Part shown: piece after piece, positions 1-64,000 of the stretch | Layout: every line of letters begins with the position of its first letter | How positions within the stretch are numbered: position 1 is the stretch's first letter | Assembly: GCA_003574685.1 (NCBI GenBank) | Contig: QOCQ01000007.1 | Coordinates: forward strand, 1 to 64,000 | Source: Rhodospirillaceae bacterium SYSU D60007 | GTDB lineage: Bacteria; Pseudomonadota; Alphaproteobacteria; Reyranellales; Reyranellaceae | Length of the DNA: 64,000 nucleotides | Direction of reading: 5' to 3' | Position numbers and translations under genes: made by a program | The notes under the pieces: model-generated | Told to the model about the DNA's origin: nothing | The model's input: only the letters and a program-made list of their open reading frames with translations | Database searches by the model: none

Positions 1-118
<118 letters not shown>

Positions 119-185
119 GGTGGTGCCTCGATCAGATCATGGACCGGCGGCCGGTTCCCTGCGGGTTGGCGGCGGGGACACGGGT

Positions 186-260
<75 letters not shown>

Positions 261-300
261 ATTCCTGCCCGGTAGCCTGCCTCAATATACGGACGATTCG

Positions 301-386
301 TGGTGGAGGGGGAAGGATTCGAACCTTCGTAGGGCGAACCCGGCTGATTTACAGTCAGCTGCCATTGACCGCTCGGCCACCCCTCC
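301..386 (-). tRNA. tRNA-Tyr (anticodon GTA)
   Basis: This is a class II tRNA on the reverse strand. The acceptor stem is GGAGGGG/CCCCTCC, the anticodon loop is CTGTAAA (GTA), and it has the long variable arm expected of tRNA-Tyr. The T loop is TTCGAATC and CCA is encoded at 301-303. It is the first gene of the tRNA-Tyr, tRNA-Gly, tuf unit. Confidence 0.97.
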
Positions 387-431
387 GACGCGACGAACTA
401 CGCTACGCTCCGGCCCCTTGGACCGGCGCGG

Positions 432-460
432 CATACAGCAAATCCAAGGGCTTGCGTCAA
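432..460 (-). promoter_or_regulatory. Candidate promoter of the tRNA-Tyr/tRNA-Gly/tuf unit
   Basis: On the reverse strand TTGACG (460-455) is followed after 17 bases by TGTATG (437-432). The -35 box matches the consensus at five of six positions; the -10 box is weak (three of six). The spacing and the distance of about 45 bases to the tRNA-Tyr 5' end suit a stable-RNA promoter. This is inference from motif and position only. Confidence 0.45.
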
Positions 461-548
461 GGAAAGAACCCTGCACCCGGCCCGGACAGGCGCGACGCGG
501 GGCCACGCGGTTTGCCAAACCCGGTGATGCCTCATATAGGACGCGCCA

Positions 549-1427
549 ATGCGCCATTCCAATCATCGAGACGGTACCCGCCACGTGCGGCTACGCCAGC
601 CAGCCTCGCACCGCGAGGCGCCGCGTGCCCCCGGCGGCGGGCAGGTCTGGATCTATGGCCGGCACCCTGTGCTGGCGGCGCTCGCCAATCCCGAGCGCCG
701 TGTGTTCCGGCTGATGCTGACGGCCGAGGCAGCCGAGCGCAGCGCGGCCGAATTGTCCGCGCTTGGGCGCACGCTACCGGGGCCGGAACTCGTCCCGCGC
801 GAGCGGATCAGCGAGCGGCTGCCACCTGGTGCCGTCCACCAGGGATTCCTCGCCGCCGTCGCGCCCCTGGCCGAGGCCATCCTGGAAGACGTTCTGGCCC
901 GCACCGGCGAGCGAGGGGTGGTGGTTGCCCTCGACCAGGTCACTGACCCGCACAACGTGGGCGCCATCCTGCGCTCGGCCGAGGCCTTTGGCGCTGCCGG
1001 CGTGGTCGTCACCGAACGGCACGCGCCGGAGGAAACCGGCACGCTCGCCAAGGCGGCGTCCGGCGCGCTGGAACGCGTTCCACTGGTGCGCGTGGTCAAT
1101 CTAGTCCGGGCGCTTGACCAGTTGAAGCAGGCGGGCTTCTGGATTCTGGGCCTCGACGAGCGGGCCGAAAAGACCTTGCCCGAAGCGGGCATGAGCGGCC
1201 GGCTTGTGGTGGTGCTGGGCGCCGAAGGCGAAGGACTGCGCCGGCTGACGGTGGAGCGTTGCGACCTGCTGGTACGTTTGCCCATGAAAGGCGCGATGCC
1301 CAGCCTCAACGTGTCCAACGCCGCTGCGATCTCCCTCTATGAGCTTGCACGCGATGGCGTACGACCGCTTGACGAGGTCCGGCAAAATCTGTTGAACGCC
1401 AGTCCGGATAGCCCACAGCCGGGTTAG
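549..1427 (+). CDS. rlmB: 23S rRNA 2'-O-ribose methyltransferase, RlmB/TrmH family (SPOUT)
   Basis: A 292-residue SPOUT methyltransferase. The N-terminal substrate-binding segment starts at about residue 32 (VWIYGRHPVLAAL). The three SpoU motifs follow: motif 1 with DPHNVGAILR (N136, R142), motif 2 LGAEGEGLRR (about 223-232) and motif 3 MPSLNVSNAA (from 250). The family methylates the ribose of G2251 in the 23S rRNA P loop using SAM. The first 30 residues are low-complexity, so an internal start is possible. The stop TAG (1425-1427) lies inside the tRNA-Thr gene that starts at 1418, so RlmB translation ends within the tRNA acceptor region. Transcription probably continues into that tRNA. Confidence 0.93.
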   Translation: MRHSNHRDGTRHVRLRQPASHREAPRAPGGGQVWIYGRHPVLAALANPERRVFRLMLTAEAAERSAAELSALGRTLPGPELVPRERISERLPPGAVHQGFLAAVAPLAEAILEDVLARTGERGVVVALDQVTDPHNVGAILRSAEAFGAAGVVVTERHAPEETGTLAKAASGALERVPLVRVVNLVRALDQLKQAGFWILGLDERAEKTLPEAGMSGRLVVVLGAEGEGLRRLTVERCDLLVRLPMKGAMPSLNVSNAAAISLYELARDGVRPLDEVRQNLLNASPDSPQPG

Positions 1428-1492
1428 CTCAGCGGTAGAGCAGCGGTTTTGTAAACCGTTGGTCGGGGGTTCAAATCCCTCACCCGGCACCA
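1418..1492 (+). tRNA. tRNA-Thr (anticodon TGT), overlapping the end of rlmB
   Basis: A complete cloverleaf on the forward strand. The acceptor stem is GCCGGGT/ACCCGGC, the anticodon loop is TTTGTAA with TGT at 1450-1452, the T loop is TTCAAAT and the CCA is encoded (1490-1492). Its first ten bases are shared with the last codons and stop of rlmB. In enterobacteria a tRNA-Thr belongs to the tRNA-tuf operon; here it lies across a divergent gap from tRNA-Tyr, tRNA-Gly and tuf. Confidence 0.97.
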
Positions 1493-1531
1493 CGGCGAAC
1501 TGACGCACGGAAGTTGCTATACAACGGCGCC

Positions 1532-2791
1532 ATGGTCAGACGCCGACTGCTGATCGCCCATCCTGGCGCGACGTCGTTGCTGTATCCGCTTGTAGCCCTG
1601 CTGCAGCGGATGGAACTGGACGTCACGTTCGAGACCTCTTTCTACGTGCCGCCGGACGGCATGGTGGCGCACACGGTCAAGCGCCTGCCTGGCGGCTTGC
1701 GGCGGGCGGCCGAACGGGAACTGGGCCGGCGCCAGTACCCGGGGATCGCCGGGCGCGGGCTCGTGACGCATCCGTGGCCGGAACTGCTGCACGTTGCGGC
1801 GTCGCGGCTGGCGGTGCCGGTGGTCGGCTCACGTCTGCTGCGCTGGCGCAATACACGTTTCGACCTGACGGTGGCGGCGCGCATCCGGCGCGAACGGCCA
1901 GACCTCTTCATCGGCTTTGACGGCTCCTGCGAGCAATCATTGCTTGCCTGCAAGGAAGTCGGCACGACATCGTTGCTGTTTCAGGCGATCGGGCACCTGA
2001 AGAGCGGGCTGCGGGTGCTGGAGGAAGAGCGCCGCCTCGATCCGGCGTTCGCGCAGGTATCGCTGGGCGACACGAGCGAGGCCTGGATCGAACGCAACAC
2101 CCGCGAGGCGCTGCTGGCCGACCGGGTTGTTGTGCCTTCTGCCTATGTGCGGGACACGATGATCGAAAACGGCCGGGATCCTGACACCATCGACCTGCTG
2201 CCCTTTCCGATCGACACGCAACGCTTCATGCCGGCACCCGAGCCGCGCAACGACAGGCGCACCCGGGTGCTCTTCGTCGGCCAGATCGGCATGCGCAAGG
2301 GCGTGAAATACCTGCTGGAAGCCGGCAAGCGCCTGGGACGGGCCGACATCCAGATTGGCCTGGTGGGCAGCATCGTCGATGGCACGGCGTGGATGGCGCC
2401 CTACGCCCATCGCTACCGGCACCTCGCCAACGTGCCCTACGCGGAGATGCCCGCCATCTATCGCGACGCCGATGTATTTGCCTTTCCCTCGCTGCATGAG
2501 GGTTCGGCCATGGCCATCAACGAGGCGCTGGCCAGCGGCCTGCCGGCGATCGTGACGCCTAACGCCGGCGCCATCGTCCGCGACGGTATCGAAGGATTCG
2601 TGGTGCCGATCCGGGACGTCTCCGCGCTCGCCGAGCGCATGGTGCAGTTGGCCGACGATGTTCCCCTGCGCCGGCGCATGGGCGCGGCGGCACGGACGCT
2701 CGCCGAGGCCCACGATACGGCAGCCTATGCCCGTCGCCTGCAGAAGCTGCTCGACCGCGTGCGGCCGGCGGCTCAGCCGACCGCCGGCTGA
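1532..2791 (+). CDS. Glycosyltransferase family 4 protein
   Basis: A 419-residue GT-B fold enzyme. The C-terminal domain starts near residue 245 with VLFVGQIGMRKGVKYLLEA. It has the retaining-GT EX7E element in HEGSAMAINEAL (about residues 323 and 331) followed by SGLPAIVTPNAGA. Such enzymes transfer a sugar from a nucleotide sugar to a growing glycan at the cytoplasmic membrane face. I chose the ATG at 1532; a TTG at 1514 is in frame. The gene starts 40 bases after tRNA-Thr and overlaps the convergent small membrane gene by 19 bases. Neighbouring polysaccharide genes suggest exopolysaccharide or O-antigen assembly; the sugar cannot be read from sequence. Confidence 0.88.
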   Translation: MVRRRLLIAHPGATSLLYPLVALLQRMELDVTFETSFYVPPDGMVAHTVKRLPGGLRRAAERELGRRQYPGIAGRGLVTHPWPELLHVAASRLAVPVVGSRLLRWRNTRFDLTVAARIRRERPDLFIGFDGSCEQSLLACKEVGTTSLLFQAIGHLKSGLRVLEEERRLDPAFAQVSLGDTSEAWIERNTREALLADRVVVPSAYVRDTMIENGRDPDTIDLLPFPIDTQRFMPAPEPRNDRRTRVLFVGQIGMRKGVKYLLEAGKRLGRADIQIGLVGSIVDGTAWMAPYAHRYRHLANVPYAEMPAIYRDADVFAFPSLHEGSAMAINEALASGLPAIVTPNAGAIVRDGIEGFVVPIRDVSALAERMVQLADDVPLRRRMGAAARTLAEAHDTAAYARRLQKLLDRVRPAAQPTAG

Positions 2792-3093
2792 TCAAGACTG
2801 CGGCGCGAGGCAAATGCCACGACACTGGCGGCCAGCCAGATGGCGCCGGCGATGATCTTCGTGATCTGGTAGGCATCGCCGCCCGAGGTGAACAGGGCCA
2901 GCGCCAGATTACCCATTCCCAGCACGCCGCCCAGCCACATGAACATCGTGAGCTGGCGCCGGTACCTGGCCACGAACTCCGCGTGTGTGCCCTTGAAGTT
3001 CTTGCGTACCCAGCCGTTGCGCACCTTGCGTGTTTCGATCGGCGTCCAGATGCAGAGCGCCAGCGCCGCCAGCAGCGCAATCAGTTCCAGCAT
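2773..3093 (-). CDS. Small membrane protein, unknown function
   Basis: A 106-residue protein with two or three hydrophobic segments: residues 1-16 (MLELIALLAALALCIW), then one around 50-65 (MFMWLGGVLGMGNLALALF) and one around 75-92. A basic hydrophilic loop (KVRNGWVRKNFKGTH) separates the first two. The ATG at 3093 is chosen because a strong GGGGGGAGG lies 4-7 bases before it; the longer upstream frame lacks such support. Its 3' end overlaps the glycosyltransferase gene by 19 bases on the opposite strand. I do not recognise the family. Confidence 0.7.
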   Translation of the reverse strand: MLELIALLAALALCIWTPIETRKVRNGWVRKNFKGTHAEFVARYRRQLTMFMWLGGVLGMGNLALALFTSGGDAYQITKIIAGAIWLAASVVAFASRRSLDQPAVG

Positions 3094-3157
3094 GATCCTC
3101 CCCCCAACACGACCGGCGTCGACGCCGGTCCCCGGAGGTACCATACCATATGGCCGG

Positions 3158-3382
3158 CTATGTGCTCTGTGGCGGCGGAACACCCGGCGGCGCTGGCGGA
3201 TCAGGCACGTCAACCGGGCGATCTGGCGGCGGCGTCTCGGGAGGTGTGTGAGGCGGCACGATCTCGGGTGGACGGTCCGGAACGGGATTGGTTGGCGGCG
3301 GCACCGGCGGCGGTGAGGGTGGCGTTTCGGGCCGGATCGGCAAGCCCAAGGCACGCTGATGGTTTGACGAGTGCTCTGTCAT
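3158..3382 (-). CDS. Short proline-rich protein, unknown function
   Basis: A 74-residue polypeptide starting MTEHSSNHQRALGLP, followed from about residue 18 by a run in which nearly every second residue is proline (PPSPPPVPPPTNP, then PPDRPVDVPDPPAPP). There is no hydrophobic segment or signal peptide. The start at 3382 follows an AGGGAG ribosome binding site about 7 bases upstream. It is probably expressed but disordered. No function can be read, and composition alone could produce such a frame in GC-rich DNA, so confidence is moderate. Confidence 0.5.
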   Translation of the reverse strand: MTEHSSNHQRALGLPIRPETPPSPPPVPPPTNPVPDRPPEIVPPHTPPETPPPDRPVDVPDPPAPPGVPPPQST

Positions 3383-3430
3383 AGCGGCTCCCTGCCGCAC
3401 CAACGACCAATGGCCAGCGTGGTTGCCGTC

Positions 3431-5053
3431 TCACGTTTCCGGTTTCGGCCGACGCAGGCGCGGACCAAGCTTGAAGTCGTCATCCGCATCGGCAATCCCT
3501 GACCCTCTTGCCGCATTCCGCGCGCCAATGCGATCGCCGGTGGTCCGCGGCGCAAGAGGCAGCCGCAATGGCCGCAGGGGCTCCGGATCAGGGGAGCGCT
3601 CCGGCGGCAACCGCGGAAGACGCGGGGCCGCAGGCTCGGGCAGCTCTCCAGCCGGCGGCACGCTGGGCACGGTCGCGGCGCTGCGTTGTGTCGCAGCGAA
3701 CCATTGGCGCTCGACGAAGGGCAGCGCGAAGACCATGCCGATGAGGAGATAGTAGTAGTAGTTCAGGGGGTCCGTATCGAGCGCCCAGCCCTTGAACGAT
3801 ACCAGCATGATGAACGCCACCATTGCCGTACAGCAGGAGGCCACGCCCTTCAGAGGCTGCAGGCGAAGCCGGCGCTGCACCTGCAGGCAGTGAATCAGCA
3901 GCAGCACGGAACATCCCAGCACTACCAGGAAGCCGATGGCTCCCAGCTCGACCAGCGCCTTTCCGTAGTAGTTCTCGATCAGCAGGCCCTTGTCCTGCAC
4001 CAGGGCGGCAGTGGCGGCATCGAGGCCATGGCGCGCCGCACCGGTGTTTGCGCCGACGCCCAATCCGAAGATTCCGCCACGCTCCAGACCTTCGAGCAGG
4101 CCGCCGATGGCGATTTCCTGGCCGTAGTGCGTGGTGAGACTCGCGGCCTCGCCAAAAATCTTGCCGCCATCGATTCCGGCGATCGACAGTGCGCCGATCA
4201 GTCCAATGCCCAGGCCAATGACGCCCTGGACGAGCCCGCTGGCGCGAAACTTGAAGAACTGCACCATGATGAAGATCAGCGGCATGAAAATGAAATTGCC
4301 GCGCGCGCCGGAGGTGAACCCTGCGACCAGCCCCACCATCATGCTGATCCAGATGAACAGTCGCCACCGGCGCTCCCGTTCCAGCTCCAGCAGCATCAGG
4401 ATGGGGAACATCATGAAGAAGCAGAACACGCCGTACTGCGAATTGAACTGGAACGTGCCGGGAATGCGGTAGAGGACAGCCCCATAGGAATCGAACGACG
4501 AGAATTGCTGCGTCGCATGACGTGCATACTCGCCGTAGAAGAACGTGATCGTTCCCTCGTAGTCCCAGAACGTACAGCCGAGATACATCACGATGCCGAC
4601 TGTCCAGGGCAGCCACGCCGAGACGACGAGCGCCCGCAGAAACCTGCGAAGGTCCGGCTCGCTGCGCACGAACGACACACCGATCAGCAGCATCGGGATG
4701 TAGCCAAGCCACACCTTGGCGCCGATACCGGCTACCGTCATGTTCGGAACGGCCGGATTGGCCGCCGCAAACATCACGATCAACGCCAGAAGAACGAAGC
4801 CGATGTAGAGCAATGGCGGCAGCCGTCCAAACCGCGCGCTGCGACCCAAAAGGAAGAATGACAGGTAGAGCGGTATAACGACCAGAATGTCGCGTACCAG
4901 GGTCCCGATCGGAGATGGATACAGGGCGGCGACCACGATGCCGGTGAAGGGTGTATAGGCGACGAGCCCGTAAACGCCCCATCGCCAGTTCATCAGAATG
5001 GCGGCCCAGACAGCCAGCGCGAGCGGCAATCCGGCGAGAAGCGCGATATCCAT
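3431..5053 (-). CDS. O-antigen ligase/polymerase-like membrane protein
   Basis: A 540-residue integral membrane protein. Roughly ten or more hydrophobic segments fill residues 1-430, with a large loop near the middle containing YEGTITFFYGEYARHATQQF and GTFQFNSQYGVF, typical of the Wzy/WaaL (O-antigen ligase, PF04932-like) fold. After about residue 440 it ends in a Pro/Arg-rich cytoplasmic tail. The family joins polysaccharide repeat units or transfers them to an acceptor at the periplasmic face. It follows the amidotransferase gene by 11 bases on the same strand, so the two are probably one operon. Polymerase versus ligase cannot be decided from sequence. Confidence 0.78.
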   Translation of the reverse strand: MDIALLAGLPLALAVWAAILMNWRWGVYGLVAYTPFTGIVVAALYPSPIGTLVRDILVVIPLYLSFFLLGRSARFGRLPPLLYIGFVLLALIVMFAAANPAVPNMTVAGIGAKVWLGYIPMLLIGVSFVRSEPDLRRFLRALVVSAWLPWTVGIVMYLGCTFWDYEGTITFFYGEYARHATQQFSSFDSYGAVLYRIPGTFQFNSQYGVFCFFMMFPILMLLELERERRWRLFIWISMMVGLVAGFTSGARGNFIFMPLIFIMVQFFKFRASGLVQGVIGLGIGLIGALSIAGIDGGKIFGEAASLTTHYGQEIAIGGLLEGLERGGIFGLGVGANTGAARHGLDAATAALVQDKGLLIENYYGKALVELGAIGFLVVLGCSVLLLIHCLQVQRRLRLQPLKGVASCCTAMVAFIMLVSFKGWALDTDPLNYYYYLLIGMVFALPFVERQWFAATQRSAATVPSVPPAGELPEPAAPRLPRLPPERSPDPEPLRPLRLPLAPRTTGDRIGARNAARGSGIADADDDFKLGPRLRRPKPET

Positions 5054-5064
5054 CCGGGATGACC

Positions 5065-6891
5065 TCAGGCCGCGCGACGGGCAAAGTCGGTGCCGGGCCG
5101 GAAACCGGCAAGCACCCGCAGGGCCCAGGCGCGCCAGCCCCTGGTGCGCGCGTCGTGCCCGCTTGGCAGATCCAGCCAGCGACGGACCGGGACCTGAAAG
5201 CCCCGCTTGGGCTGACCGGCCACAAGCCGCCGCACGTCGGGTGCCAGCAGCGGCGGCAACTCGGATTTGGTGAGCCCCGGCCGGCCCACGATCAATGGCG
5301 CGAGATCACGGAAGAACTGCACGTCCACGAACGGCGTACGGATCTCAAGGGAGTGCGCCATGCCAGCCCAGTCGGCATCGCGCAGGAGCTGGTTGCGCAG
5401 ATAGAAGCTCAGCTCCAGGGCGGCCACCCGCCCGTTTGCCGAACGAATGCCCTCGATGGCCGCCGAAAGCGAAGACTGAGTGTCGAGTGATGCGAGACCG
5501 GCACGCAGATAGTCCGCATCGAGCAAGGCCGGCAATTCCCAGGGCATGAAGAGGCCGCGCCGAAGCAGGTAGGCGCCGCCATACGTACCGCCGTATTCCA
5601 GCACCCCGGCATATTTGGGTGATGTGAAGCGCCGCAGCACCGGTTCGCTGACGACGCGGAATCCTCGGCCCAGCGCCGAAAGCCGGCCCATGCGCTCCAC
5701 CAGGCGGACCATTTCCGGAACCTGGCGGAAGCTTGGATAGCCCGCGAAAACCTCGTCACCGCCGATCCCCGAGAGCGCCACTTTCAGGCCTGTGGAGGCG
5801 GTGACCTTGCTTACGAAATAGACATTCGTGCCATCGATGGTCGGCTGGTCCATGGCGGCCAGAAGATGATCCCGCGCAGCCGCGAACTGGGTGCGGCTGA
5901 TCCATACCGTCTGGTGGTTGCAGCGATGGTGCCGGGCGACCTGCGAAGCCACCTCTGTCTCGTCATCATCGGTACCGCGGTATTCATCAAATCCCAGTGT
6001 TACGCTGCGCAACGGCTGGCCCGATTGCGGCGCGGCGAACTGGGCCACCAGCGATGAGTCGAAGCCGGCGGAGAGAAAAAGGCCGACGGGGACATCGGCC
6101 ACCATGTGGTGCTTCACCGTGTCAGCGATACACGCGCGCAGGTAATCGAGGCGGGCCGTGTCGTCGGCCGGAGAAGACTGGTCTTCGGCCTGCGCCAGGA
6201 CGGCAGCGATCGAATGGAAGCGGCGTATGACCAATGCCTCGCCCTGTCGAACCTGCATCCAATGGCCGGCCGGCAGGGCGCGAACTGCCTTGTAGAGCGT
6301 GAAAGGTTCGGGGACGGAACCCCACATGAGGAAGCCGACATCCGCCGCCGGCTCGGGCGCGGTATCGATACCGCCGCCTGCGAACAGCGCCTTGACCTGG
6401 GAAGCGAAGCGAAGCGTCCGGCCGTCATCGGTGTAGTAAAGCGGCTTGATGCCGAAGGGATCGCGCGCGAAGAACATGGTGCGACGGTCGCGGTCCCAGA
6501 TCGCGAGCGCGTACATGCCGCGCAGGCGTTCCACCATCCCGGTGCCGTAGAGATCGTACAGGTGCAGCAGCACCTCGGTATCCGAGTTCGAGGTGAAACG
6601 CCGGCCAGCGCTCTCCAGCTCGCTTCTGAGCGCCCGGTAGTTGTAGATTTCGCCGTTGTAGTTGGCGACCAGCCGGCCGCCGTCGAAGCGCATCGGCTGC
6701 CAGCCACCGGGACCCGGATCAATGATCGCAAGCCGCCGCTGGGCGAAGCGAGCAGCCGCGTCGTCACTGGTCCAGTCGCCTGCACTGTCCGGTCCACGCG
6801 CCGCCATGGCAGCCGACATGCGATCGACAGCCAGGCGATCATCAGGCGCCGCGGCCGCGTTGTAGTGGTACAAACCGGCTATGCCACACAC
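5065..6891 (-). CDS. asnB: Asparagine synthase (glutamine-hydrolysing) family amidotransferase
   Basis: A 608-residue two-domain enzyme. The N-terminal class II glutaminase has the nucleophile Cys2 after Met removal (MCGIAG), RGPDS at about 32-36 and YNGEIYNY at about 78-85. The C-terminal ATP-pyrophosphatase domain has the PP-loop SAGFDS at 274-279 and SGIGGDEVFAGYP at 374-386. The canonical PP-loop is SGGxDS; Gly-to-Ala here is a conservative change seen in some family members. The family uses Gln and ATP to amidate a carboxylate. Placement next to an O-antigen polymerase-like gene and GT4 enzymes suggests amidation of a sugar acid in a surface glycan rather than asparagine supply; this is inference. 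It is divergent from the GT4 gene at 7014. Confidence 0.88.
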   Translation of the reverse strand: MCGIAGLYHYNAAAAPDDRLAVDRMSAAMAARGPDSAGDWTSDDAAARFAQRRLAIIDPGPGGWQPMRFDGGRLVANYNGEIYNYRALRSELESAGRRFTSNSDTEVLLHLYDLYGTGMVERLRGMYALAIWDRDRRTMFFARDPFGIKPLYYTDDGRTLRFASQVKALFAGGGIDTAPEPAADVGFLMWGSVPEPFTLYKAVRALPAGHWMQVRQGEALVIRRFHSIAAVLAQAEDQSSPADDTARLDYLRACIADTVKHHMVADVPVGLFLSAGFDSSLVAQFAAPQSGQPLRSVTLGFDEYRGTDDDETEVASQVARHHRCNHQTVWISRTQFAAARDHLLAAMDQPTIDGTNVYFVSKVTASTGLKVALSGIGGDEVFAGYPSFRQVPEMVRLVERMGRLSALGRGFRVVSEPVLRRFTSPKYAGVLEYGGTYGGAYLLRRGLFMPWELPALLDADYLRAGLASLDTQSSLSAAIEGIRSANGRVAALELSFYLRNQLLRDADWAGMAHSLEIRTPFVDVQFFRDLAPLIVGRPGLTKSELPPLLAPDVRRLVAGQPKRGFQVPVRRWLDLPSGHDARTRGWRAWALRVLAGFRPGTDFARRAA

Positions 6892-6934
6892 CCACCCGCA
6901 CTCCCGACCTGACCGTGACCCAGACCCGCGCCAA

Positions 6935-6984
6935 AATTTTGCATAAACCGCTTGTTCTATAATAACTTATACGCAAATATTAAT
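6935..6984. promoter_or_regulatory. AT-rich divergent promoter region between asnB and the GT4 gene
   Basis: A 50-base AT-rich island in an otherwise GC-rich segment separates the divergent genes. It contains a perfect TATAAT on the forward strand at 6958-6963. TTGCATAA (6939-6946) and TTATACGCAA (6967-6976) form a loose inverted pair flanking it. No good -35 box sits 17 bases from the TATAAT. The region probably holds the start sites for both transcripts, but which boxes are used is uncertain. Confidence 0.45.
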
Positions 6985-7013
6985 CTTTTCAGCCAGTTTC
7001 CCCTTCCAAGCTC

Positions 7014-8186
7014 ATGCGAATCCTTCATTTGATCGCCACACTCGACCGCGAAAGTGGTGGACCTGCCCAGGCCTGCATCGAAATGGCCCGGGCAGTGGCG
7101 GCGCGCGGACATCAGGTTGCGATCTGCACGACGGACTGGAGTGCTGCAGGTCGCGAACCGGTGCCGACCAAGGTGCCGCTACAGCAGGATGGGGTCAACG
7201 TCACCTACTTTCCGGTCCATTTCCCGCGCATCTGGAAACCCTCGCTGGCCATGATTGGCCCCCTGCGCAAGGAGCTGCCCGGCTACGACGTTGTGCATCT
7301 CCATTCGCTCTACATGTTCCATGACTGGCTGGGCGGCCATCTTTGCAGGCGCTTCGGCGTGCCATACATCGTGCGCCCGCACGGCATGCTCGACCCTTAT
7401 ATCCGCCGCCGGCACCGGGCCCGGAAGCGCCTGATGGAGATGCTGTTCCAGGATGGCGTGCTACGGCGCGCCACCGCAATCCATTATACGAGCGACGTTG
7501 AGCGAGAGATCAGCCAGCCTTTCGCATGCGGCGCGCCCGCACAGGTCGTTCCGTTGGGGGTCGATCTGGCGGAATTTGACTCCCTGCCGCCGGCGGAGTG
7601 CTTCCACACCAGGTTCCCCGAGACGCGGGGCCGGCGCATCGTGCTGTTTCTTGGGCGCCTGCACTTCAAGAAGGGGCTCGATCTGCTCATTCCCGCCTTT
7701 GGACAACTGGCCCGGGAAGATCCATCCCTCCACCTTGTGATCGCCGGTCCCGATGACGGCATGCTTGACCAGTGCAAGGCGTGGGCCCGCCGCGATGGTA
7801 TCCCCGACAAAGTGACCTTCACCGGGATGCTGCGCGGCGAAGACAAGCTCGCCGCCTTCGCCGCTGCCTCGGTTTTTGCCCTGCCCTCCTACAGCGAGAA
7901 TTTCGGCATCGCGGTCGTGGAAGCTATGGCCGCCGGATGTCCGGTCGTCATCTCGGACCAGGTGAACATCTGGCGCGAGGTGCAGCAAGGCGGTGCGATG
8001 GTCATAAGCTGCGATCAGCACAAGCTGACCGGTGCACTCTCGGCCGTCCTGCGCGACCCTGCGCTAGCTGCCGACATGTCGCGCAAGGCTCGCGAAACGG
8101 TGCGCCATCTCTATCACTGGGACAGCGTCGCCGCCGCCCTGGAAGCGATGTATGCCGAGGCGGCGGCGAAGCGCCGTGCGCTCTGA
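7014..8186 (+). CDS. Glycosyltransferase family 4 protein
   Basis: A 390-residue GT-B enzyme. The N-terminal domain opens with RILHLIATLDRESGGPAQA, typical of the acceptor-binding half. The C-terminal domain has FLGRLHFKKGLDLLIPAF and the EX7E element in SENFGIAVVEAMAAGCPV. It presumably transfers a hexose from a nucleotide sugar. It is followed 72 bases later by galE, which supplies UDP-galactose, so the pair fits one polysaccharide operon. It is divergent from asnB across an AT-rich promoter region. Donor and acceptor cannot be assigned. Confidence 0.9.
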   Translation: MRILHLIATLDRESGGPAQACIEMARAVAARGHQVAICTTDWSAAGREPVPTKVPLQQDGVNVTYFPVHFPRIWKPSLAMIGPLRKELPGYDVVHLHSLYMFHDWLGGHLCRRFGVPYIVRPHGMLDPYIRRRHRARKRLMEMLFQDGVLRRATAIHYTSDVEREISQPFACGAPAQVVPLGVDLAEFDSLPPAECFHTRFPETRGRRIVLFLGRLHFKKGLDLLIPAFGQLAREDPSLHLVIAGPDDGMLDQCKAWARRDGIPDKVTFTGMLRGEDKLAAFAAASVFALPSYSENFGIAVVEAMAAGCPVVISDQVNIWREVQQGGAMVISCDQHKLTGALSAVLRDPALAADMSRKARETVRHLYHWDSVAAALEAMYAEAAAKRRAL

Positions 8187-8258
8187 GGAAGATCACGGAA
8201 AGGTCGCTCGCGACGCGCGGTCCCGGACCGCTACCAGCGCTGCAGCAGGAGGAAGGGT

Positions 8259-9230
8259 ATGGCGCGCAGCATCCTGGTAACCGGCGGCGCCGGGTTCATC
8301 GGCAGCCAGATCTGCAAACGCCTGGCAGCCGCCGGTGCCATTCCGGTCACCTACGATACGATGGAGAAGGGCCACGACTGGGCCGTCAAATGGGGCCCGC
8401 TGGAGCGCGGCGACATCGGCGATGCTGCACGGCTGGCCGAAGTCTTCGCGCGGCACCAGCCCGAGGCCATCATCCACCTCGCCGGCTACATCGAGGTTGG
8501 CGAATCGATGCGCGACCCTGACAGGTACTGGCACAACAACACCGCCAAGACCAAAATCCTGATCGAATGCGCCGAAGCCCACGACGTGGAACGCTTCGTG
8601 TTTTCCAGCACGTGCGCTGTCTACGGCGCGCCGCGCACGCAGCAACTGGCGGAAACCCACCCCTTTGGCCCGGCAAGCGTCTATGGCGAAACCAAGCTGG
8701 CCGTGGAAGAGCTGCTGCGCGCCCCTCCCCGGCGTCTGCGCAGTATTGCGCTGCGCTATTTCAACGCTGCCGGCGCCGACCCGGACGGTGAGATCGGCGA
8801 GGCGCACGACCCCGAGTCGCACCTTATGCCGCTGGCCATCGATGCGCTGCTGGGGCTGGGCAAACCGCTTACGGTCTATGGCGCCGATTACGACACACCC
8901 GATGGCACCTGCGTGCGCGATTTCGTGCACGTCGACGATCTTGCCGATGCGCATGTGCGGGCACTCGACTATCTTGCCAACGGAGGAACGGCCGCGGCGC
9001 TGAACCTTGGCAGCGGCCATGGCTACAGCGTGCGCGAGCTCATCGAAACAACTGGCCGGATTGCAGGCACGAAGGTGCCGCACAGCATCGGCGCACGCCG
9101 CGCCGGCGATGCGGCAAAGCTTGTCTGCGACACCACGTTGGTGCAGCGGGAACTCGGCTGGGTCCCCACCCACGGCCTTGAAGCGCAAATTGAACATGCA
9201 CTGCGCTGGCGCCGCCAGATGCCACGATAG
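8259..9230 (+). CDS. galE: UDP-glucose 4-epimerase
   Basis: A 323-residue extended SDR enzyme. It has the NAD-binding TGGAGFIG at 8-15, the substrate/catalytic SST at 116-118, and the Y-x3-K pair Y142/K146 in VYGETK. YFNAAGADPDGEIGEAH and YGADYDTPDGTCVRDFVHVDDLADAH are GalE signatures. It interconverts UDP-glucose and UDP-galactose (or the N-acetyl forms). A very strong GGAGGAAGG precedes the ATG. It follows the GT4 gene and probably feeds its donor. Confidence 0.93.
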   Translation: MARSILVTGGAGFIGSQICKRLAAAGAIPVTYDTMEKGHDWAVKWGPLERGDIGDAARLAEVFARHQPEAIIHLAGYIEVGESMRDPDRYWHNNTAKTKILIECAEAHDVERFVFSSTCAVYGAPRTQQLAETHPFGPASVYGETKLAVEELLRAPPRRLRSIALRYFNAAGADPDGEIGEAHDPESHLMPLAIDALLGLGKPLTVYGADYDTPDGTCVRDFVHVDDLADAHVRALDYLANGGTAAALNLGSGHGYSVRELIETTGRIAGTKVPHSIGARRAGDAAKLVCDTTLVQRELGWVPTHGLEAQIEHALRWRRQMPR

Positions 9231-9327
9231 GACGGCAAGCCTGTGCTATAGCGGGACTGCGAGCACGCCGGTGCCATGCTGCTGGCGCCGGAAGCGGAAA
9301 TCATAGCCGCTGCCGCGCGCGGGACAT

Positions 9328-10449
9328 ATGAGGCGCCGCACATTCATACTCCTGGCATCGGCTGCTGCAGTGCTTGCCATCGCAGCGCTCGGCCATCCGG
9401 TACGGTGGACCGAAGCAGCGTTGCTGATGCTGGACATCGCCGCTGGCGGCAATCCGACGCCCTGGCAGCAGGTCACCGGCGCCCCGGTCACCACCGCCGA
9501 AGAATGGCCTGTGAACGACCGCCGTGTAACGGTGGATGTCTACATGCCTGCCCGCCGGCCCCGCGCAGCGCTGGTGCTGGCCCCGGGCGCTGCCGTGCTG
9601 GGCCGCAATGAGCCGCGGTTGCAAGCACTGGCCCGCTCGACGGCCCGCGCCGGCTTCATCGTCGCCGTACCGGAACTGCCGGGCATGCGCCGGCTGGCCC
9701 TCTCGCGCGCCGACGCCGACATACTGGCCGATGCCTTGCGCGCACTGCATCGCAGGTGGAGCGCCCTGCCGCTTGGTATTGCCGGTATCTCCTATGGCGT
9801 CGGCCCGGCGGTGATTGCGGCCCTCGAGCCTGACCTCAATGGAAAGGTGGATTTCATCGTGAGCGTGGGCGGCTACCACAACACGGACGAGGCGATCCGC
9901 TTCATCACCACCGGCGCCTACCGCCGGATCGGCGACGGCCGTCTGCACCGGCGCGCGCCCTGGCAATACGGGCGCTGGGCATTCATGATGGCAAACGCCC
10001 ATCGGCTGCGTGATCGGCATGACGCCGACCTGTTGCAGCAGGCCGCCCGTCGCAAACTGGAAGACCCTCTGGCGGCAACCTCGGATCTGCGCGTCCGCAT
10101 GGGCCCTGCGGCACGGTCCATTCTCGACCTGGTCGAGAATGATGATCCCGACAAGGTGGTGCATCTGCTCGCAGCGCTGCCGGAGTATATTCGCCAGGAG
10201 ATCGATGCTCTCAATCTGGCCCTGTATGACGTGGGCTCGCTGAAAGCCACGCTTATCCTGGTTCATGGCCGCGACGACCCCATGATCCCTTTCAGCGAGA
10301 GCGAGGCACTGGCCGCCGCTGCGCCCAAGGGCCGGACGTCGCTGTACATCGCCGACAGCATCGGCCACGTGGAATTCAATGCAGTCAGCGTGGCCAATGC
10401 CTGGACCATGTGGCAGGCCATCGATCGGGTCCTGGCGGAGCGCCGATAA
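9328..10449 (+). CDS. Alpha/beta hydrolase, membrane-anchored or secreted
   Basis: A 373-residue alpha/beta hydrolase. Residues 1-22 (MRRRTFILLASAAAVLAIAALG) form a signal peptide or anchor with a positive n-region. The nucleophile elbow is GISYG with Ser155. The likely acid is Asp316 or Asp317 (GRDDPMIPF), and the base is His347 in IGHVEF, so the catalytic triad is complete. The substrate is unknown. It starts 97 bases after galE on the same strand and may be the end of that operon. Repeat element A copy 1 lies directly downstream. Confidence 0.8.
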   Translation: MRRRTFILLASAAAVLAIAALGHPVRWTEAALLMLDIAAGGNPTPWQQVTGAPVTTAEEWPVNDRRVTVDVYMPARRPRAALVLAPGAAVLGRNEPRLQALARSTARAGFIVAVPELPGMRRLALSRADADILADALRALHRRWSALPLGIAGISYGVGPAVIAALEPDLNGKVDFIVSVGGYHNTDEAIRFITTGAYRRIGDGRLHRRAPWQYGRWAFMMANAHRLRDRHDADLLQQAARRKLEDPLAATSDLRVRMGPAARSILDLVENDDPDKVVHLLAALPEYIRQEIDALNLALYDVGSLKATLILVHGRDDPMIPFSESEALAAAAPKGRTSLYIADSIGHVEFNAVSVANAWTMWQAIDRVLAERR

Positions 10450-10454
10450 CCCGC

Positions 10455-10634
10455 ATTTCCCAAGCGCGCCTCTCCTGCTGGGAGCGCGCCACTCCAGTGG
10501 CGCCGGCGGCGTGCTAACGTCGCCATCACGCGAACTTGCGCACACCACGTTGGTTGCCCTGCGCTTCGCTGCGGGCGATGCGCCACTGGAGTGGCGCGCT
10601 CCCAGGAAGGATTGATGCGCTGGAGTTTGAGAAA
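10455..10634. repeat. Palindromic repeat family A, copy 1
   Basis: The core is 10480-10603. It starts with GGGAGCGCGCC and ends with its complement GGCGCGCTCCC, giving 24-base perfect terminal inverted repeats that each contain the smaller palindrome GCGCCACTCCAGTGGCGC. Flanks similar to the other copies extend to about 10455 (ATTTCCCAAG) and 10634 (AGTTTGAGAA). Copies 2 and 3 are at 31.4 and 52.1 kb. This explains most of the 346-base gap between the hydrolase and the DUF2189 gene. Confidence 0.9.
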
Positions 10635-10763
10635 TACGGGATAGGCCGCTTCAAAGGGACGGAGACATACGCCTTGCAGGGGCGTATGCTTGACGGCAAG
10701 GCAGGTCGCGGAAATCGCGTGACCGGCGGCCGGAGCGACCGTCAAACCACGGATCGTCCGCGA

Positions 10764-10788
10764 CCTCCCGAACCCGTTGTTCGGGAGG
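10764..10788 (+). promoter_or_regulatory. Perfect 10-bp hairpin sequestering the Shine-Dalgarno of the DUF2189 gene
   Basis: CCTCCCGAAC (10764-10773) pairs perfectly with GTTCGGGAGG (10779-10788) across the 5-base loop CCGTT. The 3' arm contains the ribosome binding site GGGAGG, 7 bases before the ATG at 10796. In RNA the stem would hide the site, a layout used by RNA thermometers and other translational switches. Confidence 0.7.
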
Positions 10789-10795
10789 AAGAGCT

Positions 10796-11662
10796 ATGGA
10801 TAGCATCCGGAACCCCATCGAATACGGTCGCGATTCGCTGAAGGGGCTGGGCCGTGTACTCAGCACGACCTACCACGCCGTGGGCGGCGTCGACGATGTG
10901 CGGGAAACCGCGCCTCCTGTTGTCGCGAGGATAGGCATCGCCGATCTGCGCGAGGCGCTGAGCAAGGGACTCAGCGATTTCGCTGCTTTCCGCACCGACG
11001 TGATCTTCCTGGTGCTGGTCTATCCCGTGATTGGTCTCGTGCTCGCCAGGGCGGCCTTCGGACAGAACATGTTGCCACTGGTGTTTCCGCTGGCGTCCGG
11101 CTTCGCGCTGATCGGACCGGTTGCCGCTGTCGGCCTCTACGAAATGAGCCGCCGGCGCGAGCGCGGCGATGACATCGGGTGGGCCGATGCGTTCGGCGTC
11201 GTGCGTTCGCCGGCCTTTGGCGCCATCATGGTGCTGGGGCTGCTGCTGTTCGGCATCTTCGGCGTGTGGCTGTTCGCCGCCCAGCTCATCTACGACATGA
11301 CGCTGGGGCCCGAGCCGCCCGCCTCGATGCAGGCCTTGATACACGATGTCTTCACCACCAGCGCCGGATGGACAATGCTGATTGTAGGATGCGGTGTCGG
11401 ATTCCTCTTTGCCCTGCTCGTGCTTGTCATCAGCGTCGTATCGTTTCCGCTGATGCTCGACCGCGGCGTGGCGCTCGCCACGGCCGTGGGGACCTCAATT
11501 CGCGCGGTGGCAAAGAACCCGCGGACCATGGCGGTGTGGGGCCTGATCGTGGCGGGCGGGCTGGTCCTCGGTTCGATCCCGCTGTTCATCGGGCTGATCA
11601 TCGTGATGCCGGTGCTGGGGCATGCAACGTGGCACCTCTACCGCAAGGCGGTGCCGCGGTAG
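10796..11662 (+). CDS. DUF2189 family integral membrane protein
   Basis: A 288-residue membrane protein. After about 60 soluble residues come six hydrophobic segments: about 68-85, 92-112, 140-165, 195-225, 242-258 and 262-282. The element SFPLMLDRGVALATAVGTS is characteristic of DUF2189 (PF09955), a family of unknown function common in alphaproteobacteria. The start ATG follows GGGAGGAAG, which is buried in a perfect hairpin (10764-10788), so translation may be conditional. It has its own transcription unit, separated from the upstream hydrolase by repeat A copy 1. Confidence 0.82.
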   Translation: MDSIRNPIEYGRDSLKGLGRVLSTTYHAVGGVDDVRETAPPVVARIGIADLREALSKGLSDFAAFRTDVIFLVLVYPVIGLVLARAAFGQNMLPLVFPLASGFALIGPVAAVGLYEMSRRRERGDDIGWADAFGVVRSPAFGAIMVLGLLLFGIFGVWLFAAQLIYDMTLGPEPPASMQALIHDVFTTSAGWTMLIVGCGVGFLFALLVLVISVVSFPLMLDRGVALATAVGTSIRAVAKNPRTMAVWGLIVAGGLVLGSIPLFIGLIIVMPVLGHATWHLYRKAVPR

Positions 11663-11683
11663 CTGCGCCAAAGAGCGCTGGGA

Positions 11684-11980
11684 TCAGGTGATCGACCGGC
11701 GCCGCGCCGACGAGTAGTCAATGACCAGGCAGACGGCCGCCAAAAAGGCGGTCACTGCCATCATCGGCAGCCGCAGGAACCAGTGCCACACGTCCGACCC
11801 TGCGAGGCCCTCTATGAAGGATTGCGCGGGCCCCAGGGTTGACGGCGCCATGTGGACCCAGAATCGGCCCACGTCGATGAGGCCCTGCCCACCGTGGCGC
11901 CAATGCTGCACCAGCTCATAGATGCCCAGCATCCCCGTGAACAGCAGCAGGGCCCATCCGATGAACTGCGGGATGCGCAA
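11684..11980 (-). CDS. Small two-helix membrane protein, unknown function
   Basis: About 98 residues. Two hydrophobic helices, about 6-22 (IGWALLLFTGMLGIYELV) and 68-88 (FLRLPMMAVTAFLAAVCLVI), flank a soluble loop. There is no ATG in a suitable place; the best start is TTG at 11980, 8 bases after AGGAG. A longer upstream frame would overlap the acyl-CoA synthetase gene on the same strand and was not used. It follows the synthetase by 76 bases and converges on the DUF2189 gene. The family is not recognised. Confidence 0.55.
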   Translation of the reverse strand: MRIPQFIGWALLLFTGMLGIYELVQHWRHGGQGLIDVGRFWVHMAPSTLGPAQSFIEGLAGSDVWHWFLRLPMMAVTAFLAAVCLVIDYSSARRRSIT

Positions 11981-12056
11981 GAAGGCGACTCCTCTCCTGG
12001 TCGCCGCCGCAGCGTAGCAACGCCGCGCGATCCTGAGAAGCGCCGCAATGATTGGG

Positions 12057-13577
12057 CTATGCGGTCGGACCCAAGCCGAGCTTTTGGGCGAGGCCAATGC
12101 GCTGCAGCTTGCCCGTGGCGCCCTTGGGGATCTCGGGCAGGAAAAGCACCTTGCGCGGTACCTTGAATGCAGCCAGCCGTTCGCCGGCAAAGTGCCGCAG
12201 CTCCTTTTCCGTAACGTTCATGCCGTCGCGCAGGACCACCGCGGCGGCCACCTCCTCGCCGAGCTTGTCGTGCGGCATGGCGAACGTCACCACCTGCAAC
12301 ACGGCCGGATGATCCATCAGGATTTCATCGACCTCGCGCGGTGAAACCTTTTCGCCGCCCCGGTTGATGATCTCCTTCAGGCGGCCGGTGATGCTGATAT
12401 AGCCCGCGCCATCCATCATTCCCTGATCGCCGGTACGGAACCAGCCGCGCGTAAACGCCTCACCGTTTGCCTTGGGGTTGTTTTCGTAGCCCGAAGTCAC
12501 GTTGGGCCCCCGGATCACGATTTCGCCGGTGCCGCCGGCAGGCAGCATATTGCCCGACTCGTCCATGATGGCGATCTCCGGCCCGGCTGCGATGCCGACC
12601 GTACCTGGCTTGCGGCTGCCGGGCGGTAACGGATTGCTCGCCATCTGGTGCGACGCCTCGGTCATGCCGTAGGCCTCGATCACCGGCGCCCCGAACGTTG
12701 CCTCCAGTTCTGCGATTACCTGAGGCGGCAATGACGAGGAGGACGAGCGCACGAAGCGCAACGGATTGTCGGCGATCACCGCCTTGTTCTGCGCCGCGCG
12801 CGTGAGGATCGCCTGGTGCATGGTCGGTACGGCCGTATACCAGGTCGGTCGCGCTTCCTGCATCCAGGCAAAGAAGCGCAAGGCGTTGAACCCGGGTGTG
12901 CAGAAGACGGCGCTGCCGGCCAGCAGCGGCGCCAGCAATCCCGCCATGAGGCCGTGAATGTGGAACAGCGGCATGATGTTGAGGCCACGATCCGCCGGCG
13001 TGAAGCCCAGCGTGCGCAGGATGTTGCCCGCCGAGGCGCAGATGTTGCGCTGTGCCAGCGGCACGATCTTGGGCCGCGACGTGGTCCCGGAGGTGTGCAG
13101 GATCAGGGCAATGTCGTCCGCCTCGGCCCAGTGCCCGTTGCTTGCAGCTTGCCCGCCGAGAACGAAGCTGCCGGCGCCGCGCTGCGGCTCGGGCGCGAGC
13201 TCGACGATGCGCATGCCGAGCTTGCGCGCCACGGATACGGCCGGCGAGTCGCTGCCCTTCTCGACGACCAACGCCTTCGCCGCAATATCGGACATGTAGA
13301 ACTCGAACTCCTCCGCCTTGTAGGCAGGGTTCAGCGGCGCGGCCGTGGCACCAGAGGCAACCGCAATGAAGGCAGTGGCCATCTCGGGGCCATTGGGCAG
13401 CACGATGGCCACGCGATCGTTGCGGCTGATCCCCATGGCGTTGAATTTGGCCACGCTGCGCTGCACCAGCGCCCGCAACCCGCCATAGGTGAGCCCCGGC
13501 ATGTCCGGTGCGGCGATGGCGATGTCGTTGTCCGCGCCCTTCGACAGCAGTTCCTGCAACGTGGCAACCCGCGTCAT
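12057..13577 (-). CDS. AMP-dependent acyl-CoA synthetase, oxalyl-CoA synthetase (Pcs60/AAE3)-like
   Basis: A 506-residue ANL-superfamily ligase. It has the P-loop LHTSGTTSRPKIVPL, YGMTEASHQMASNPLPPG with the downstream KPGTVG, GWFRTGDQG, GRLKEIINRGGEKVSPREVD and the C-terminal catalytic lysine region GATGKLQR. The TEASHQMASNPLPPG-KPGTVG stretch closely resembles the oxalate-CoA ligases Pcs60 and AAE3. It would activate a carboxylate to an acyl-CoA with ATP. The ATG at 13577 follows AGGGA by 7 bases. The ketopantoate-reductase-like gene ends 11 bases upstream, so the two are co-transcribed. Oxalate as substrate is inference from family resemblance. Confidence 0.82.
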   Translation of the reverse strand: MTRVATLQELLSKGADNDIAIAAPDMPGLTYGGLRALVQRSVAKFNAMGISRNDRVAIVLPNGPEMATAFIAVASGATAAPLNPAYKAEEFEFYMSDIAAKALVVEKGSDSPAVSVARKLGMRIVELAPEPQRGAGSFVLGGQAASNGHWAEADDIALILHTSGTTSRPKIVPLAQRNICASAGNILRTLGFTPADRGLNIMPLFHIHGLMAGLLAPLLAGSAVFCTPGFNALRFFAWMQEARPTWYTAVPTMHQAILTRAAQNKAVIADNPLRFVRSSSSSLPPQVIAELEATFGAPVIEAYGMTEASHQMASNPLPPGSRKPGTVGIAAGPEIAIMDESGNMLPAGGTGEIVIRGPNVTSGYENNPKANGEAFTRGWFRTGDQGMMDGAGYISITGRLKEIINRGGEKVSPREVDEILMDHPAVLQVVTFAMPHDKLGEEVAAAVVLRDGMNVTEKELRHFAGERLAAFKVPRKVLFLPEIPKGATGKLQRIGLAQKLGLGPTA

Positions 13578-13588
13578 CTCACATCCCT

Positions 13589-14617
13589 TCATAGCGCCTC
13601 GATCCGCAGCCGCCCCTTCGCGCCTTGCAGGGACCGGCCTAGCAGACTGGCACAAGCGTAGACGGCATCAATGTGCGGCGTCGGTGTGCCGGTAATCCGC
13701 CCCAGCTCCACCACCGATCCGACCAGCGCGTCGATCTCGATGGCGCGGCCGGCCTCGACGTCCTGCAGCATCGACGTTTTGTGGGCGCCCACCGCCTCGG
13801 CGCCGGCAATACGCTTCTCCAGCGAAACGCGAAACCGTATGCCAAGCTTCTCGCCCACCGCCTGCGCTTCCTGCATCATCTTCGCCGCAAGATCGCGGCT
13901 CAGTGGAAAGCGGCAAATATCGACGAGGGTGGCGTGGGTGAGTGCACTCAGGGGATTGAAGCTGAGATTTCCCCACAGCTTGGTCCAGATCTCGGCGCGA
14001 ATGTCGGAGACCACCGGCGCCTTGAAGCCGGCCGAGCGCAGCACTTCGGAAACCTTCCTGATCCGTGGCGTGTCGCTGTCATCGATCTCGGCAATGGAGA
14101 AGCGGTTGCCCTCGATATGCCTGATCACGCCCGGCGCGATGATCTCGGCGGCCGGATAGACGACTGATCCGATGACCCGGTCGGCCGGGAGATTGTCGGC
14201 GATCACCCCGCCCGGATCGACGCTCTGCAGCCGGCTGCCAGCATAGGCTGCCTGCTGCTTCATGAAGTACCACCACGGGATACCGTTCTGCGCAGTCATC
14301 ACCATGGTGTCGGAGGCATAGAGCGGCGGCAGATCGGGGACGATGGCCGCTACCTGGTGCGCCTTCATCCCGAGGATCACCAAGTCCTGCTGGCCGGCAT
14401 CAGCAATCCGCTGCGTCGCGGCCACCTTTGCGACCGACTCCCGTCCGTCCTCTCCGACCAGGCGCAGGCCATCGCGCTGGATGGCGGCAAGGTGCGGCCC
14501 GCGCGCAATCAGCGTGACCTGTTCGCCCGCCTCCGCAAGCCTCACGCCCAGAAGCCCGCCGATTGCCCCTGCACCGATCACACAGATTTTCATCGCCTGC
14601 CCGCTGGAATGCGCCAT
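13589..14617 (-). CDS. 2-dehydropantoate 2-reductase family protein (PanE/ApbA)
   Basis: A 342-residue NADPH-dependent reductase. The Rossmann motif GAGAIGG follows MKICVI, and the catalytic-lysine element LGMKAHQV is at about 80-90. The C-terminal helical domain contains KLWGNLSFNPLSALT, with the second conserved lysine. The family reduces ketopantoate to pantoate for CoA, but many homologues act on other 2-oxo acids. Here it pairs with a CoA ligase, which favours a catabolic role. ATG 14617 has a GGGGAG just upstream; the ATG at 14593, where homology begins, is the alternative start. Confidence 0.85.
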   Translation of the reverse strand: MAHSSGQAMKICVIGAGAIGGLLGVRLAEAGEQVTLIARGPHLAAIQRDGLRLVGEDGRESVAKVAATQRIADAGQQDLVILGMKAHQVAAIVPDLPPLYASDTMVMTAQNGIPWWYFMKQQAAYAGSRLQSVDPGGVIADNLPADRVIGSVVYPAAEIIAPGVIRHIEGNRFSIAEIDDSDTPRIRKVSEVLRSAGFKAPVVSDIRAEIWTKLWGNLSFNPLSALTHATLVDICRFPLSRDLAAKMMQEAQAVGEKLGIRFRVSLEKRIAGAEAVGAHKTSMLQDVEAGRAIEIDALVGSVVELGRITGTPTPHIDAVYACASLLGRSLQGAKGRLRIEAL

Positions 14618-14815
14618 CCCGCTCCCCGTTTCCGCCGCACTTAATCATGCCGGAGCGGTTGGCTTAAAGGCCCATCGTGGCATCGGACTTGTGACCGCAG
14701 CAATCGACAATTGCGCGCGCCGGCATGCATTGGCTAAGACACCGGCGACGAGGAGCGTTACCGCCGTGGACCAACGTTCAGACCGCGAAACCCCCGATCG
14801 CGTCCGGATCGGCGG

Positions 14816-17239
14816 ATGAAAATCATCGCGGCCATCAGCCTGTTTGCCGGCCGGGCGCTGCTTCTCGCAGCCGTCTTTTTGCTGACGCTTGCGGTCGGCG
14901 TCTATTTTGAACTGCGTACCTCGTTGCCGCACTACAGTGCCACCCTCCGCGTCGCGGGCGTGCAGGCGGAAGTGGAGATCGTGCGCGACCGCAACGCCGT
15001 TCCGAACATTTTTGCCGGCTCGCTTGAGGATGCCATGTTTGGCCTCGGCTACGTGCACGCCCAGGACCGGCTTTGGCAGATGGAAACCCTGCGCCGCGCC
15101 GCAGCAGGCCGGCTGTCGGAAGTCATCCCCCCGGCCATCGCCGGTTCGGCGATCGTGGATATAGACCGCACCATGCGGGCGCTTGGTGTCTATCGCCGCG
15201 CGCAGGACAGCCTCGGCGCGCTTGCGCCGCGCACGCGCAAGCTGCTCGAGGCCTATGCTGCCGGGGTCAACGCCCACCTCAGAAGCCACAAGGGATCGTT
15301 CGGGCCGGAATTCACCCTGCTGCACGTATCGCCCGAGCCATGGTCGCCGGCCGACTCGCTGGTGTGGGCCAAGCTGATGGCGCTCACGCTGGACGGCAAC
15401 TGGCGCGGCGAGCTGTTCCGCGCGCGGGCGGCCAGGAAGCTGGGCGATGCCGCCATGCACCAGCTCTTCCCACAGCTTGGCGACGACCGCGAGTCCACCT
15501 TGTCCATTTTGGGGGATGCACTGCTGCAACTCCCGCTCGACCGGCTGTTCCGGGCCACCGACACCGAGCTGACGCGCAAGCGTGAGGCATCCAACGAATG
15601 GGTGATCTCCGGCGCCCATACCAGCAGCGGCAAACCGCTCCTTGCCAACGATCCGCACCTGGGATGGGCGGCCCCGGGAGTCTTCTATTTGGCGAGGCTG
15701 GTGGGCCCCGATTTTGATATCCGGGGCGCGACCTCGCCGGGTTCACCAGCCATGGTGCTCGGCCACAATGGCCATATCGCGTGGGGTTTCACGACCACCA
15801 ACCTTGACAGCCAGGACCTGTTCGTCGAGCGCGTCGATCCGAACGATCCCGGACGATACGTAACGCCCGATGGCAGCCGGCCGTTCGGTGCCCGCGAGGA
15901 ATTCATCAATGTGCGGTTCGGCGAACCCGTGAAGCTGCGCCTGCGCACCACGCGTCACGGGCCGGTTGTCTCCGATGTGCTCGATCCCAAGACGATAGAG
16001 CTGCAAGCAGGCCACGTGCTGTCGCTGTCGGCAACCGCACTCGATCCGGCCGACACCTCGGCCGAAGGATTTGTGGAGCTGTCGCTGGCGCGGGACTGGG
16101 AGCAGTTCCTTGAGGCCGCGCGCAAGATCGTTTCACCGATGCAGAACATCGTCTACGCCGACGTGTCGGGGAATATCGGGTTCATCGCTCCTGCGAGGGT
16201 GCCGATCCGGCGCAAGGGCGATGGTTTCGTCCCCGTACCGGGCTGGACCGGCGAATACGACTGGGCGGGTTTCGTGCCCTTCGAGGAATTGCCGCGTGCC
16301 TTCAATCCGCCGGGCGGCATGATTGTCAACGCCAATGCCCGTCTGGTTCCCGGCAACTACCGGCACTTCATCAGCCGGGAATGGGCCGAGCCGTATCGGC
16401 AGCGCCGCGCCAACGCCATGCTGGCCGGCGCCGGACAGCACACGGTCGGCAGCATGATCGCCATGCAGGCCGACACGCTCTCACCCGACGCAGCCGATAC
16501 GTTGCCGCACCTGCTGGCACTGGAACCGCGCGATGCGCGTGAAGCGCGCGCCATGGACCTGCTGCGGTACTGGAACCGCCGCATGCTGGCCGAGCGCCCC
16601 GAGCCGCTGATCTACGCCACCTGGCTGCGCATATTGCAGCGTACGCTCTACGCCGACGAGCTTGGCGACGATCTGTTTCGCGACTATGCCTCACCCAACG
16701 TCGCCTTCCTGGTCACGATCCTGCGTGAGCGCCGCGAGTGGTGCGATGACGTACGGACCAGCCGGACCGAGACCTGCGCTGAGGCCATGCTGACTGCATT
16801 TGATTCAGCGCTCGACGAACTTCAGGAGCGATACGGTCCCGTAATCGAGGACTGGCGGTGGGGCGATGCGCATATGGCGACCCATCGCCATGCGCTGCTG
16901 GATGCTGTGCCCCTGCTGCGCAATGTCGCCTCGATCCGCTACCCGGTCGATGGCGGCATGCATACGCTGAGCCGCGCCACCCCGACGTTCCGTGGCAAGG
17001 ACGAACAGGCCTTCGCCGCGGTGCACGGCGCTGCGCTGCGCGCCATCTACGATTTCGAGGACCTGGACAACAGCCGATTCGCGTTACCGCTGGGTCAATC
17101 GGGCAATTTCCTCTCCCCGTGGTACCGCAACTTCGTCGAGGGCTGGCGGGCCTTCGACTACTACTCCATCGGCGGCTATCGTTTCCGACTCAAGCGTGAA
17201 GGCGTTGGCACCGTCACTCTGCTGCCGCCCGCGAGGTAG
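14816..17239 (+). CDS. Penicillin acylase family (Ntn hydrolase) protein
   Basis: An 807-residue precursor of the penicillin amidase family (PF01804). Residues 4-28 form a signal anchor. The alpha-chain region contains RDRNAVPNIFA and GLGYVHAQDRLWQMETLRR. The self-cleavage site is EA|SNEWVISG, giving Ser259 as the beta-chain N-terminal nucleophile. LANDPHLG and WGFTTTNLDSQDLF are further family marks. It should act in the periplasm on amides such as penicillins, acyl-homoserine lactones or acylated amino acids; the substrate is unknown. Its 3' end overlaps the convergent neighbour by 26 bases. The 198-base region upstream, shared with the divergent PanE-like gene, shows no clear promoter boxes. 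Confidence 0.88.
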   Translation: MKIIAAISLFAGRALLLAAVFLLTLAVGVYFELRTSLPHYSATLRVAGVQAEVEIVRDRNAVPNIFAGSLEDAMFGLGYVHAQDRLWQMETLRRAAAGRLSEVIPPAIAGSAIVDIDRTMRALGVYRRAQDSLGALAPRTRKLLEAYAAGVNAHLRSHKGSFGPEFTLLHVSPEPWSPADSLVWAKLMALTLDGNWRGELFRARAARKLGDAAMHQLFPQLGDDRESTLSILGDALLQLPLDRLFRATDTELTRKREASNEWVISGAHTSSGKPLLANDPHLGWAAPGVFYLARLVGPDFDIRGATSPGSPAMVLGHNGHIAWGFTTTNLDSQDLFVERVDPNDPGRYVTPDGSRPFGAREEFINVRFGEPVKLRLRTTRHGPVVSDVLDPKTIELQAGHVLSLSATALDPADTSAEGFVELSLARDWEQFLEAARKIVSPMQNIVYADVSGNIGFIAPARVPIRRKGDGFVPVPGWTGEYDWAGFVPFEELPRAFNPPGGMIVNANARLVPGNYRHFISREWAEPYRQRRANAMLAGAGQHTVGSMIAMQADTLSPDAADTLPHLLALEPRDAREARAMDLLRYWNRRMLAERPEPLIYATWLRILQRTLYADELGDDLFRDYASPNVAFLVTILRERREWCDDVRTSRTETCAEAMLTAFDSALDELQERYGPVIEDWRWGDAHMATHRHALLDAVPLLRNVASIRYPVDGGMHTLSRATPTFRGKDEQAFAAVHGAALRAIYDFEDLDNSRFALPLGQSGNFLSPWYRNFVEGWRAFDYYSIGGYRFRLKREGVGTVTLLPPAR

Positions 17240-18911
17240 CCTCGGCGGGTTCCAGCCAGCCGCGGTAGTGAACGAGCCGCCCGATACCGGGAACGCCGAT
17301 ATCAACGTCGAATCGAAAGCGTCCGAGATCGTCTACGCGCTCCCTGGCCACGATGCGCGGCAACAGAAACCGCGGCAGCGGTATTCCGAGAAGCCGCCCG
17401 CTGCGCAATTCCAGATCGATGCCGTCCGACGACCCGACGGCATCCATGGCGAAGCACAGAAAGGCGAATCTCTCCACGATGAGGCCTCGTTCGCCACCGC
17501 TACCCGCATATTGGGTGGATGCGAACTCGCGCTCGGCAAAGGTTCGACGCCACGTCTCGATGCCATCGCGTACTTCAAATTCCACCGTGACGGCCACATC
17601 CCGCGCCGGGGCTGGAAGGCCAAGGCTGCGCGCAGCAAGCCATGCGAGCAATGCTTTCGGTCCGTCCACATCAGCGCGGCCATGCCAGGCAGCGCCGCCG
17701 GCAACGTCGTGGAGTTGTGCGATGGGCAACGGCAGCCGGCCATAGGCAGGGCCGAGGCATTGCACGTAAAGCGGTCGCACTTCCTCGGAGGCGCACCGGA
17801 TGGCCATGCCCTCCGCCTCGGCGCGTATCTCCTCGAGCTGCAGCAGACCGGTACACGGCATGGCACCCCGTGCTGCAACCGCGCCCCGGGCCAGCTTTCG
17901 CACCAGGGCCACCGAGGCCAGCGCCGGGATCCAGGGCCCATCGCCAGACTCAGCCAAAAGGCGCCATCGCCGTATCACCGCCCGTCCGCCTGCGTCCTGG
18001 CCCGCAACATCGACCAGCATGCCGCCACGGTCCGTACCGAGGCCCCGAACGACACTGGCCATCCAGTGCAGAATGCCGGCCAGCGGAGTCAGTGACCGCA
18101 GCCAGCCCCATCGCACGAGCCAGGACAGCAGCCATAACCCGAAATGCAGCAGCGGCAGTTCCAGCCCGGCATAGAAGGCGACTCGTTGGCCAACGGCGTA
18201 ACGTTCGGGAAACAGGTCGAGGTCAGGCACCTCGCAAAGCCCGAACCACCGCCGCCCCAGGCGCGTCCCGTCCGGAAGTGCAAGCGCGCGCGCATGCAGG
18301 TCCTGCCAGCCCACGGCATGGGTCCATTTGCCTGCCCGCCACAGCCTGACAGGACGGCCGACATAGCTGAGAATGGCGGCGACGGTCGCGGTGCCCCGCG
18401 GTGCTCGGTTGCCGGGCGAGATCGCGATATCAATGGCATCGATACGCGAAAGGTGCGTGGCCATGTCGTCGATTACGGCGGCCGACAGCGCCGGCACGGA
18501 ACTGGCACCTGATGTCACCAGCACGCCGGCTGCCCGCGCAGCCGGGTCAAGCCGCTCGATCCCGCTGACGAAAGCGCGTGCATCGGCGAGATCGACATAG
18601 TGTGCCTTGAGCCCGATGCAGGCCTCGGCCACGCGATAATCCGCCCCCTGGAAGGGACCAGCCGTATGGATGACAGCGTCCGGCTGCAAGGACGCAAGCA
18701 CCTCGACCCAGCCGGGTATGCCGAGGTTCAGCTCTGCGGCCTGGATGTCGTGCCGCCCATGCAGCTTGCATAGTTCGCCCGCAAGGGCCTTTGCCCGCTG
18801 CCGGTTGCGCGCCAGCACAATCGGTACGACCTCGTCGTGACGTGCCAGAAGGCGGCAGACGCGCTCCCCGAACGCGCCTGTGCCACCAATGACCGCAACC
18901 CGAAACGGCAT
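17214..18911 (-). CDS. Saccharopine dehydrogenase-like NADP-binding / DUF4166 protein
   Basis: A 565-residue fusion. The N-terminal Rossmann domain begins VAVIGGTGAFGERVCRLLA and contains VIHTAGPFQGADYRVAEAC and YVDLADARAF, typical of saccharopine-dehydrogenase-like oxidoreductases. A hydrophobic stretch follows at about 260-300 (LPLLHFGLWLLSWLVRWGW). The C-terminal third resembles DUF4166, with FRFDVDIGVPGIGRLVHYRGWL near the end. The start ATG 18911 is placed at the Rossmann strand; longer frames run into the bpt region. The reaction is unknown. It is divergent from bpt and converges on the penicillin acylase gene. Confidence 0.8.
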   Translation of the reverse strand: MPFRVAVIGGTGAFGERVCRLLARHDEVVPIVLARNRQRAKALAGELCKLHGRHDIQAAELNLGIPGWVEVLASLQPDAVIHTAGPFQGADYRVAEACIGLKAHYVDLADARAFVSGIERLDPAARAAGVLVTSGASSVPALSAAVIDDMATHLSRIDAIDIAISPGNRAPRGTATVAAILSYVGRPVRLWRAGKWTHAVGWQDLHARALALPDGTRLGRRWFGLCEVPDLDLFPERYAVGQRVAFYAGLELPLLHFGLWLLSWLVRWGWLRSLTPLAGILHWMASVVRGLGTDRGGMLVDVAGQDAGGRAVIRRWRLLAESGDGPWIPALASVALVRKLARGAVAARGAMPCTGLLQLEEIRAEAEGMAIRCASEEVRPLYVQCLGPAYGRLPLPIAQLHDVAGGAAWHGRADVDGPKALLAWLAARSLGLPAPARDVAVTVEFEVRDGIETWRRTFAEREFASTQYAGSGGERGLIVERFAFLCFAMDAVGSSDGIDLELRSGRLLGIPLPRFLLPRIVARERVDDLGRFRFDVDIGVPGIGRLVHYRGWLEPAEATSRAAAE

Positions 18912-19051
18912 CGCCGCGACTATGCCACAGGCGATCCGGGAAAGCGCCGGGTTGCCGCAGCCGCTTGCCGGGACTCGCCCTGCGGGCGCGCCGCAGGTAG
19001 AGTCGGCAGGTGGAGTCGGCACAGACCCCCGGCGATCACGGACGGAGACCG

Positions 19052-19813
19052 ATGTTCATCCGGCAGACTGCGGCACCGTTGCGCTTTTTCCGCACGACGC
19101 CAGCGCTGCGGTGCCCTTACCTGCCTAACCGTTTCGAAACCAAGCTGGTCACCGAGCTTGGCGGCCCGGATGCGCTCGACCTGCATGACCAGCTCACCGA
19201 TGCCGGCTTCCGACGCTCGCACCACTACGTCTACAAGCCCCTGTGCGGAAGTTGCCAGGCCTGCGTGCCGGTGCGCATTCCGGTGGCGGCATTCCAGCCC
19301 AGCCGCTCGCAGCGGCGTACCTGGCGCGCCAATCAGGACGTGGCCGGCGCGGTGCTGCCGGCGATGGCAACGAGCGAGCAGTTTGCGCTGTTCTCGCGCT
19401 ATGTCGCGGCGCGCCATGGCGATGGCGACATGTCGGAGATGGATTTTGACGATTACCGGGCAATGATCGAGGAAAGCCCGGTCGACACGCATCTGGTTGA
19501 ACTGCGCGACGGGCAGCGCCTGGTTGCTGCCTGCCTTACCGACTGGCTGGGCAACGGTATCTCGGCCGTCTACAGCTTCTTTGATCCGCGCCTGCGCCGC
19601 CGCGCCCTGGGCGTACTGACGGTGATGTGGCTGGTCGAGGAAGCGAAGCGGCGGGGACTGCCCTACGTCTATCTCGGGTACTGGATCGCAGGCTCCAGCA
19701 AGATGGACTACAAGGCCCGCTATGCGCCCCTGGAGGCGCTGGGTCCGGGCGGTTGGGAAGCCTTCGAGCCGTCCGCTATTGCGGGGTCCCGTTCCAGGCC
19801 AGCAGTGCGATAG
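19052..19813 (+). CDS. bpt: Aspartate/glutamate leucyl-tRNA-protein transferase
   Basis: A 253-residue enzyme that adds leucine from Leu-tRNA to proteins with N-terminal Asp or Glu, marking them for ClpS/ClpAP degradation. It shows the N-domain CPYLPNRFET, YKPLCGSCQACVPVRIPV with the conserved cysteines, and the C-domain elements SAVYSFFDP, YVYLGYWI and MDYKARYAPLE, all typical of Bpt/ATE1-type enzymes. The ATG at 19052 has GGAG 5 bases upstream; the frame begins earlier at 19010. The last 38 bases overlap the convergent uppP gene. Confidence 0.92.
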   Translation: MFIRQTAAPLRFFRTTPALRCPYLPNRFETKLVTELGGPDALDLHDQLTDAGFRRSHHYVYKPLCGSCQACVPVRIPVAAFQPSRSQRRTWRANQDVAGAVLPAMATSEQFALFSRYVAARHGDGDMSEMDFDDYRAMIEESPVDTHLVELRDGQRLVAACLTDWLGNGISAVYSFFDPRLRRRALGVLTVMWLVEEAKRRGLPYVYLGYWIAGSSKMDYKARYAPLEALGPGGWEAFEPSAIAGSRSRPAVR

Positions 19814-20597
19814 CCAGCGCGCCCAGCGCGATGCGATACCAGGCGAACGGCGCAAAGCCGTAGCGGCTGATGAACGCAACGACGCGCGACACCACTGCCA
19901 TCGCAACGGCGAAGGCTGCGGCGAAGCCGATGGCGATCAGCAGCACGCCATCGGTGTTGGCGCCCAGGACGGACCAGTTCTTCAGGACGTCGTAGACCGT
20001 CGCGCCAAGCATTGTCGGGATCGCGAGAAAGAAGGAGAACTCCGCCGAAGTCGCGCGGTCCACACCCAGCAACCGGGCGCCCATGATCGTCGCGCCCGAC
20101 CGCGAAACACCCGGTATCATCGCCACGGCCTGACAGAATCCGATACCCAGCGCCGTCTTCCATCCCATGGCATCGACATGCTTGACGAAGGGCCGCGGTG
20201 CCACGCGCTCGATCAGCAGGATGGCGAGGCCGCCCGCCACCAGCGCCACCGCCACCACCCATGGATTAAACAGCACAGCCTTGATGAAGCCGTGCGCGGC
20301 AGCCCCGATGATGGCGGCGGGCAAAAAGCCGGCCAGCACATTGACGGCGAAGCGCGTCGCCTTGTCCTCGCGGAACACGCCCCTCGCCGTTTGCCAGATC
20401 TTCAGACGATAGAGCCAGCAGACTGCCAGGATGGCACCGAGCTGGATTGCGATCACGAAGACGCTGCTGGCGGGGCCGCGGAATCCGAGCACCTCCTTCA
20501 TCAGCAGCAAATGGCCGGTGGAGGAGACAGGGATGAACTCCGTCAGCCCCTCAAGCACGCCCAGCAGCAAGGCCTTCAGCGCGGCTGCGATATCCAT
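19776..20597 (-). CDS. uppP: Undecaprenyl-diphosphatase (BacA family)
   Basis: A 273-residue polytopic membrane phosphatase that recycles undecaprenyl pyrophosphate, the lipid carrier of peptidoglycan and O-antigen synthesis. Both signatures are present: EGLTEFIPVSSTGHLLL near the N-terminus and IPGVSRSGATIMGARLLG in the middle. About eight hydrophobic segments are present. It begins 8 bases after the end of parC and may be transcribed with it. Its 3' end overlaps bpt by 38 bases. Confidence 0.95.
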   Translation of the reverse strand: MDIAAALKALLLGVLEGLTEFIPVSSTGHLLLMKEVLGFRGPASSVFVIAIQLGAILAVCWLYRLKIWQTARGVFREDKATRFAVNVLAGFLPAAIIGAAAHGFIKAVLFNPWVVAVALVAGGLAILLIERVAPRPFVKHVDAMGWKTALGIGFCQAVAMIPGVSRSGATIMGARLLGVDRATSAEFSFFLAIPTMLGATVYDVLKNWSVLGANTDGVLLIAIGFAAAFAVAMAVVSRVVAFISRYGFAPFAWYRIALGALAIALLAWNGTPQ

Positions 20598-20605
20598 CAG
20601 ATCGC

Positions 20606-22855
20606 TCAGAAGCGTGTGGCACGGGGCGAACCCGTCGGCGGCAGGCGGCCGGCCTGGGCGCGTTCTCCGATCCAGTCCTTGAGCTCGTCCCGGCCCTTGA
20701 GGCGGTTCTGCCACTGCAAGCCTTCAGCCAGCACGAACGCCTTCGCGTCGCCCAGCCCGCCGTCCTTGTGCTTCTGCAGGATGACACCGCGGCCGCGCGC
20801 CATCTCCGGCACCTCGCCGATGGGAAAGATCAAGAGCTTGCGATTTTCCCCGATGGCCGCGATGTGATCGGCACCCTCAGGCACCACGCGGCAGGTGACC
20901 GCCTCCTCGCCTTCCGCCAGGTTGAGCACCTGCTTGCCGCCCCGGGTTTGGGCGACCACCTCGTCCTCGGGCACGATGAAACCCCGGCCGCCATGGCCTG
21001 CGACCAGGAATTTGCGGCTTCCCTTGAACACGAGCAGTTCGACGATGTCCTGCTCGTTGCCAAGATCGATCATCAGGCGAATCGGCTCGCCATGGCCGCG
21101 CGCACCCGGCAGCCGGTCGATGCCCACCGTATAGAAGCGGCCGTTAGTGCCGAACACCAGCAGCTTGTCGGTCGAGTGCGCGTGCAGCCAGAACTTCTCG
21201 CGATCCCCTTCCTTGTACTTCAGTTCGGCGATGGCGGCAGGCTCGAGGTGGCCCTTCGCGGCTCGAATCCATCCCTTCTCCGAGCAGATCACCGTAACGG
21301 CTTCCTTCTCGATGAAGGCATCCATCGGCATATCCACGGGCGGCGGGGCGTCGACAATCCCGGTCCGACGTCTGCCCTTGTCCGTCCTGGCGCCATATTC
21401 CTTGCGCAGTTCCTGAATGTCCGCGGCGATCGACTGCCACTGCTTCTTCTCGTCGGCCAGCAAGGCGCGCAATTCCTTGCGCTCCTGCGTCAGCGCCTTG
21501 TGCTCCTTCCTGATTTCGATCTCTTCCAGCCGACGCAGTGCGCGCAGCCTCATGTTGAGAACGGACTCGGCCTGCAGATCGCTCAGGTCGAAACGCTTCA
21601 TCATCACCGGCTTCGGTTCGTCCTCGCTGCGAATGATGGCGATGACCTCATCGATGTTGAGATAGACGACGAGATAGCCGTTGAGGATCTCCAGGCGCCG
21701 GTCGATCTCGGCCAGGCGGAACCGCGAGCGACGCTGCAGAACGACCTGCCGGTGATCGAGCCAGGCCTGCAGTGCCTGCCGCAGATCCATGACCCGCGGC
21801 ACCTGATCGGCATCGAGCACGTTCAGGTTCAGCGGAAAGCGGATTTCCAGGTCCGTGAGCTTGAAGAGCTGCTCCATCAGCAGCTCGGCCGGTACATTGC
21901 CGGTTCTGGGTTCAAGCACCAGCCGCACGTCGTCGGCCGACTCGTCGCGCACGTCCTCCAGCATCGGCAGCTTCTTGGCGTTGATCAGCTCGGCGATTTT
22001 CTCGACCAGCTTCGCCTTGGGCACCTGGTAGGGAACTTCGGTGACGACGATGCGATACTGGCCGCGCGGCAACGTCTCCTTCACCCATTTGGCCCGGACG
22101 CGGAAGGAGCCGCGGCCCGTCCTGTAGGCCTCGATCACCGACTCGCGCGGTTCGACCAGCACACCGCCCGTCGGGAAATCCGGACCAGGCACGTGCTCGA
22201 CAAGCGTTTCAATGCGCGCGTTGGGCGCCTTGATGAGGTGCAGCAGCGCATCGCACAGCTCGCCGACATTGTGTGGCGGGATCGAGGTTGCCATGCCGAC
22301 CGCAATCCCTGCCGCGCCATTGGCCAGCAGGTTGGGGAAGGCCGCGGGCAGCACCACGGGCTCCCGCTCGGCTCCGTCGAAGTTGGGCCGGAAGTCGACC
22401 GCGTCCTCGTTGATGCCGGCCAGCAGCGCCTGCGCCACGTCGGTGAGCCGGGCCTCGGTGTAGCGCATGGCCGCGGCGTTATCGCCGTCGATGTTGCCGA
22501 AATTCCCCTGTCCGTCGACCAGCGGATAGCGGGTGGCGAAATCCTGTGCCAGGCGCACCAGGGCATCGTAGATCGACTGATCGCCATGGGGATGCAGCTT
22601 GCCCATCGTGTCACCCACGACGCGCGCACTCTTCTTGAAGGCGCCGTTGGGGTCGAGCCGCAGTTCCTGCATGGTGTAGAGTAGCCGCCGATGCACCGGC
22701 TTCAGCCCGTCGCGCACATCGGGCAGCGATCGCGCCATGATGGTGCTGAGCGCATAGGAGAGATAGCGATCGGACAGCGCCGAACCGAGCGGCACGGCCC
22801 GGATGGGCACCGGCGGAGGTGGCGGCGGCGCAGCGGCAGAAGTTTGTTTGGCCAT
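20606..22855 (-). CDS. parC: DNA topoisomerase IV subunit A
   Basis: A 749-residue type IIA topoisomerase A subunit that decatenates daughter chromosomes. The catalytic tyrosine is Tyr132 in [12 protein letters not shown]. The quinolone-resistance region reads [21 protein letters not shown], with DQS where E. coli ParC has [18 protein letters not shown] and the [16 protein letters not shown] blade in the C-terminal beta-pinwheel support ParC. The gyrase-specific GyrA box (QRRGGKG) is absent, so it is ParC rather than GyrA. The N-terminus has a proline run (residues 10-15). It lies 23 bases downstream of recO; a small hairpin overlaps the recO stop. Confidence 0.94.
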
Positions 22856-22878
22856 AGATCGAGGGGTCTGTGGCTGAA

Positions 22879-23613
22879 CTAGCCACTATCTGTTGTGCTA
22901 AACCGTTGAAGCGCTTCGATAAACCGCTGCCGCGCCGGTGGCAAGGGTTTGTTGTGTGGCCAGAAGACGTGACGCTCCAGGAAATATCCGGTCAGTTCGA
23001 GTCCCTGCAGCCACTCCTGCACAGTGCCAACCTGGCGCGCCGCCAGGAATGGCGGCAGGGCGAGAAGCTTGTCCCTGTACGGCTCGCCGGCGGCGCGGCT
23101 GACCGCCCGCCCCGTTCGGGGCGAAACATAGAGGAGCTCGTCTCTCACGCCCGTTGCGGCGCATTGCTGGAGATCAAGTCCAAAACCGAGTTCCTGGAGC
23201 AAGCCCAGTTCAAGGTGCACGTAAACGCTCGGCCAGCCTTCGTGACCCAGCGCACCCAGCAAGGCGGTCATGCCCTCGAAGAGGGCCGGATGCGGCTCAC
23301 GCTCGGGCAAGGCCGCGTCCAGCGTCGCACAGGCGGCGGCCAGACCCGCCAGCGCCAGGGGATCGTCCAGCACGCGCGCGGCATGAGCCGTGACCAGTTC
23401 GCCCCTGAATGTCCCGAGCTGCTCTGCGACGCGGCCGCGCCATGCCACGCGCAGGCGATTGCCCGGCTGCCAGAGTGACCGCTGGCCGCTCGATGCGCCG
23501 CCATGCACGAAACCGGCATGACGTCCATGACCGGCCGTCAGCAGCGTGACGATCACCGCCGCCTCGCCATGGCTGCGCGACCCCAGCAAGACACCTTCCT
23601 CAGTCCATTCCAC
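22879..23613 (-). CDS. recO: DNA repair protein RecO
   Basis: A 244-residue protein of the RecFOR pathway, which loads RecA on SSB-coated single strands. The N-terminal OB-fold starts [25 protein letters not shown], with [18 protein letters not shown]. The helical C-terminal domain contains [20 protein letters not shown]. The four-cysteine zinc finger of some RecO proteins is not present; only one cysteine remains in that loop (QQCAATG), which is common in this class. It sits between era and parC on the same strand, the usual alphaproteobacterial order. Confidence 0.93.
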
Positions 23614-23645
23614 GGCGCCTCGCTTGTGAACACCCGACCATACCC

Positions 23646-24572
23646 CTAGACGTCGTATTCAAGGCCCCACTCGCGGTACCGCTCGCGCTCCTCCGCCCAG
23701 CGCTCCTTGACCTTGACGGTCAGAAACAGGTGCACCGGCCGGCCCACGATCTCCGTGAGCTGCTTGCGTGCACGGCTGCCGATCATCTTGATGCGCGATC
23801 CGCCCTTGCCCAGGGCAATCGGCCGCTGGCTCTCACGCATGACGAACACCGCGCAATCCACGCGCGCGCTGCCATCCGGCCGCTCGCTCCAGGCCTCAGT
23901 TTCCACGGCGGCATCATAAGGCAGCTCGTCGTGAAGTTGCAGGAACACCTGCTCGCGCACGACTTCCGCCGCCAGCAGGCGAAGGGGCATGTCGGTCAGC
24001 TGATCCTCGGGATAAAGCAGTGGACCTTCCGGAACGGCCTGCGCCAGCCAATCGGCAAGATCGCCAATGCCGTCGCCCGTCCTTGCCGAAACCATGAAGG
24101 TCCGCTCGAAGGCAAAGGAGGCATTGGCCGTAGCCGCCAGCGCCAGCAGCTTGTCGCGGCGGACCAGATCGATCTTGTTGAGCACCAGAATCGCTGGCTT
24201 GCCGACTTCGCCCAGCCGGTCGGCGATGGCACGGGCCTCGTCATTGAAGCCGCGCGATGCATCCACGAGCATGGCCACCAGATCGGCGTCCGAGGCACCC
24301 TGCCAGGCGGCCCTCACCATGGCCCGTTCGAGGCGCCGCTTGCGGCGGTCGTGAATTCCCGGCGTGTCGACAAAAACAATCTGCGCGCGCCTGCCGTCGG
24401 GCAGCGCATGCATGGCAATGCCCAGCACCCGTGTGCGCGTCGTCTGCGCCTTGGGCGAAACGATCGCCACCTTGCTGCCGACCAGCGTGTTGAGCAGCGT
24501 GGACTTGCCGGCATTGGGTGCGCCCAGCAGCGCCACGAAGCCAGCCCGCGTCCTGTCAGTTCGCTCGGTCAT
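23646..24572 (-). CDS. era: Ribosome-assembly GTPase Era
   Basis: A 308-residue GTPase that assists 30S subunit maturation. The G domain has G1 GAPNAGKST (17-25), G2 in KAQTTRTRVLG, G3 DTPG and G4 NKID. The C-terminal KH domain carries the RNA-binding element GKGGSRIKMIGSRARKQL. It is followed 32 bases later by recO and lies 7 bases downstream of rnc, so the genes form one operon. Confidence 0.96.
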   Translation of the reverse strand: MTERTDRTRAGFVALLGAPNAGKSTLLNTLVGSKVAIVSPKAQTTRTRVLGIAMHALPDGRRAQIVFVDTPGIHDRRKRRLERAMVRAAWQGASDADLVAMLVDASRGFNDEARAIADRLGEVGKPAILVLNKIDLVRRDKLLALAATANASFAFERTFMVSARTGDGIGDLADWLAQAVPEGPLLYPEDQLTDMPLRLLAAEVVREQVFLQLHDELPYDAAVETEAWSERPDGSARVDCAVFVMRESQRPIALGKGGSRIKMIGSRARKQLTEIVGRPVHLFLTVKVKERWAEERERYREWGLEYDV

Positions 24573-24579
24573 TCCTTTG

Positions 24580-25296
24580 CTATTTCAGCGACTCCAGCAT
24601 GGCGACGGCCGCCGCACGCTCGGCTTCGCGTTTGGTCTTGCCGGTACCGCGCGCCGGCGCACGGCCCCGTATCGTCACCTCCATGACGAACTGGGGGGCA
24701 TGCTGCGGCCCTTCGCGGCCGACCTCACGATAGCCCGGCAAAGGCAGGCCGCGCCCCTGGGCCCATTCCTGCAGCGCTGTCTTGGGATCGCGTGGCGGAG
24801 TCGGGTCGTGCTCGATGCGTGGCACCCAGTGCCGTTCGACAAAGGCGCGCGCGGCGTCAAGCCCGCCGTCGCGGTAAATCGCGCCGATGACCGCCTCGCA
24901 GGCATCCGCGAGAATGGCGGGCTTTTTGCGGCCGCCGGTGGCTTCCTCTGAGTCCGCCAGCGTCAGACGGGCACCAAGGCCGATAGCGCGTGCCACCTCG
25001 GCCAGCGTTTCCGCCCGCACCAGGGCTGCATGCCGGCGTGCCAGCTCCCCCTCGCTTTCGTCCGGGAAGCGGCGGATCAGCAGGTCGGCGACGACCAGCG
25101 ACAACACGCGATCGCCGAGAAACTCCAGCCGTTCGTTGCCATGGCGCAAGTCCAGGTTACGGCCGCGCAGGCGGTCAATCGCACTGCGGTGCGTCAGCGC
25201 CTCGCGCAACAGGTCGGGGTTGGCAAAGTCATGGCCCAGCGCCGCCGCGAACGCGGCTGCAGGATCGGCGGACGCTTCCTCCAAGGCTTCCCCCAT
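24580..25296 (-). CDS. rnc: Ribonuclease III
   Basis: A 238-residue double-stranded-RNA endonuclease that processes rRNA precursors. The RNase III signature is NERLEFLGDRVLSLVVADLL with the metal ligands Glu and Asp. A second acidic pair lies in ILADACEAVIGAIYRDGG. The C-terminal dsRBD starts near residue 165 (DPKTALQEWAQGRGLPLPGY) and ends KTKREAERAAAVAML. The ATG at 25296 is 5 bases after the lepB stop; the longer frame would run into lepB. It belongs to the lepB-rnc-era-recO operon. Confidence 0.95.
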   Translation of the reverse strand: MGEALEEASADPAAAFAAALGHDFANPDLLREALTHRSAIDRLRGRNLDLRHGNERLEFLGDRVLSLVVADLLIRRFPDESEGELARRHAALVRAETLAEVARAIGLGARLTLADSEEATGGRKKPAILADACEAVIGAIYRDGGLDAARAFVERHWVPRIEHDPTPPRDPKTALQEWAQGRGLPLPGYREVGREGPQHAPQFVMEVTIRGRAPARGTGKTKREAERAAAVAMLESLK

Positions 25297-25301
25297 GCGC
25301 C

Positions 25302-26063
25302 CTATTGGATGCCGTCCAGTATCCGGGTGAAACGGATTGCGCCCGGCCACTTCCAGACTTCCCACAGCGATGCCGAACCGTCGTGCGAGAAGAAGATGAA
25401 CTCGGCCCGGCCCACCAGATTCTCGACCGGCACGAAGCCTACCTGGCTGGACAGCACACGGCTGTCGGCCGACTCATCGCGATTGTCGCCCATCACGAAC
25501 ACATGCCCGGGCGGAACGACGAACTCGCGCGTGTTGTCAGGATCTTCGCCCGGCTCCCTCGGGGCGCCCATCGGCCGCTTCTTCTGGATAAAGTGGCCCT
25601 CCCCGCCCGGCAGCATCTCAAGGAAAATCTGCGCATCGGAGGAACCGCCGGCCGGACGTGCTCCCGGCCCGATCGGGCGCAATTCGACAGGCCTGCCGTT
25701 GATATGGAGCAGGCCGCCCTTGACCTGGACCCGATCTCCTTCGACCCCGACGATCCGCTTGATGTAGTCGGTCTTGTTGTCTCCCGGCCATTTGAACACG
25801 GCGACATCGCCGACCTGCGGCGGACGCTCGAAAATTCGGCCCGAGAATGGGGCCAGCGCCAGCGGAAAGGAGTAGCGGCTGTAACCGTAGGCGTATTTCG
25901 AGACGAACAGGTAGTCGCCCACCAGCAGCGTGGGGACCATGGAGCTGCTGGGAATATTGAACGGCTCGAACGCGAAGGTGCGGGCCACAATAGCGATCAG
26001 AACGGCATAGACGACGGTCTTGATCGTTTCTTTCCAGCCGTCTGATTTATCTTTGCGGCTCAT
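25302..26063 (-). CDS. lepB: Signal peptidase I
   Basis: A 253-residue serine protease that removes signal peptides from exported preproteins. One membrane helix spans about residues 14-30. The catalytic dyad is Ser41 in PSSSMVPTL and Lys102 in TDYIKRIVG. The box D/E region VFVMGDNRDESADSR is intact. It follows acpS after a 117-base gap that contains a TATACC-like box but no convincing -35, so it may have its own promoter. Confidence 0.95.
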   Translation of the reverse strand: MSRKDKSDGWKETIKTVVYAVLIAIVARTFAFEPFNIPSSSMVPTLLVGDYLFVSKYAYGYSRYSFPLALAPFSGRIFERPPQVGDVAVFKWPGDNKTDYIKRIVGVEGDRVQVKGGLLHINGRPVELRPIGPGARPAGGSSDAQIFLEMLPGGEGHFIQKKRPMGAPREPGEDPDNTREFVVPPGHVFVMGDNRDESADSRVLSSQVGFVPVENLVGRAEFIFFSHDGSASLWEVWKWPGAIRFTRILDGIQ

Positions 26064-26180
26064 GGTCTTGTGGAATTCCGTTGAGGGTACGCTTTAACTG
26101 CCGGCCGGGGGCTGCACAGCAGGCGGCGGGTATAGCAACAAAGGAAGGGCAAGTCTTGTCTTCCGGAAGGGCCTGAGCGC

Positions 26181-26588
26181 TCACTGCTGAGGCAGCGCCT
26201 CGATGACAACGAAGGCCTGCGCCATGGGGAAGTCATCGGTAATGGTCAGGTGTACTTCGGCGCGCATGCCGGCCGGTGTAAGGGCGCGCAGCCGCTCCAG
26301 GGCGCCGCCAGTCAGGTGCATGGTGGGCTGGCCACCGGGCTTGTTCACGACGCCCATGTCGCGCCAGAACACGCCACGCCGCATGCCAGTCCCCAGGGCC
26401 TTGGCGCAGGCCTCCTTGGCAGCAAAGCGCTTGGCGTAGCTTGCCGCGCGATCCGCGCGACCGTCCGAGCGGCGCCGCTCGATTTCGGTGTAGCAGCGGT
26501 CGAGAAAGCGCACGTCGTGCCGCTGCAGCGTCTTCTCGATGCGCCGGATATCGATCAGGTCGCTGCCGATGCCGATGATCATGCGCAC
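26181..26588 (-). CDS. acpS: Holo-[acyl-carrier-protein] synthase
   Basis: A 135-residue enzyme that moves the phosphopantetheine arm of CoA onto acyl carrier protein. The two signatures are [13 protein letters not shown] near the N-terminus (metal-ligand Asp) and [21 protein letters not shown] (Glu ligand). The C-terminal [17 protein letters not shown] is the usual last strand. Either ATG 26588 or 26582 may be used. It lies upstream of lepB, but pdxJ, its frequent partner in alphaproteobacteria, is replaced here by egtD. Confidence 0.93.
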
Positions 26589-26622
26589 GGAAATAGCGCG
26601 TCGGCGTTTCCCGCGCCAGCCT

Positions 26623-27609
26623 TCACCCGGGCTCGTCGCCGGCGGCCGTCAGGTAGTGAACGCTGAAAAGCCTGTGCGGATCTGTCCATGTCCGGGCACG
26701 CACGAATCCTGCCGACGCCGACAGCGCGTCAATGTCGCCAAGATCGTATTTGTAGGAGTACTCCGTGTGGATGCGCTCCCCGGTATCGAAGAAGAAGGGC
26801 CGGCCGGCCACCCGCACCCATTGCGGGCACAGGCTGCGGATATAGATTTCGATGCGGCCCTCGCCGGAGTTGTAAAACGCGTCATGCGCAAAGGCACGCG
26901 CGTCGAAATTCGCATCCAGCTCGCGGTTCATGCGCAGCAGCAGGTTGAGACTGAAGGCAGCGGTCACGCCCGCGGAGTCATTGTAGGCAGCATGCAGCAT
27001 CTCCGGATCCTTCTTGAGGTCCGCGCCCAGCACGAGCGCGCCGCCACGACCCAGCAGTCGACGCGCATTGTGCAGGAACTCCCGCGCCTCGTGCCGATCC
27101 AGGTTGCCGATCGTCGATCCCGGAAAGAAGCCGAGCCTTGGGGCATCGGCGGCGCCCGGCAGCCAGGGCAGCACCGGCATGTCCATGTAGTCGGCGTAGA
27201 CGGGAACCACCGGCAGAAGCGGATAGTCGCGCCGCAGGCGGCGGCTGCTCGCCTCCAGGTGCTCGACCGAGATGTCGATCGGCAGATACGCCGCCACCTT
27301 GTGCAGCCCATCGAGCAGCAGGCGGGTCTTGGTGCTCGATCCGCTGCCAAACTCCACCAGCTGCCGGCCCGGGCCGGCCAGCGCCGCGATGTCGGGCACG
27401 CAATCGCGCAGGATCGCGATTTCCGTGCGCGTCAGGTAATATTCCGGTAGCTCGCAGATCGCGTCGAACAGCGCCGAACCCTGGGCGTCGTACAGGAACT
27501 TGGCCGGAACAGCGCGCGGCCGCCTTGCCAGGCCAGCCAGAACGGCCGCCTCGAACGTATCCCCCTCGGCCGCACGGCCGATCTTCACAGGCAGGCCCGA
27601 ATACATCAC
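26623..27609 (-). CDS. egtD: L-histidine N(alpha)-methyltransferase, ergothioneine synthesis
   Basis: A 328-residue SAM-dependent methyltransferase that makes hercynine (trimethylhistidine), the first step to ergothioneine. It shows the SAM motif [17 protein letters not shown]-like stretch ([18 protein letters not shown]), [19 protein letters not shown] and [20 protein letters not shown], which are EgtD family marks. Translation starts at GTG 27609 (or ATG 27606) and overlaps the egtB stop, so the two are translationally coupled. Downstream acpS starts 34 bases later. Confidence 0.92.
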
Positions 27610-28886
27610 AGATCCTCCGCCAGCCGGATCCCGCTGAACATCCAGCGGGCATCGGGTGGAAAAAAGTTGCGGTAGGTGATTCGGATGTGATCAGGCGGGG
27701 TGACGGCCGCCCCGCCGCGCAACACCATCTGGTTGGCCATGAACTTGCCGTTGTATTCACCGATCGCGCCGGCCGGTTCGCGATAACGGGGATAGGCAAC
27801 ATAAGGACTTGCCGTCCATTCCCATGCATCGCCAATCATCTGCTGCAAGCCGGGCTGCGTCGGTGCCGGCAAAGGATGCAATACGCCGCTGTCGGCGACA
27901 TGGCCCTGCAGGGGCACGCCAGCAGCGGCATGCTCCCATTCGGCTTCGCCCGGCAGTCGTTTGCCGACCCATTTGGCGTAAGCCGCGGCCTCGTAGAAGC
28001 TGACATGGCAGACCGGCTCGTCCGCCGCGATCGGCCGCTGCCCCGCTAACGTGAAAACATGCCAGCGGCCGCCCTCCTCTTCCCAGTAGAGCGGCGCGGT
28101 CCAGCCGCGGGTCGTCACGGCGGCCCAGCCTTCGGATAGCCAGAACTCGGGCCGCCGGTATCCGTCATCGGCGATGAATTCCAGGTACTCGCCGCAGGTG
28201 ACCAGTCGCGAGGCGAGCGCAAACGGCTCCAGCCACACACGGTGCCGCGGCCCTTCATTGTCGAACGCGAAGCCGCGGCCGTCATGACCGATCTCGACCA
28301 GGCCTCCGTCGAAGCAAATCCACTCAGGCGGCGGCACCCTGCCTGCGTTTCGAGACACGGCAGTCTGGTAAGCCGGTCTCAGCGGATTCACCGACAGCAC
28401 GTGCTTGATATCCATCAGGATCAATTCCTGATGCTGCTGCTCATGGTTGATGCCCAGCTCCAGCAGATCGTGTAACGCAGGCGCCGGCGCGGCCGAACGC
28501 GCAAGCAACTCGCCCATCGCGCAATCGACATGCCGGCGGTAAGCCACGATCTCGTCGACCCCGGGACGCGAGAGAAGTCCGCGTTGCGGGCGCGGATGAC
28601 GCGGGCCTGCGGCCTCGTAGTAGGAATTGAAAAGATAGCCGTAGTGCGAATCGAATGGCCGGTAAGCCGGATCGAAACGGGTGAGAATGAACGTCTCGAA
28701 GAACCAGGTCGTGTGCGCGAGATGCCATTTGGTAGGACTGACGTCAGGCATCGATTGCACAGTCTGGTCCTCGGGCGAGAGGGGCGCCGCAAGCCGCTCG
28801 CTGAACCGGCGGACGGCCGCGTATCGTGCCGCGCGCGCGGTACAAACCTCCTCTCGGCCGGAATGCTCGATGACGTCAGCCGGCAC
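27606..28886 (-). CDS. egtB: Ergothioneine biosynthesis sulfoxide synthase EgtB
   Basis: A 426-residue non-haem iron enzyme that joins hercynine to a thiol donor. The N-terminal DinB-like domain carries the iron triad: His58 in WHLAHTTWFFE, and His148 and His152 in GINHEQQHQEL. The C-terminal FGE-sulfatase-like domain has EFIADDGYRRPEFWLSEGW, VCHVSFYEAAAYAKWVGKRLP and GDAWEWTASPY. The start is GTG 28886, 6-7 bases after CAGGAG; the longer frame upstream has no support. egtC and egtE are not nearby. The 281 bases up to the DUF3309 gene show no clear promoter boxes. Confidence 0.93.
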   Translation of the reverse strand: MPADVIEHSGREEVCTARAARYAAVRRFSERLAAPLSPEDQTVQSMPDVSPTKWHLAHTTWFFETFILTRFDPAYRPFDSHYGYLFNSYYEAAGPRHPRPQRGLLSRPGVDEIVAYRRHVDCAMGELLARSAAPAPALHDLLELGINHEQQHQELILMDIKHVLSVNPLRPAYQTAVSRNAGRVPPPEWICFDGGLVEIGHDGRGFAFDNEGPRHRVWLEPFALASRLVTCGEYLEFIADDGYRRPEFWLSEGWAAVTTRGWTAPLYWEEEGGRWHVFTLAGQRPIAADEPVCHVSFYEAAAYAKWVGKRLPGEAEWEHAAAGVPLQGHVADSGVLHPLPAPTQPGLQQMIGDAWEWTASPYVAYPRYREPAGAIGEYNGKFMANQMVLRGGAAVTPPDHIRITYRNFFPPDARWMFSGIRLAEDL

Positions 28887-29167
28887 TGCATGCTCCTGGG
28901 TGGGTGATCCGCTCGCTCGCAGGCAAACGAGGCGTGCTCCGGACGGTTCCGGTTCAGATGGCTTCCTACGCCGCGAATGAGGTCGGGTTTCGGGCACTGA
29001 ATCAACCCTGTTTCGGCACCACAGCGCAGTTGTGATTGCCTGCCCTGCCAAATCGGCACGGTACAGGCATATACCTGACAGCGTGTGGCATGAAACCTTG
29101 AACTCTTCTTGAGCGTTACTTTTGCCGGGGAACCGCTGCGGCCGGCATGCCGCATCAGGATGTACAA

Positions 29168-29326
29168 ATGTCCCTGTCGCTGATCCTGCTCATCATCCTG
29201 ATCATTCTTCTGATCGGGGCGGTGCCGGCATGGCCCTACAGCCGCGGTTGGGGCTACTACCCCTCCGGATTTTTTGGCCTGGTTCTGCTCGTGGTTCTCA
29301 TCCTCCTTCTGATGGGCCGGATCTGA
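29168..29326 (+). CDS. DUF3309 family small membrane protein
   Basis: A 52-residue peptide made of two hydrophobic helices (residues 3-19 and 35-50) around the conserved loop PAWPYSRGWGYYPSG, ending LLLMGRI. This loop and the two-helix plan are those of DUF3309 (PF11752), a small family found mainly in alpha- and betaproteobacteria and often linked to stress. The function is unknown. The frame is complete from ATG to TGA and too short for usual gene cut-offs. No strong ribosome binding site is visible; an in-frame ATG at 29147 is an alternative start. Confidence 0.85.
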   Translation: MSLSLILLIILIILLIGAVPAWPYSRGWGYYPSGFFGLVLLVVLILLLMGRI

Positions 29327-29429
29327 GGCCGCTTCTTTCCAACGGCCTGTCGTGCCAGACTGCCGGTCGTCATGAACCGGCAGGCGTTGGCCTGCGGCGT
29401 CATGTCGTCGTCCGGGATTGCTTCCCGCC

Positions 29430-30332
29430 ATGCCCATCTGCGAAGCCGACCCCTGGCGGCTGCAATATTTTCAATCTGTCCCCTGCCCGGATGATGTGCT
29501 GATTCCCACGGAGGACAGCGACGCCTGGCAGTGGCACCCCGCTCATCGCTGGGTCTATGACAAGCTCGCCGTCGCCCACAGCCAGAGCCTCGAAGCGGCA
29601 CCGCATGGTGTGATGCCGCGCACGTTCCCGGTGTTCTCCAAGCCGATCTGCAATCTCAAGGGTATGGGCATTGGCAGCCGCATCCTGCGGTCGGCCGAAG
29701 AGTGCAGCATCGCCTATACGCCGGGGCATTTCTGGATGACCCTGCTGGAGGGCGTTCACGTCAGCTCGGACGCGGCGCTGGTCGATGGCAGCGTACACTG
29801 GTGGCGCCATACGACGGGGATGCCCGCAGGCGACGGCACCTTCGATCACTGGATCGTGCAGGCACAGCCCGATGAGGCCATCGAATCGTGGTGCGGCACG
29901 TGGGCGGCAAAGCACCTGCGTGGCTATACCGGCATGGCCAATTTCGAAACCATCGGCGGGCGCATCATCGAGGTGCATCTGCGCTTTGCCGACCAGTGGC
30001 CCGACCTTTACGGACCGGGCTGGGTGGAAGCCGTCGTGCGCCTCTACCAGACCGGACTCTGGACATTCGCCGACACCGACCGGCGCGAGGGATTTAGCGT
30101 CGTGCTGTTCGGGCCGCACGGCCGCCGCTACCGCCATCCGCCCGCAACCTTCATTGACGATCTGCTGGCGATGGACGGCACATCAAGCGTGCAGACCACC
30201 TTCCACGAAACCCTGCCGCCCAACCTGCACGCCATGCCGCCCGGCGGTTTCCGGCTGGCGATTGTGAACTGCCACGACCTTGGCGCCGGGCTGGCCGCCC
30301 GTGACCGGCTGCGCCGGTTTCACGGCGTGTAG
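29430..30332 (+). CDS. Conserved hypothetical protein, soluble, unknown function
   Basis: A 300-residue soluble protein with no signal peptide or membrane segment. It begins MPICEADPWRLQYFQSVPCP and contains WHPAHRWVYDKLA, FPVFSKPICNLKGMGIGSR and HFWMTLLEGVHVSSDAALVDG, which look like conserved blocks of a soluble enzyme. An ATP-grasp-like arrangement crossed my mind, but I cannot support it. I recall similar proteins as unannotated in rhizobia and relatives. The start ATG 29430 is chosen over a TTG at 29418. It follows the DUF3309 gene by 103 bases and overlaps mipZ tail-to-tail by 13 bases. Confidence 0.75.
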   Translation: MPICEADPWRLQYFQSVPCPDDVLIPTEDSDAWQWHPAHRWVYDKLAVAHSQSLEAAPHGVMPRTFPVFSKPICNLKGMGIGSRILRSAEECSIAYTPGHFWMTLLEGVHVSSDAALVDGSVHWWRHTTGMPAGDGTFDHWIVQAQPDEAIESWCGTWAAKHLRGYTGMANFETIGGRIIEVHLRFADQWPDLYGPGWVEAVVRLYQTGLWTFADTDRREGFSVVLFGPHGRRYRHPPATFIDDLLAMDGTSSVQTTFHETLPPNLHAMPPGGFRLAIVNCHDLGAGLAARDRLRRFHGV

Positions 30333-31258
30333 ACAGTCTCCTGGGCTTCGGCCTGCTGTTCCGGCGCAAGGCGCGATGGCAGGTTCAGCGCCGACAATAG
30401 GTCACGCACCTCCTGGCGCGCCGCGACGTGCGACATGGTCATCGCGATGCCGGTCTTCTCCTCACGCAGGTCGAGCAAGGTCAGGCCTTTGAGGAACAGC
30501 TCGCGGTAGATCACGCGCTCGCTCAGGCCCGCCGCCAGGCGGTAACCAATGCGCCGGGCGAGCGATTCCAGCACCGCACCCATGTCGCGCTTGTTGCGCG
30601 CAGCGAGCGCCGAAAGCCGGTTGCGCATCACCAGCCAGTCGACCGGCTTGCCGCCGCTCATCGCGCGAAGTTGCCGCTGCTTCCAGACAGTCTCGGCGTA
30701 GATGCTCGGCCGCACCACTTTCAGCGTTTCGGGATCGACGCGCGCCAGCAGGTCGAGATCGACGAAGCTGTCGTTGAGCGGTGTGACCAGCGTATCCGCA
30801 TAGGTGTGCGCGTGGCGCGACAGGAACGTATCGCTGCCTGGCGTATCGGCAATGATGTAATCGCAAACCGGCAACAGATCGGCGAACGCGGCGTCGAGCC
30901 GTGCCTTCTCGTCTGCTTCCGCCTCGGGCCGGGTTGTCATGGTGCTGGGCGGGATCGGCCGGTGTTCCGGCAGCGGCGTGCCCAGACCCTTGGCCGCGGC
31001 CCAGGCACGCCGGTTTTCGATGTATCGCGTGAACGTGCCCTGGCGCGCATCCACATCGATGGTGCCCACGCGGGCCCCGTCGCGCAGCAACGCCACGGCA
31101 ATGTGCATCGCCGCCGTTGACTTGCCGGATCCGCCCTTCTCATTGCCGAAGACAATCACGTGGGCACGGGCTGAATCAGCGCGGCCCTGTGACTGCACGA
31201 CGCTGGGATTCGCAGCCGGACGGAACGCAGCAAGAAAGGGCGCGCGGGATGCACTCAT
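30320..31258 (-). CDS. mipZ: Division-plane positioning ATPase MipZ (ParA/MinD superfamily)
   Basis: A 312-residue P-loop ATPase. VIVFGNEKGGSGKSTAAMHIA carries the deviant Walker A, followed by VGTIDVDARQGTFTRYIENRRAW, ADTPGSDTFLSRHAH and WLVMRNRLS, all MipZ features. MipZ binds ParB at the chromosome origin, forms a bipolar gradient and inhibits FtsZ polymerisation, placing the septum at midcell; the family marks the alphaproteobacteria. The first 30 residues are an extra N-terminal extension. The leader has a 6-bp hairpin GACCGG/CCGGTC at 31275-31293. Repeat A copy 2 lies upstream. Confidence 0.92.
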   Translation of the reverse strand: MSASRAPFLAAFRPAANPSVVQSQGRADSARAHVIVFGNEKGGSGKSTAAMHIAVALLRDGARVGTIDVDARQGTFTRYIENRRAWAAAKGLGTPLPEHRPIPPSTMTTRPEAEADEKARLDAAFADLLPVCDYIIADTPGSDTFLSRHAHTYADTLVTPLNDSFVDLDLLARVDPETLKVVRPSIYAETVWKQRQLRAMSGGKPVDWLVMRNRLSALAARNKRDMGAVLESLARRIGYRLAAGLSERVIYRELFLKGLTLLDLREEKTGIAMTMSHVAARQEVRDLLSALNLPSRLAPEQQAEAQETVYTP

Positions 31259-31396
31259 GGAGGGGGCCCTCAGCGACCGGTCTTCTGCCGGTCTCGGGCC
31301 AAATTGTTACACAGAATCCTGTACGGCGGCGAGCACGGGATGGGGACAACTCGGGCCAGGATTGACCGAGATTACTTCCAGGGACAGCCAACCCGA

Positions 31397-31545
31397 ATTT
31401 CTCAAACCCTCCCCTGCTGGGGGCGCGCCACTCCAGTGGCGCCGGCGGCGTGCCAACGCCGCCTCATGCAAGCTTGCGCACACGCCGTTGGTCGCCCTCC
31501 GCTTCGCTGCGGGGCGATGCGCCACTGGAGTGGCGCGCTCCCGGT
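31397..31545. repeat. Palindromic repeat family A, copy 2
   Basis: The core is 31419-31542. The terminal inverted repeats are those of copy 1 with one A-to-G change in the left arm (GGGGGCGCGCC). The interior also aligns with copy 1 in the same orientation, including CTTGCGCACAC and CGCTTCGCTGCGGG. The left flank ATTTCTCAAAC (from 31397) matches the other copies. The right flank is lost where the molybdopterin oxidoreductase gene ends (31555). The rest of the 296-base gap shows only the mipZ leader. Confidence 0.9.
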
Positions 31546-31554
31546 ACGGAGGGA

Positions 31555-33645
31555 CTAGTCGGGCCGGCGAACCCACACCGCCGTGTCGTGGAAGACGGCG
31601 CCGCCATTGGGCCAGCCGGGATCGGCGCTGGTGATGGCGTTGATGCCGATCTTCCGCTCGAAATGCTTGTTGGGCCAGATGCCTTCCACGACCAGCACGC
31701 CCGGCTGCTGTCCCGACTGCGGCAGGACATGCACAACGACGCTGCCGCGCTCGTTACCCACCATCACGCGATCGCCTTCCCCGACGCCAAGCTTGCGACA
31801 GTCCTCGGGATTCATCAGCACCGTTGGCCGTTTCTCGCGTGCCAGCGAGCCGGGGGTCTCCGTGAACGTCGAGTTCAGGAATGTCCGCGCCGGCGCGGCG
31901 ACCAGCCGGTACGGCTTCTCCGGCGTGGCATTGTCGATCACGTCGAAATGGTCGGGCAGCGCCGGCATGTCCTGCCACCGCCCGCCGAAGCGCGCCCAGT
32001 CACCCCGGAAGTGGAATTTCCGGTCGCTGGTGGGAAATCCGTCGAGGAAGTGTGCCGTCTCGAAGGGCAGCGCGAAATCCTGGCCACCGCGCGCATGGTT
32101 GGTTTCCGCATCCCACATGCCGGACAGGCGCAGTGTCTCGTCCATGATCTCCCAGACCGACATCTCGAAGCCGCGATGCTTCGCGCCCAGCCGCTTCGCG
32201 AGCTCGCAGATCACGTAGTGGTTCTCGCGACTCTCCGCATAGGGCTCGATCACCTTCTTCGTCACCTGGAAGTAGGTATGGCCGCTGGCGGTATAGAAAT
32301 CGTCGTGCTCCAGGAAGGTGGTCGCCGGCAGGACGATATCCGCGAACGCCGCCGTCTCCGTCAGGAACTGCTCGTGCACGCAGAGGAACAGGTCCTCGCG
32401 GGCCAGCCCCCTGTGCACCAGATGCAGCTCCGGACAGACCATCGCCGGGTTGGTGTTCTGCACCAGCATTGCCGTCACCGGCGGCCCGCCGTTCAGGGCC
32501 TGCGGATCGTTGGTCAGGATCGGTCCGAGCCGGGACTGGTCGAGATCGCGGATCGAGGTGTCCACGCAGTCCAGCCCCTCGATCAGCGTCCGGTTCAGGG
32601 GATACATGCCGGTGTGGCCGTAGAGCGCGCCGCCGCCGGGATATTTCCATGCCCCCGTGATCGCCGGCAGGCAGGTCACGGCATGCATGTTGGCCGAACC
32701 GTTGCGCGAACGGCTGAAACCGTGATGGCAACGGATGAAGGCTTTCTTGCTGCGGCCATAGAGGCGCGCAAAGGCGGTGATCTCCTCGACCCCAAGCCCT
32801 GTGATCGCCGAAGCCCAGGCCGGCGTCTTCGACTTGACGTGCTCGGCAAGCTCCTCGGGGCAGTCCGTATATTGCCGCAGATAATCCCAGTCGGCGTAGC
32901 CTTCGGCGAACAGCACGTTCATAAGCGCACAGGCCAAGGCACCATCCGTCCCCGGGCGTACCGCCAGGTGGATATCCGCCTTCTCCGCCGTGCCGGTGCG
33001 ATAGGGATCGACCACCACCAGCGTCGCGCCGCGCTTCTTCGCGGCCATGGCGTGATGCATCACGTTGACCTGGGTATTCACGGGATTGCCGCCCCAGATC
33101 ACGACCAGGTCCGAATGCTCGTCGACTTCGCGCATGTCGGCGCCGCGCTTGGCGCCCACCCCGGCCAGCCAGCCGTTATCCGCCAATGTCACACAGATGG
33201 TCGAGAACCAGCGCGAATACTTCATGACGTGGCGCAAGCGCTGGATGCCGTCGCGCTGCACCAGGCCCATGGTCCCGGCGTAGAAATAGGGCCACACGGT
33301 TTCCGTGCCGAGCTTCGCCGCCCGCTCCGTGAACTCGTGCGCCACGATATTGAGCGCCTCGTCCCAGGCGATGCGCCTGAACTGGCCCGAGCCCTTGGGC
33401 CCCATCCGCTTCATCGGGAACTGCAGCCGGTCCGGGTGATGCACCCGTTCGCTGTAGCGCGCGACCTTTTCGCAGATCACACCCGCCGTGTAGGTATTGC
33501 GCTTGGAGCCGCGGACACGGCCGATGGTGTGCGCGTCCAGCCGCTCGACATCCAGCGCACAGGTGCTGGTGCAGTCGTGCGGACAAACGGACGCAACGAT
33601 CTCGGTATTGGTCCTGGCGCGCGCGGCGCCGCCATCAGGGGCCAT
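31555..33645 (-). CDS. Molybdopterin-dependent oxidoreductase (DMSO reductase family)
   Basis: A 696-residue cytoplasmic enzyme of the bis-MGD molybdopterin family. The N-terminal [4Fe-4S] site is Cys21, Cys25, Cys29 and Cys58 in CPHDCTSTC and VICEK. Domain elements include WDEALNIVAHEF, VVIWGGNPVNTQVN, VVVDPYRTGTAEKAD and LPATTFLEHDDFYTASGH. The C-terminal MGD-binding barrel has LMNPEDCRKLGVGEGDRVMV. No Tat signal is visible. The substrate is unknown; the closest-looking groups are formate-dehydrogenase-like or thiosulfate-type enzymes without an identified partner. It is divergent from an acyl-CoA synthetase gene. Confidence 0.88.
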   Translation of the reverse strand: MAPDGGAARARTNTEIVASVCPHDCTSTCALDVERLDAHTIGRVRGSKRNTYTAGVICEKVARYSERVHHPDRLQFPMKRMGPKGSGQFRRIAWDEALNIVAHEFTERAAKLGTETVWPYFYAGTMGLVQRDGIQRLRHVMKYSRWFSTICVTLADNGWLAGVGAKRGADMREVDEHSDLVVIWGGNPVNTQVNVMHHAMAAKKRGATLVVVDPYRTGTAEKADIHLAVRPGTDGALACALMNVLFAEGYADWDYLRQYTDCPEELAEHVKSKTPAWASAITGLGVEEITAFARLYGRSKKAFIRCHHGFSRSRNGSANMHAVTCLPAITGAWKYPGGGALYGHTGMYPLNRTLIEGLDCVDTSIRDLDQSRLGPILTNDPQALNGGPPVTAMLVQNTNPAMVCPELHLVHRGLAREDLFLCVHEQFLTETAAFADIVLPATTFLEHDDFYTASGHTYFQVTKKVIEPYAESRENHYVICELAKRLGAKHRGFEMSVWEIMDETLRLSGMWDAETNHARGGQDFALPFETAHFLDGFPTSDRKFHFRGDWARFGGRWQDMPALPDHFDVIDNATPEKPYRLVAAPARTFLNSTFTETPGSLAREKRPTVLMNPEDCRKLGVGEGDRVMVGNERGSVVVHVLPQSGQQPGVLVVEGIWPNKHFERKIGINAITSADPGWPNGGAVFHDTAVWVRRPD

Positions 33646-33735
33646 GGTCGGCGATTGCTCCTCTCGTGCGACCCGCAGGATAGCGGCATGCTCCGCGCGG
33701 CGAAAGTGGCCGCAAGCCGCCATACCCCGGGCATA

Positions 33736-33765
33736 TTGTCCTGATTGCATTGGCGCCGATAAAAT
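33736..33765 (+). promoter_or_regulatory. Candidate promoter of the acyl-CoA synthetase gene
   Basis: TTGTCC (33736-33741) and TAAAAT (33760-33765) are separated by 18 bases, 40 bases before the ATG at 33806. The -10 matches five of six consensus bases, the -35 four of six. This is motif evidence only, in the divergent gap shared with the molybdopterin oxidoreductase gene. Confidence 0.4.
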
Positions 33766-33805
33766 CCGCCGGGACGGCAAAGACAAAGACAATGAGGTCG
33801 GCGCG

Positions 33806-35446
33806 ATGATTCCGATGGGCGTATCGTACGAGGAAGCACAGCGCCGGTTCGCGTGGCGCATTCCGGAGCGCTACAACATGCGCCGGATGCTGTGCGAGCG
33901 GCACCCGCCGCAAGCGCTGGCGCTGATTGTCGAGAACGCCGACGGCTCGGTGCGGGCCTGGACCTACGGCGATGTCGTCCGCGACAGCGCGCGGCTCGGC
34001 AACGCGCTGGTCGGGCTTGGCATCGTGCGCGGCGATCGCGTTGGCGTGTTCCTGTCGCAGAGTGCCGAGCTGCCGGTGGCGCACGTGGCGACCTATGGCA
34101 TGGGCGCCGTGACGCTGCCGCTGTTCACATTGTTCGGGGAGGAAGCGCTCGAATACCGGCTGGCCAACGCGGGCGCCCGCGTGCTGATTACGGACATGTC
34201 GCAGCTCCCGAAGGTAGAGGCCGTGCGTGCGCGTCTGCCGGAGCTGCGGCATGTGATCGTGATCGGTGCCGGCCGCCACGGCCGTGACTTTCTGGACTAC
34301 GACACCCTGCTCGCCACTGCATCAGATTCCTTCACGACGGTCGATACGCATCGCGAGGAACCGGCCCTGCTCGTCTACACCTCCGGCACCACTGGCCAGC
34401 CCAAGGGCGCGCTGCATGCGCACCGCATGCTTGAGGGCGTCATTCCGGCGGTCCAGCAATGGGCCGACTTCTGGCCGCGCGGCAACGAAGTGATGTGGAC
34501 GCCGGCAGAGTGGGCGTGGATTGCGGGACTCTACGATTCGCTGTTCCCGGCCTTGTATTTCGGCACACCTGTGCTGGCGCACCGATTCGCCAAGTTCGAT
34601 CCCGAGCGAGCATTCCATCTGCTGGCCAGGCACAAGGTCGGCGTCAGCTTCATTCCGCCCACCGCCCTGAAGATGATGCGCCAGGTGCCATCGCCGGCGA
34701 GGCGCTGGGACTACAAGGTCCGCGCTGTCGTCACCGGTGGCGAGGCCATGGGCGAGGAGCTGCTGCAGTGGGGAATGGAAACGTTCGGCTGCACCATCTC
34801 GGAGGGCTACGGCCAGACCGAGATGAACCTGATGACGCTCAATAGCCCGAACTGGTTCGAGGTACGGCCGGGCTCCTGCGGCCGGGCCTGCATCGGACGC
34901 CGGGTTGTCGTGGTTGACGCGCAGGGCCGCGTGCTCCCGCCAGGCGAGGAAGGCCAGGTCGCAGGCTGGCGGCACGATCCCATCGTGATGCTGGAATACT
35001 GGCGCAATCCCGAGGCGACGGCGAAGAAGTACGCCGGCGACTGGCTGCTGACCGGCGATGTGGGACACGTGGATGCCGACGGTTATCTCTTCTTCAAGAG
35101 CCGCGACGATGACGTGATCACCTCCGGCGGCTACCGCATCGGCCCGGGCGAGATCGAGGAATGCCTTCTCGGGCATCCCGCCGTGGCCATGGCGGGCGTG
35201 GTTGGCGTCCCTGACCCCGTGCGCACGGAGATCGTCAAGGCCTTCATCCAGCTACGACCCGAAGTCGCTCCCAGCGACGCCCTGAAGGCGGAAATCGCCG
35301 GCTATGTGAAGACGCGACTCGCGGCTCACGAGTATCCGCGCGAAGTCGAGTTCGTGAGCGAGTTCCCGCTGACCACCACCGGCAAGATCATGCGCCGCGA
35401 ACTCAAACGCCTCGACGCCGAACGCAAGGCCGCCGCGGAGAAATGA
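33806..35446 (+). CDS. Acyl-CoA synthetase (AMP-forming), short/medium-chain type
   Basis: A 546-residue ANL-family ligase that activates a carboxylic acid to its CoA ester. The P-loop is VYTSGTTGQPKGALHAH. Further motifs are EGYGQTEMNL, LTGDVGHVDADGYLFFKSRDDDVITSGGYRIGP and the C-terminal lysine in TTTGKIMRREL. The overall layout (TPAEWAWIAGLYDSLFPAL, VTGGEAMGEELLQWG) is that of acetyl/propionyl- or medium-chain-acyl-CoA synthetases. The start ATG 33806 has GAGGT 8 bases upstream. The stop (TGA 35444-35446) overlaps an ATG of the next frame, and the AbrB-like gene starts 11 bases later. Confidence 0.87.
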   Translation: MIPMGVSYEEAQRRFAWRIPERYNMRRMLCERHPPQALALIVENADGSVRAWTYGDVVRDSARLGNALVGLGIVRGDRVGVFLSQSAELPVAHVATYGMGAVTLPLFTLFGEEALEYRLANAGARVLITDMSQLPKVEAVRARLPELRHVIVIGAGRHGRDFLDYDTLLATASDSFTTVDTHREEPALLVYTSGTTGQPKGALHAHRMLEGVIPAVQQWADFWPRGNEVMWTPAEWAWIAGLYDSLFPALYFGTPVLAHRFAKFDPERAFHLLARHKVGVSFIPPTALKMMRQVPSPARRWDYKVRAVVTGGEAMGEELLQWGMETFGCTISEGYGQTEMNLMTLNSPNWFEVRPGSCGRACIGRRVVVVDAQGRVLPPGEEGQVAGWRHDPIVMLEYWRNPEATAKKYAGDWLLTGDVGHVDADGYLFFKSRDDDVITSGGYRIGPGEIEECLLGHPAVAMAGVVGVPDPVRTEIVKAFIQLRPEVAPSDALKAEIAGYVKTRLAAHEYPREVEFVSEFPLTTTGKIMRRELKRLDAERKAAAEK

Positions 35447-35457
35447 AAGGTGGCAGC

Positions 35458-35667
35458 ATGAGAATCAGGGTGTGCTCAAAAGGTCGGATCGTGTTGCCCG
35501 TCGAAATCCAGCGCCAGGATGGCATCAGGCCTGGCCAGGAATTCGATATCGAACGGCTCGGTTCCGGCGACTACCGGCTCAAACGCCGTTCGACAGCGCC
35601 GAATAAAGGCCTAGTGGACTGGCTTCTCGCGTGTCCCGAGAAGGGCTTCTTCGTTCCCATCGATTAG
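35458..35667 (+). CDS. AbrB/MazE/SpoVT-like DNA-binding protein, orphan antitoxin-like
   Basis: A 69-residue protein with the swapped-hairpin AbrB fold: MRIRVCSKGRIVLPVEIQRQ and GIRPGQEFDIERLGSGDYRL, then LVDWLLACPEKGFFVPID. The C-terminal LLACPEKxxFVPI element is typical of VapB-type antitoxins, which bind and block a PIN-domain toxin and repress their own operon. No toxin gene follows; repeat C lies directly downstream, and usual VapB tails are a few residues longer. The start ATG 35458 has AGGTGG upstream and lies 11 bases after the acyl-CoA synthetase stop, implying co-transcription. Confidence 0.75.
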   Translation: MRIRVCSKGRIVLPVEIQRQDGIRPGQEFDIERLGSGDYRLKRRSTAPNKGLVDWLLACPEKGFFVPID

Positions 35668-35695
35668 TGATGATACCCGTGCGACGGAAACATTC

Positions 35696-35782
35696 CCGTC
35701 ATCCCGAGCGCAGCGAGGACCTCCTGCGGGGGGAGCACATGCGTCGTTCGCGGGAGATCCCTCGCTGCGCTCGGGATGACGG
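35696..35782. repeat. Intergenic palindrome family C
   Basis: Two 23-base arms form a perfect inverted repeat: CCGTCATCCCGAGCGCAGCG at 35696 with the complement ending in CGGGATGACGG at 35782. A centre of about 41 bases separates them. It lies between the convergent AbrB-like and DUF1489 genes and would form a long stem in transcripts from either side. Confidence 0.85.
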
Positions 35783-35794
35783 AAGCTGTCGGAT

Positions 35795-36223
35795 CTACAG
35801 CAAGCCCAGGCGCCTGAGTTCGACACTCATTTCGCGCGGGACGTCAGTTGTGTCTCCCCGGCGGAGGTCGGGGGGCGCCAGCTCGTCTTCGAAGTAGCGC
35901 CAGCCCTGGAATGGGCGCATCGCCTTGGCTGCGGTCGGCACCACCGTGCGCCTGACCTTGATGCGGCAGTATTTCTCGCCATCGGCATCGCGCTGCTCGT
36001 CGAAGCCGACCAGTGCCTGCCGGCAGCGCACGACGCCGCGGATCACCCAATAGAGCGAGCCGCCGTCGAGCAGGTCATCGGCGCGGCGCGGCGTGTTGCG
36101 GGTGAAGACCCAGTGCGGCGACGCGGGCTTCTGCCGCCGCTCCTTGCGGCGCTGCTGCTGGAGCTTCTTGAGATGCTCGACGTCATCGACGCCGACGGCG
36201 AGCTTGATGAGATGCAGGGCCAT
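35795..36223 (-). CDS. DUF1489 family protein
   Basis: A 142-residue soluble protein beginning MALHLIKLAVGVDDVEHL. It has WVFTRNTPRRADDLLDGGSLYWVIRGVVRCRQ in the middle and CRIKVRRTVVPTAAKAMRPFQGWRYF later, ending EELAPPDL-like (DELAPPDLRRGD). These blocks define DUF1489, a family nearly confined to alphaproteobacteria and of unknown function. The ATG at 36223 is chosen at the homology start; a longer frame begins at 36277. It is divergent from the alpha-2-macroglobulin gene and converges on the AbrB-like gene. Confidence 0.87.
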   Translation of the reverse strand: MALHLIKLAVGVDDVEHLKKLQQQRRKERRQKPASPHWVFTRNTPRRADDLLDGGSLYWVIRGVVRCRQALVGFDEQRDADGEKYCRIKVRRTVVPTAAKAMRPFQGWRYFEDELAPPDLRRGDTTDVPREMSVELRRLGLL

Positions 36224-36396
36224 GGAGTCCGCACGTTTTGGGGCGCCCTCCTTAGCAAGGGAGCCGGTGCCGGTCATCCACAGCCGGGTTGTGCAGAATT
36301 TGTGCGCGTCCGCGGGAATTTCGGTGCGCGGCGAGCGATCACTTTTCTTTACGGCGCGGGCGCGGTAGGCTGTGGCGTTGCCAGTGAGGTATGGCC

Positions 36397-39300
36397 ATGA
36401 ACAAGTCCACGCTTTCCTTGCTCATCGCCGTCGCCTTGCTGGCCGGCCTGGGCGGCTATTTCATTGGCCAGCAGGCCGACCCGTTTGATCCGGCGCGCGC
36501 CACAACCCCGGTGCCAGCTTCGAAACCGGCGCCGGCTCCGCCAGCTCCCAAGCCGGCCGATGCCGCACCCAAGCCGGCACCCGCGCCCGCCGCGACCGCA
36601 ACACCGCCGGCAGCGCCTGCGCCTGTGTCGTTTCGCTTCGCCCGCGTCACGCTGAGCGCCGATGCCGTCCCGGAAGCCTGCCTGCACTTCTCCGAGCTGC
36701 TGGATGACAGCGGCCAGGTGAAGTACGCCGACTATCTCGCCATTCAGCCGGAGGTCCGGCCCGCGATCGTCGTGCGCCAGGACCGCATCTGCCTGGGCGG
36801 CCTGCAATACGGCACGGACTACGAGGTCGAACTGAAGGCCGGGCTGCCGGCCAAGGGCGGCGCGAAACTCGCTGTCGCCGAGAAGGTCGACGTGACTCTC
36901 GGCGAACGGCCGCCAATGGTGGCCTTCGAGAGCAAGGGCCATATCCTGCCCCGCGACACCGGCACCGGCGTGCCGCTGACGACGGTCAACGTCTCCAAGG
37001 TCCACGTCCAGATCTATCGCATCAGCGAGCGCATGGTGTCGCAGGTCGGGCGCAGCGCCTCGATCTTTTATGCCGATGACGACGAAGCATTCGGCGAGAG
37101 CCGCCGCGAGCTGCAGTCCTATGCCATGGATGCGTTCCGCAAGAAGACCGGTGCGCTGCTGTGGTCGGGCACGATGGAGGTACGCAACGTCCAGAACAAG
37201 ACAGTGACCACCGCGATTCCCGTGCGCGAGGTGGTGAAGGACTGGAAGCCCGGCGCCTATGTGGTGGTCGCGTGGAATGCCGCCGACGGGGCGCTGGACG
37301 CGCTGCTCGATACGGATGCCGCGGACTTCGACTATGACAAGTACTATGAGCGCCGCTTTGCGACGCAATGGCTGGTCGACACCGATATCGGGCTGACGAC
37401 GTTCACCGGCACCGACGGGCTCACCGTGTTTGCGCGCTCGCTGCACACGGCGCAACCGCTGGCCGGGGTCGAGCTGACCGTGATCGCGCGCAACAACGAA
37501 GACATTGCGCGCCTGAGCACCGACGCCGAGGGCAAGGCGCACTTCCCTGCCGCCTTCCTGTCGGCCAAGGGTGCCGCCGAGCCGATCATGATCATGGCGC
37601 TGAGCGGTGGCAAATCGGACTTCAACCACATCGACATCAAGAAGGCTGCCTTCGATCTTTCCGACCGCGGCGTCGAGGGGCGCAGCTTTCCAGGACCGGT
37701 GGACGCCTTCCTCTACACCGAGCGCGGTGTCTTCCGCCCCGGCGAGACGGTGAATGTCGTGGCGCTGATTCGCGACCGCGCCGCCAACGCCATCGAGGGC
37801 GTGCCGGTCACGCTGGTGGCCAAGCGGCCGGACGGCGTCGAATACCGCCGTGCTGCCCTGCAGATGCAGGGCGCGGGCGGCCTGCACTGGTCGCTCGAGC
37901 TCACCCGCCTGGCGCGGCGCGGGAAGTGGACGGTCGAGGCCTATCTCGATCCAAAGGGCCCGCCGGCCGGCCGTGTCGAGTTCGCAGTCGAGGATTTCAT
38001 CCCGCAGAAGATCAAGGTCGAACTGACGGGCCCCACGGCGCCGCTCGGGCGTGATGCCGAGGTGGCGATCGGCATCAGCGCCGATTTCCTCTACGGCGCA
38101 CCCGCCGCTGGGCTGGAGGGGGAAGGCGAGATGACGGTCAGGATCGACCCGTCACCCTTCCCTGCCCTTGCCGGCTACGTGTTCGGCGATGCCGATGCCA
38201 AGTTCGGCCCCGAGATCGTGCGGCTCGACGTCCTGCCCATGGACGACAAGGGCAAAAGCGAGGCCACTGCGCAGTTGGACGCAAAGATCGATCATCTGGC
38301 GCCGCTGCTGGGCGAGACGCGCATCTCCGTGCTGGAGCCGGGCGGGCGCGCGACCTCGGCAACGCTTTCGGTGCCGATACGCACGCGCAAGGGCTATGTC
38401 GGCGTGCGCCCGGCGCTGGGCGACAGGCAACTGCCGCCCTGGTACGGCAAGAAGGACTTCTCCTTCTTCGTGCCGGAAGGACACGAAGCGGCCTTCGAAG
38501 TCGCCAGCGTCGACTCCGACGGCAAGCGCACGGCGCGCTCCGGGCTTTCCTGGCGGGTCGAGCGCCTGCACCGCACCTATCAGTGGTTCCAGGACTCCGA
38601 CGGCCGCTGGCGCTGGCAGCACAACGACCGCGCCGCCATCGTGGCCGAAGGCACTCTCGATACGGCAGCGGATCGCCCCGCCAGCATCCGGCGCATGTTC
38701 GAATGGGGCCGCCACCGCCTGGTCGTGGTCGATGCGGAGAACGACACGCGCACGGTGGTGAAGTTCTACGTCGGTTGGGGTTCGTCTTCCGACGAGCGCG
38801 ATACGCCCGACACCGCCGGCGTCGTGGCCGACAAGAAAGCCTATGCGCCGGGCGAGACGGCCAAGCTGCGTATCGAGGCGCCCTTTGACGGCGAGGCGCT
38901 GGTCGTGCTGGCCAGCGACCGGATCTTCGAGACCCGCAGCGTCAAGCTCGCCAAGGGCGGCACGACGGTCGAGATCCCGGTCTCCGGCGACTGGGGTGCC
39001 GGTGCCTATGCGCTGGTGACGGCCTGGCAGCCGCTGCAGCAGCGGGGCGACCGCACACCGGTGCGTACCGTAGGACTGGCATGGCTTGCCATAGATCCGG
39101 GGCCGCGCACCCTGCAGGTGCAGCTCGCGACGCCGGAACGCATCGCGCCGCGGCGGCCGATTGCGATCCCGGTAAGGGTCGCCAACGCCGGCGACAGCGA
39201 GGTCTACGTCACGCTGGCTGCCGTCGATGAGGGCATCCTGCAACTCACGCGGCACAAGACGCCGGCGCCCGTGGACTACTATTTCGGCAAGCGCCTGCTG

Positions 39301-41427
39301 GGCGTCGCCATGCGCGACGACTACGGCAAGCTGCTGGACTCCCGCGCCGACTTCATGGGGCAGCTTCGCAGCGGCGGCGATGGCGGCGGCGGTGCGGGGC
39401 TGGATGCCGTGCCGATCAAGATCGCCTCGCTGTTCTCCGGCCTGGTGAAGCTCGACGCCAATGGCGAGGCGCGGATCGCGCTCGATATCCCCGACTTCAT
39501 CGGCCAGGTGCGGCTGATGGTGGTGGCGTTTGACAAGACGCGGGTCGGCTCGGCCGAGAAGCAGGTGTTCGTACGCGATGCCGTCACCAGCGACCTCGTG
39601 CTGCCGCGCTTCCTGGCGCCCGGCGACGACAGCCGCGCTACGATCTCGCTGCACAATGTCGAGGGCAAGCCCGGTGACTACACGGTACGCATCACCGCCA
39701 CCGGTCCCATCAACGTGAAGGACGGCGAACGGAAGGTGTCGTTGCCGGCCAACAAGCGCGAGCAGTTCAGCGTGCCGATATCGGCTCTGGAAACGGGTGT
39801 CGGTACGGTGAAGCTGCTGCTGGAAGGCCCGGGGAGTTTCAGGGTTGCGCGCGACTGGCAGATCCAGGTGCGTCCGACCCAGGCGCCGGTGACGAAGCAG
39901 TTCGCGGTATCGCTGGCGCCGGGCAAGGAGCTGACTGTGGACCGCGACGCGGCGGCCGACTTCCTGCCCGGCACCGCCAACGTTGCCGTGGCCGTCTCGG
40001 CGCTGCGCGGCTTCGACGTTGCCTCTCTCCTGCGGTCGCTCGACCGCTATCCCTATGGCTGCCTGGAGCAGACCACCAGCCGCGCGCTGCCGCTGCTCTA
40101 CTTCAATGATGTTGCGCTGCTGGGTACAGGCGCTGTCCGTCAGGATCTCACCATCGCGCGGCGCGTGCAGGACGCCGTCTTCAGCGTGCTCGACCGGCAG
40201 GCACCCGACGGCGGATTCGGCATGTGGCATTCGCAGGGATCCGGCGCGGACCCGTGGCTTCAGGTCTACGCGCTCGACTTCCTGATGCGGGCCCGCGAGA
40301 AAGGCTTCGTTGTGCCCGAGACGCCCTATCGGCGCGGCCTGATGTGGCTGCAACGCACGGCCGAGAAGATGACGCCCAATGCCCAGGCCTATGCCTGGTA
40401 TCTGCTGGCGCGTGCCGGCCTCGCCGATGCCGGCCAGGTGCGGTACTTCCAGGATACCGAGGGCAGCAAGATCGCGGGCGCCCTGGGACGCGGCCATCTC
40501 GCCGCCGCCCTGACGCTGGTCGGCGAGCGCGGCCGCTCGCAGGGCCAGTTCCAGCTTGCGATGGCAAGCGTGGGACAGAAGGCGCCCGGCGACTATTACG
40601 GTTCGCCGCTGCGCGACATTGCCGGCCTGATCTCGGTCGTGCCCGATACCGGGCAACGGCCGGCGCTGGCGCGGCTCACGGCGTTGCTGCTGGAGCAGAA
40701 GCGGCTGGAAGACCGCTGGACCACCACGCAGGAAAAGGCCTGGTTGCTGATGGCCGCGTATGCCGCGCTCCAAGGCAGCGGCGGCAAGCTCGATCTGGTG
40801 GTGAACGGCGAGGCCACGAAGCCGCCGCACGATCCGGCCGTCTTCGATGTTGACGTCAAGGCCGGCAACAAGGTCACCGTACGCAACGCCGCTGCCGGCG
40901 AGGTGTGGGCCACCGTCTCGGTACGCGGCGTGCCGGCCCAGCCGCTGCCGGCGGAGCAGACGGGCCTTCAGCTCCGGCGGCAAGTGCTGACACTCGACGG
41001 CACGCCGGCCGACCTGTCGAAAGTGCGGCAGAACGACCGGCTGATCGTGCTGATCTCGGTCGGCAACGTGAACCAGATCTACCGCGAGATCGCGCTGCTG
41101 GATCTGTTGCCGGCAGGGCTGGAGATCGAGGGCGTACTGCCGGAAGACAACGGCTACGGCTTCCTGCCGCCGCTCTCGAGGGTATCGACCGCGGAAGCGC
41201 GCGACGACCGCTTCTTCGCGGCTTTCACTCTGGGCCGACGTCTCAACGCCGATGCCTTCCGCCACTGGTACCATGCGGAGGATCGTTCGAACGTGCAGCT
41301 CGCCTACATCGTGCGGGCGGTCACGCCGGGGACTTACACGCTGCCGGCCGTCCAGGCGGAGGACATGTACGACCCGCAGACCGTGGCCCGCGGCACACCA
41401 GGCAAGCTCACCATCCTGCCGCGGTAA
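36397..41427 (+). CDS. Bacterial alpha-2-macroglobulin family protein (YfhM/MagD-like)
   Basis: A 1676-residue periplasmic protease trap. Residues 6-25 form a membrane anchor without a lipobox cysteine, followed by an Ala/Pro-rich linker to about residue 70. Macroglobulin domains follow, including DAFLYTERGVFRPGETV. The thioester motif is intact: Cys1222 in YGCLEQTTSRAL. The family traps attacking proteases and holds them by the thioester. The start is ATG 36397 because GAGG lies 7 bases before it; the ATG at 36391 is too close. pbpC follows after 6 bases, the classic pairing in which PBP1C repairs peptidoglycan while the macroglobulin neutralises the protease. Confidence 0.94.
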   Translation: MNKSTLSLLIAVALLAGLGGYFIGQQADPFDPARATTPVPASKPAPAPPAPKPADAAPKPAPAPAATATPPAAPAPVSFRFARVTLSADAVPEACLHFSELLDDSGQVKYADYLAIQPEVRPAIVVRQDRICLGGLQYGTDYEVELKAGLPAKGGAKLAVAEKVDVTLGERPPMVAFESKGHILPRDTGTGVPLTTVNVSKVHVQIYRISERMVSQVGRSASIFYADDDEAFGESRRELQSYAMDAFRKKTGALLWSGTMEVRNVQNKTVTTAIPVREVVKDWKPGAYVVVAWNAADGALDALLDTDAADFDYDKYYERRFATQWLVDTDIGLTTFTGTDGLTVFARSLHTAQPLAGVELTVIARNNEDIARLSTDAEGKAHFPAAFLSAKGAAEPIMIMALSGGKSDFNHIDIKKAAFDLSDRGVEGRSFPGPVDAFLYTERGVFRPGETVNVVALIRDRAANAIEGVPVTLVAKRPDGVEYRRAALQMQGAGGLHWSLELTRLARRGKWTVEAYLDPKGPPAGRVEFAVEDFIPQKIKVELTGPTAPLGRDAEVAIGISADFLYGAPAAGLEGEGEMTVRIDPSPFPALAGYVFGDADAKFGPEIVRLDVLPMDDKGKSEATAQLDAKIDHLAPLLGETRISVLEPGGRATSATLSVPIRTRKGYVGVRPALGDRQLPPWYGKKDFSFFVPEGHEAAFEVASVDSDGKRTARSGLSWRVERLHRTYQWFQDSDGRWRWQHNDRAAIVAEGTLDTAADRPASIRRMFEWGRHRLVVVDAENDTRTVVKFYVGWGSSSDERDTPDTAGVVADKKAYAPGETAKLRIEAPFDGEALVVLASDRIFETRSVKLAKGGTTVEIPVSGDWGAGAYALVTAWQPLQQRGDRTPVRTVGLAWLAIDPGPRTLQVQLATPERIAPRRPIAIPVRVANAGDSEVYVTLAAVDEGILQLTRHKTPAPVDYYFGKRLLGVAMRDDYGKLLDSRADFMGQLRSGGDGGGGAGLDAVPIKIASLFSGLVKLDANGEARIALDIPDFIGQVRLMVVAFDKTRVGSAEKQVFVRDAVTSDLVLPRFLAPGDDSRATISLHNVEGKPGDYTVRITATGPINVKDGERKVSLPANKREQFSVPISALETGVGTVKLLLEGPGSFRVARDWQIQVRPTQAPVTKQFAVSLAPGKELTVDRDAAADFLPGTANVAVAVSALRGFDVASLLRSLDRYPYGCLEQTTSRALPLLYFNDVALLGTGAVRQDLTIARRVQDAVFSVLDRQAPDGGFGMWHSQGSGADPWLQVYALDFLMRAREKGFVVPETPYRRGLMWLQRTAEKMTPNAQAYAWYLLARAGLADAGQVRYFQDTEGSKIAGALGRGHLAAALTLVGERGRSQGQFQLAMASVGQKAPGDYYGSPLRDIAGLISVVPDTGQRPALARLTALLLEQKRLEDRWTTTQEKAWLLMAAYAALQGSGGKLDLVVNGEATKPPHDPAVFDVDVKAGNKVTVRNAAAGEVWATVSVRGVPAQPLPAEQTGLQLRRQVLTLDGTPADLSKVRQNDRLIVLISVGNVNQIYREIALLDLLPAGLEIEGVLPEDNGYGFLPPLSRVSTAEARDDRFFAAFTLGRRLNADAFRHWYHAEDRSNVQLAYIVRAVTPGTYTLPAVQAEDMYDPQTVARGTPGKLTILPR

Positions 41428-41433
41428 GAGGCA

Positions 41434-43557
41434 GTGACCGTGCGCTTCCTCCGCCTCGTCGCGGTCCTGTCGGTAGCGCTGGCCGGCACATTGCTGGCGC
41501 TCGACCGCGCCTTTCCGCCGGACCTGTCGCGCTACCAGCAGCGGTCGATCGAAGTGGTGGATGCCGACGGCCGGTTGTTGCGTGCCTTCATCACGGCAGA
41601 CGGCCGCTGGCGGCTGAAGACCACGCCGCAAGACGTCGATCCTGTCTACCTGGAGCTGCTGAAGGCCTACGAGGACCAGCGGTTCGACTCGCATCCCGGC
41701 GTCGATCCGCTCGCCGTGATGCGAGCCGCCGTGCAGTACGCTACGCGCGGCCGCATCGTCTCGGGCGCCTCGACCTTGTCGATGCAGGCCGCGCGGCTGC
41801 TCGGGCCCCAACCGCGCAATCTGGCGGGAAAGATCGTCCAGGCCGCCCGTGCCCTGCAGCTCGAATGGCGCTTTTCGAAGAACGAGATCCTCTCGATCTA
41901 TCTCACGCTGGCGCCGTTCGGCGGCAACATCGAAGGCGTGCGGGCGGCCTCGCTGGCCTGGTTCGGCAAGGAGCCGGGACGGCTCACGCCCGCCGAAGCG
42001 GCGCTGCTGGTGGCCCTGCCGCAATCGCCGGAAAGGCGCCGGCCCGATCGCTATCCTGACCGGGCCCATGCCGCCCGCGACATGGTCCTCCAGCGCGTGT
42101 ATGAGCGCGGCGCTATTGACGCGCAGACCCTGGCCGAGGCGCTGGCGGAACCGGCGCCCGTCCAGCGGCTGGCACTGCCCCGCGTCGCGCCGCATCTGGC
42201 GCAGATGCTGGTAAGCCCCGCCCCGGCTGGGCAAGTCATCCGCACCACCATCCGCACCGAGATCCAGGTGGCGGCGGTGCGCCTGGCCGCCGAAGAGCGC
42301 GGCAGGCTGGCGGGCGGCGGCGACATCGCCATCCTGGTGGTGGACAACCGCAAGGGTGCCGTCGTCGCGTGGCATGGGGGCGATGCCTATGTCGATCTGA
42401 TTCGCGCGAGGCGCTCGCCCGGCTCGGCGCTCAAGCCGTTCATCTACGGCATCGCTTTTGATGACCGGATCGCGCATCCCGAAACGTTCGTGGAGGATGT
42501 CTCGCGCCGTTTCGGTGACTGGATGCCGCGCAACTTCGATGGCGAGCACCAGGGCACGCTCACCGTCCGCCACGCGCTACAGCAGTCGCTCAACGTGCCG
42601 GCGGTGGCGGCATTAGAGCGGATCGGCGCCGGACGTTTCCTTTCCCTGCTGCGCCAGTCGGGCGTCGAGCCGGCGTTGCCACGGGGCAGTGACGCATCGC
42701 TGGCGCTCGCCCTGGGCGGACTCGGGATCTCGCCGTTCGATCTCGCGACACTGTACGCGGGGCTGGCGCGTGACGGCCGTGTGCGCCCGTTGCGCCTCAA
42801 GGCAGACCAGAAGTCCGTGGAAGGATTTCGACTGATGGGGCCGGGTGCCGCCTGGCATGTGCGCGACATCCTCGCCAATGCGCCACTGCCGGATGGCTGG
42901 ACGCGGCCGATGCGGCCGGTGGACGGCCGGCGCGCCGGCGAGCGCGTGATCGCCTTCAAGACCGGCACATCCTATGGCTTCCGTGATGCCTGGGCCGCAG
43001 GCATGTCGGGCGCCTACACGGTTGTGGTGTGGACCGGCCGTGCCGACGGCACGCCGCTGCCTGGGCGCTATGGCCGCCAGACGGCCCTGCCCATTCTGCT
43101 CAAGCTCTTCCAGCGCCTGCCCGACGAGGAAGCAACCCGGGCGCCACCGCCACCCGACGCCCTGATCGCCGCCGGCAACAGCGAGCTGCCGCCGGCCATG
43201 CGCGTGCTGCTGCCCAATGCCGCGCGCCTGCATGCAGCCACCGCGCGGCTTGCATCTACGGATGGGTCGCGCCGCACGGTGCTGGCACCGCCCCGGCCGC
43301 CGCGCATTCTCTATCCGGTGGCAAACAGCACGCTGGAGGTGTCAGCGACGACTGGTGAACGCACCGTCTCCCTCAAGGCTGAAGGCGGCACCGGCGTCCT
43401 GCGCTGGCTGGTCAACGGCAAGCCGCTGCCGGCTGACCGCTTCCGCGCCGACCCGCTGTGGCGTCCCGAGGCTGCAGGGCCCGCCCGCCTGACCGTCATC
43501 GACTCCACTGGCCACAGCACATCAATCGAAGTGCGCATCACCCTCGCCGGCCGGTAG
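41434..43557 (+). CDS. pbpC: Penicillin-binding protein 1C
   Basis: A 707-residue bifunctional class A PBP. After a signal anchor (residues 5-23) comes the GT51 transglycosylase domain with the catalytic-Glu motif EDQRFDSHPG and GASTLSMQAARLL. The transpeptidase domain has S-x-x-K in PGSALKPF, SxN in QSLNVPA and KTGTS. The C-terminus is the PBP1C-specific BiPBP-like domain (YPVANSTLEVSATTGERTVSL). The start is GTG 41434 with AGAGG upstream. It is coupled to the alpha-2-macroglobulin gene. Confidence 0.95.
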   Translation: MTVRFLRLVAVLSVALAGTLLALDRAFPPDLSRYQQRSIEVVDADGRLLRAFITADGRWRLKTTPQDVDPVYLELLKAYEDQRFDSHPGVDPLAVMRAAVQYATRGRIVSGASTLSMQAARLLGPQPRNLAGKIVQAARALQLEWRFSKNEILSIYLTLAPFGGNIEGVRAASLAWFGKEPGRLTPAEAALLVALPQSPERRRPDRYPDRAHAARDMVLQRVYERGAIDAQTLAEALAEPAPVQRLALPRVAPHLAQMLVSPAPAGQVIRTTIRTEIQVAAVRLAAEERGRLAGGGDIAILVVDNRKGAVVAWHGGDAYVDLIRARRSPGSALKPFIYGIAFDDRIAHPETFVEDVSRRFGDWMPRNFDGEHQGTLTVRHALQQSLNVPAVAALERIGAGRFLSLLRQSGVEPALPRGSDASLALALGGLGISPFDLATLYAGLARDGRVRPLRLKADQKSVEGFRLMGPGAAWHVRDILANAPLPDGWTRPMRPVDGRRAGERVIAFKTGTSYGFRDAWAAGMSGAYTVVVWTGRADGTPLPGRYGRQTALPILLKLFQRLPDEEATRAPPPPDALIAAGNSELPPAMRVLLPNAARLHAATARLASTDGSRRTVLAPPRPPRILYPVANSTLEVSATTGERTVSLKAEGGTGVLRWLVNGKPLPADRFRADPLWRPEAAGPARLTVIDSTGHSTSIEVRITLAGR

Positions 43558-43567
43558 CATCTGGTCG

Positions 43568-43678
43568 CTTCATGGTGAGCCTGTCGAACCATGAAGCGTC
43601 CTGCACCGACGGTGCTGTGAAGCCTTCATGGTTCGACCCGGTGGATGCGAAGCATCCACCTGTGCTCACCATGAAGGC
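43568..43678. repeat. Intergenic palindrome family D (nested hairpins)
   Basis: A hairpin CTTCATGGTGAG...AACCATGAAG (43568-43596) and a second, longer unit (43623-43678) share the arms CTTCATGGTTCGAC and GCTCACCATGAAG. The second has an inner hairpin GGTGGATGC/GCATCCACC. It lies between the convergent pbpC and protease genes and could act as a bidirectional terminator, though no T-run follows. Confidence 0.85.
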
Positions 43679-43704
43679 TTCTTTCACCCTGTGTAGGTAG
43701 TCGC

Positions 43705-44634
43705 CTACCGCCGCCGCGGGCGGGTGTTGCCGCGCCAGGAGCAGAAGACGTGCGTGACGGTGCCGGCGGCACGCAGCGCATCGCCGCTCGCGCGCAATGA
43801 TCCCGCCGTGAACGGCGTCGGCGGCGCGCCGGCGCTTGCGGTCACGCCGCCACGGATCAGCAGGTCACGAATGCGCACGACGGGCGCTGTCGTGACACGT
43901 CCGCGACGGGATGACTCGAGGATGGTGACGCCGATGACCCGGCCGGCACTATCGAAGGCGGGGCCGCCACTGAGCCCGCCCAGCGATCCCTCGAACTCCG
44001 GCGACCGCTCAACTTCGACCCAGACATGGCCGGGCTCGGGCGGCATGCCGCGCTCAGGCCGTTCGATGCGCGCGCGTCCGATATAGCGCGTATGGACCTG
44101 CGCCGGTCGCGACTGCGGATAGCCGACATGGTAGGCATCGGCGCCCAGCCGCGGCGCGCTCTCCGGCGCCAGCGTGATGGTGGGGCCGGTCTCGACCGCC
44201 CGGATCAGCGCAAGGTCGGCCGTGGGATGGATGCGCACCGCCGTTGCCGCACGCCAGTCGCGTCCGCGCAGCACATAAACCGCCTTGCATTCATCGACAA
44301 CATGCGCCGCTGTCAGCCAGATGCCGGTGGCATCAAGCGCGAACGCCGTTCCCGCGCTGTCATTGGCGCGCGGACCATCGGAGTTGACGGTCAGCACGAA
44401 CACCTGCTCGCGCAGCGGCGGCTGGGCGGGATCGCGCGCATCGGCCGGCGGCGGCTCCGGCGCGGGCATGGGCGATGGCGCGGGTGGCACCGGACGCGAC
44501 CAGTCCGGCGGCAGCGGCCGGATGACGTCGGGCGGCAGCGGCCGGCGCCCCTGTTCCCGCATGTTCGCAGGCAGCACGGTATAGACCGCCGCCAGCACGC
44601 CGACGATCACCAGCCAGATGAAGAATGCCCGCAT
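43705..44634 (-). CDS. Membrane-anchored trypsin-like serine protease
   Basis: A 309-residue S1-type (DegP/HtrA-like fold) protease. Residues 4-21 are a membrane anchor, followed by a proline-rich linker (about 31-75). The protease domain has the full triad: His111 in TAAHVVDE, Asp140 in PTADLALIR and Ser222 in GGLSGGPAFD. No PDZ domain follows. It should act in the periplasm at the inner membrane. It starts 9 bases after the DUF350 gene ends on the same strand and faces pbpC across repeat D. Confidence 0.88.
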   Translation of the reverse strand: MRAFFIWLVIVGVLAAVYTVLPANMREQGRRPLPPDVIRPLPPDWSRPVPPAPSPMPAPEPPPADARDPAQPPLREQVFVLTVNSDGPRANDSAGTAFALDATGIWLTAAHVVDECKAVYVLRGRDWRAATAVRIHPTADLALIRAVETGPTITLAPESAPRLGADAYHVGYPQSRPAQVHTRYIGRARIERPERGMPPEPGHVWVEVERSPEFEGSLGGLSGGPAFDSAGRVIGVTILESSRRGRVTTAPVVRIRDLLIRGGVTASAGAPPTPFTAGSLRASGDALRAAGTVTHVFCSWRGNTRPRRR

Positions 44635-44643
44635 GGCCGGGCA

Positions 44644-45060
44644 CTAGCCGGAGATGGCCGCCGCGTTGATGGCGGCCACGCCCAGCTTGGTGGACGCCAG
44701 CGTTATGGCGGCGGCCATGTCGCCATTCTCGATGCGATTGGACAGGTCCTTGAAGATGAAGCTCATCACAAAGAAGGTCGCGAGCTGCACGACCAGCGCG
44801 ACGATCCCCCAGACCACGATATCGGGAACGTTCACGCTGCGCGCCAGGCACACCGCCAGCGGCAAGGCCAGCCCGACCACCGCCGAGCCGAAGGACGTGG
44901 CGGCGGCCACATTGCCCTCGCGCAACAGCCGGGTTTCGTGATGCGGCGTGAACCACATGTAGACCAGCACGCCCAGCAGCAGGATCGCGAGCGTCACGCC
45001 CATGTGCAGCAGGAACACGGGCAGCGCGCGAATCGCGCTGGCAAAGATCATCTCGAACAT
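44644..45060 (-). CDS. DUF350 family membrane protein
   Basis: A 138-residue protein with four hydrophobic segments: about 13-36, 54-74, 80-103 and 116-135. GNVAAATSFGSAVVGLALPLA and ENGDMAAAITLASTKLGVAAINAAAISG are the two internally similar blocks of DUF350 (PF03994), a membrane family of unknown role. The start ATG 45060 has a GGAGG about 11 bases upstream. The protease gene follows after 9 bases, so they form an operon. It is divergent from the DMT transporter gene. Confidence 0.85.
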   Translation of the reverse strand: MFEMIFASAIRALPVFLLHMGVTLAILLLGVLVYMWFTPHHETRLLREGNVAAATSFGSAVVGLALPLAVCLARSVNVPDIVVWGIVALVVQLATFFVMSFIFKDLSNRIENGDMAAAITLASTKLGVAAINAAAISG

Positions 45061-45096
45061 CGGGCTGATAACCTCCCCCAACCCTGAAAACGCTGT

Positions 45097-45113
45097 CGCA
45101 AGGCACCCTTGCG
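45097..45113. promoter_or_regulatory. Perfect 7-bp inverted repeat in a divergent gap
   Basis: CGCAAGG-CAC-CCTTGCG lies in the 156-base gap between the divergent DUF350 and DMT transporter genes. It could be an operator or a small hairpin; nothing in the sequence decides. Confidence 0.3.
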
Positions 45114-45216
45114 GGCGTGATGGCATGACTTTGCCGACCTGCCCCGATACAGTCCAGCACCGCTCGTGGCCCGCCGGGGCGGCAAGAAACAGGATACGGG
45201 GAGAGGGCGGCTCAGC

Positions 45217-46122
45217 GTGGAACTCTGGATTCCGATCACCGTCGCGGCCGCTCTCCTGCAGTGCACTCGCACGGCCTTGCAACAGAAGCTGAAGGCGCTG
45301 CTGAGCACGAACGGCGCCAACTTCGTGCGCTATTTCTATGGCGCGCCGGTATCCATCCTGATGCTGGTGCTGCTGATCACCGTCGGCGGCCGCGTCCTGC
45401 CGGAATGGGACTGGGTGTTCGTCGCCTGGGCGGCGCTGGGCGGCGTGGCGCAGATCATCGCCACGTCCCTGCTCATCTATTCCTTCGAGTTGCGCAACTT
45501 CGCGGTCGGCACTGCCTATTCCAAGACCGAAACCGTGCAGCTTGCCCTGGTCGCCGTGCTGGTGCTGGGCGAGCCGCTGGGTCTCCTCGCATGGATCGGC
45601 ATCATCGTCAGCCTGCTGGGCGTGGTGCTGCTGTCGGTGAAGGGCGATACCCGGACGCTGCGCGACATCGCGCTGGGCTGGACGCACAAGGCGGCGCTGG
45701 TGGGTATCGCGGCCGGCGGCATCTTCGGCATCGCCGCGGTGTCGATCCGCCAGGGCGCGCTGCACCTGCCCGGCGGCGATTTCATGATCCGCGCGATTTT
45801 CACGCTGGCCGTGATGAATACGCTGCAAACCCTGATCATGGGAGCGTGGCTGATGGCGCGTGAGCGGGACCAGATCGTGAAGGTCGCCGTGACATGGCGC
45901 TCCTCGGCGCTGGTCGGGCTGCTCAGCGTCTTCGGGTCGGCCTGCTGGGCGATGGGTTTCGCCTTGCAGAGCGCCGCCTACATTCGTGCGCTGGGACAGG
46001 TCGAGCTGGTCTTCACCTTCATCGCCAGCCGCTACATGCTGCACGAACGGCCGACCGTCGGCGAGCTCGTCAGCGCCGTGCTCGTGGTCGGCGGCGTGGT
46101 TCTGGTTCTTCTCGCACGGTAG
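45217..46122 (+). CDS. EamA/DMT superfamily transporter
   Basis: A 301-residue membrane protein with about ten hydrophobic helices arranged as two similar halves, typical of EamA (drug/metabolite) permeases. GTAYSKTETVQLALVAVLVLGEPL in the first half and ALGQVELVFTFIASRYMLHERPTVGEL in the second are the matching end-of-repeat blocks. The start GTG 45217 follows GAGAGGG; the longer frame has no membrane content before it. The CoA-transferase gene starts 5 bases later, so this is probably the substrate importer or exporter of that operon. Confidence 0.87.
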   Translation: MELWIPITVAAALLQCTRTALQQKLKALLSTNGANFVRYFYGAPVSILMLVLLITVGGRVLPEWDWVFVAWAALGGVAQIIATSLLIYSFELRNFAVGTAYSKTETVQLALVAVLVLGEPLGLLAWIGIIVSLLGVVLLSVKGDTRTLRDIALGWTHKAALVGIAAGGIFGIAAVSIRQGALHLPGGDFMIRAIFTLAVMNTLQTLIMGAWLMARERDQIVKVAVTWRSSALVGLLSVFGSACWAMGFALQSAAYIRALGQVELVFTFIASRYMLHERPTVGELVSAVLVVGGVVLVLLAR

Positions 46123-46127
46123 GGCTC

Positions 46128-47279
46128 ATGACCGACGCACTGGCGGGCATCCGCGCCATCGATTTCACCACCACCATTGCCGGGCCGCATTGCACCCGCT
46201 TCATCGCTGATCTCGGCGCGGAGGTGATCAAGGTCGAAGCGCCGGAAGGCGATCTGATGCGCAGCCGCCCGCCGCTGCGCAACGGCGCGAGCGCGCTGTT
46301 CGCGCATCTCAACGCCGGCAAGAAGAGCGTGGTGCTCGACCTCAAGAAGCCGGCTGCCATCGCCGCCGTCAAACGCCTGGTGGCGACTGCCGATGTGGTG
46401 GTCGAGAACTACCGGCCCGGCGTAATGCGGCGGCTGGGCCTGGACTACGAAACGCTCAAGGCCAGCAAGCCGGATCTGATCTACTGCGCGATCTCGGGTT
46501 ACGGCCAGGATGGCCCGGGCGCCGACCGGCCGGCCTATGCACCGGTCGTGCATGCCGCCACCGGCTACGATCTCGCCCACCTCACCTATCAGGAAGGCAA
46601 CCGCACCAAGCCTGACTTCAATGGCATCTTCGTCGCCGACTTCATGGCCGGCGCCTACGCCTTCGGCGGCGTGATGACGGCGCTGGTGCAGAAGCGCACC
46701 ACCGGCGTCGGACAGATGGTCGACATGTCGATGTACGACGCCATGCTGGGCCTGCTGATGTCGGAGTTCCAGCGCGCCCAGTTTCCCGTCGAGCTGCCGT
46801 CACGCCCGATGTACGGGCCGGTGAAAGCGAAGGACGGATATATCGTTATTGCCACCGCCAGCGAGCGCACCTTTGTGGACCTTGCGCGCGCGGCCGGCCA
46901 TCCGGAATGGCTGGAGGACCCGCGCTTCGCGAAATACGCGGATCGCCGCAAGAACTGGGCGCAGTTCATGGACGAGTTCGAGTCATGGTCCGGCACGGTG
47001 CCGATCGCCGAGCTGGTCCCGATCCTGGAGAAGTACGCCGTCCCCTGCTCGCCCTATCGCACCGTGAAGGAAGCGCTGGAGGACCCACAGGCAAAGCATC
47101 GCGGCATCATGGAGATGGTGCGCGACGCGGGCGGCCTGTGCGGCGTGCCCAACCCGCCATTCCGCATGTCCGCCTCGGGCGCGCGGGCACGCGGCTTCGC
47201 GGCGGCGCTGGGCGAGCACACGCAGGAGGTACTGCGCGGTGTCGGACTGAGTGACGCGGAGATCGCGGCGGCGGGTTGA
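46128..47279 (+). CDS. Family III CoA-transferase (CaiB/BaiF)
   Basis: A 383-residue enzyme that moves CoA between carboxylic acids. It starts with ALAGIRAIDFTTTIAGPHCTRFIADLGAEVIKVE, has LDLKKPAAIAAVKRLVATADVVVENYRPGVM, and the catalytic aspartate is Asp171 in IFVADFMAGAY. YGPVKAKDGYIVIA is a further family block. The substrate acid is unknown. It belongs to the DMT transporter / CoA-transferase pair; repeat B copy 1 separates it from the aminotransferase gene. Confidence 0.9.
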   Translation: MTDALAGIRAIDFTTTIAGPHCTRFIADLGAEVIKVEAPEGDLMRSRPPLRNGASALFAHLNAGKKSVVLDLKKPAAIAAVKRLVATADVVVENYRPGVMRRLGLDYETLKASKPDLIYCAISGYGQDGPGADRPAYAPVVHAATGYDLAHLTYQEGNRTKPDFNGIFVADFMAGAYAFGGVMTALVQKRTTGVGQMVDMSMYDAMLGLLMSEFQRAQFPVELPSRPMYGPVKAKDGYIVIATASERTFVDLARAAGHPEWLEDPRFAKYADRRKNWAQFMDEFESWSGTVPIAELVPILEKYAVPCSPYRTVKEALEDPQAKHRGIMEMVRDAGGLCGVPNPPFRMSASGARARGFAAALGEHTQEVLRGVGLSDAEIAAAG

Positions 47280-47321
47280 GAAAGGGACACGGGACACGTT
47301 AGGCTAGGTCGCGCAGGGTAC

Positions 47322-47493
47322 TCGCATATGCCTTGCAACGGGTATTCTCGTCGTCCTGAGCGAAGCGAAGGACCCTGCGGTGGTTCGACCAGAAACTGGC
47401 GGCACCGGTGAGTTACCGGCACCGTCGTTCACGGATCGGTTCGCCGCAAGGTCCTTCGCTTCGCTCAGGACGACGGCAAATCAGCATATGCGA
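47322..47493. repeat. Palindromic repeat family B, copy 1
   Basis: An inner inverted repeat of 26-base arms (CGTCGTCCTGAGCGAAGCG from 47349, complement ending 47475) lies inside an outer pair TCGCATATGC (47322-47331) / GCATATGCGA (47484-47493). Copy 2 at 53.9 kb carries the same interior in reverse orientation. It fills the gap between the CoA-transferase and aminotransferase genes. Confidence 0.88.
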
Positions 47494-47525
47494 ATGCACT
47501 GTCGGGCAGCGCAGCGGAGGGAAAC

Positions 47526-48848
47526 ATGAACGTCCAGGCGCGCATCAACGTGTCGTTGCAGGAGGCGCTGCGCGAGACGGAGGAGCGGTACATCGCCGCC
47601 AATCCCGCCAGCAAGGCGCGCCAGGAGGAGGCGGCCAGATCGATGCCCGGCGGCAACACCCGCACGGTGCTCTACTACAGTCCCTTTCCGGTCGCGATCG
47701 CGCAGGCGAAGGCGCAGACGCTGACCGACATCGATGGCCACACCTACACCGACTTCCTCGGCGAATATACGGCCGGCCTCTATGGCCATTCGCATCCCGT
47801 CATCATGGAGGCCATCGCGCGCGCAACGAAGGACGGCATCGTCTTCGGCGGCCCCAATCGCGAGGAAGCCGAGCTGGCACGCCTGATGTGCGAACGCTTC
47901 CCTTCCGTCGAGCTGGTACGCTTCACCAACTCCGGCACCGAATCGAACCTCATGGCGCTGGTGACGGCGCGCGCCCACACCGGGCGCAGCCATATCCTGG
48001 TGATGGAAGGCGCGTACCATGGCGGTGTGCTGACGTTCTTCTACGGGGCGGACTTTCCCATCAATGCGCCCTTCCCCGTTGTCATGGCCAGGATCAACGA
48101 CATCGAGGGCACGCGGAGCCTCATTCGCGAGAACGCCGACAAGCTGGCAGCCATCCTGATCGAGCCGATGATGGGTTCCGGCGGCGGCATCCCCGCCACG
48201 CGCGAATACCTCGCCATGCTGCGCGAGGAGGCCACCCGCCATGGTATCGTGCTGATCTTCGACGAGGTGATGACCTCGCGCATGTCCTCGGGCGGCCTGC
48301 AGAAGAAGCTGGGCATCACGCCCGACATGACCAGCTTCGGCAAGTATCTCGGCGGCGGCATGACCTTCGGCGCCTTCGGCGGCAAACACGAGTTGATGCG
48401 CCGCTACGATCCCGGCCAGCCCGACTACTGGCCGCATGCCGGCACGTTCAACAACAACGTGCTGACGATGGCGGCGGGCGTCGCCGGCCTGACGAAGATC
48501 TTTACGTCGGAAGCCGCCGACCGGCTCTATGACGATGGCGAACGCCTGCGGGCGCGCCTCAACGAGACGGGACGCAAGCACGGCGTGCCGCTGCAGGCCA
48601 CGGGCACCGGCTCCATCATCGTCGTGCACTGGCAATCCGATCCGGTGGGCCAGCCGCACGATACGCAGAAGACGCCGGCCGAGGCACGCGCGCTCTTCCA
48701 TCTCAACATGCTGGAGCGTGGCTATTATCTCGCGCGCCGCGGCTTCATGGCGCTCTCGCTGGCGCTCACGCCCGCCGATCACGACGGCTTCGTCGCGGCG
48801 GTCGATGACTATTGCGGCGCATACCGCAACGTGCTGCGGGAGCTGTGA
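47526..48848 (+). CDS. Class III PLP-dependent aminotransferase (GSA-aminomutase-like)
   Basis: A 440-residue fold-type I PLP enzyme. It has GGNTRTVLYYSPFPV near the N-terminus, FTNSGTESNLMAL (phosphate binding), MEGAYHGG, LIFDEVMTSR (Asp for the pyridine nitrogen) and the Schiff-base lysine Lys273 in TSFGKYLGGGM. The overall pattern resembles glutamate-1-semialdehyde 2,1-aminomutase, but the operon context favours a catabolic transaminase. The TGA stop overlaps the ATG of the next gene (TGATG), so translation is coupled. Confidence 0.9.
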   Translation: MNVQARINVSLQEALRETEERYIAANPASKARQEEAARSMPGGNTRTVLYYSPFPVAIAQAKAQTLTDIDGHTYTDFLGEYTAGLYGHSHPVIMEAIARATKDGIVFGGPNREEAELARLMCERFPSVELVRFTNSGTESNLMALVTARAHTGRSHILVMEGAYHGGVLTFFYGADFPINAPFPVVMARINDIEGTRSLIRENADKLAAILIEPMMGSGGGIPATREYLAMLREEATRHGIVLIFDEVMTSRMSSGGLQKKLGITPDMTSFGKYLGGGMTFGAFGGKHELMRRYDPGQPDYWPHAGTFNNNVLTMAAGVAGLTKIFTSEAADRLYDDGERLRARLNETGRKHGVPLQATGTGSIIVVHWQSDPVGQPHDTQKTPAEARALFHLNMLERGYYLARRGFMALSLALTPADHDGFVAAVDDYCGAYRNVLREL

Positions 48849-49897
48849 TGCGACTCACCCGCGACGCGCTGCGCGGCAAGGCGCAGACGGTGCTGGGGCC
48901 GGTCGATCCGGTCTTTCTCGGCCGCACCCTGATGCATGAGCACGTGTTGTGCGACATCCGCCCGCCCGGCACCCGCAGCGACAATGATCTGGGGCCGGAG
49001 ATCACGCTGGAGAATGTCTGGCAGATCAACTACGGCCATGGCCTTGCGCGCGCCGGCCGCAAGTACATGCTCGATCTGGAGGAGGTCGCGGTCCGCGAGC
49101 TTGACCTGCTGAAGCAGGAGGGCGGCGACACTGTGGTCGAGCTGACCTGCGGTGGCCTGTCGCCAGACCCGGCCGGCCTGCGCCGCATCTCGGAGGGCAC
49201 AGGCGTACAGCTCGTGATGGGCTGCGGCCACTACGTCAACGACTACCAGGATCCGCGCAACCAGGAGCGCACCGTTCACGATTTCGCGGCCGAGATGATC
49301 GACCAGGTGCAGGTCGGCGCATGGGGCACCGACGTACGGGCCGGCATGATCGGCGAGATCGGCTGCCAGGCGCCGTGGACCGATCTGGAGAAGCGGGTGA
49401 TGCGCGGCGCGTTGCTGGCCATGAAGGAAACCGGCGCGGCGCTCAACGTGCATCCCGGCCGTCACGAGGATCAGCCGCAGGAGGTGGCGGATTTCATCCG
49501 CGCCGCCGGCTATCCTACGGAGCGGGTGGTGATCAGCCACATCGATCGCACCATCTTCGATGTCGATCGCCTGCTGCGTCTGGCCGACACCGGCGTGACG
49601 CTGGAGTTCGACCTGTTCGGCCAGGAGAGCGCCTACTATCCGCTGAACGACATCGACATGCCCAACGACGCCACGCGGCTCAAGCTGATGCGGGCGCTGA
49701 TCGACCATGGGCATCTCGATCGCATCGTCATCAGCCACGACATCTGCTATCGCACGCGGCTCAGCGTCTTCGGCGGCCACGGCTATGGCCATATCTTCCG
49801 CAACGTCGTGCCCATGATGCGCCGGCGCGGCTACAGCGAGGACGAGATCGACGCCATCCTCGTCCGCACCCCCCGCCGCCTCCTGACGTTCGTTTAG
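48848..49897 (+). CDS. Phosphotriesterase-family (PTER-like) metal hydrolase
   Basis: A 349-residue amidohydrolase-superfamily TIM barrel. Metal ligands are His30 and His32 in LMHEHV, a Glu in AGMIGEIGC where bacterial phosphotriesterases have a carboxylated Lys, His in NVHPGRHED, His in VISHIDR, and Asp in ISHDICYRTRL. The Glu variant is typical of the PTER-like subgroup, whose natural substrates are amides or lactones rather than phosphotriesters. It is translationally coupled to the aminotransferase. Repeat E copy 1 follows directly. Confidence 0.87.
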   Translation: MRLTRDALRGKAQTVLGPVDPVFLGRTLMHEHVLCDIRPPGTRSDNDLGPEITLENVWQINYGHGLARAGRKYMLDLEEVAVRELDLLKQEGGDTVVELTCGGLSPDPAGLRRISEGTGVQLVMGCGHYVNDYQDPRNQERTVHDFAAEMIDQVQVGAWGTDVRAGMIGEIGCQAPWTDLEKRVMRGALLAMKETGAALNVHPGRHEDQPQEVADFIRAAGYPTERVVISHIDRTIFDVDRLLRLADTGVTLEFDLFGQESAYYPLNDIDMPNDATRLKLMRALIDHGHLDRIVISHDICYRTRLSVFGGHGYGHIFRNVVPMMRRRGYSEDEIDAILVRTPRRLLTFV

Positions 49898-49909
49898 CTC
49901 TCCGTTTGT

Positions 49910-50049
49910 CCTTCCCCCGGAGGGGGAAGGTGCCCCGAAGGGGCGAAAGGGGGATGGCGCAACACCTTCGGCGTCTCACCGTTAGCGCCGTGCCGGTTGA
50001 GGCATCCCCCTTCCGGCGCTACGCGCCACCTTCCCCCTCCGGGGGAAGG
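49910..50049. repeat. Palindromic repeat family E, copy 1
   Basis: Each end is a 21-base palindrome with CTTCCCCCGGAGGGGGAAG at its core (49910-49930 and 50029-50049). Arms of about 45 bases are complementary, with GAAAGGGGGATGG facing CATCCCCCTTCC. Copy 2 at 60.7 kb carries the same arms in reverse orientation with a diverged centre. It lies between two convergent genes and ends two bases before the carboxylase stop. Confidence 0.9.
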
Positions 50050-50050
50050 T

Positions 50051-52108
<2,058 letters not shown>

Positions 52109-52134
52109 GACCCTCTGCCTGACGTTAGCCCGCC

Positions 52135-52312
52135 TTCTCAAACTGCAACGCATCATTCCATGCTGGGAGCGCGCCACTCCAGTGGCGCATCGCCCGCAGC
52201 GAAGCGGAGGGCGACCGGCGGCGTGTGTGCAAGACTGCATGATGGCGGCGTTGCACGCCGCCGGCGCCACTGGAGTGGCGCGCTCCCAGCAAGGGAAGGC
52301 TGGCTTGCACAC
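52135..52312. repeat. Palindromic repeat family A, copy 3 (reverse orientation)
   Basis: The core is 52165-52287, with 24-base terminal inverted repeats identical to copy 1 and extended here by TGCT on both sides. The interior reads as the reverse complement of copies 1 and 2. The left flank TTCTCAAAC (52135-52143) matches the right end of copy 1 reversed. It fills the gap between the secreted protein and the carboxylase gene. Confidence 0.9.
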
Positions 52313-52783
52313 TCATTCCTTCGGGGGGCAGGGCAAGCGGCTGATCCGCTCCCGCCCGGCGTCGGTGGCCAGTTGCCGGCCCATTTCGAGGGCGGTCGCG
52401 ACCTCCACCTGCAAGTCAGGGCTCCTGTAGAGCGCGCAGATCTTGTCCTTGCCCCGGCGCTGGATGGCGGCGTCGGCATTCTTCAGCATGCTCTCGAAGG
52501 CCGTGCGGGTCTGATCGGCGATCTCCCGCACGCGCGTATCGGCGGCCGCGCATTGCCGGGCGCGCTCGGCGGCGAGGCGCTGCATCTCATGCCCGACATT
52601 CTCGTTGCCGCCGCAGACGCGCGCGTGGATCACCATCTGGCCGGCGGCGAACACGACAGCGCCCATACTCTCGGCGAACTCCTCGATTGCGGGCTGGAGC
52701 GGCGGCGGCGGCTGCTGTGCCAGCGCGTTGCCCGCAGCCGGCGCCATGGCGAGCACACAGGCCAGCGCCGCAAACAACTTCAT
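52313..52783 (-). CDS. Secreted protein of unknown function
   Basis: A 156-residue protein with a signal peptide (residues 1-23, MKLFAALACVLAMAPAAGNALA, cut before QQ). The mature part is mainly helical and hydrophilic, with three cysteines (ARVCGGNE, RARQCAAAD, DKICALYRSP) and a fourth in the final LPCPPKE. I do not recognise the family. The ATG overlaps the stop of the enoyl-CoA hydratase gene (ATGA), so its translation is coupled. Repeat A copy 3 follows. Confidence 0.75.
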   Translation of the reverse strand: MKLFAALACVLAMAPAAGNALAQQPPPPLQPAIEEFAESMGAVVFAAGQMVIHARVCGGNENVGHEMQRLAAERARQCAAADTRVREIADQTRTAFESMLKNADAAIQRRGKDKICALYRSPDLQVEVATALEMGRQLATDAGRERISRLPCPPKE

Positions 52784-53571
52784 GTCGCCCACCCCGGCTT
52801 TCGCTTGGCGAGAAAGGCCGACATGCCCTCGCGCGCTTCGTCTGTCACGCACTGCGCCGCGACCTCGCTGGCGACCAGATCGACCACGGCATCGTCGGCC
52901 GGCATTGCGGCAATGCGCGTGACCAGGCGCTTGATCAGCGCCTGCACGGAGGGCGCACCCAGCCGCAGCTCGGCGGCCAGCGACGCGACCTCCGCATCGA
53001 GCCGGTCGGCCGGGACGACGCGGTCAATCAGGCCCATCGCCAGCGCCTCGCGGGCCCCAAAGATGCCGCCATGCATCAGGAGCTGGCGCGCGCGGCGGGC
53101 TCCTACGGCCTGGATCAGCACGGCGATGGCAATGCCGGCCAGCAACCCATTGCGCACCGATGTGAGACCGAAGCGGGCGTCCTCCGCCGCAATCGCATAG
53201 TCGCAGGCCAGCATGACGCCGACCCCGCCGCCGACCGCCGCGCCCTGCACCCGCGCGATGGTTGGCTTGGGCAGATTGTAGATGGCCTGCACGACCTGCG
53301 TCATCGCCAAGGCGCCTTCTTCGCGCTCCTGCTGGCTGCGGTCCGGCCAGGTCAGCACCCAGTTGAAATCGCCGCCGGCGGAAAAGGCCGGACCGTTGGC
53401 CGCGAACACGACCACGCGGCAGGCGGGATCGCCCGCGACGCGGGCCAGCGTCTCCAGGATGGTCCGCGCCGTGGCGCCGTCGAAGGAATTCATCTCCTTC
53501 GGCCGGTTCAAGGTGACAGTCGCAATGCCGTGGGCGACGGACAGAAGGACGGGCGGGGCTGTGCCGTTCAT
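52780..53571 (-). CDS. Enoyl-CoA hydratase/isomerase family protein
   Basis: A 263-residue crotonase-fold enzyme. VTLNRPKEMNSFDGAT starts the fold. FAANGPAFSAGGDFNWVL is the first oxyanion-hole strand, and ARVQGAAVGGGVGVMLACDYAIA the second. The Glu of a true hydratase at the second active-site position is not obvious (FGLTSVRNGLLAG), so isomerase or other activity is possible. The ATG 53571 is chosen at the domain start; the frame continues upstream through the tandem-repeat array, which is not coding. It is in one operon with the secreted protein and perhaps the carboxylase. Confidence 0.85.
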   Translation of the reverse strand: MNGTAPPVLLSVAHGIATVTLNRPKEMNSFDGATARTILETLARVAGDPACRVVVFAANGPAFSAGGDFNWVLTWPDRSQQEREEGALAMTQVVQAIYNLPKPTIARVQGAAVGGGVGVMLACDYAIAAEDARFGLTSVRNGLLAGIAIAVLIQAVGARRARQLLMHGGIFGAREALAMGLIDRVVPADRLDAEVASLAAELRLGAPSVQALIKRLVTRIAAMPADDAVVDLVASEVAAQCVTDEAREGMSAFLAKRKPGWAT

Positions 53572-53644
53572 GGCAAGCGCTGGTGTGGCCGGTTCCGCGC
53601 CCCCGCGCAAGCCCCTCCGCCACGCGGCGGCGGGTGAAGCAGCC

Positions 53645-53860
53645 CGGGAGACACTTTGAGACAGGTAGACGCGATGAGACAGAGAGACACCGGGAGACAG
53701 GTGGACACCGTAGGACAGGTGTGGACAGGTAGGACAGGTAGGACAGGTGTGGACACCGTAGGACAGGTGTGGACAGGTAGACAGCAGGAGACACGGAGAC
53801 ACCGGGAGACACGCAGGAAAGGGAGACACGCGGAAAGGGAGACACCGGAGACGACAGGGT
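53645..53860. repeat. GACA-rich degenerate tandem repeat array
   Basis: About 20 copies of GACA occur within some 215 bases, as units of 7-10 bases such as GGACAGGT, GGAGACAC and GAGACAG. A 32-base stretch at 53701-53732 recurs exactly at 53749-53780, a 48-base period. It lies between the enoyl-CoA hydratase start and repeat B copy 2 and accounts for much of the 544-base gap there; the remainder (54005-54115) shows nothing recognisable. Confidence 0.85.
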
Positions 53861-53861
53861 G

Positions 53862-54004
53862 TTCGCATACGCGCGTTGCCGTCGTCCTGAGCGAAGCGAA
53901 GGACCTTGCAGTTGTCCGGTCCGTGAACGAGCCTCGCGGTGACCTACCGAGGCCGGAGTCTTGGGCGAACCATCGCAAGGTCCTTCGCCGCGCTCAGGAC
54001 GACG
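53862..54004. repeat. Palindromic repeat family B, copy 2 (reverse orientation)
   Basis: The inner arms CGTCGTCCTGAGCGAAGCG (from 53880) and their near-complement ending at 54004 match copy 1 at 47.3 kb. The interior aligns with copy 1 only after reverse complementing (shared TGGTTCG and CGTTCACGGA blocks). The outer TTCGCATACGC at 53862 matches one outer arm of copy 1. Confidence 0.88.
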
Positions 54005-54115
54005 AAAACCGTTGCGGGGCCTATGGCGGCGCCCCGGACGACTTGCCTTCACTCATGCAGTCCATGTATAGCACTGCCTTATGGGAAAGCAAGCACGCTG
54101 GTGGTTCAGTCCGGC

Positions 54116-56176
54116 TCAGCCCAGGCTCTTGATGTAGGCCTCCAGGGCAGCGCGGGCGACGTCGACGGCCTTTTCGGCGTCGGCGCGCTGGCGGGCCAGT
54201 GTCTCCAGCTCGTTCTCCTGCCGGTCGAGCGTGGCGAGGTACCGGCGGTGCAGGTCGGAGTTGGTGGGCACGCTGCGCAGGTTCTCGCGAATGCGTTGCT
54301 GCTCCTGGGTGATGCGCGTGCGTTGCGCGTCGGCTTGCTCGATCCGGCCCTGGGCCTGCGTCACGGCGTTCTGGAGCTGGATGATGCGGGTGAGCTGGTC
54401 GCGCGTCTTCTGGTCGAATTCCTTCGCGCGCGCAAAGTACGCGATGCGCTCGGGATCGGCATCCACCAGCTCGAGCTGCTCCAACACCGTCTGCTCCTGC
54501 ACCACCTCGAAGGTGTGGGATTCGCCGCCTTTCAGCTCGAAGGGCACGCGGTACTTGCCCTCGATCTGCCCGACATCCTTGCCTTCGACGTTCACAAGCT
54601 TCCAGCCGGCCAGCCGCGGCGTTTCGACCAGAAGCTGGCGGCTCTCGCGTGCCGGCGCCTTGACCCTGTACGTATTGGTCTGGCGCTGGAGCATCTCGTA
54701 GCGCAGCACCCCCTGGGCGATGCTGCCCCTGACCAGGGTTTCCTTGCGGCCGGTATCGGCCTCGATGGTGATCTTCTGGTCAAGCGCGTAACTCAGCAGC
54801 CGGTTCTCGCCCGGCGGCAGCGCCGACAGCCGCGCGTCGCCGACATAGGCCACATCGCCGCCGGCACCCCGCTCGTAGATCGTCACGATCCCCGGCGGCA
54901 GGGCGGTGCTGTTGTTGTTCTCCAGGCGCACCGATGCCAGCGGATGGCGGGTGTGCGTCTCGGGCTGATACAGCGCCTGACGCTTCACCGGTACGTCGCC
55001 ATCGATGATCGGCACCGACAGCGTGCGGCCGTTGGCAACCGTCACCGGGTTGGGAAAGCGGAACATCACCTGTGTCAGCGCTTCCTGCGCCGCGACCTTT
55101 TCGGAAGGCCCGGCAAACGACGCCATCGGCGCCTCGGCGCTGCGCTCCAGCTTCGGTCCGCCACGCGAGTCGCGGCTGCCGCCGGCCGGCGGTGCCATCT
55201 GCGGGGCCGGCCGTGACGCCGGCGCGGGCGGCGGTGGCGGCACGGGCACGGTTCCCGTATCGGTGCGCGGCATCAGGCGGCCGATCACCTCCACCGGCAC
55301 CCAAGGCCGCTCGACGTAGTAGGACTGGTAAAGCGCCTGACGGAACGCGACCGGATGGCCTGACACCAGCGACAGTTCGACCCCGTTCCAGTCCTGGCCG
55401 CTCATGTTCTCGACCACGGCCCAGCCCTGAAGATGCGCCTTCGTCTCGTTGCCCTCGCCCGGCACGGTCAGCCGATATGACGCCTTCCACAGCGGCGCCG
55501 TGACGATGTAGGCGACGCGCACCGTGCGCTTGCCCTGGCCTCTGGAGGTCAGTTCCACGGTGCGGGCATCCTTGGTGCGGTTCGAGGCGATGGCGGCCAG
55601 CGCCTTTTTGACCTGCTCGCGCACCGCCGGATCGGCGAACTGGAGGTTCTCGGCCTCTTCCAGCACGAATTGCTGCAGGCCCTTGTCGGTCATCACCGTG
55701 ACGCGGTTACGCACGCCGACCTGCCGGCCCTCGGGGCTGAGCACCGGTTCCGCATTAACCGCCACCACCCGGCCGGTGGCCGCGCGCGGACCGCCGACAG
55801 AGATCTCCGCGCCGCGCAGGGCGTTCAGCAACGCTGCCGGCGATGCCAGCGCGTTCTGGTCGAAGGGCAAATCCTTGAACACCTGCGACAGCGGCTCGCG
55901 TCCGGGCAGGCTCAGGCTGCCGACCCCGCCCTTGTCGTCATAGACCACGAGGCTTTTCAGCACGTCATCGACCTGGTCGAGGTTCACCGTCAGCCTGAGG
56001 GTCGCGTCGTTCTCGACCGAGGCCTCGTACTCGAAATAACCCACGCCGCCCGATGACAGCATCACGCGCTTCAGCGCCAGCTCCTGCGCCGCCGCCGGAC
56101 CGGCCACCAGAAGGGCGGCGCCCAGCCCCGCCGCGACGGCGATCCGGCGGCGTGACGAGGTGCGAACATGGGACAT
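54116..56176 (-). CDS. DUF4139 domain protein, exported
   Basis: A 686-residue exported protein. The signal peptide is residues 1-30, cut after AAA before QELALKRV. The N-terminal part (LSSGGVGYFEYEASVENDATL) and the middle (VRVAYIVTAPLWKASYRLTV) are typical of DUF4139 proteins. A Pro-rich linker lies at about 305-335, and the C-terminal 110 residues form a long coiled coil (QLQNAVTQAQGRIEQADAQR). Function is unknown. It starts 78 bases after sufU with a GGAGG ribosome site, and could be the last gene of that operon or independent. Confidence 0.82.
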   Translation of the reverse strand: MSHVRTSSRRRIAVAAGLGAALLVAGPAAAQELALKRVMLSSGGVGYFEYEASVENDATLRLTVNLDQVDDVLKSLVVYDDKGGVGSLSLPGREPLSQVFKDLPFDQNALASPAALLNALRGAEISVGGPRAATGRVVAVNAEPVLSPEGRQVGVRNRVTVMTDKGLQQFVLEEAENLQFADPAVREQVKKALAAIASNRTKDARTVELTSRGQGKRTVRVAYIVTAPLWKASYRLTVPGEGNETKAHLQGWAVVENMSGQDWNGVELSLVSGHPVAFRQALYQSYYVERPWVPVEVIGRLMPRTDTGTVPVPPPPPAPASRPAPQMAPPAGGSRDSRGGPKLERSAEAPMASFAGPSEKVAAQEALTQVMFRFPNPVTVANGRTLSVPIIDGDVPVKRQALYQPETHTRHPLASVRLENNNSTALPPGIVTIYERGAGGDVAYVGDARLSALPPGENRLLSYALDQKITIEADTGRKETLVRGSIAQGVLRYEMLQRQTNTYRVKAPARESRQLLVETPRLAGWKLVNVEGKDVGQIEGKYRVPFELKGGESHTFEVVQEQTVLEQLELVDADPERIAYFARAKEFDQKTRDQLTRIIQLQNAVTQAQGRIEQADAQRTRITQEQQRIRENLRSVPTNSDLHRRYLATLDRQENELETLARQRADAEKAVDVARAALEAYIKSLG

Positions 56177-56254
56177 TGATTTAGCCTCCCGACAGCGTCA
56201 GCGAGCGAATACTCACCATTTGATCATGACGATTTCGCGGCGCCGTGCAGGAAT

Positions 56255-56662
56255 TCAGGAATTGTTCAGCGCCGCTTGCAGGGCTTCGAAAGGAAGGAGC
56301 ACGCAATCGTGCCGGCTGCGATAGGCACGCACCGGCGTGAAGGCCGCAAAGTTGCCCTCGCCCGCCGCCGTGCCCTTGAGAACATCCTCGATCTCTTGCC
56401 GCAGGACCGGGACATCGTCCGCGGGACGGCCCTGTGCGCGCGACCTGAGAGCCACCGCTGCCGCCTGGCAGAGCGCACAGCCGCGCACCTCATGCGCGAT
56501 CTCGGCGATCCTCCCCTCCTCCAGGCGTACATCCATCGTCACGCGATCACCGCACAGCGGGTTATCGCGCCGCGCCGATGCGGTGGGTGCCGGCAACCGG
56601 CCCGCGCCGGTCCGGCTCTTGGCCAGTGCGACGATGCGGTCGTGGTAGAGCGCGTCGTTCAT
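56255..56662 (-). CDS. sufU: SufU-like iron-sulfur scaffold/sulfur-transfer protein
   Basis: A 135-residue IscU/SufU-fold protein. The zinc or cluster ligands are Cys37 and Asp39 in NPLCGDR, Cys62 in RGCALCQAAA (with an extra Cys65) and Cys120 in RHDCVLLPF. SufU proteins accept persulfide sulfur from SufS and pass it on. Its ATG overlaps the sufS stop (ATGA), so the two are made together. sufBCD are not in the window; instead sufS is coupled to molybdenum cofactor genes. Confidence 0.85.
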   Translation of the reverse strand: MNDALYHDRIVALAKSRTGAGRLPAPTASARRDNPLCGDRVTMDVRLEEGRIAEIAHEVRGCALCQAAAVALRSRAQGRPADDVPVLRQEIEDVLKGTAAGEGNFAAFTPVRAYRSRHDCVLLPFEALQAALNNS

Positions 56663-57879
56663 GCGAACCGCCGGACGGTTTCGCGCACGCCATCGATCAG
56701 GGCATCGATGTCGCCGGTGTCATTGTAGGGTGCGATGCAGGCGCGCGTCGTGCCGGAAATGTCGAACCGCTCCATCAGCGGCTGGGCGCAGTGGTGGCCG
56801 GCGCGCACCGCAACGCCGCGCGAATCGAGAATCTGCGCCACGTCGTGCGGGTGGATATCGTCCAACACAAAGGAAATCACCGGCAGCCGTCCTTGCAGGC
56901 CCGCCGGCCCGATGAGCCGGGCGCTGCTTGTTTCGGCCAGCCCGTCCATCAGGCGCTGCGTCAGGGCCATCTCGTGACCGCCCAGCGCGGTCCAGTCCTG
57001 CTCCATCATCCAGCGACATGCCGCGCCCAGGCCGATCGCAGGCCCGATCGGCGGGGTGCCAGCCTCGAAGCGGCGCGGCGGCGGCGCCCAGGTGATCGCC
57101 TCGAAGGTGACGTTGCCGATCATCGAACCGCCGCCCATGAAGGGCGGCATCGCCTCCAGCAACTCCTTGCGCGCCCACAGCACGCCGATGCCGTTGGGCC
57201 CATACGCCTTGTGACCGGCGAAGGCATAGAAATCGATTCCCAGCCCTGGCAGGTCGAGTGGTCCGTGAGGGGCTCGCTGCGCACCGTCGAGCATCACCCG
57301 TGCGCCCACCGCGCGCGCCGCCGCCACGACGGCCGCGACATCCAGCACCGCGCCGGTGACGTTGGAGACATGCGCCAGCGAGATCAGCCGGGTGCGTTCC
57401 GTCACGACCTGCGGCAGGCCCGCCACGTCGATGCGTCCCTCATCCGTCACCGGCAACGGCCGCAGCCTCAGGCCGGCGCGCTGTGCGAGCTGATACCAGG
57501 GGACGATGTTGGAATGATGCTCCAGTTCCGAGAGCACGATCTCGTCGCCCGGCCTGAGCAGGCTGCCGTAGCTGTGGGCCACGAGATTGATCGCCGCCGT
57601 GCAGCCGCCGGTGAACATCACCTCCTCGGCCGGAACGCCAAGGAACTGCGCAACCTCGGCGCGGGCGTTCTCATAGGCTTCGGTTGCCGCTTCGGCCAGC
57701 GCATGCACGCCGCGCAGCACGTTGGCGCGCGATGTGGTTTCGTAGGCGTGCACGGCGTCAAGCACGGCCTGTGGCACCTGCGCTGATGCGCCATTGTCGA
57801 GGTAGTGCAGCGGCTTGCCGTTGATCGGCCGGTTCAGGATGGGGAACTGCCGGCGGATGGCGGCGACATCGACGCTCAT
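56659..57879 (-). CDS. sufS: Cysteine desulfurase, SufS type
   Basis: A 406-residue PLP enzyme that releases sulfur from cysteine as an enzyme persulfide. It has ELEHHSNIVPWYQLA, the Schiff-base lysine Lys224 in FAGHKAYGPNG, and the persulfide cysteine Cys364 in RAGHHCAQPLM, all class II (SufS/CsdA/NifS4-like) features. The ATG at 57879 overlaps the stop of the molybdopterin-binding/cytidylyltransferase gene (ATGA), and its own stop overlaps sufU. Here it may supply sulfur for molybdenum cofactor sulfuration rather than only Fe-S assembly; this is inference from context. Confidence 0.9.
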   Translation of the reverse strand: MSVDVAAIRRQFPILNRPINGKPLHYLDNGASAQVPQAVLDAVHAYETTSRANVLRGVHALAEAATEAYENARAEVAQFLGVPAEEVMFTGGCTAAINLVAHSYGSLLRPGDEIVLSELEHHSNIVPWYQLAQRAGLRLRPLPVTDEGRIDVAGLPQVVTERTRLISLAHVSNVTGAVLDVAAVVAAARAVGARVMLDGAQRAPHGPLDLPGLGIDFYAFAGHKAYGPNGIGVLWARKELLEAMPPFMGGGSMIGNVTFEAITWAPPPRRFEAGTPPIGPAIGLGAACRWMMEQDWTALGGHEMALTQRLMDGLAETSSARLIGPAGLQGRLPVISFVLDDIHPHDVAQILDSRGVAVRAGHHCAQPLMERFDISGTTRACIAPYNDTGDIDALIDGVRETVRRFA

Positions 57880-59546
57880 GCCGCCTCCGTCTTGCGGTCG
57901 CGGCTGCGGAACGCTTCGAGCGCTTCGGGCGTGTCGAGATCGATCAGCACACCCTCGCTGCCCATATCGACCTCGCACACGAGATCGGCGTGCTCGCCAA
58001 TCAGGTGTTTCGCTCCCGTGTCACCGGAAACGGCCGCCATCTCGGCAAAGAACCGGCGGTCCCACAGGACGGGATTGCCGCGCTTGCCCGCCACGGTCGG
58101 CACGCAGATGGCGCGGCCCTCGACGGGATTGAAGGCGGCGATCAGCCGGTCGAGCTGCGCGGGGGCCACCGCCGGCATGTCGCCCAGGCAGACAAGCACC
58201 CCGTCGATATCCGCCGGCAACGCCGCGAGACCCGCCCGCAGCGACGCGCTCAGCCCTTCGGCGAAGTCCGGATTCTCGACGTATTTGACCTTTTCGGCAG
58301 CCCCTCCCAAAGCGGCCACGGCCTGCCTGACCTCGGGGGCCATGTGGCCCAGCACGACAACCGTCAGGACGGCTTGTGAGGCCATCGCCGCCTGCACCAC
58401 ATGCGAGACCATCGGCAATCCGCCGATATGGGCCAGCAGCTTGTTGGGGCCACCCATGCGGCTGGAACGGCCGGCCGCCAGCACCAGCGCGGCGATGCGC
58501 GGGGCTCGCGGCGGCGCCTCCGCTGGCTCGGCGGCTTCGGTATTCTTCCCCGCGCGCGGTACGCCGCGGCTGGGCGTTTCGGCGAGCAAGCCGCCAACGC
58601 CCAGGCTCATCACTTCGCGGCGGCCAACCGGGAGCCCCGCCGCGAGGCGCTGCAAGACATAGTCGAAGCCGTTGAACTTCGGCGACTTGGCACACCCGGG
58701 CAGGCCGATGGCCGGCTTGCCGTCGATCTCGCCCATCAGCAGCAGGTTGCCCGGATCGACCGGCATCCCGAAATGCGTGATCCTGCCGCCGGCGCCTTCG
58801 ATGCCGACCGGAATGGTGTCGCGCCGGTCCACGATGGCCGACGCACCGGCGACCAGAAAGAAATCGCAGCCCTCGGCCTTCAGCTCCCGCAGCGCCGCGG
58901 CAATGGCCGCCTCGTCGTGGGCCACGCGCCGTTCGCCGTGAAGCACGCCGCCGACGCCGGCCAGACGCGCGCGCGTCGTCTCGCTGGTCTTTTCCAGCAC
59001 CTTGGCACGCGTGCCCGGCAGGCTCGTCTGGATCAGCCCGGCCTTGAAGGCTCGGAATGCCGCGACCGACACCAGCGGCTTGCCACCGATCAACTCCAAT
59101 GCGCGTTGCAGTGCCGCGCGCGGCACCGCGAACGGAATGATCTTGATGGTCGCCACCATCTGTTTCGGCGCGACCGCGGCAAAGGCGGGCAGCGTCGCGA
59201 TGGTAATGGACTCGTCGATCGCATTGAGCGCTTCGATGCGGACGGCATCGACCGTTACGACGCCGGCGACGGCCGCGAACAGGTTGGCCCGGCCTGTAAA
59301 GGGTGCTGTCGGCGTCAGGCCCTCACCGCCGGCAGCGGCCGCGATGGCCCGCGCGGCTTCGTCCTCGTGCACGTCGTCGGCATCGAGCACGGCGGCAACG
59401 ATCGTGGACACGCCGGCAGCCCTGAGCTTCGTCACGTCGTCGGCGGAGAGCCGCCGGCCCTTGGCGAAGTTCAGGCCGTGGTCACGGAACGCGTGCGCAA
59501 GGATCGCACCATCAGCCGCGTCGATCGAAACATCGCCGAACTTCAT
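57876..59546 (-). CDS. Molybdopterin-binding / NTP-transferase (MocA-like) fusion protein
   Basis: A 556-residue fusion. Residues 1 to about 320 are a MoeA/MogA-like molybdopterin-binding unit (GRRLSADDVTKLRAAGVSTI, FFLVAGASAIVDRRDTIP). After a short Pro/Ala linker, residues 350-556 are a nucleotidyltransferase with LVLAAGRSSRMGGPNKLLA (356 onward) and VCLGDMPAVAP. The second half is the MocA/MobA fold that attaches CMP or GMP to molybdopterin; a gene with Mo-hydroxylase partners points to CMP. It is coupled to sufS by ATGA overlap and lies 4 bases after the XdhC C-terminal gene. Confidence 0.85.
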   Translation of the reverse strand: MKFGDVSIDAADGAILAHAFRDHGLNFAKGRRLSADDVTKLRAAGVSTIVAAVLDADDVHEDEAARAIAAAAGGEGLTPTAPFTGRANLFAAVAGVVTVDAVRIEALNAIDESITIATLPAFAAVAPKQMVATIKIIPFAVPRAALQRALELIGGKPLVSVAAFRAFKAGLIQTSLPGTRAKVLEKTSETTRARLAGVGGVLHGERRVAHDEAAIAAALRELKAEGCDFFLVAGASAIVDRRDTIPVGIEGAGGRITHFGMPVDPGNLLLMGEIDGKPAIGLPGCAKSPKFNGFDYVLQRLAAGLPVGRREVMSLGVGGLLAETPSRGVPRAGKNTEAAEPAEAPPRAPRIAALVLAAGRSSRMGGPNKLLAHIGGLPMVSHVVQAAMASQAVLTVVVLGHMAPEVRQAVAALGGAAEKVKYVENPDFAEGLSASLRAGLAALPADIDGVLVCLGDMPAVAPAQLDRLIAAFNPVEGRAICVPTVAGKRGNPVLWDRRFFAEMAAVSGDTGAKHLIGEHADLVCEVDMGSEGVLIDLDTPEALEAFRSRDRKTEAA

Positions 59547-59550
59547 GGCA

Positions 59551-60273
59551 TCACGCTGCCTTGACCTTGCGTTCCGCCGGTTCCGTCTGCGCGGTGCGGG
59601 TGCGGATGATCTCCGCGAGGATCGAGATGGCGATCTCGGCCGGCGATCGCGCGCCAATATCGAGACCGACGGGCCCATGAATGCGCCCGAACTGGGCCTC
59701 CGTGATGCCGGCGTCCAGCAGGCGCGCCTTTCGCTTCTCATGCGTACGCCGGCTACCCAGTGAGCCGACATAGAAGGCGTCCGACGTCAGCGCCACCTGC
59801 AGGGCAGGATCGTCAAGCTTGGGATCGTGGGTCAGTGTCACCACGGCCGTTGATGCGTCAGGCTTCAGCCGTTCCATCGCCTCGTCCGGCCATTCCTGCA
59901 GCACGGTGACGTTGGGAAAACGATAGTCGGCCGCGAAGGCGCGGCGCGGATCCACGACGATAACGTCGTAGCCGGTCATGGCCGCCATCGGCACCAGCGC
60001 CTGGGCGATATGGACCGCGCCCACGACGATCATCCTGGGCGGCGGCACAAAGGCGTGAAGGAACACCTTGCCGGCGCTGGTGTCGACCGTCTCGCTGCGG
60101 CCGCTGGCCAGCGCGGCGCGGGCGGCTGCAACGACATCGGCCTGCGCCAGCTCGCCATCGACACGGTCTGCATATACCAGCGCTTCGGCGCCGTCGGCGA
60201 TGCGCTTGGCCAGCACGATGGCCCGGCGGGAATCGCGCGCCGCCTGGACGGCCTTGAGCGTCTCGAGCTTCAT
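59551..60273 (-). CDS. XdhC family protein, Rossmann (C-terminal) half
   Basis: A 240-residue protein with the XdhC Rossmann domain: RMIVVGAVHIAQALVPMAAMTGYDVIVVDPRRAF, then THDPKLDDPALQVAL, YVGSLGSRRTHEKRKARLL and GLDIGARSPAEIAISILAEII. XdhC proteins bind the molybdenum cofactor, aid its sulfuration and insert it into xanthine-dehydrogenase or CO-dehydrogenase type enzymes. The usual N-terminal half is a separate gene 18 bases upstream. AGGGG precedes the ATG. Confidence 0.88.
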   Translation of the reverse strand: MKLETLKAVQAARDSRRAIVLAKRIADGAEALVYADRVDGELAQADVVAAARAALASGRSETVDTSAGKVFLHAFVPPPRMIVVGAVHIAQALVPMAAMTGYDVIVVDPRRAFAADYRFPNVTVLQEWPDEAMERLKPDASTAVVTLTHDPKLDDPALQVALTSDAFYVGSLGSRRTHEKRKARLLDAGITEAQFGRIHGPVGLDIGARSPAEIAISILAEIIRTRTAQTEPAERKVKAA

Positions 60274-60291
60274 GTTGGCACCCCTGCCCGG

Positions 60292-60615
60292 CTAGCCCAC
60301 CCGTTCGACGAACACCTGCACCTTGCCGCCACAGGCGAGGCCCACATCCCAGGCCTGCTCGTCGGTAACGCCGAAATCGAGCAGGCGTGGCTTGCCGTCA
60401 CCGATCGCCTCGACGGCTTCCTTGACCACGGCGCCCTCGATGCAGCCGCCCGAGACCGAGCCCATCATGTTGCCATCCTGATCAACGACGAGCTGGCTGC
60501 CGACAGGCCGTGGCGACGATCCCCACGTCAGCGTAACCGTGGCCAGCGCCACGCCGCGGCCCTCCGCCTTCCACGCCGCCGCCGTGCCGAGAATGTCTTC
60601 CGCCGCTGCTGTCAT
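60292..60615 (-). CDS. XdhC/CoxI family protein, N-terminal half as a separate gene
   Basis: A 107-residue protein matching the N-terminal XdhC_CoxI domain: GVALATVTLTWGSSPRPVGSQLVVDQDG and GSVSGGCIEGAVVKEA, ending DVGLACGGKVQVFVERV. With the next gene it reconstitutes a full XdhC. GAGAGGAAG directly precedes the ATG at 60615. A Mo-box-like palindrome lies 24-47 bases upstream, so this is likely the first gene of a molybdate-controlled operon that runs on to sufU. Confidence 0.88.
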   Translation of the reverse strand: MTAAAEDILGTAAAWKAEGRGVALATVTLTWGSSPRPVGSQLVVDQDGNMMGSVSGGCIEGAVVKEAVEAIGDGKPRLLDFGVTDEQAWDVGLACGGKVQVFVERVG

Positions 60616-60638
60616 CTTCCTCTCCAGAGCCGACGATA

Positions 60639-60662
60639 CGTTATATATGGCAGTATATCACG
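60639..60662. promoter_or_regulatory. Mo-box-like operator (ModE/MopA type)
   Basis: CGTTATATA (60639-60647) and TATATCACG (60654-60662) form an inverted repeat with one mismatch across a 6-base spacer. This is the layout of Mo-boxes bound by ModE/MopA/MopB regulators (as I recall it, CGnTATATA-N6-TATAnnCG). On the reverse strand TATACT inside it could be a -10 box, so binding would block transcription of the xdhC operon. Confidence 0.72.
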
Positions 60663-60696
60663 CCTTCAATTGCAACAGGACAATGGCAGCTCATGG

Positions 60697-60834
60697 CCTT
60701 CCCCCGGAGGGGGAAGGTGGCGCGCAGCGCCGGAAGGGGGATGCCGCCGCATGCACGGTGTCAAAGACGAGTCACCGCGGGTGTTGCACCATCCCCCTTC
60801 CGCCCTTCGGGCACCTTCCCCCTCCGGGGGAAGG
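60697..60834. repeat. Palindromic repeat family E, copy 2 (reverse orientation)
   Basis: The ends are the same 21-base palindromes as copy 1 (60697-60717 and 60814-60834), with arms containing GGAAGGGGGATG and CATCCCCCTTCC. Reverse complementing aligns it with copy 1 over both arms; the central 50 bases differ apart from a short GCAACACC block. It lies between coxE and the split xdhC genes. Confidence 0.9.
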
Positions 60835-60860
60835 TTGTTCTTGGCTAGCGAAAGCGTCCG

Positions 60861-62090
60861 CTACGCCGCCCTTGCGCGGGCTTGCCAGGCGACGAGGCCG
60901 TCCATGCGGCGCGGGGCCGGTGCGCCCAGCGCGTCGACCAGCTCGGCGAGGCTCTCCAGATTGTGGACGGGCCGGAAATCGTCGACGTGGGCAATCATGG
61001 CGCGGTTGCCGAGCGAGCGCGGTTCGTAGCCTTCATAGCGCAAAAGCGGATTCAGCCAGATCAGGCGGCGACAGGATTTGTGCAGCCGCTCCATCTGGGC
61101 CTCCAGGCCATGCGCACCGTCGCGATCCAGCCCATCGGTGATCAGCAGCACCACGGCTCCCTGGCCCAGCACACGGCGCGACCACAGCCGGTTGAACTCC
61201 TCCAGCGTCGCACCGATGCGCGTGCCGCCGGACCAGTCCTCGACCTGGCTCGATGCCTTGGCCAGCGCCACGTCCACGTCCTTGTTGCGCAGGGCGCGCG
61301 TGACGTTGGTCAGGCGGGTGCCGAATGTGAAGCAGTAAACCCGGTCGCGATCGTTGGTGATCGCATGCATGAAGTGCAGGAACATCCGGCTGTACTTGCT
61401 CATCGAGCCGGAGATATCGCACAGGATCACCAGCGGCGGCGGCCGCCGCCGCTGCACGCGCCGCGCCAGATCGATCACCCCGTGTGGCTTGAGCGAGCGC
61501 CGGAACGTGGCGCGCATGTCGATCTTCGCACCGTGTGCCGAGGCTTCCGTCCGCCGGGTTCGTGCTTCCCGGATCGGCAGCGTCAGGCGCTTGATCGCCT
61601 TCATCGCCTGCGCGATCTCGGTGGCCGACATCTGCTCGAAATCCTTCCTCTGCAGAAGCTCGCGGTCGGAGAAGGTCAGCGTCGCCTCCATCTCGACCTC
61701 AGGCGGCTGTTCGGCGTCATCGGGCGATTCGCCGCGGCCCGGCTGCAGCGCCTCCTGCAGCCGCCGGCTCATCTGCTTGCGGCTCTCCGGCTCTTCACCG
61801 GTATCGACCTGGGGCAGCAGCATGCCCATCATCTTTTCCAGCAGCCGGGGATTGCGCCAAAAGATGTGGAAGGCCTGATCGAAAATCTCGCGCTGGTCGC
61901 GCCGGTTCACGAACACGCTGAACAGCGTCCAGTAGAGATCCTCGCGCCGCTGCAATCCGGCCGCCTCGACCGCGCGCACCGCCTCGATCACGCGGCCCGG
62001 CCCGATCGGCAGCCCGGCGGCGCGCAAGGTGCGCGCGAAATTCATGATGTTGGCGACGAGCTTGCCTTCGGCAGGGGCGGCTTCAGGCAT
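60861..62090 (-). CDS. coxE: CoxE-like VWA-domain protein
   Basis: A 409-residue protein with an N-terminal helical region (AGLPIGPGRVIEAVRAVEAAGL) and a C-terminal von Willebrand A domain carrying the MIDAS motif DISGSMS (about residue 223), SGGTRIGATLEEFNRLW and LLITDGLDRDG. In CO dehydrogenase clusters CoxE works with the CoxD AAA+ ATPase to mature the Mo/Cu active site. coxD lies 22 bases upstream on the same strand. Confidence 0.88.
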   Translation of the reverse strand: MPEAAPAEGKLVANIMNFARTLRAAGLPIGPGRVIEAVRAVEAAGLQRREDLYWTLFSVFVNRRDQREIFDQAFHIFWRNPRLLEKMMGMLLPQVDTGEEPESRKQMSRRLQEALQPGRGESPDDAEQPPEVEMEATLTFSDRELLQRKDFEQMSATEIAQAMKAIKRLTLPIREARTRRTEASAHGAKIDMRATFRRSLKPHGVIDLARRVQRRRPPPLVILCDISGSMSKYSRMFLHFMHAITNDRDRVYCFTFGTRLTNVTRALRNKDVDVALAKASSQVEDWSGGTRIGATLEEFNRLWSRRVLGQGAVVLLITDGLDRDGAHGLEAQMERLHKSCRRLIWLNPLLRYEGYEPRSLGNRAMIAHVDDFRPVHNLESLAELVDALGAPAPRRMDGLVAWQARARAA

Positions 62091-62112
62091 AGCGTTCAGT
62101 CCCGGCCTTCAT

Positions 62113-63039
62113 TCACCCGGCGGCATGCCCGACCAGCATCTCGCTCTTGACCCGCTCGAGGATCTGGGCGGCCTCGCTGCCTTGCAGGCGCTGAATGTCG
62201 TCCTGATATTTCAGAAGGACGCCCAGCGTGTCGTTGATCGTGCGGGGATCGAGATCGAGCACATTGAGCTCGTTGAGGGCCGTGGCCCAGTCGATCGACT
62301 CGGCGACGCCGGGCGCCTTGAAAAGGTCCATGCGCCTCAGCTCCTGCACGAAGCCCACGACCTGGCGCGTCAGGCGCTCCGGCGCGCCCGGCGCCTTGAC
62401 CGCCAGGATCTGCTGCTCGCGCGCGGCATCGGGATAATCCACCCAGTGATAGAAGCAGCGGCGCTTCAGCGCGTCGTGAATTTCGCGCGTGCGGTTGGAG
62501 GTAATGATCACGATCGGCGGGGCCGGCGCCTTCACGGTGCCGAGCTCGGGAATAGTGACCTGAAAGTCCGACAGCACTTCCAGCAGATAGGCTTCGAAGG
62601 GCTCGTCGGTGCGGTCCAGCTCGTCGATCAGCAGCACCGGCGGGCCTTCCGGCTGCGGCTGCAGCGCTTCCAGCAGCGGCCGGCGGATCAGGAACTTTTC
62701 CGCGAACACGTCGCTGCCCAGCAGGTCGCGATCGACATTGCCCTGGGCCTCCGCCAGCCGGATCTCGATCATCTGCCGCGCATAGTTCCACTCGTACACG
62801 GCCGAGGCCGCATCGAGGCCCTCGTAGCATTGCAGCCGGATCAGGCGCCGCCCCAGCGTTTGAGCGAGCACCTTGGCGATCTCGGTCTTGCCCGTGCCGG
62901 CTTCGCCCTCGGTGAAGAGCGGCCGCCCCAGCTTCAGCGCCAGATAAAGGACGGTGGCGAGGCTGCGGTCAGCGACGTAATCGCCCTTGCGCAGCAGCTC
63001 AAGCGTGGCATCGATGGAAGCGGGAATCCGGCGGGTCAT
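62113..63039 (-). CDS. coxD: CoxD-like MoxR AAA+ ATPase
   Basis: A 308-residue AAA+ chaperone-like ATPase of the MoxR group. Walker A is GEAGTGKTE (about 44-52), Walker B VLLIDELDRTD, sensor 1 IITSNRTREI. RLQCYEGLDAASAVYEWNYARQM is characteristic of CoxD. It is thought to unfold or remodel the Mo-hydroxylase for cofactor insertion, using the CoxE VWA protein as adaptor. It appears to be the first gene of the coxD-coxE unit; the 155-base gap before the divergent SDR gene shows no obvious operator. Confidence 0.9.
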   Translation of the reverse strand: MTRRIPASIDATLELLRKGDYVADRSLATVLYLALKLGRPLFTEGEAGTGKTEIAKVLAQTLGRRLIRLQCYEGLDAASAVYEWNYARQMIEIRLAEAQGNVDRDLLGSDVFAEKFLIRRPLLEALQPQPEGPPVLLIDELDRTDEPFEAYLLEVLSDFQVTIPELGTVKAPAPPIVIITSNRTREIHDALKRRCFYHWVDYPDAAREQQILAVKAPGAPERLTRQVVGFVQELRRMDLFKAPGVAESIDWATALNELNVLDLDPRTINDTLGVLLKYQDDIQRLQGSEAAQILERVKSEMLVGHAAG

Positions 63040-63194
63040 CTACAAGCTCACAGGAAGAAGGCGGCGGATATTAGCGAACCGGCGGGCAGTATCCCACCGC
63101 ATTGCCATGCGGATAGCGCGCCCATGCCCTTCCCGTGTGCGCCTTCAAGCCGCTACAGTCTGTCGCACCTGCGGGGCACTGAGAGGAAATGCGC

Positions 63195-63938
63195 ATGTAC
63201 GCCGGCATGTTCAAGGAGAAGGTCGCCGTGGTCACCGGCGGCGCCCGCGGTATCGGCCTTGCGTGCGCGCAGAGCCTCAGCAGCCTCGGCGCCAAAGTCG
63301 CGCTCTGGGATCGCGACAACACAGAGGTTTCGAAGGCCGCATCCGGTCTCGACGGCTGCGTTGGCATCGGCATGGATGTCACGGTCGAGGAGGGTGTCGC
63401 CGGTGCGCTCGCCAAAACGGAAAGCGATCTGGGTCCCGTGGACATCCTGGTGGCCAGCGCCGGCATCACTGGTCCGAACAAGACTGTCGCGGACTATGGG
63501 CTGGCCGAATGGAAGCAGGTGATCGACGTCAATCTCGTCGGCCTGTTTCTGTGCAACCGCGCGGTGGTGCCGGGCATGGCAAAGCGCGGCTGGGGTCGCA
63601 TCGTCAACATCGCTTCCATTGCCGGCAAGGAAGGCAATCCCAACGCGTCGGCCTATTCCGCATCCAAGGCCGGCGTGATCGGCCTGACCAAGTCGCTGGG
63701 CAAGGAGCTGGCGAATACCGGCGTGCTGGTGAACTGCGTGTGCCCGGCCGCGATCCGCACGGACATCTTCAAGCAGATGACGGAGCAGCACATCGCCTTC
63801 ATGCTGTCGAAGATCCCGATGGGCCGCTTCGCCACAGTGGAGGAAGCGGCCGCCATGGTGACGTGGCTGGCCTCGCCGCTCTGCACCTTCAACACCGGCG
63901 CCGTCTTCGACCTCTCCGGCGGCCGCGCCACCTACTAG
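63195..63938 (+). CDS. Short-chain dehydrogenase/reductase
   Basis: A 247-residue classical SDR. Its NAD(P)-binding motif is TGGARGIG, LVASAGITG follows the fourth strand, the catalytic Ser is in NIASIAGKEG and Tyr/Lys in YSASKAG. LSGGRATY closes the fold. It has the pattern of a 3-oxoacyl-ACP-reductase-like or sugar/hydroxyacid SDR; the substrate is unknown. ATG 63195 is chosen because GAGAGG lies 8 bases upstream; the ATG at 63189 is too near it. Confidence 0.88.
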   Translation: MYAGMFKEKVAVVTGGARGIGLACAQSLSSLGAKVALWDRDNTEVSKAASGLDGCVGIGMDVTVEEGVAGALAKTESDLGPVDILVASAGITGPNKTVADYGLAEWKQVIDVNLVGLFLCNRAVVPGMAKRGWGRIVNIASIAGKEGNPNASAYSASKAGVIGLTKSLGKELANTGVLVNCVCPAAIRTDIFKQMTEQHIAFMLSKIPMGRFATVEEAAAMVTWLASPLCTFNTGAVFDLSGGRATY

Positions 63939-64000
63939 GCCGATGTCGCCTGTCCCAGCGCGGGGACGACGCCGCGGACGCTTGCCTCGACCATGCCGCG
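63935..64000 (-). CDS. Possible 3' end of a gene cut by the right edge
   Basis: The reverse strand is open for 22 codons, reading RGMVEASVRGVVPALGQATSA then TAG. 18 of 21 third positions are G or C, as in neighbouring genes. The stop overlaps the SDR stop on the other strand. The rest lies outside the window, and nothing in it identifies a family. Confidence 0.35.
   Translation of the reverse strand, partial: RGMVEASVRGVVPALGQATSA

Follow-up and report, generated by a model that had tools for sequence, protein, structure and literature searches.

A candidate ModE operator in front of a probable molybdenum-cofactor sulfuration operon in Reyranellaceae

Results

A five-gene molybdenum-cofactor operon

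The 64-kb stretch of DNA analyzed here (hereafter, the window) belongs to a genome (G000) of 5.34 Mb that is 99.8% complete; among named relatives, Vineibacter terrae and Reyranella sp. CPCC 100927 are nearest to it. Two cox-like genes, an intergenic region with a palindrome and five genes that appear to be devoted to the molybdenum cofactor (Moco) follow one another in the direction of transcription:

62113..63039, minus strand, MoxR/CoxD-like AAA+ ATPase (PF07728, PF00004)
60861..62090, minus strand, CoxE-like VWA protein, upstream of the palindrome (PF05762, 232.9 bits)
60664..60669, minus strand, -35-like TTGAAG (by sequence; ATTG invariant in four genus members; not called at the threshold of the sigma-70 scan)
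60639..60662, no strand assigned, Mo-box-like palindrome, candidate ModE operator (by sequence, pattern scans, matrix and conservation)
60640..60647, minus strand, -10-like TATATA/TATAAC within one arm of the palindrome (by sequence; arm invariant in four of four genus members)
60292..60615, minus strand, XdhC_CoxI N-terminal domain protein of 107 aa, first gene of the operon (PF02625, 91.5 bits)
59551..60273, minus strand, XdhC C-terminal Rossmann protein of 240 aa (PF13478, 151.6 bits)
57876..59546, minus strand, MocA/MobA-like fusion of 556 aa with a C-terminal nucleotidyltransferase (PF12804, 126.8 bits)
56659..57879, minus strand, SufS-family cysteine desulfurase (TIGR01979, 498 bits, above cut-off; ATGA overlap with the preceding gene)
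56255..56662, minus strand, SufU-like sulfur-transfer protein (PF01592; TIGR01994, 73.1 bits, under the cut-off of 92.5; ATGA overlap with sufS)

The junctions between the five genes are, in order, gaps of 18 bp and 4 bp and then two 4-base ATGA overlaps. Given this tight packing a single transcript is likely, and sufS and sufU, which the preliminary description had counted as part of the unit led by the palindrome, are very likely included in it. The 556-aa fusion scores 154.8 bits against TIGR03310, under the cut-off of 186.45, and its N-terminal part is weakly like a molybdopterin-biosynthesis protein (NF011068, 30.7 bits, far under cut-off).

The SufS of the operon is the only protein of the genome above the TIGR01979 cut-off. 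A search for SufB (TIGR01980 at an E value of 1e-20) found no match in the genome, and the same search was positive in 14 of 14 control genomes; an ISC-type row of genes, for IscS, IscU, HscB, HscA and a ferredoxin (named by reading the sequence), lies on contig C2. A housekeeping SUF role for sufS and sufU was rejected, since no SufB was found and the ISC-type row is present. Because of that row, the absent SufB match and the ATGA overlap, the two genes probably serve Moco sulfuration and would constitute a specialised sulfur-transfer pair. As the genome has 17 matches to PF02738, a domain of the large subunit of Mo-hydroxylases, a dedicated role in Moco sulfuration is the simplest inference.

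A Mo-box-like palindrome

The palindrome, CGTTATATA-TGGCAG-TATATCACG, occupies positions 60639-60662 of the window and has a G+C content of 37.5%, as compared to 66.5% for the window. Thus, the earlier account of a palindrome standing out in a GC-rich region holds, as does its placement 24-47 bases before the first gene of the operon, the minus-strand XdhC_CoxI gene with its ATG at 60615. The same account had credited the palindrome with the half-sites and 6-base spacing of a Mo-box. Indeed, the Mo-box pattern CGNTATATA-N6-TATATNNCG fits with no mismatch on one strand and one on the other. The E. coli ModE consensus, as quoted in the available portion of PMC545781, is ATCGNTATATA-[N6]-TATATANCGAT; the inner arms of the palindrome agree with this quoted form save for one base (A to C), and none of its four outermost A/T positions is matched. 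Rfam gave no match at the gathering threshold in 56000-64000, whether to the Moco riboswitch or to another RNA leader, and a known RNA leader of that kind was rejected on this ground.

Might the palindrome have arisen by chance as AT-rich promoter DNA, or serve an unrelated regulator? A -10-like hexamer overlaps it, and an AT-rich promoter readily looks special in a GC-rich genome. Nevertheless, the palindrome is far beyond chance: its pattern, with up to three mismatches allowed, has no second match within the 64-kb window and appeared in none of 100 dinucleotide shuffles. We also built a palindromic matrix, using 15 boxes from relatives that do not belong to the genus. For seven of these boxes the following gene was confirmed as modA by TIGR01256 and the others were placed by reading open reading frames; two of the latter (L199 and L202) precede genes other than modA, at distances of about 0.8 and 1.4 kb from modE. 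(Ten ModA proteins, including three from the genus, were tested against TIGR01256, and all ten exceed its cut-off.) With this independently trained matrix the palindrome scores 22.3 bits and the second-best site in the window 6.3, while the best score among 100 first-order Markov windows was 14.8, so that none of the 100 reached that of the palindrome. Scores of the training boxes run from 33 to 42 bits; the palindrome, which lies about 11 bits below the weakest of them, is therefore a weaker-than-typical box.

The wider genome and the related genomes also argue against a chance or unrelated element. When the whole genome was searched for the core CGNTATA-N10-TATANCG with at most one mismatch, it was found in three places, C31:6339, C31:6383 and the palindrome; modA, whose product scores 185.5 bits against TIGR01256 (cut-off 62.5), starts at C31:6422, downstream of the other two boxes. 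The count of three does not exceed that of a control with the pattern reversed (2 forward and 2 reverse); what is telling is not the number but the places, in front of modA and of the operon. The pattern CGNTATATA-N6-TATATNNCG, with up to two mismatches, found the palindrome and C31:6339 and nothing else in the genome. At three mismatches it gave 7 and 8 sites against 11 and 6 for the control, no excess, and the three-mismatch sites elsewhere in the genome (L020 and L023 among them) were not accepted. Finally, the palindrome is conserved in all four members of the genus while its flanks drift, as described below. Taken with the shuffles and the matrix, these results make a chance or unrelated element very improbable.

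A single-domain ModE protein

The preliminary description had made its proposal hang on a ModE- or Mop-type regulator being present, and we found one: a ModE-type helix-turn-helix (HTH) protein is encoded at C31:9005-9400, adjoining modABC and convergent with modC. It has 131 aa from the ATG chosen and scores 81.4 bits against TIGR00637 (ModE_repress), under the curated cut-off of 98.5; the other TIGR00637 matches in the genome are far weaker, which leaves one convincing ModE homologue. Its N-terminal LysR-like HTH just passes PF00126 (27.0 versus 26.6 bits), it aligns with residues 10-94 of E. coli ModE (1b9m), and it matches PDB 2ijl (135 aa) with an E value of 1e-29. A profile search detected no C-terminal di-Mop/TOBE molybdate-binding domain in the 131-aa protein, only the HTH. 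By its sequence, then, the regulator is a single-domain ModE that lacks the di-Mop sensor. Nor did a search for TOBE domains at E values up to 10 reveal a stand-alone molbindin: the genome has 11 matches, all of which, ModC included, lie in frames of at least 368 aa. A ModE homologue is present in 39 of the 61 genomes searched (our own included) and in 35 of 37 within the family.

The missing sensor raises the possibility that the protein binds the box without sensing molybdate, and is a constitutive or otherwise controlled repressor. Both the domain content of the regulator and the lack of a molbindin among the TOBE matches would fit this, and molybdenum sensing by the single-domain ModE proteins of Desulfovibrio is called not clear in the part of PMC545781 available. 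Against this, the only other boxes found in the source genome precede modABC, and a box in the genus precedes a FecB-type importer (see below), a distribution that fits control of molybdenum uptake. We regard a regulator blind to molybdate as unlikely. Since the palindrome matches sites before modA of the same genome, one small ModE-type regulator probably controls both the molybdate-uptake genes and the cofactor operon, and a response of the operon to molybdate is plausible.

Promoter geometry

The preliminary description had also placed the palindrome over a -10-like box. By eye this overlap is plausible, with TATATA/TATAAC in one arm and, on the minus strand, a spacing of TTGAAG-16 bp-TATATA or TTGAAG-18 bp-TATAAC; a sigma-70 promoter scan run at its own threshold did not bear it out, returning no promoters in 60580-60900. 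Because the box overlaps the likely -10, repression is the better guess. From this geometry and the known E. coli and Rhodobacter cases, we infer that the operon would be turned off when molybdenum is plentiful.

Physiologically, the opposite sign of control would be reasonable in a maturation operon: ModE could activate it, such that cofactor maturation rises with available molybdate. ModE-type proteins can activate, and E. coli ModE does so for moaABCDE. The box here, however, lies over the spacer and the probable -10, where a bound protein would normally keep polymerase out, and we therefore think activation improbable and favor repression.

Conservation in the genus and the family

Among 30 loci examined, the box precedes the same operon in all four members of the genus, and the other 26 have no intergenic box before the xdhC gene (at most 11 of 18 matching bases). 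In an ungapped comparison of the four, one arm is invariant at 9 of 9 bases and the other at 7 of 9, as against 6 of 10 in the -35-like block, 3 of 9 in the nine bases after the box and 0 of 10 in further blocks. In one member, G001, two inserted bases displace one arm; reading the site as CGATATAC-N8-ATATAACG, with an alternative CG, restores the spacing. A confirmed modA is likewise preceded by boxes in each of the four genomes of the genus. Together, the sequence of the palindrome, the modA boxes, the conservation in four of four members and the ModE homologue support its identification as a Mo-box.

The matrix was next applied, with a threshold of 12 bits, to 1.05 Mb of sequence from the 80 best of 212 loci. 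No intergenic box was found before the xdhC gene in the 77 of these that lie outside the genus; the remaining three (L055-L057) are genomes G001, G003 and G002 and are not additional to the four genus members. The distance from coxE to xdhC is at most 22 bp in 71 of the 77 non-genus loci, 84-109 bp in the three loci of the genus and, partly taken up by a repeat, 245 bp in the window. This G+C-rich repeat, CTTCCCCCTCCGGGGGAAGG, occurs on either strand between coxE and the palindrome (60697-60716 and 60815-60834), with further copies near 50 kb (49910-49929 and 50030-50049); a terminator call gives the copy at 60813 as terminator-like on the plus strand.

A Mo-box-like sequence inside coxE

The same scan of the best 80 of 212 loci yielded 24 sites of at least 12 bits, one per locus and all within the coxE-xdhC stretch. 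Three are the intergenic boxes of the genus, and 21, from loci between L071 and L134, lie inside coxE, where all occupy a single codon position, 426-450 bases ahead of the stop; neither kind was found in the other 56 loci. The 21 loci sit on a Reyranella-like branch of the coxE tree, although several of the records carry other titles. They have the same downstream xdhC-sufSU genes and no intergenic box, while coxE of our own genome has no intragenic box.

Might the intragenic sites simply be coding sequence that resembles a box by chance? The commonest codons are CGT TAT AGG GAY GTG GAT ATA GCG, and TAT, the second Asp codon (GAT), ATA and GCG are identical in all 21 genes, whose pairwise DNA identity is 79-94%. 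Outside the box, a single codon is used in only 32 of 253 columns in which the amino acid is invariant, and ATA is rare in these genes (8 of 285 Ile codons). Synonymous resampling of five of the 21 sequences never reached the observed box score (0 of 1500 trials each). When 375 windows of eight codons were ranked by codon bias, the top 12 all proved to overlap the box, which scores -20.5 as against a mean of -9.3 (sd 2.3, minimum -14.0) for non-overlapping windows. Moreover, the second codon of the box encodes Tyr in 21 of 21 genes, whereas among 56 other aligned coxE sequences it is Tyr in 2 and Asn in 32. On the strength of the invariant rare codons, the window bias and the Tyr/Asn column, we rejected chance coding sequence as the explanation.

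In a quick coxE tree made without the box columns (three of the 80 sequences, too short, were dropped from the alignment), the trait needs six changes, two of them forced by well-supported branches. This fits, but does not prove, an old box with later losses. No promoter-like element was seen by eye around the coxE box, and it is a guess that it serves as a roadblock separating coxDE from the xdhC-sufSU genes. In the titles and abstracts of open-access papers, a weak basis, we found no Mo-box before xdhC/sufS or inside coxE.

Other candidate targets

A 13-position pattern with at most one mismatch gave 25 forward matches in the four genus genomes as against 3 for the reversed control. Among the matches listed for the two large genomes G001 and G003, boxes lie before genes for a FecB/FecCD-type importer, DUF2325 proteins, aldehyde dehydrogenases and a luciferase-like monooxygenase, and at a TonB receptor. 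(One copy of each family, and two of aldehyde dehydrogenase, were tested by profile; the rest were assigned by reading.) Two or three boxes precede modA in three genus members (L018:6339-6406, which is contig C31 of G000, L185:1315-1504 and L184:6502-6569), the paired boxes being 44 bases apart.

Boxes directly precede aldehyde dehydrogenase genes (PF00171) at L180:4283-4306, L180:8399-8422 and L216:2073-2096. We can guess that their products are possibly Mo-free substitutes for Mo-dependent aldehyde oxidases under molybdenum shortage. Boxes before genes for DUF2325 proteins occur in two genera, at L182:3403-3469, L180:2879-2902 and L202:1501-1524 (PF10087 in L182 and L202, by resemblance in L180), and these proteins are a candidate recurring target of ModE. 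Finally, boxes at L184:7510-7533 and L180:12205-12228 precede the FecB/FecCD-type ABC importer (PF01497 and PF01032, tested in L184), which is possibly a second molybdate importer.

Discussion

We consider it likely that the palindrome is the operator of a single-domain ModE protein on the core promoter of a five-gene Moco operon. The products of the operon (the two halves of XdhC, the MocA-like fusion, SufS and SufU) would sulfurate and nucleotidylate Moco and deliver it to enzymes of the xanthine-oxidase type. A ModE dimer would bind across the -35/-10 spacer and the -10 and shut out RNA polymerase, and the operon, together with modABC, would in this way be coupled to molybdenum status.

The arrangement resembles Mo-box regulation by ModE and MopA/MopB, as at E. 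coli modABC and Rhodobacter capsulatus anfA, in its half-sites (CGNTATATA), its 24-bp palindrome and its sites at modA, and the HTH domain of the regulator is homologous to that of E. coli ModE. Repression of anfA by MopA/MopB with molybdate is described in the accessible part of PMC7294313. The present system differs in that the regulator has no di-Mop sensor and would act on a Moco-sulfuration operon, not on transporter or nitrogenase genes. In consisting of an HTH domain only, the regulator is like the single-domain ModE proteins represented by PDB 2ijl and those of Desulfovibrio, insofar as the accessible text of PMC545781 describes the latter. The sites of Desulfovibrio have, in that text, another consensus, CGGTCACG-N14-CGTGACCG, whereas the protein studied here goes with the classical Mo-box.

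The genes themselves recall the coxDEF cluster and XdhC/NifS4 maturation, as in Oligotropha and R. capsulatus. With the former they share a row of genes for a CoxD-like AAA+ protein, a CoxE-like VWA protein and an XdhC-family protein. As to the latter, in the passages available from PMC2997495 and PMC4240915, Moco is sulfurated by a cysteine desulfurase working with XdhC, the pairing seen here; in R. capsulatus, Moco is bound by XdhC and receives its sulfur from the desulfurase NifS4 (PMC2997495, likewise in part). Unlike in those systems, XdhC is split between two genes, and sufS, sufU and the MocA-like fusion are added.

The intergenic and intragenic boxes can be joined in a tentative reading, to which we give slightly less than even chances. 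A sensor-less single-domain ModE would long have controlled the sulfuration operon in Reyranellaceae. In many Reyranella-type members its operator would lie inside coxE, where it would force rare codons and a Tyr in place of the Asn of most relatives and may act as a roadblock, and the Vineibacter-like genus would have rebuilt the link in a newly opened intergenic promoter.

If the assignment of the operator is correct, late cofactor maturation, with its own cysteine desulfurase and sulfur carrier, would be tied to the switch for molybdate uptake. With three operators of the CGNTATA-N10-TATANCG pattern and one regulator of 131 aa, the system is small and clean, and it would suit the question, left open for Desulfovibrio in the portion of PMC545781 at hand, of how a ModE protein without a molybdate-binding domain senses molybdenum. 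The coxE operator, if true, would be an unusually clear case of a DNA-binding constraint overriding the choice of codons and even that of an amino acid.
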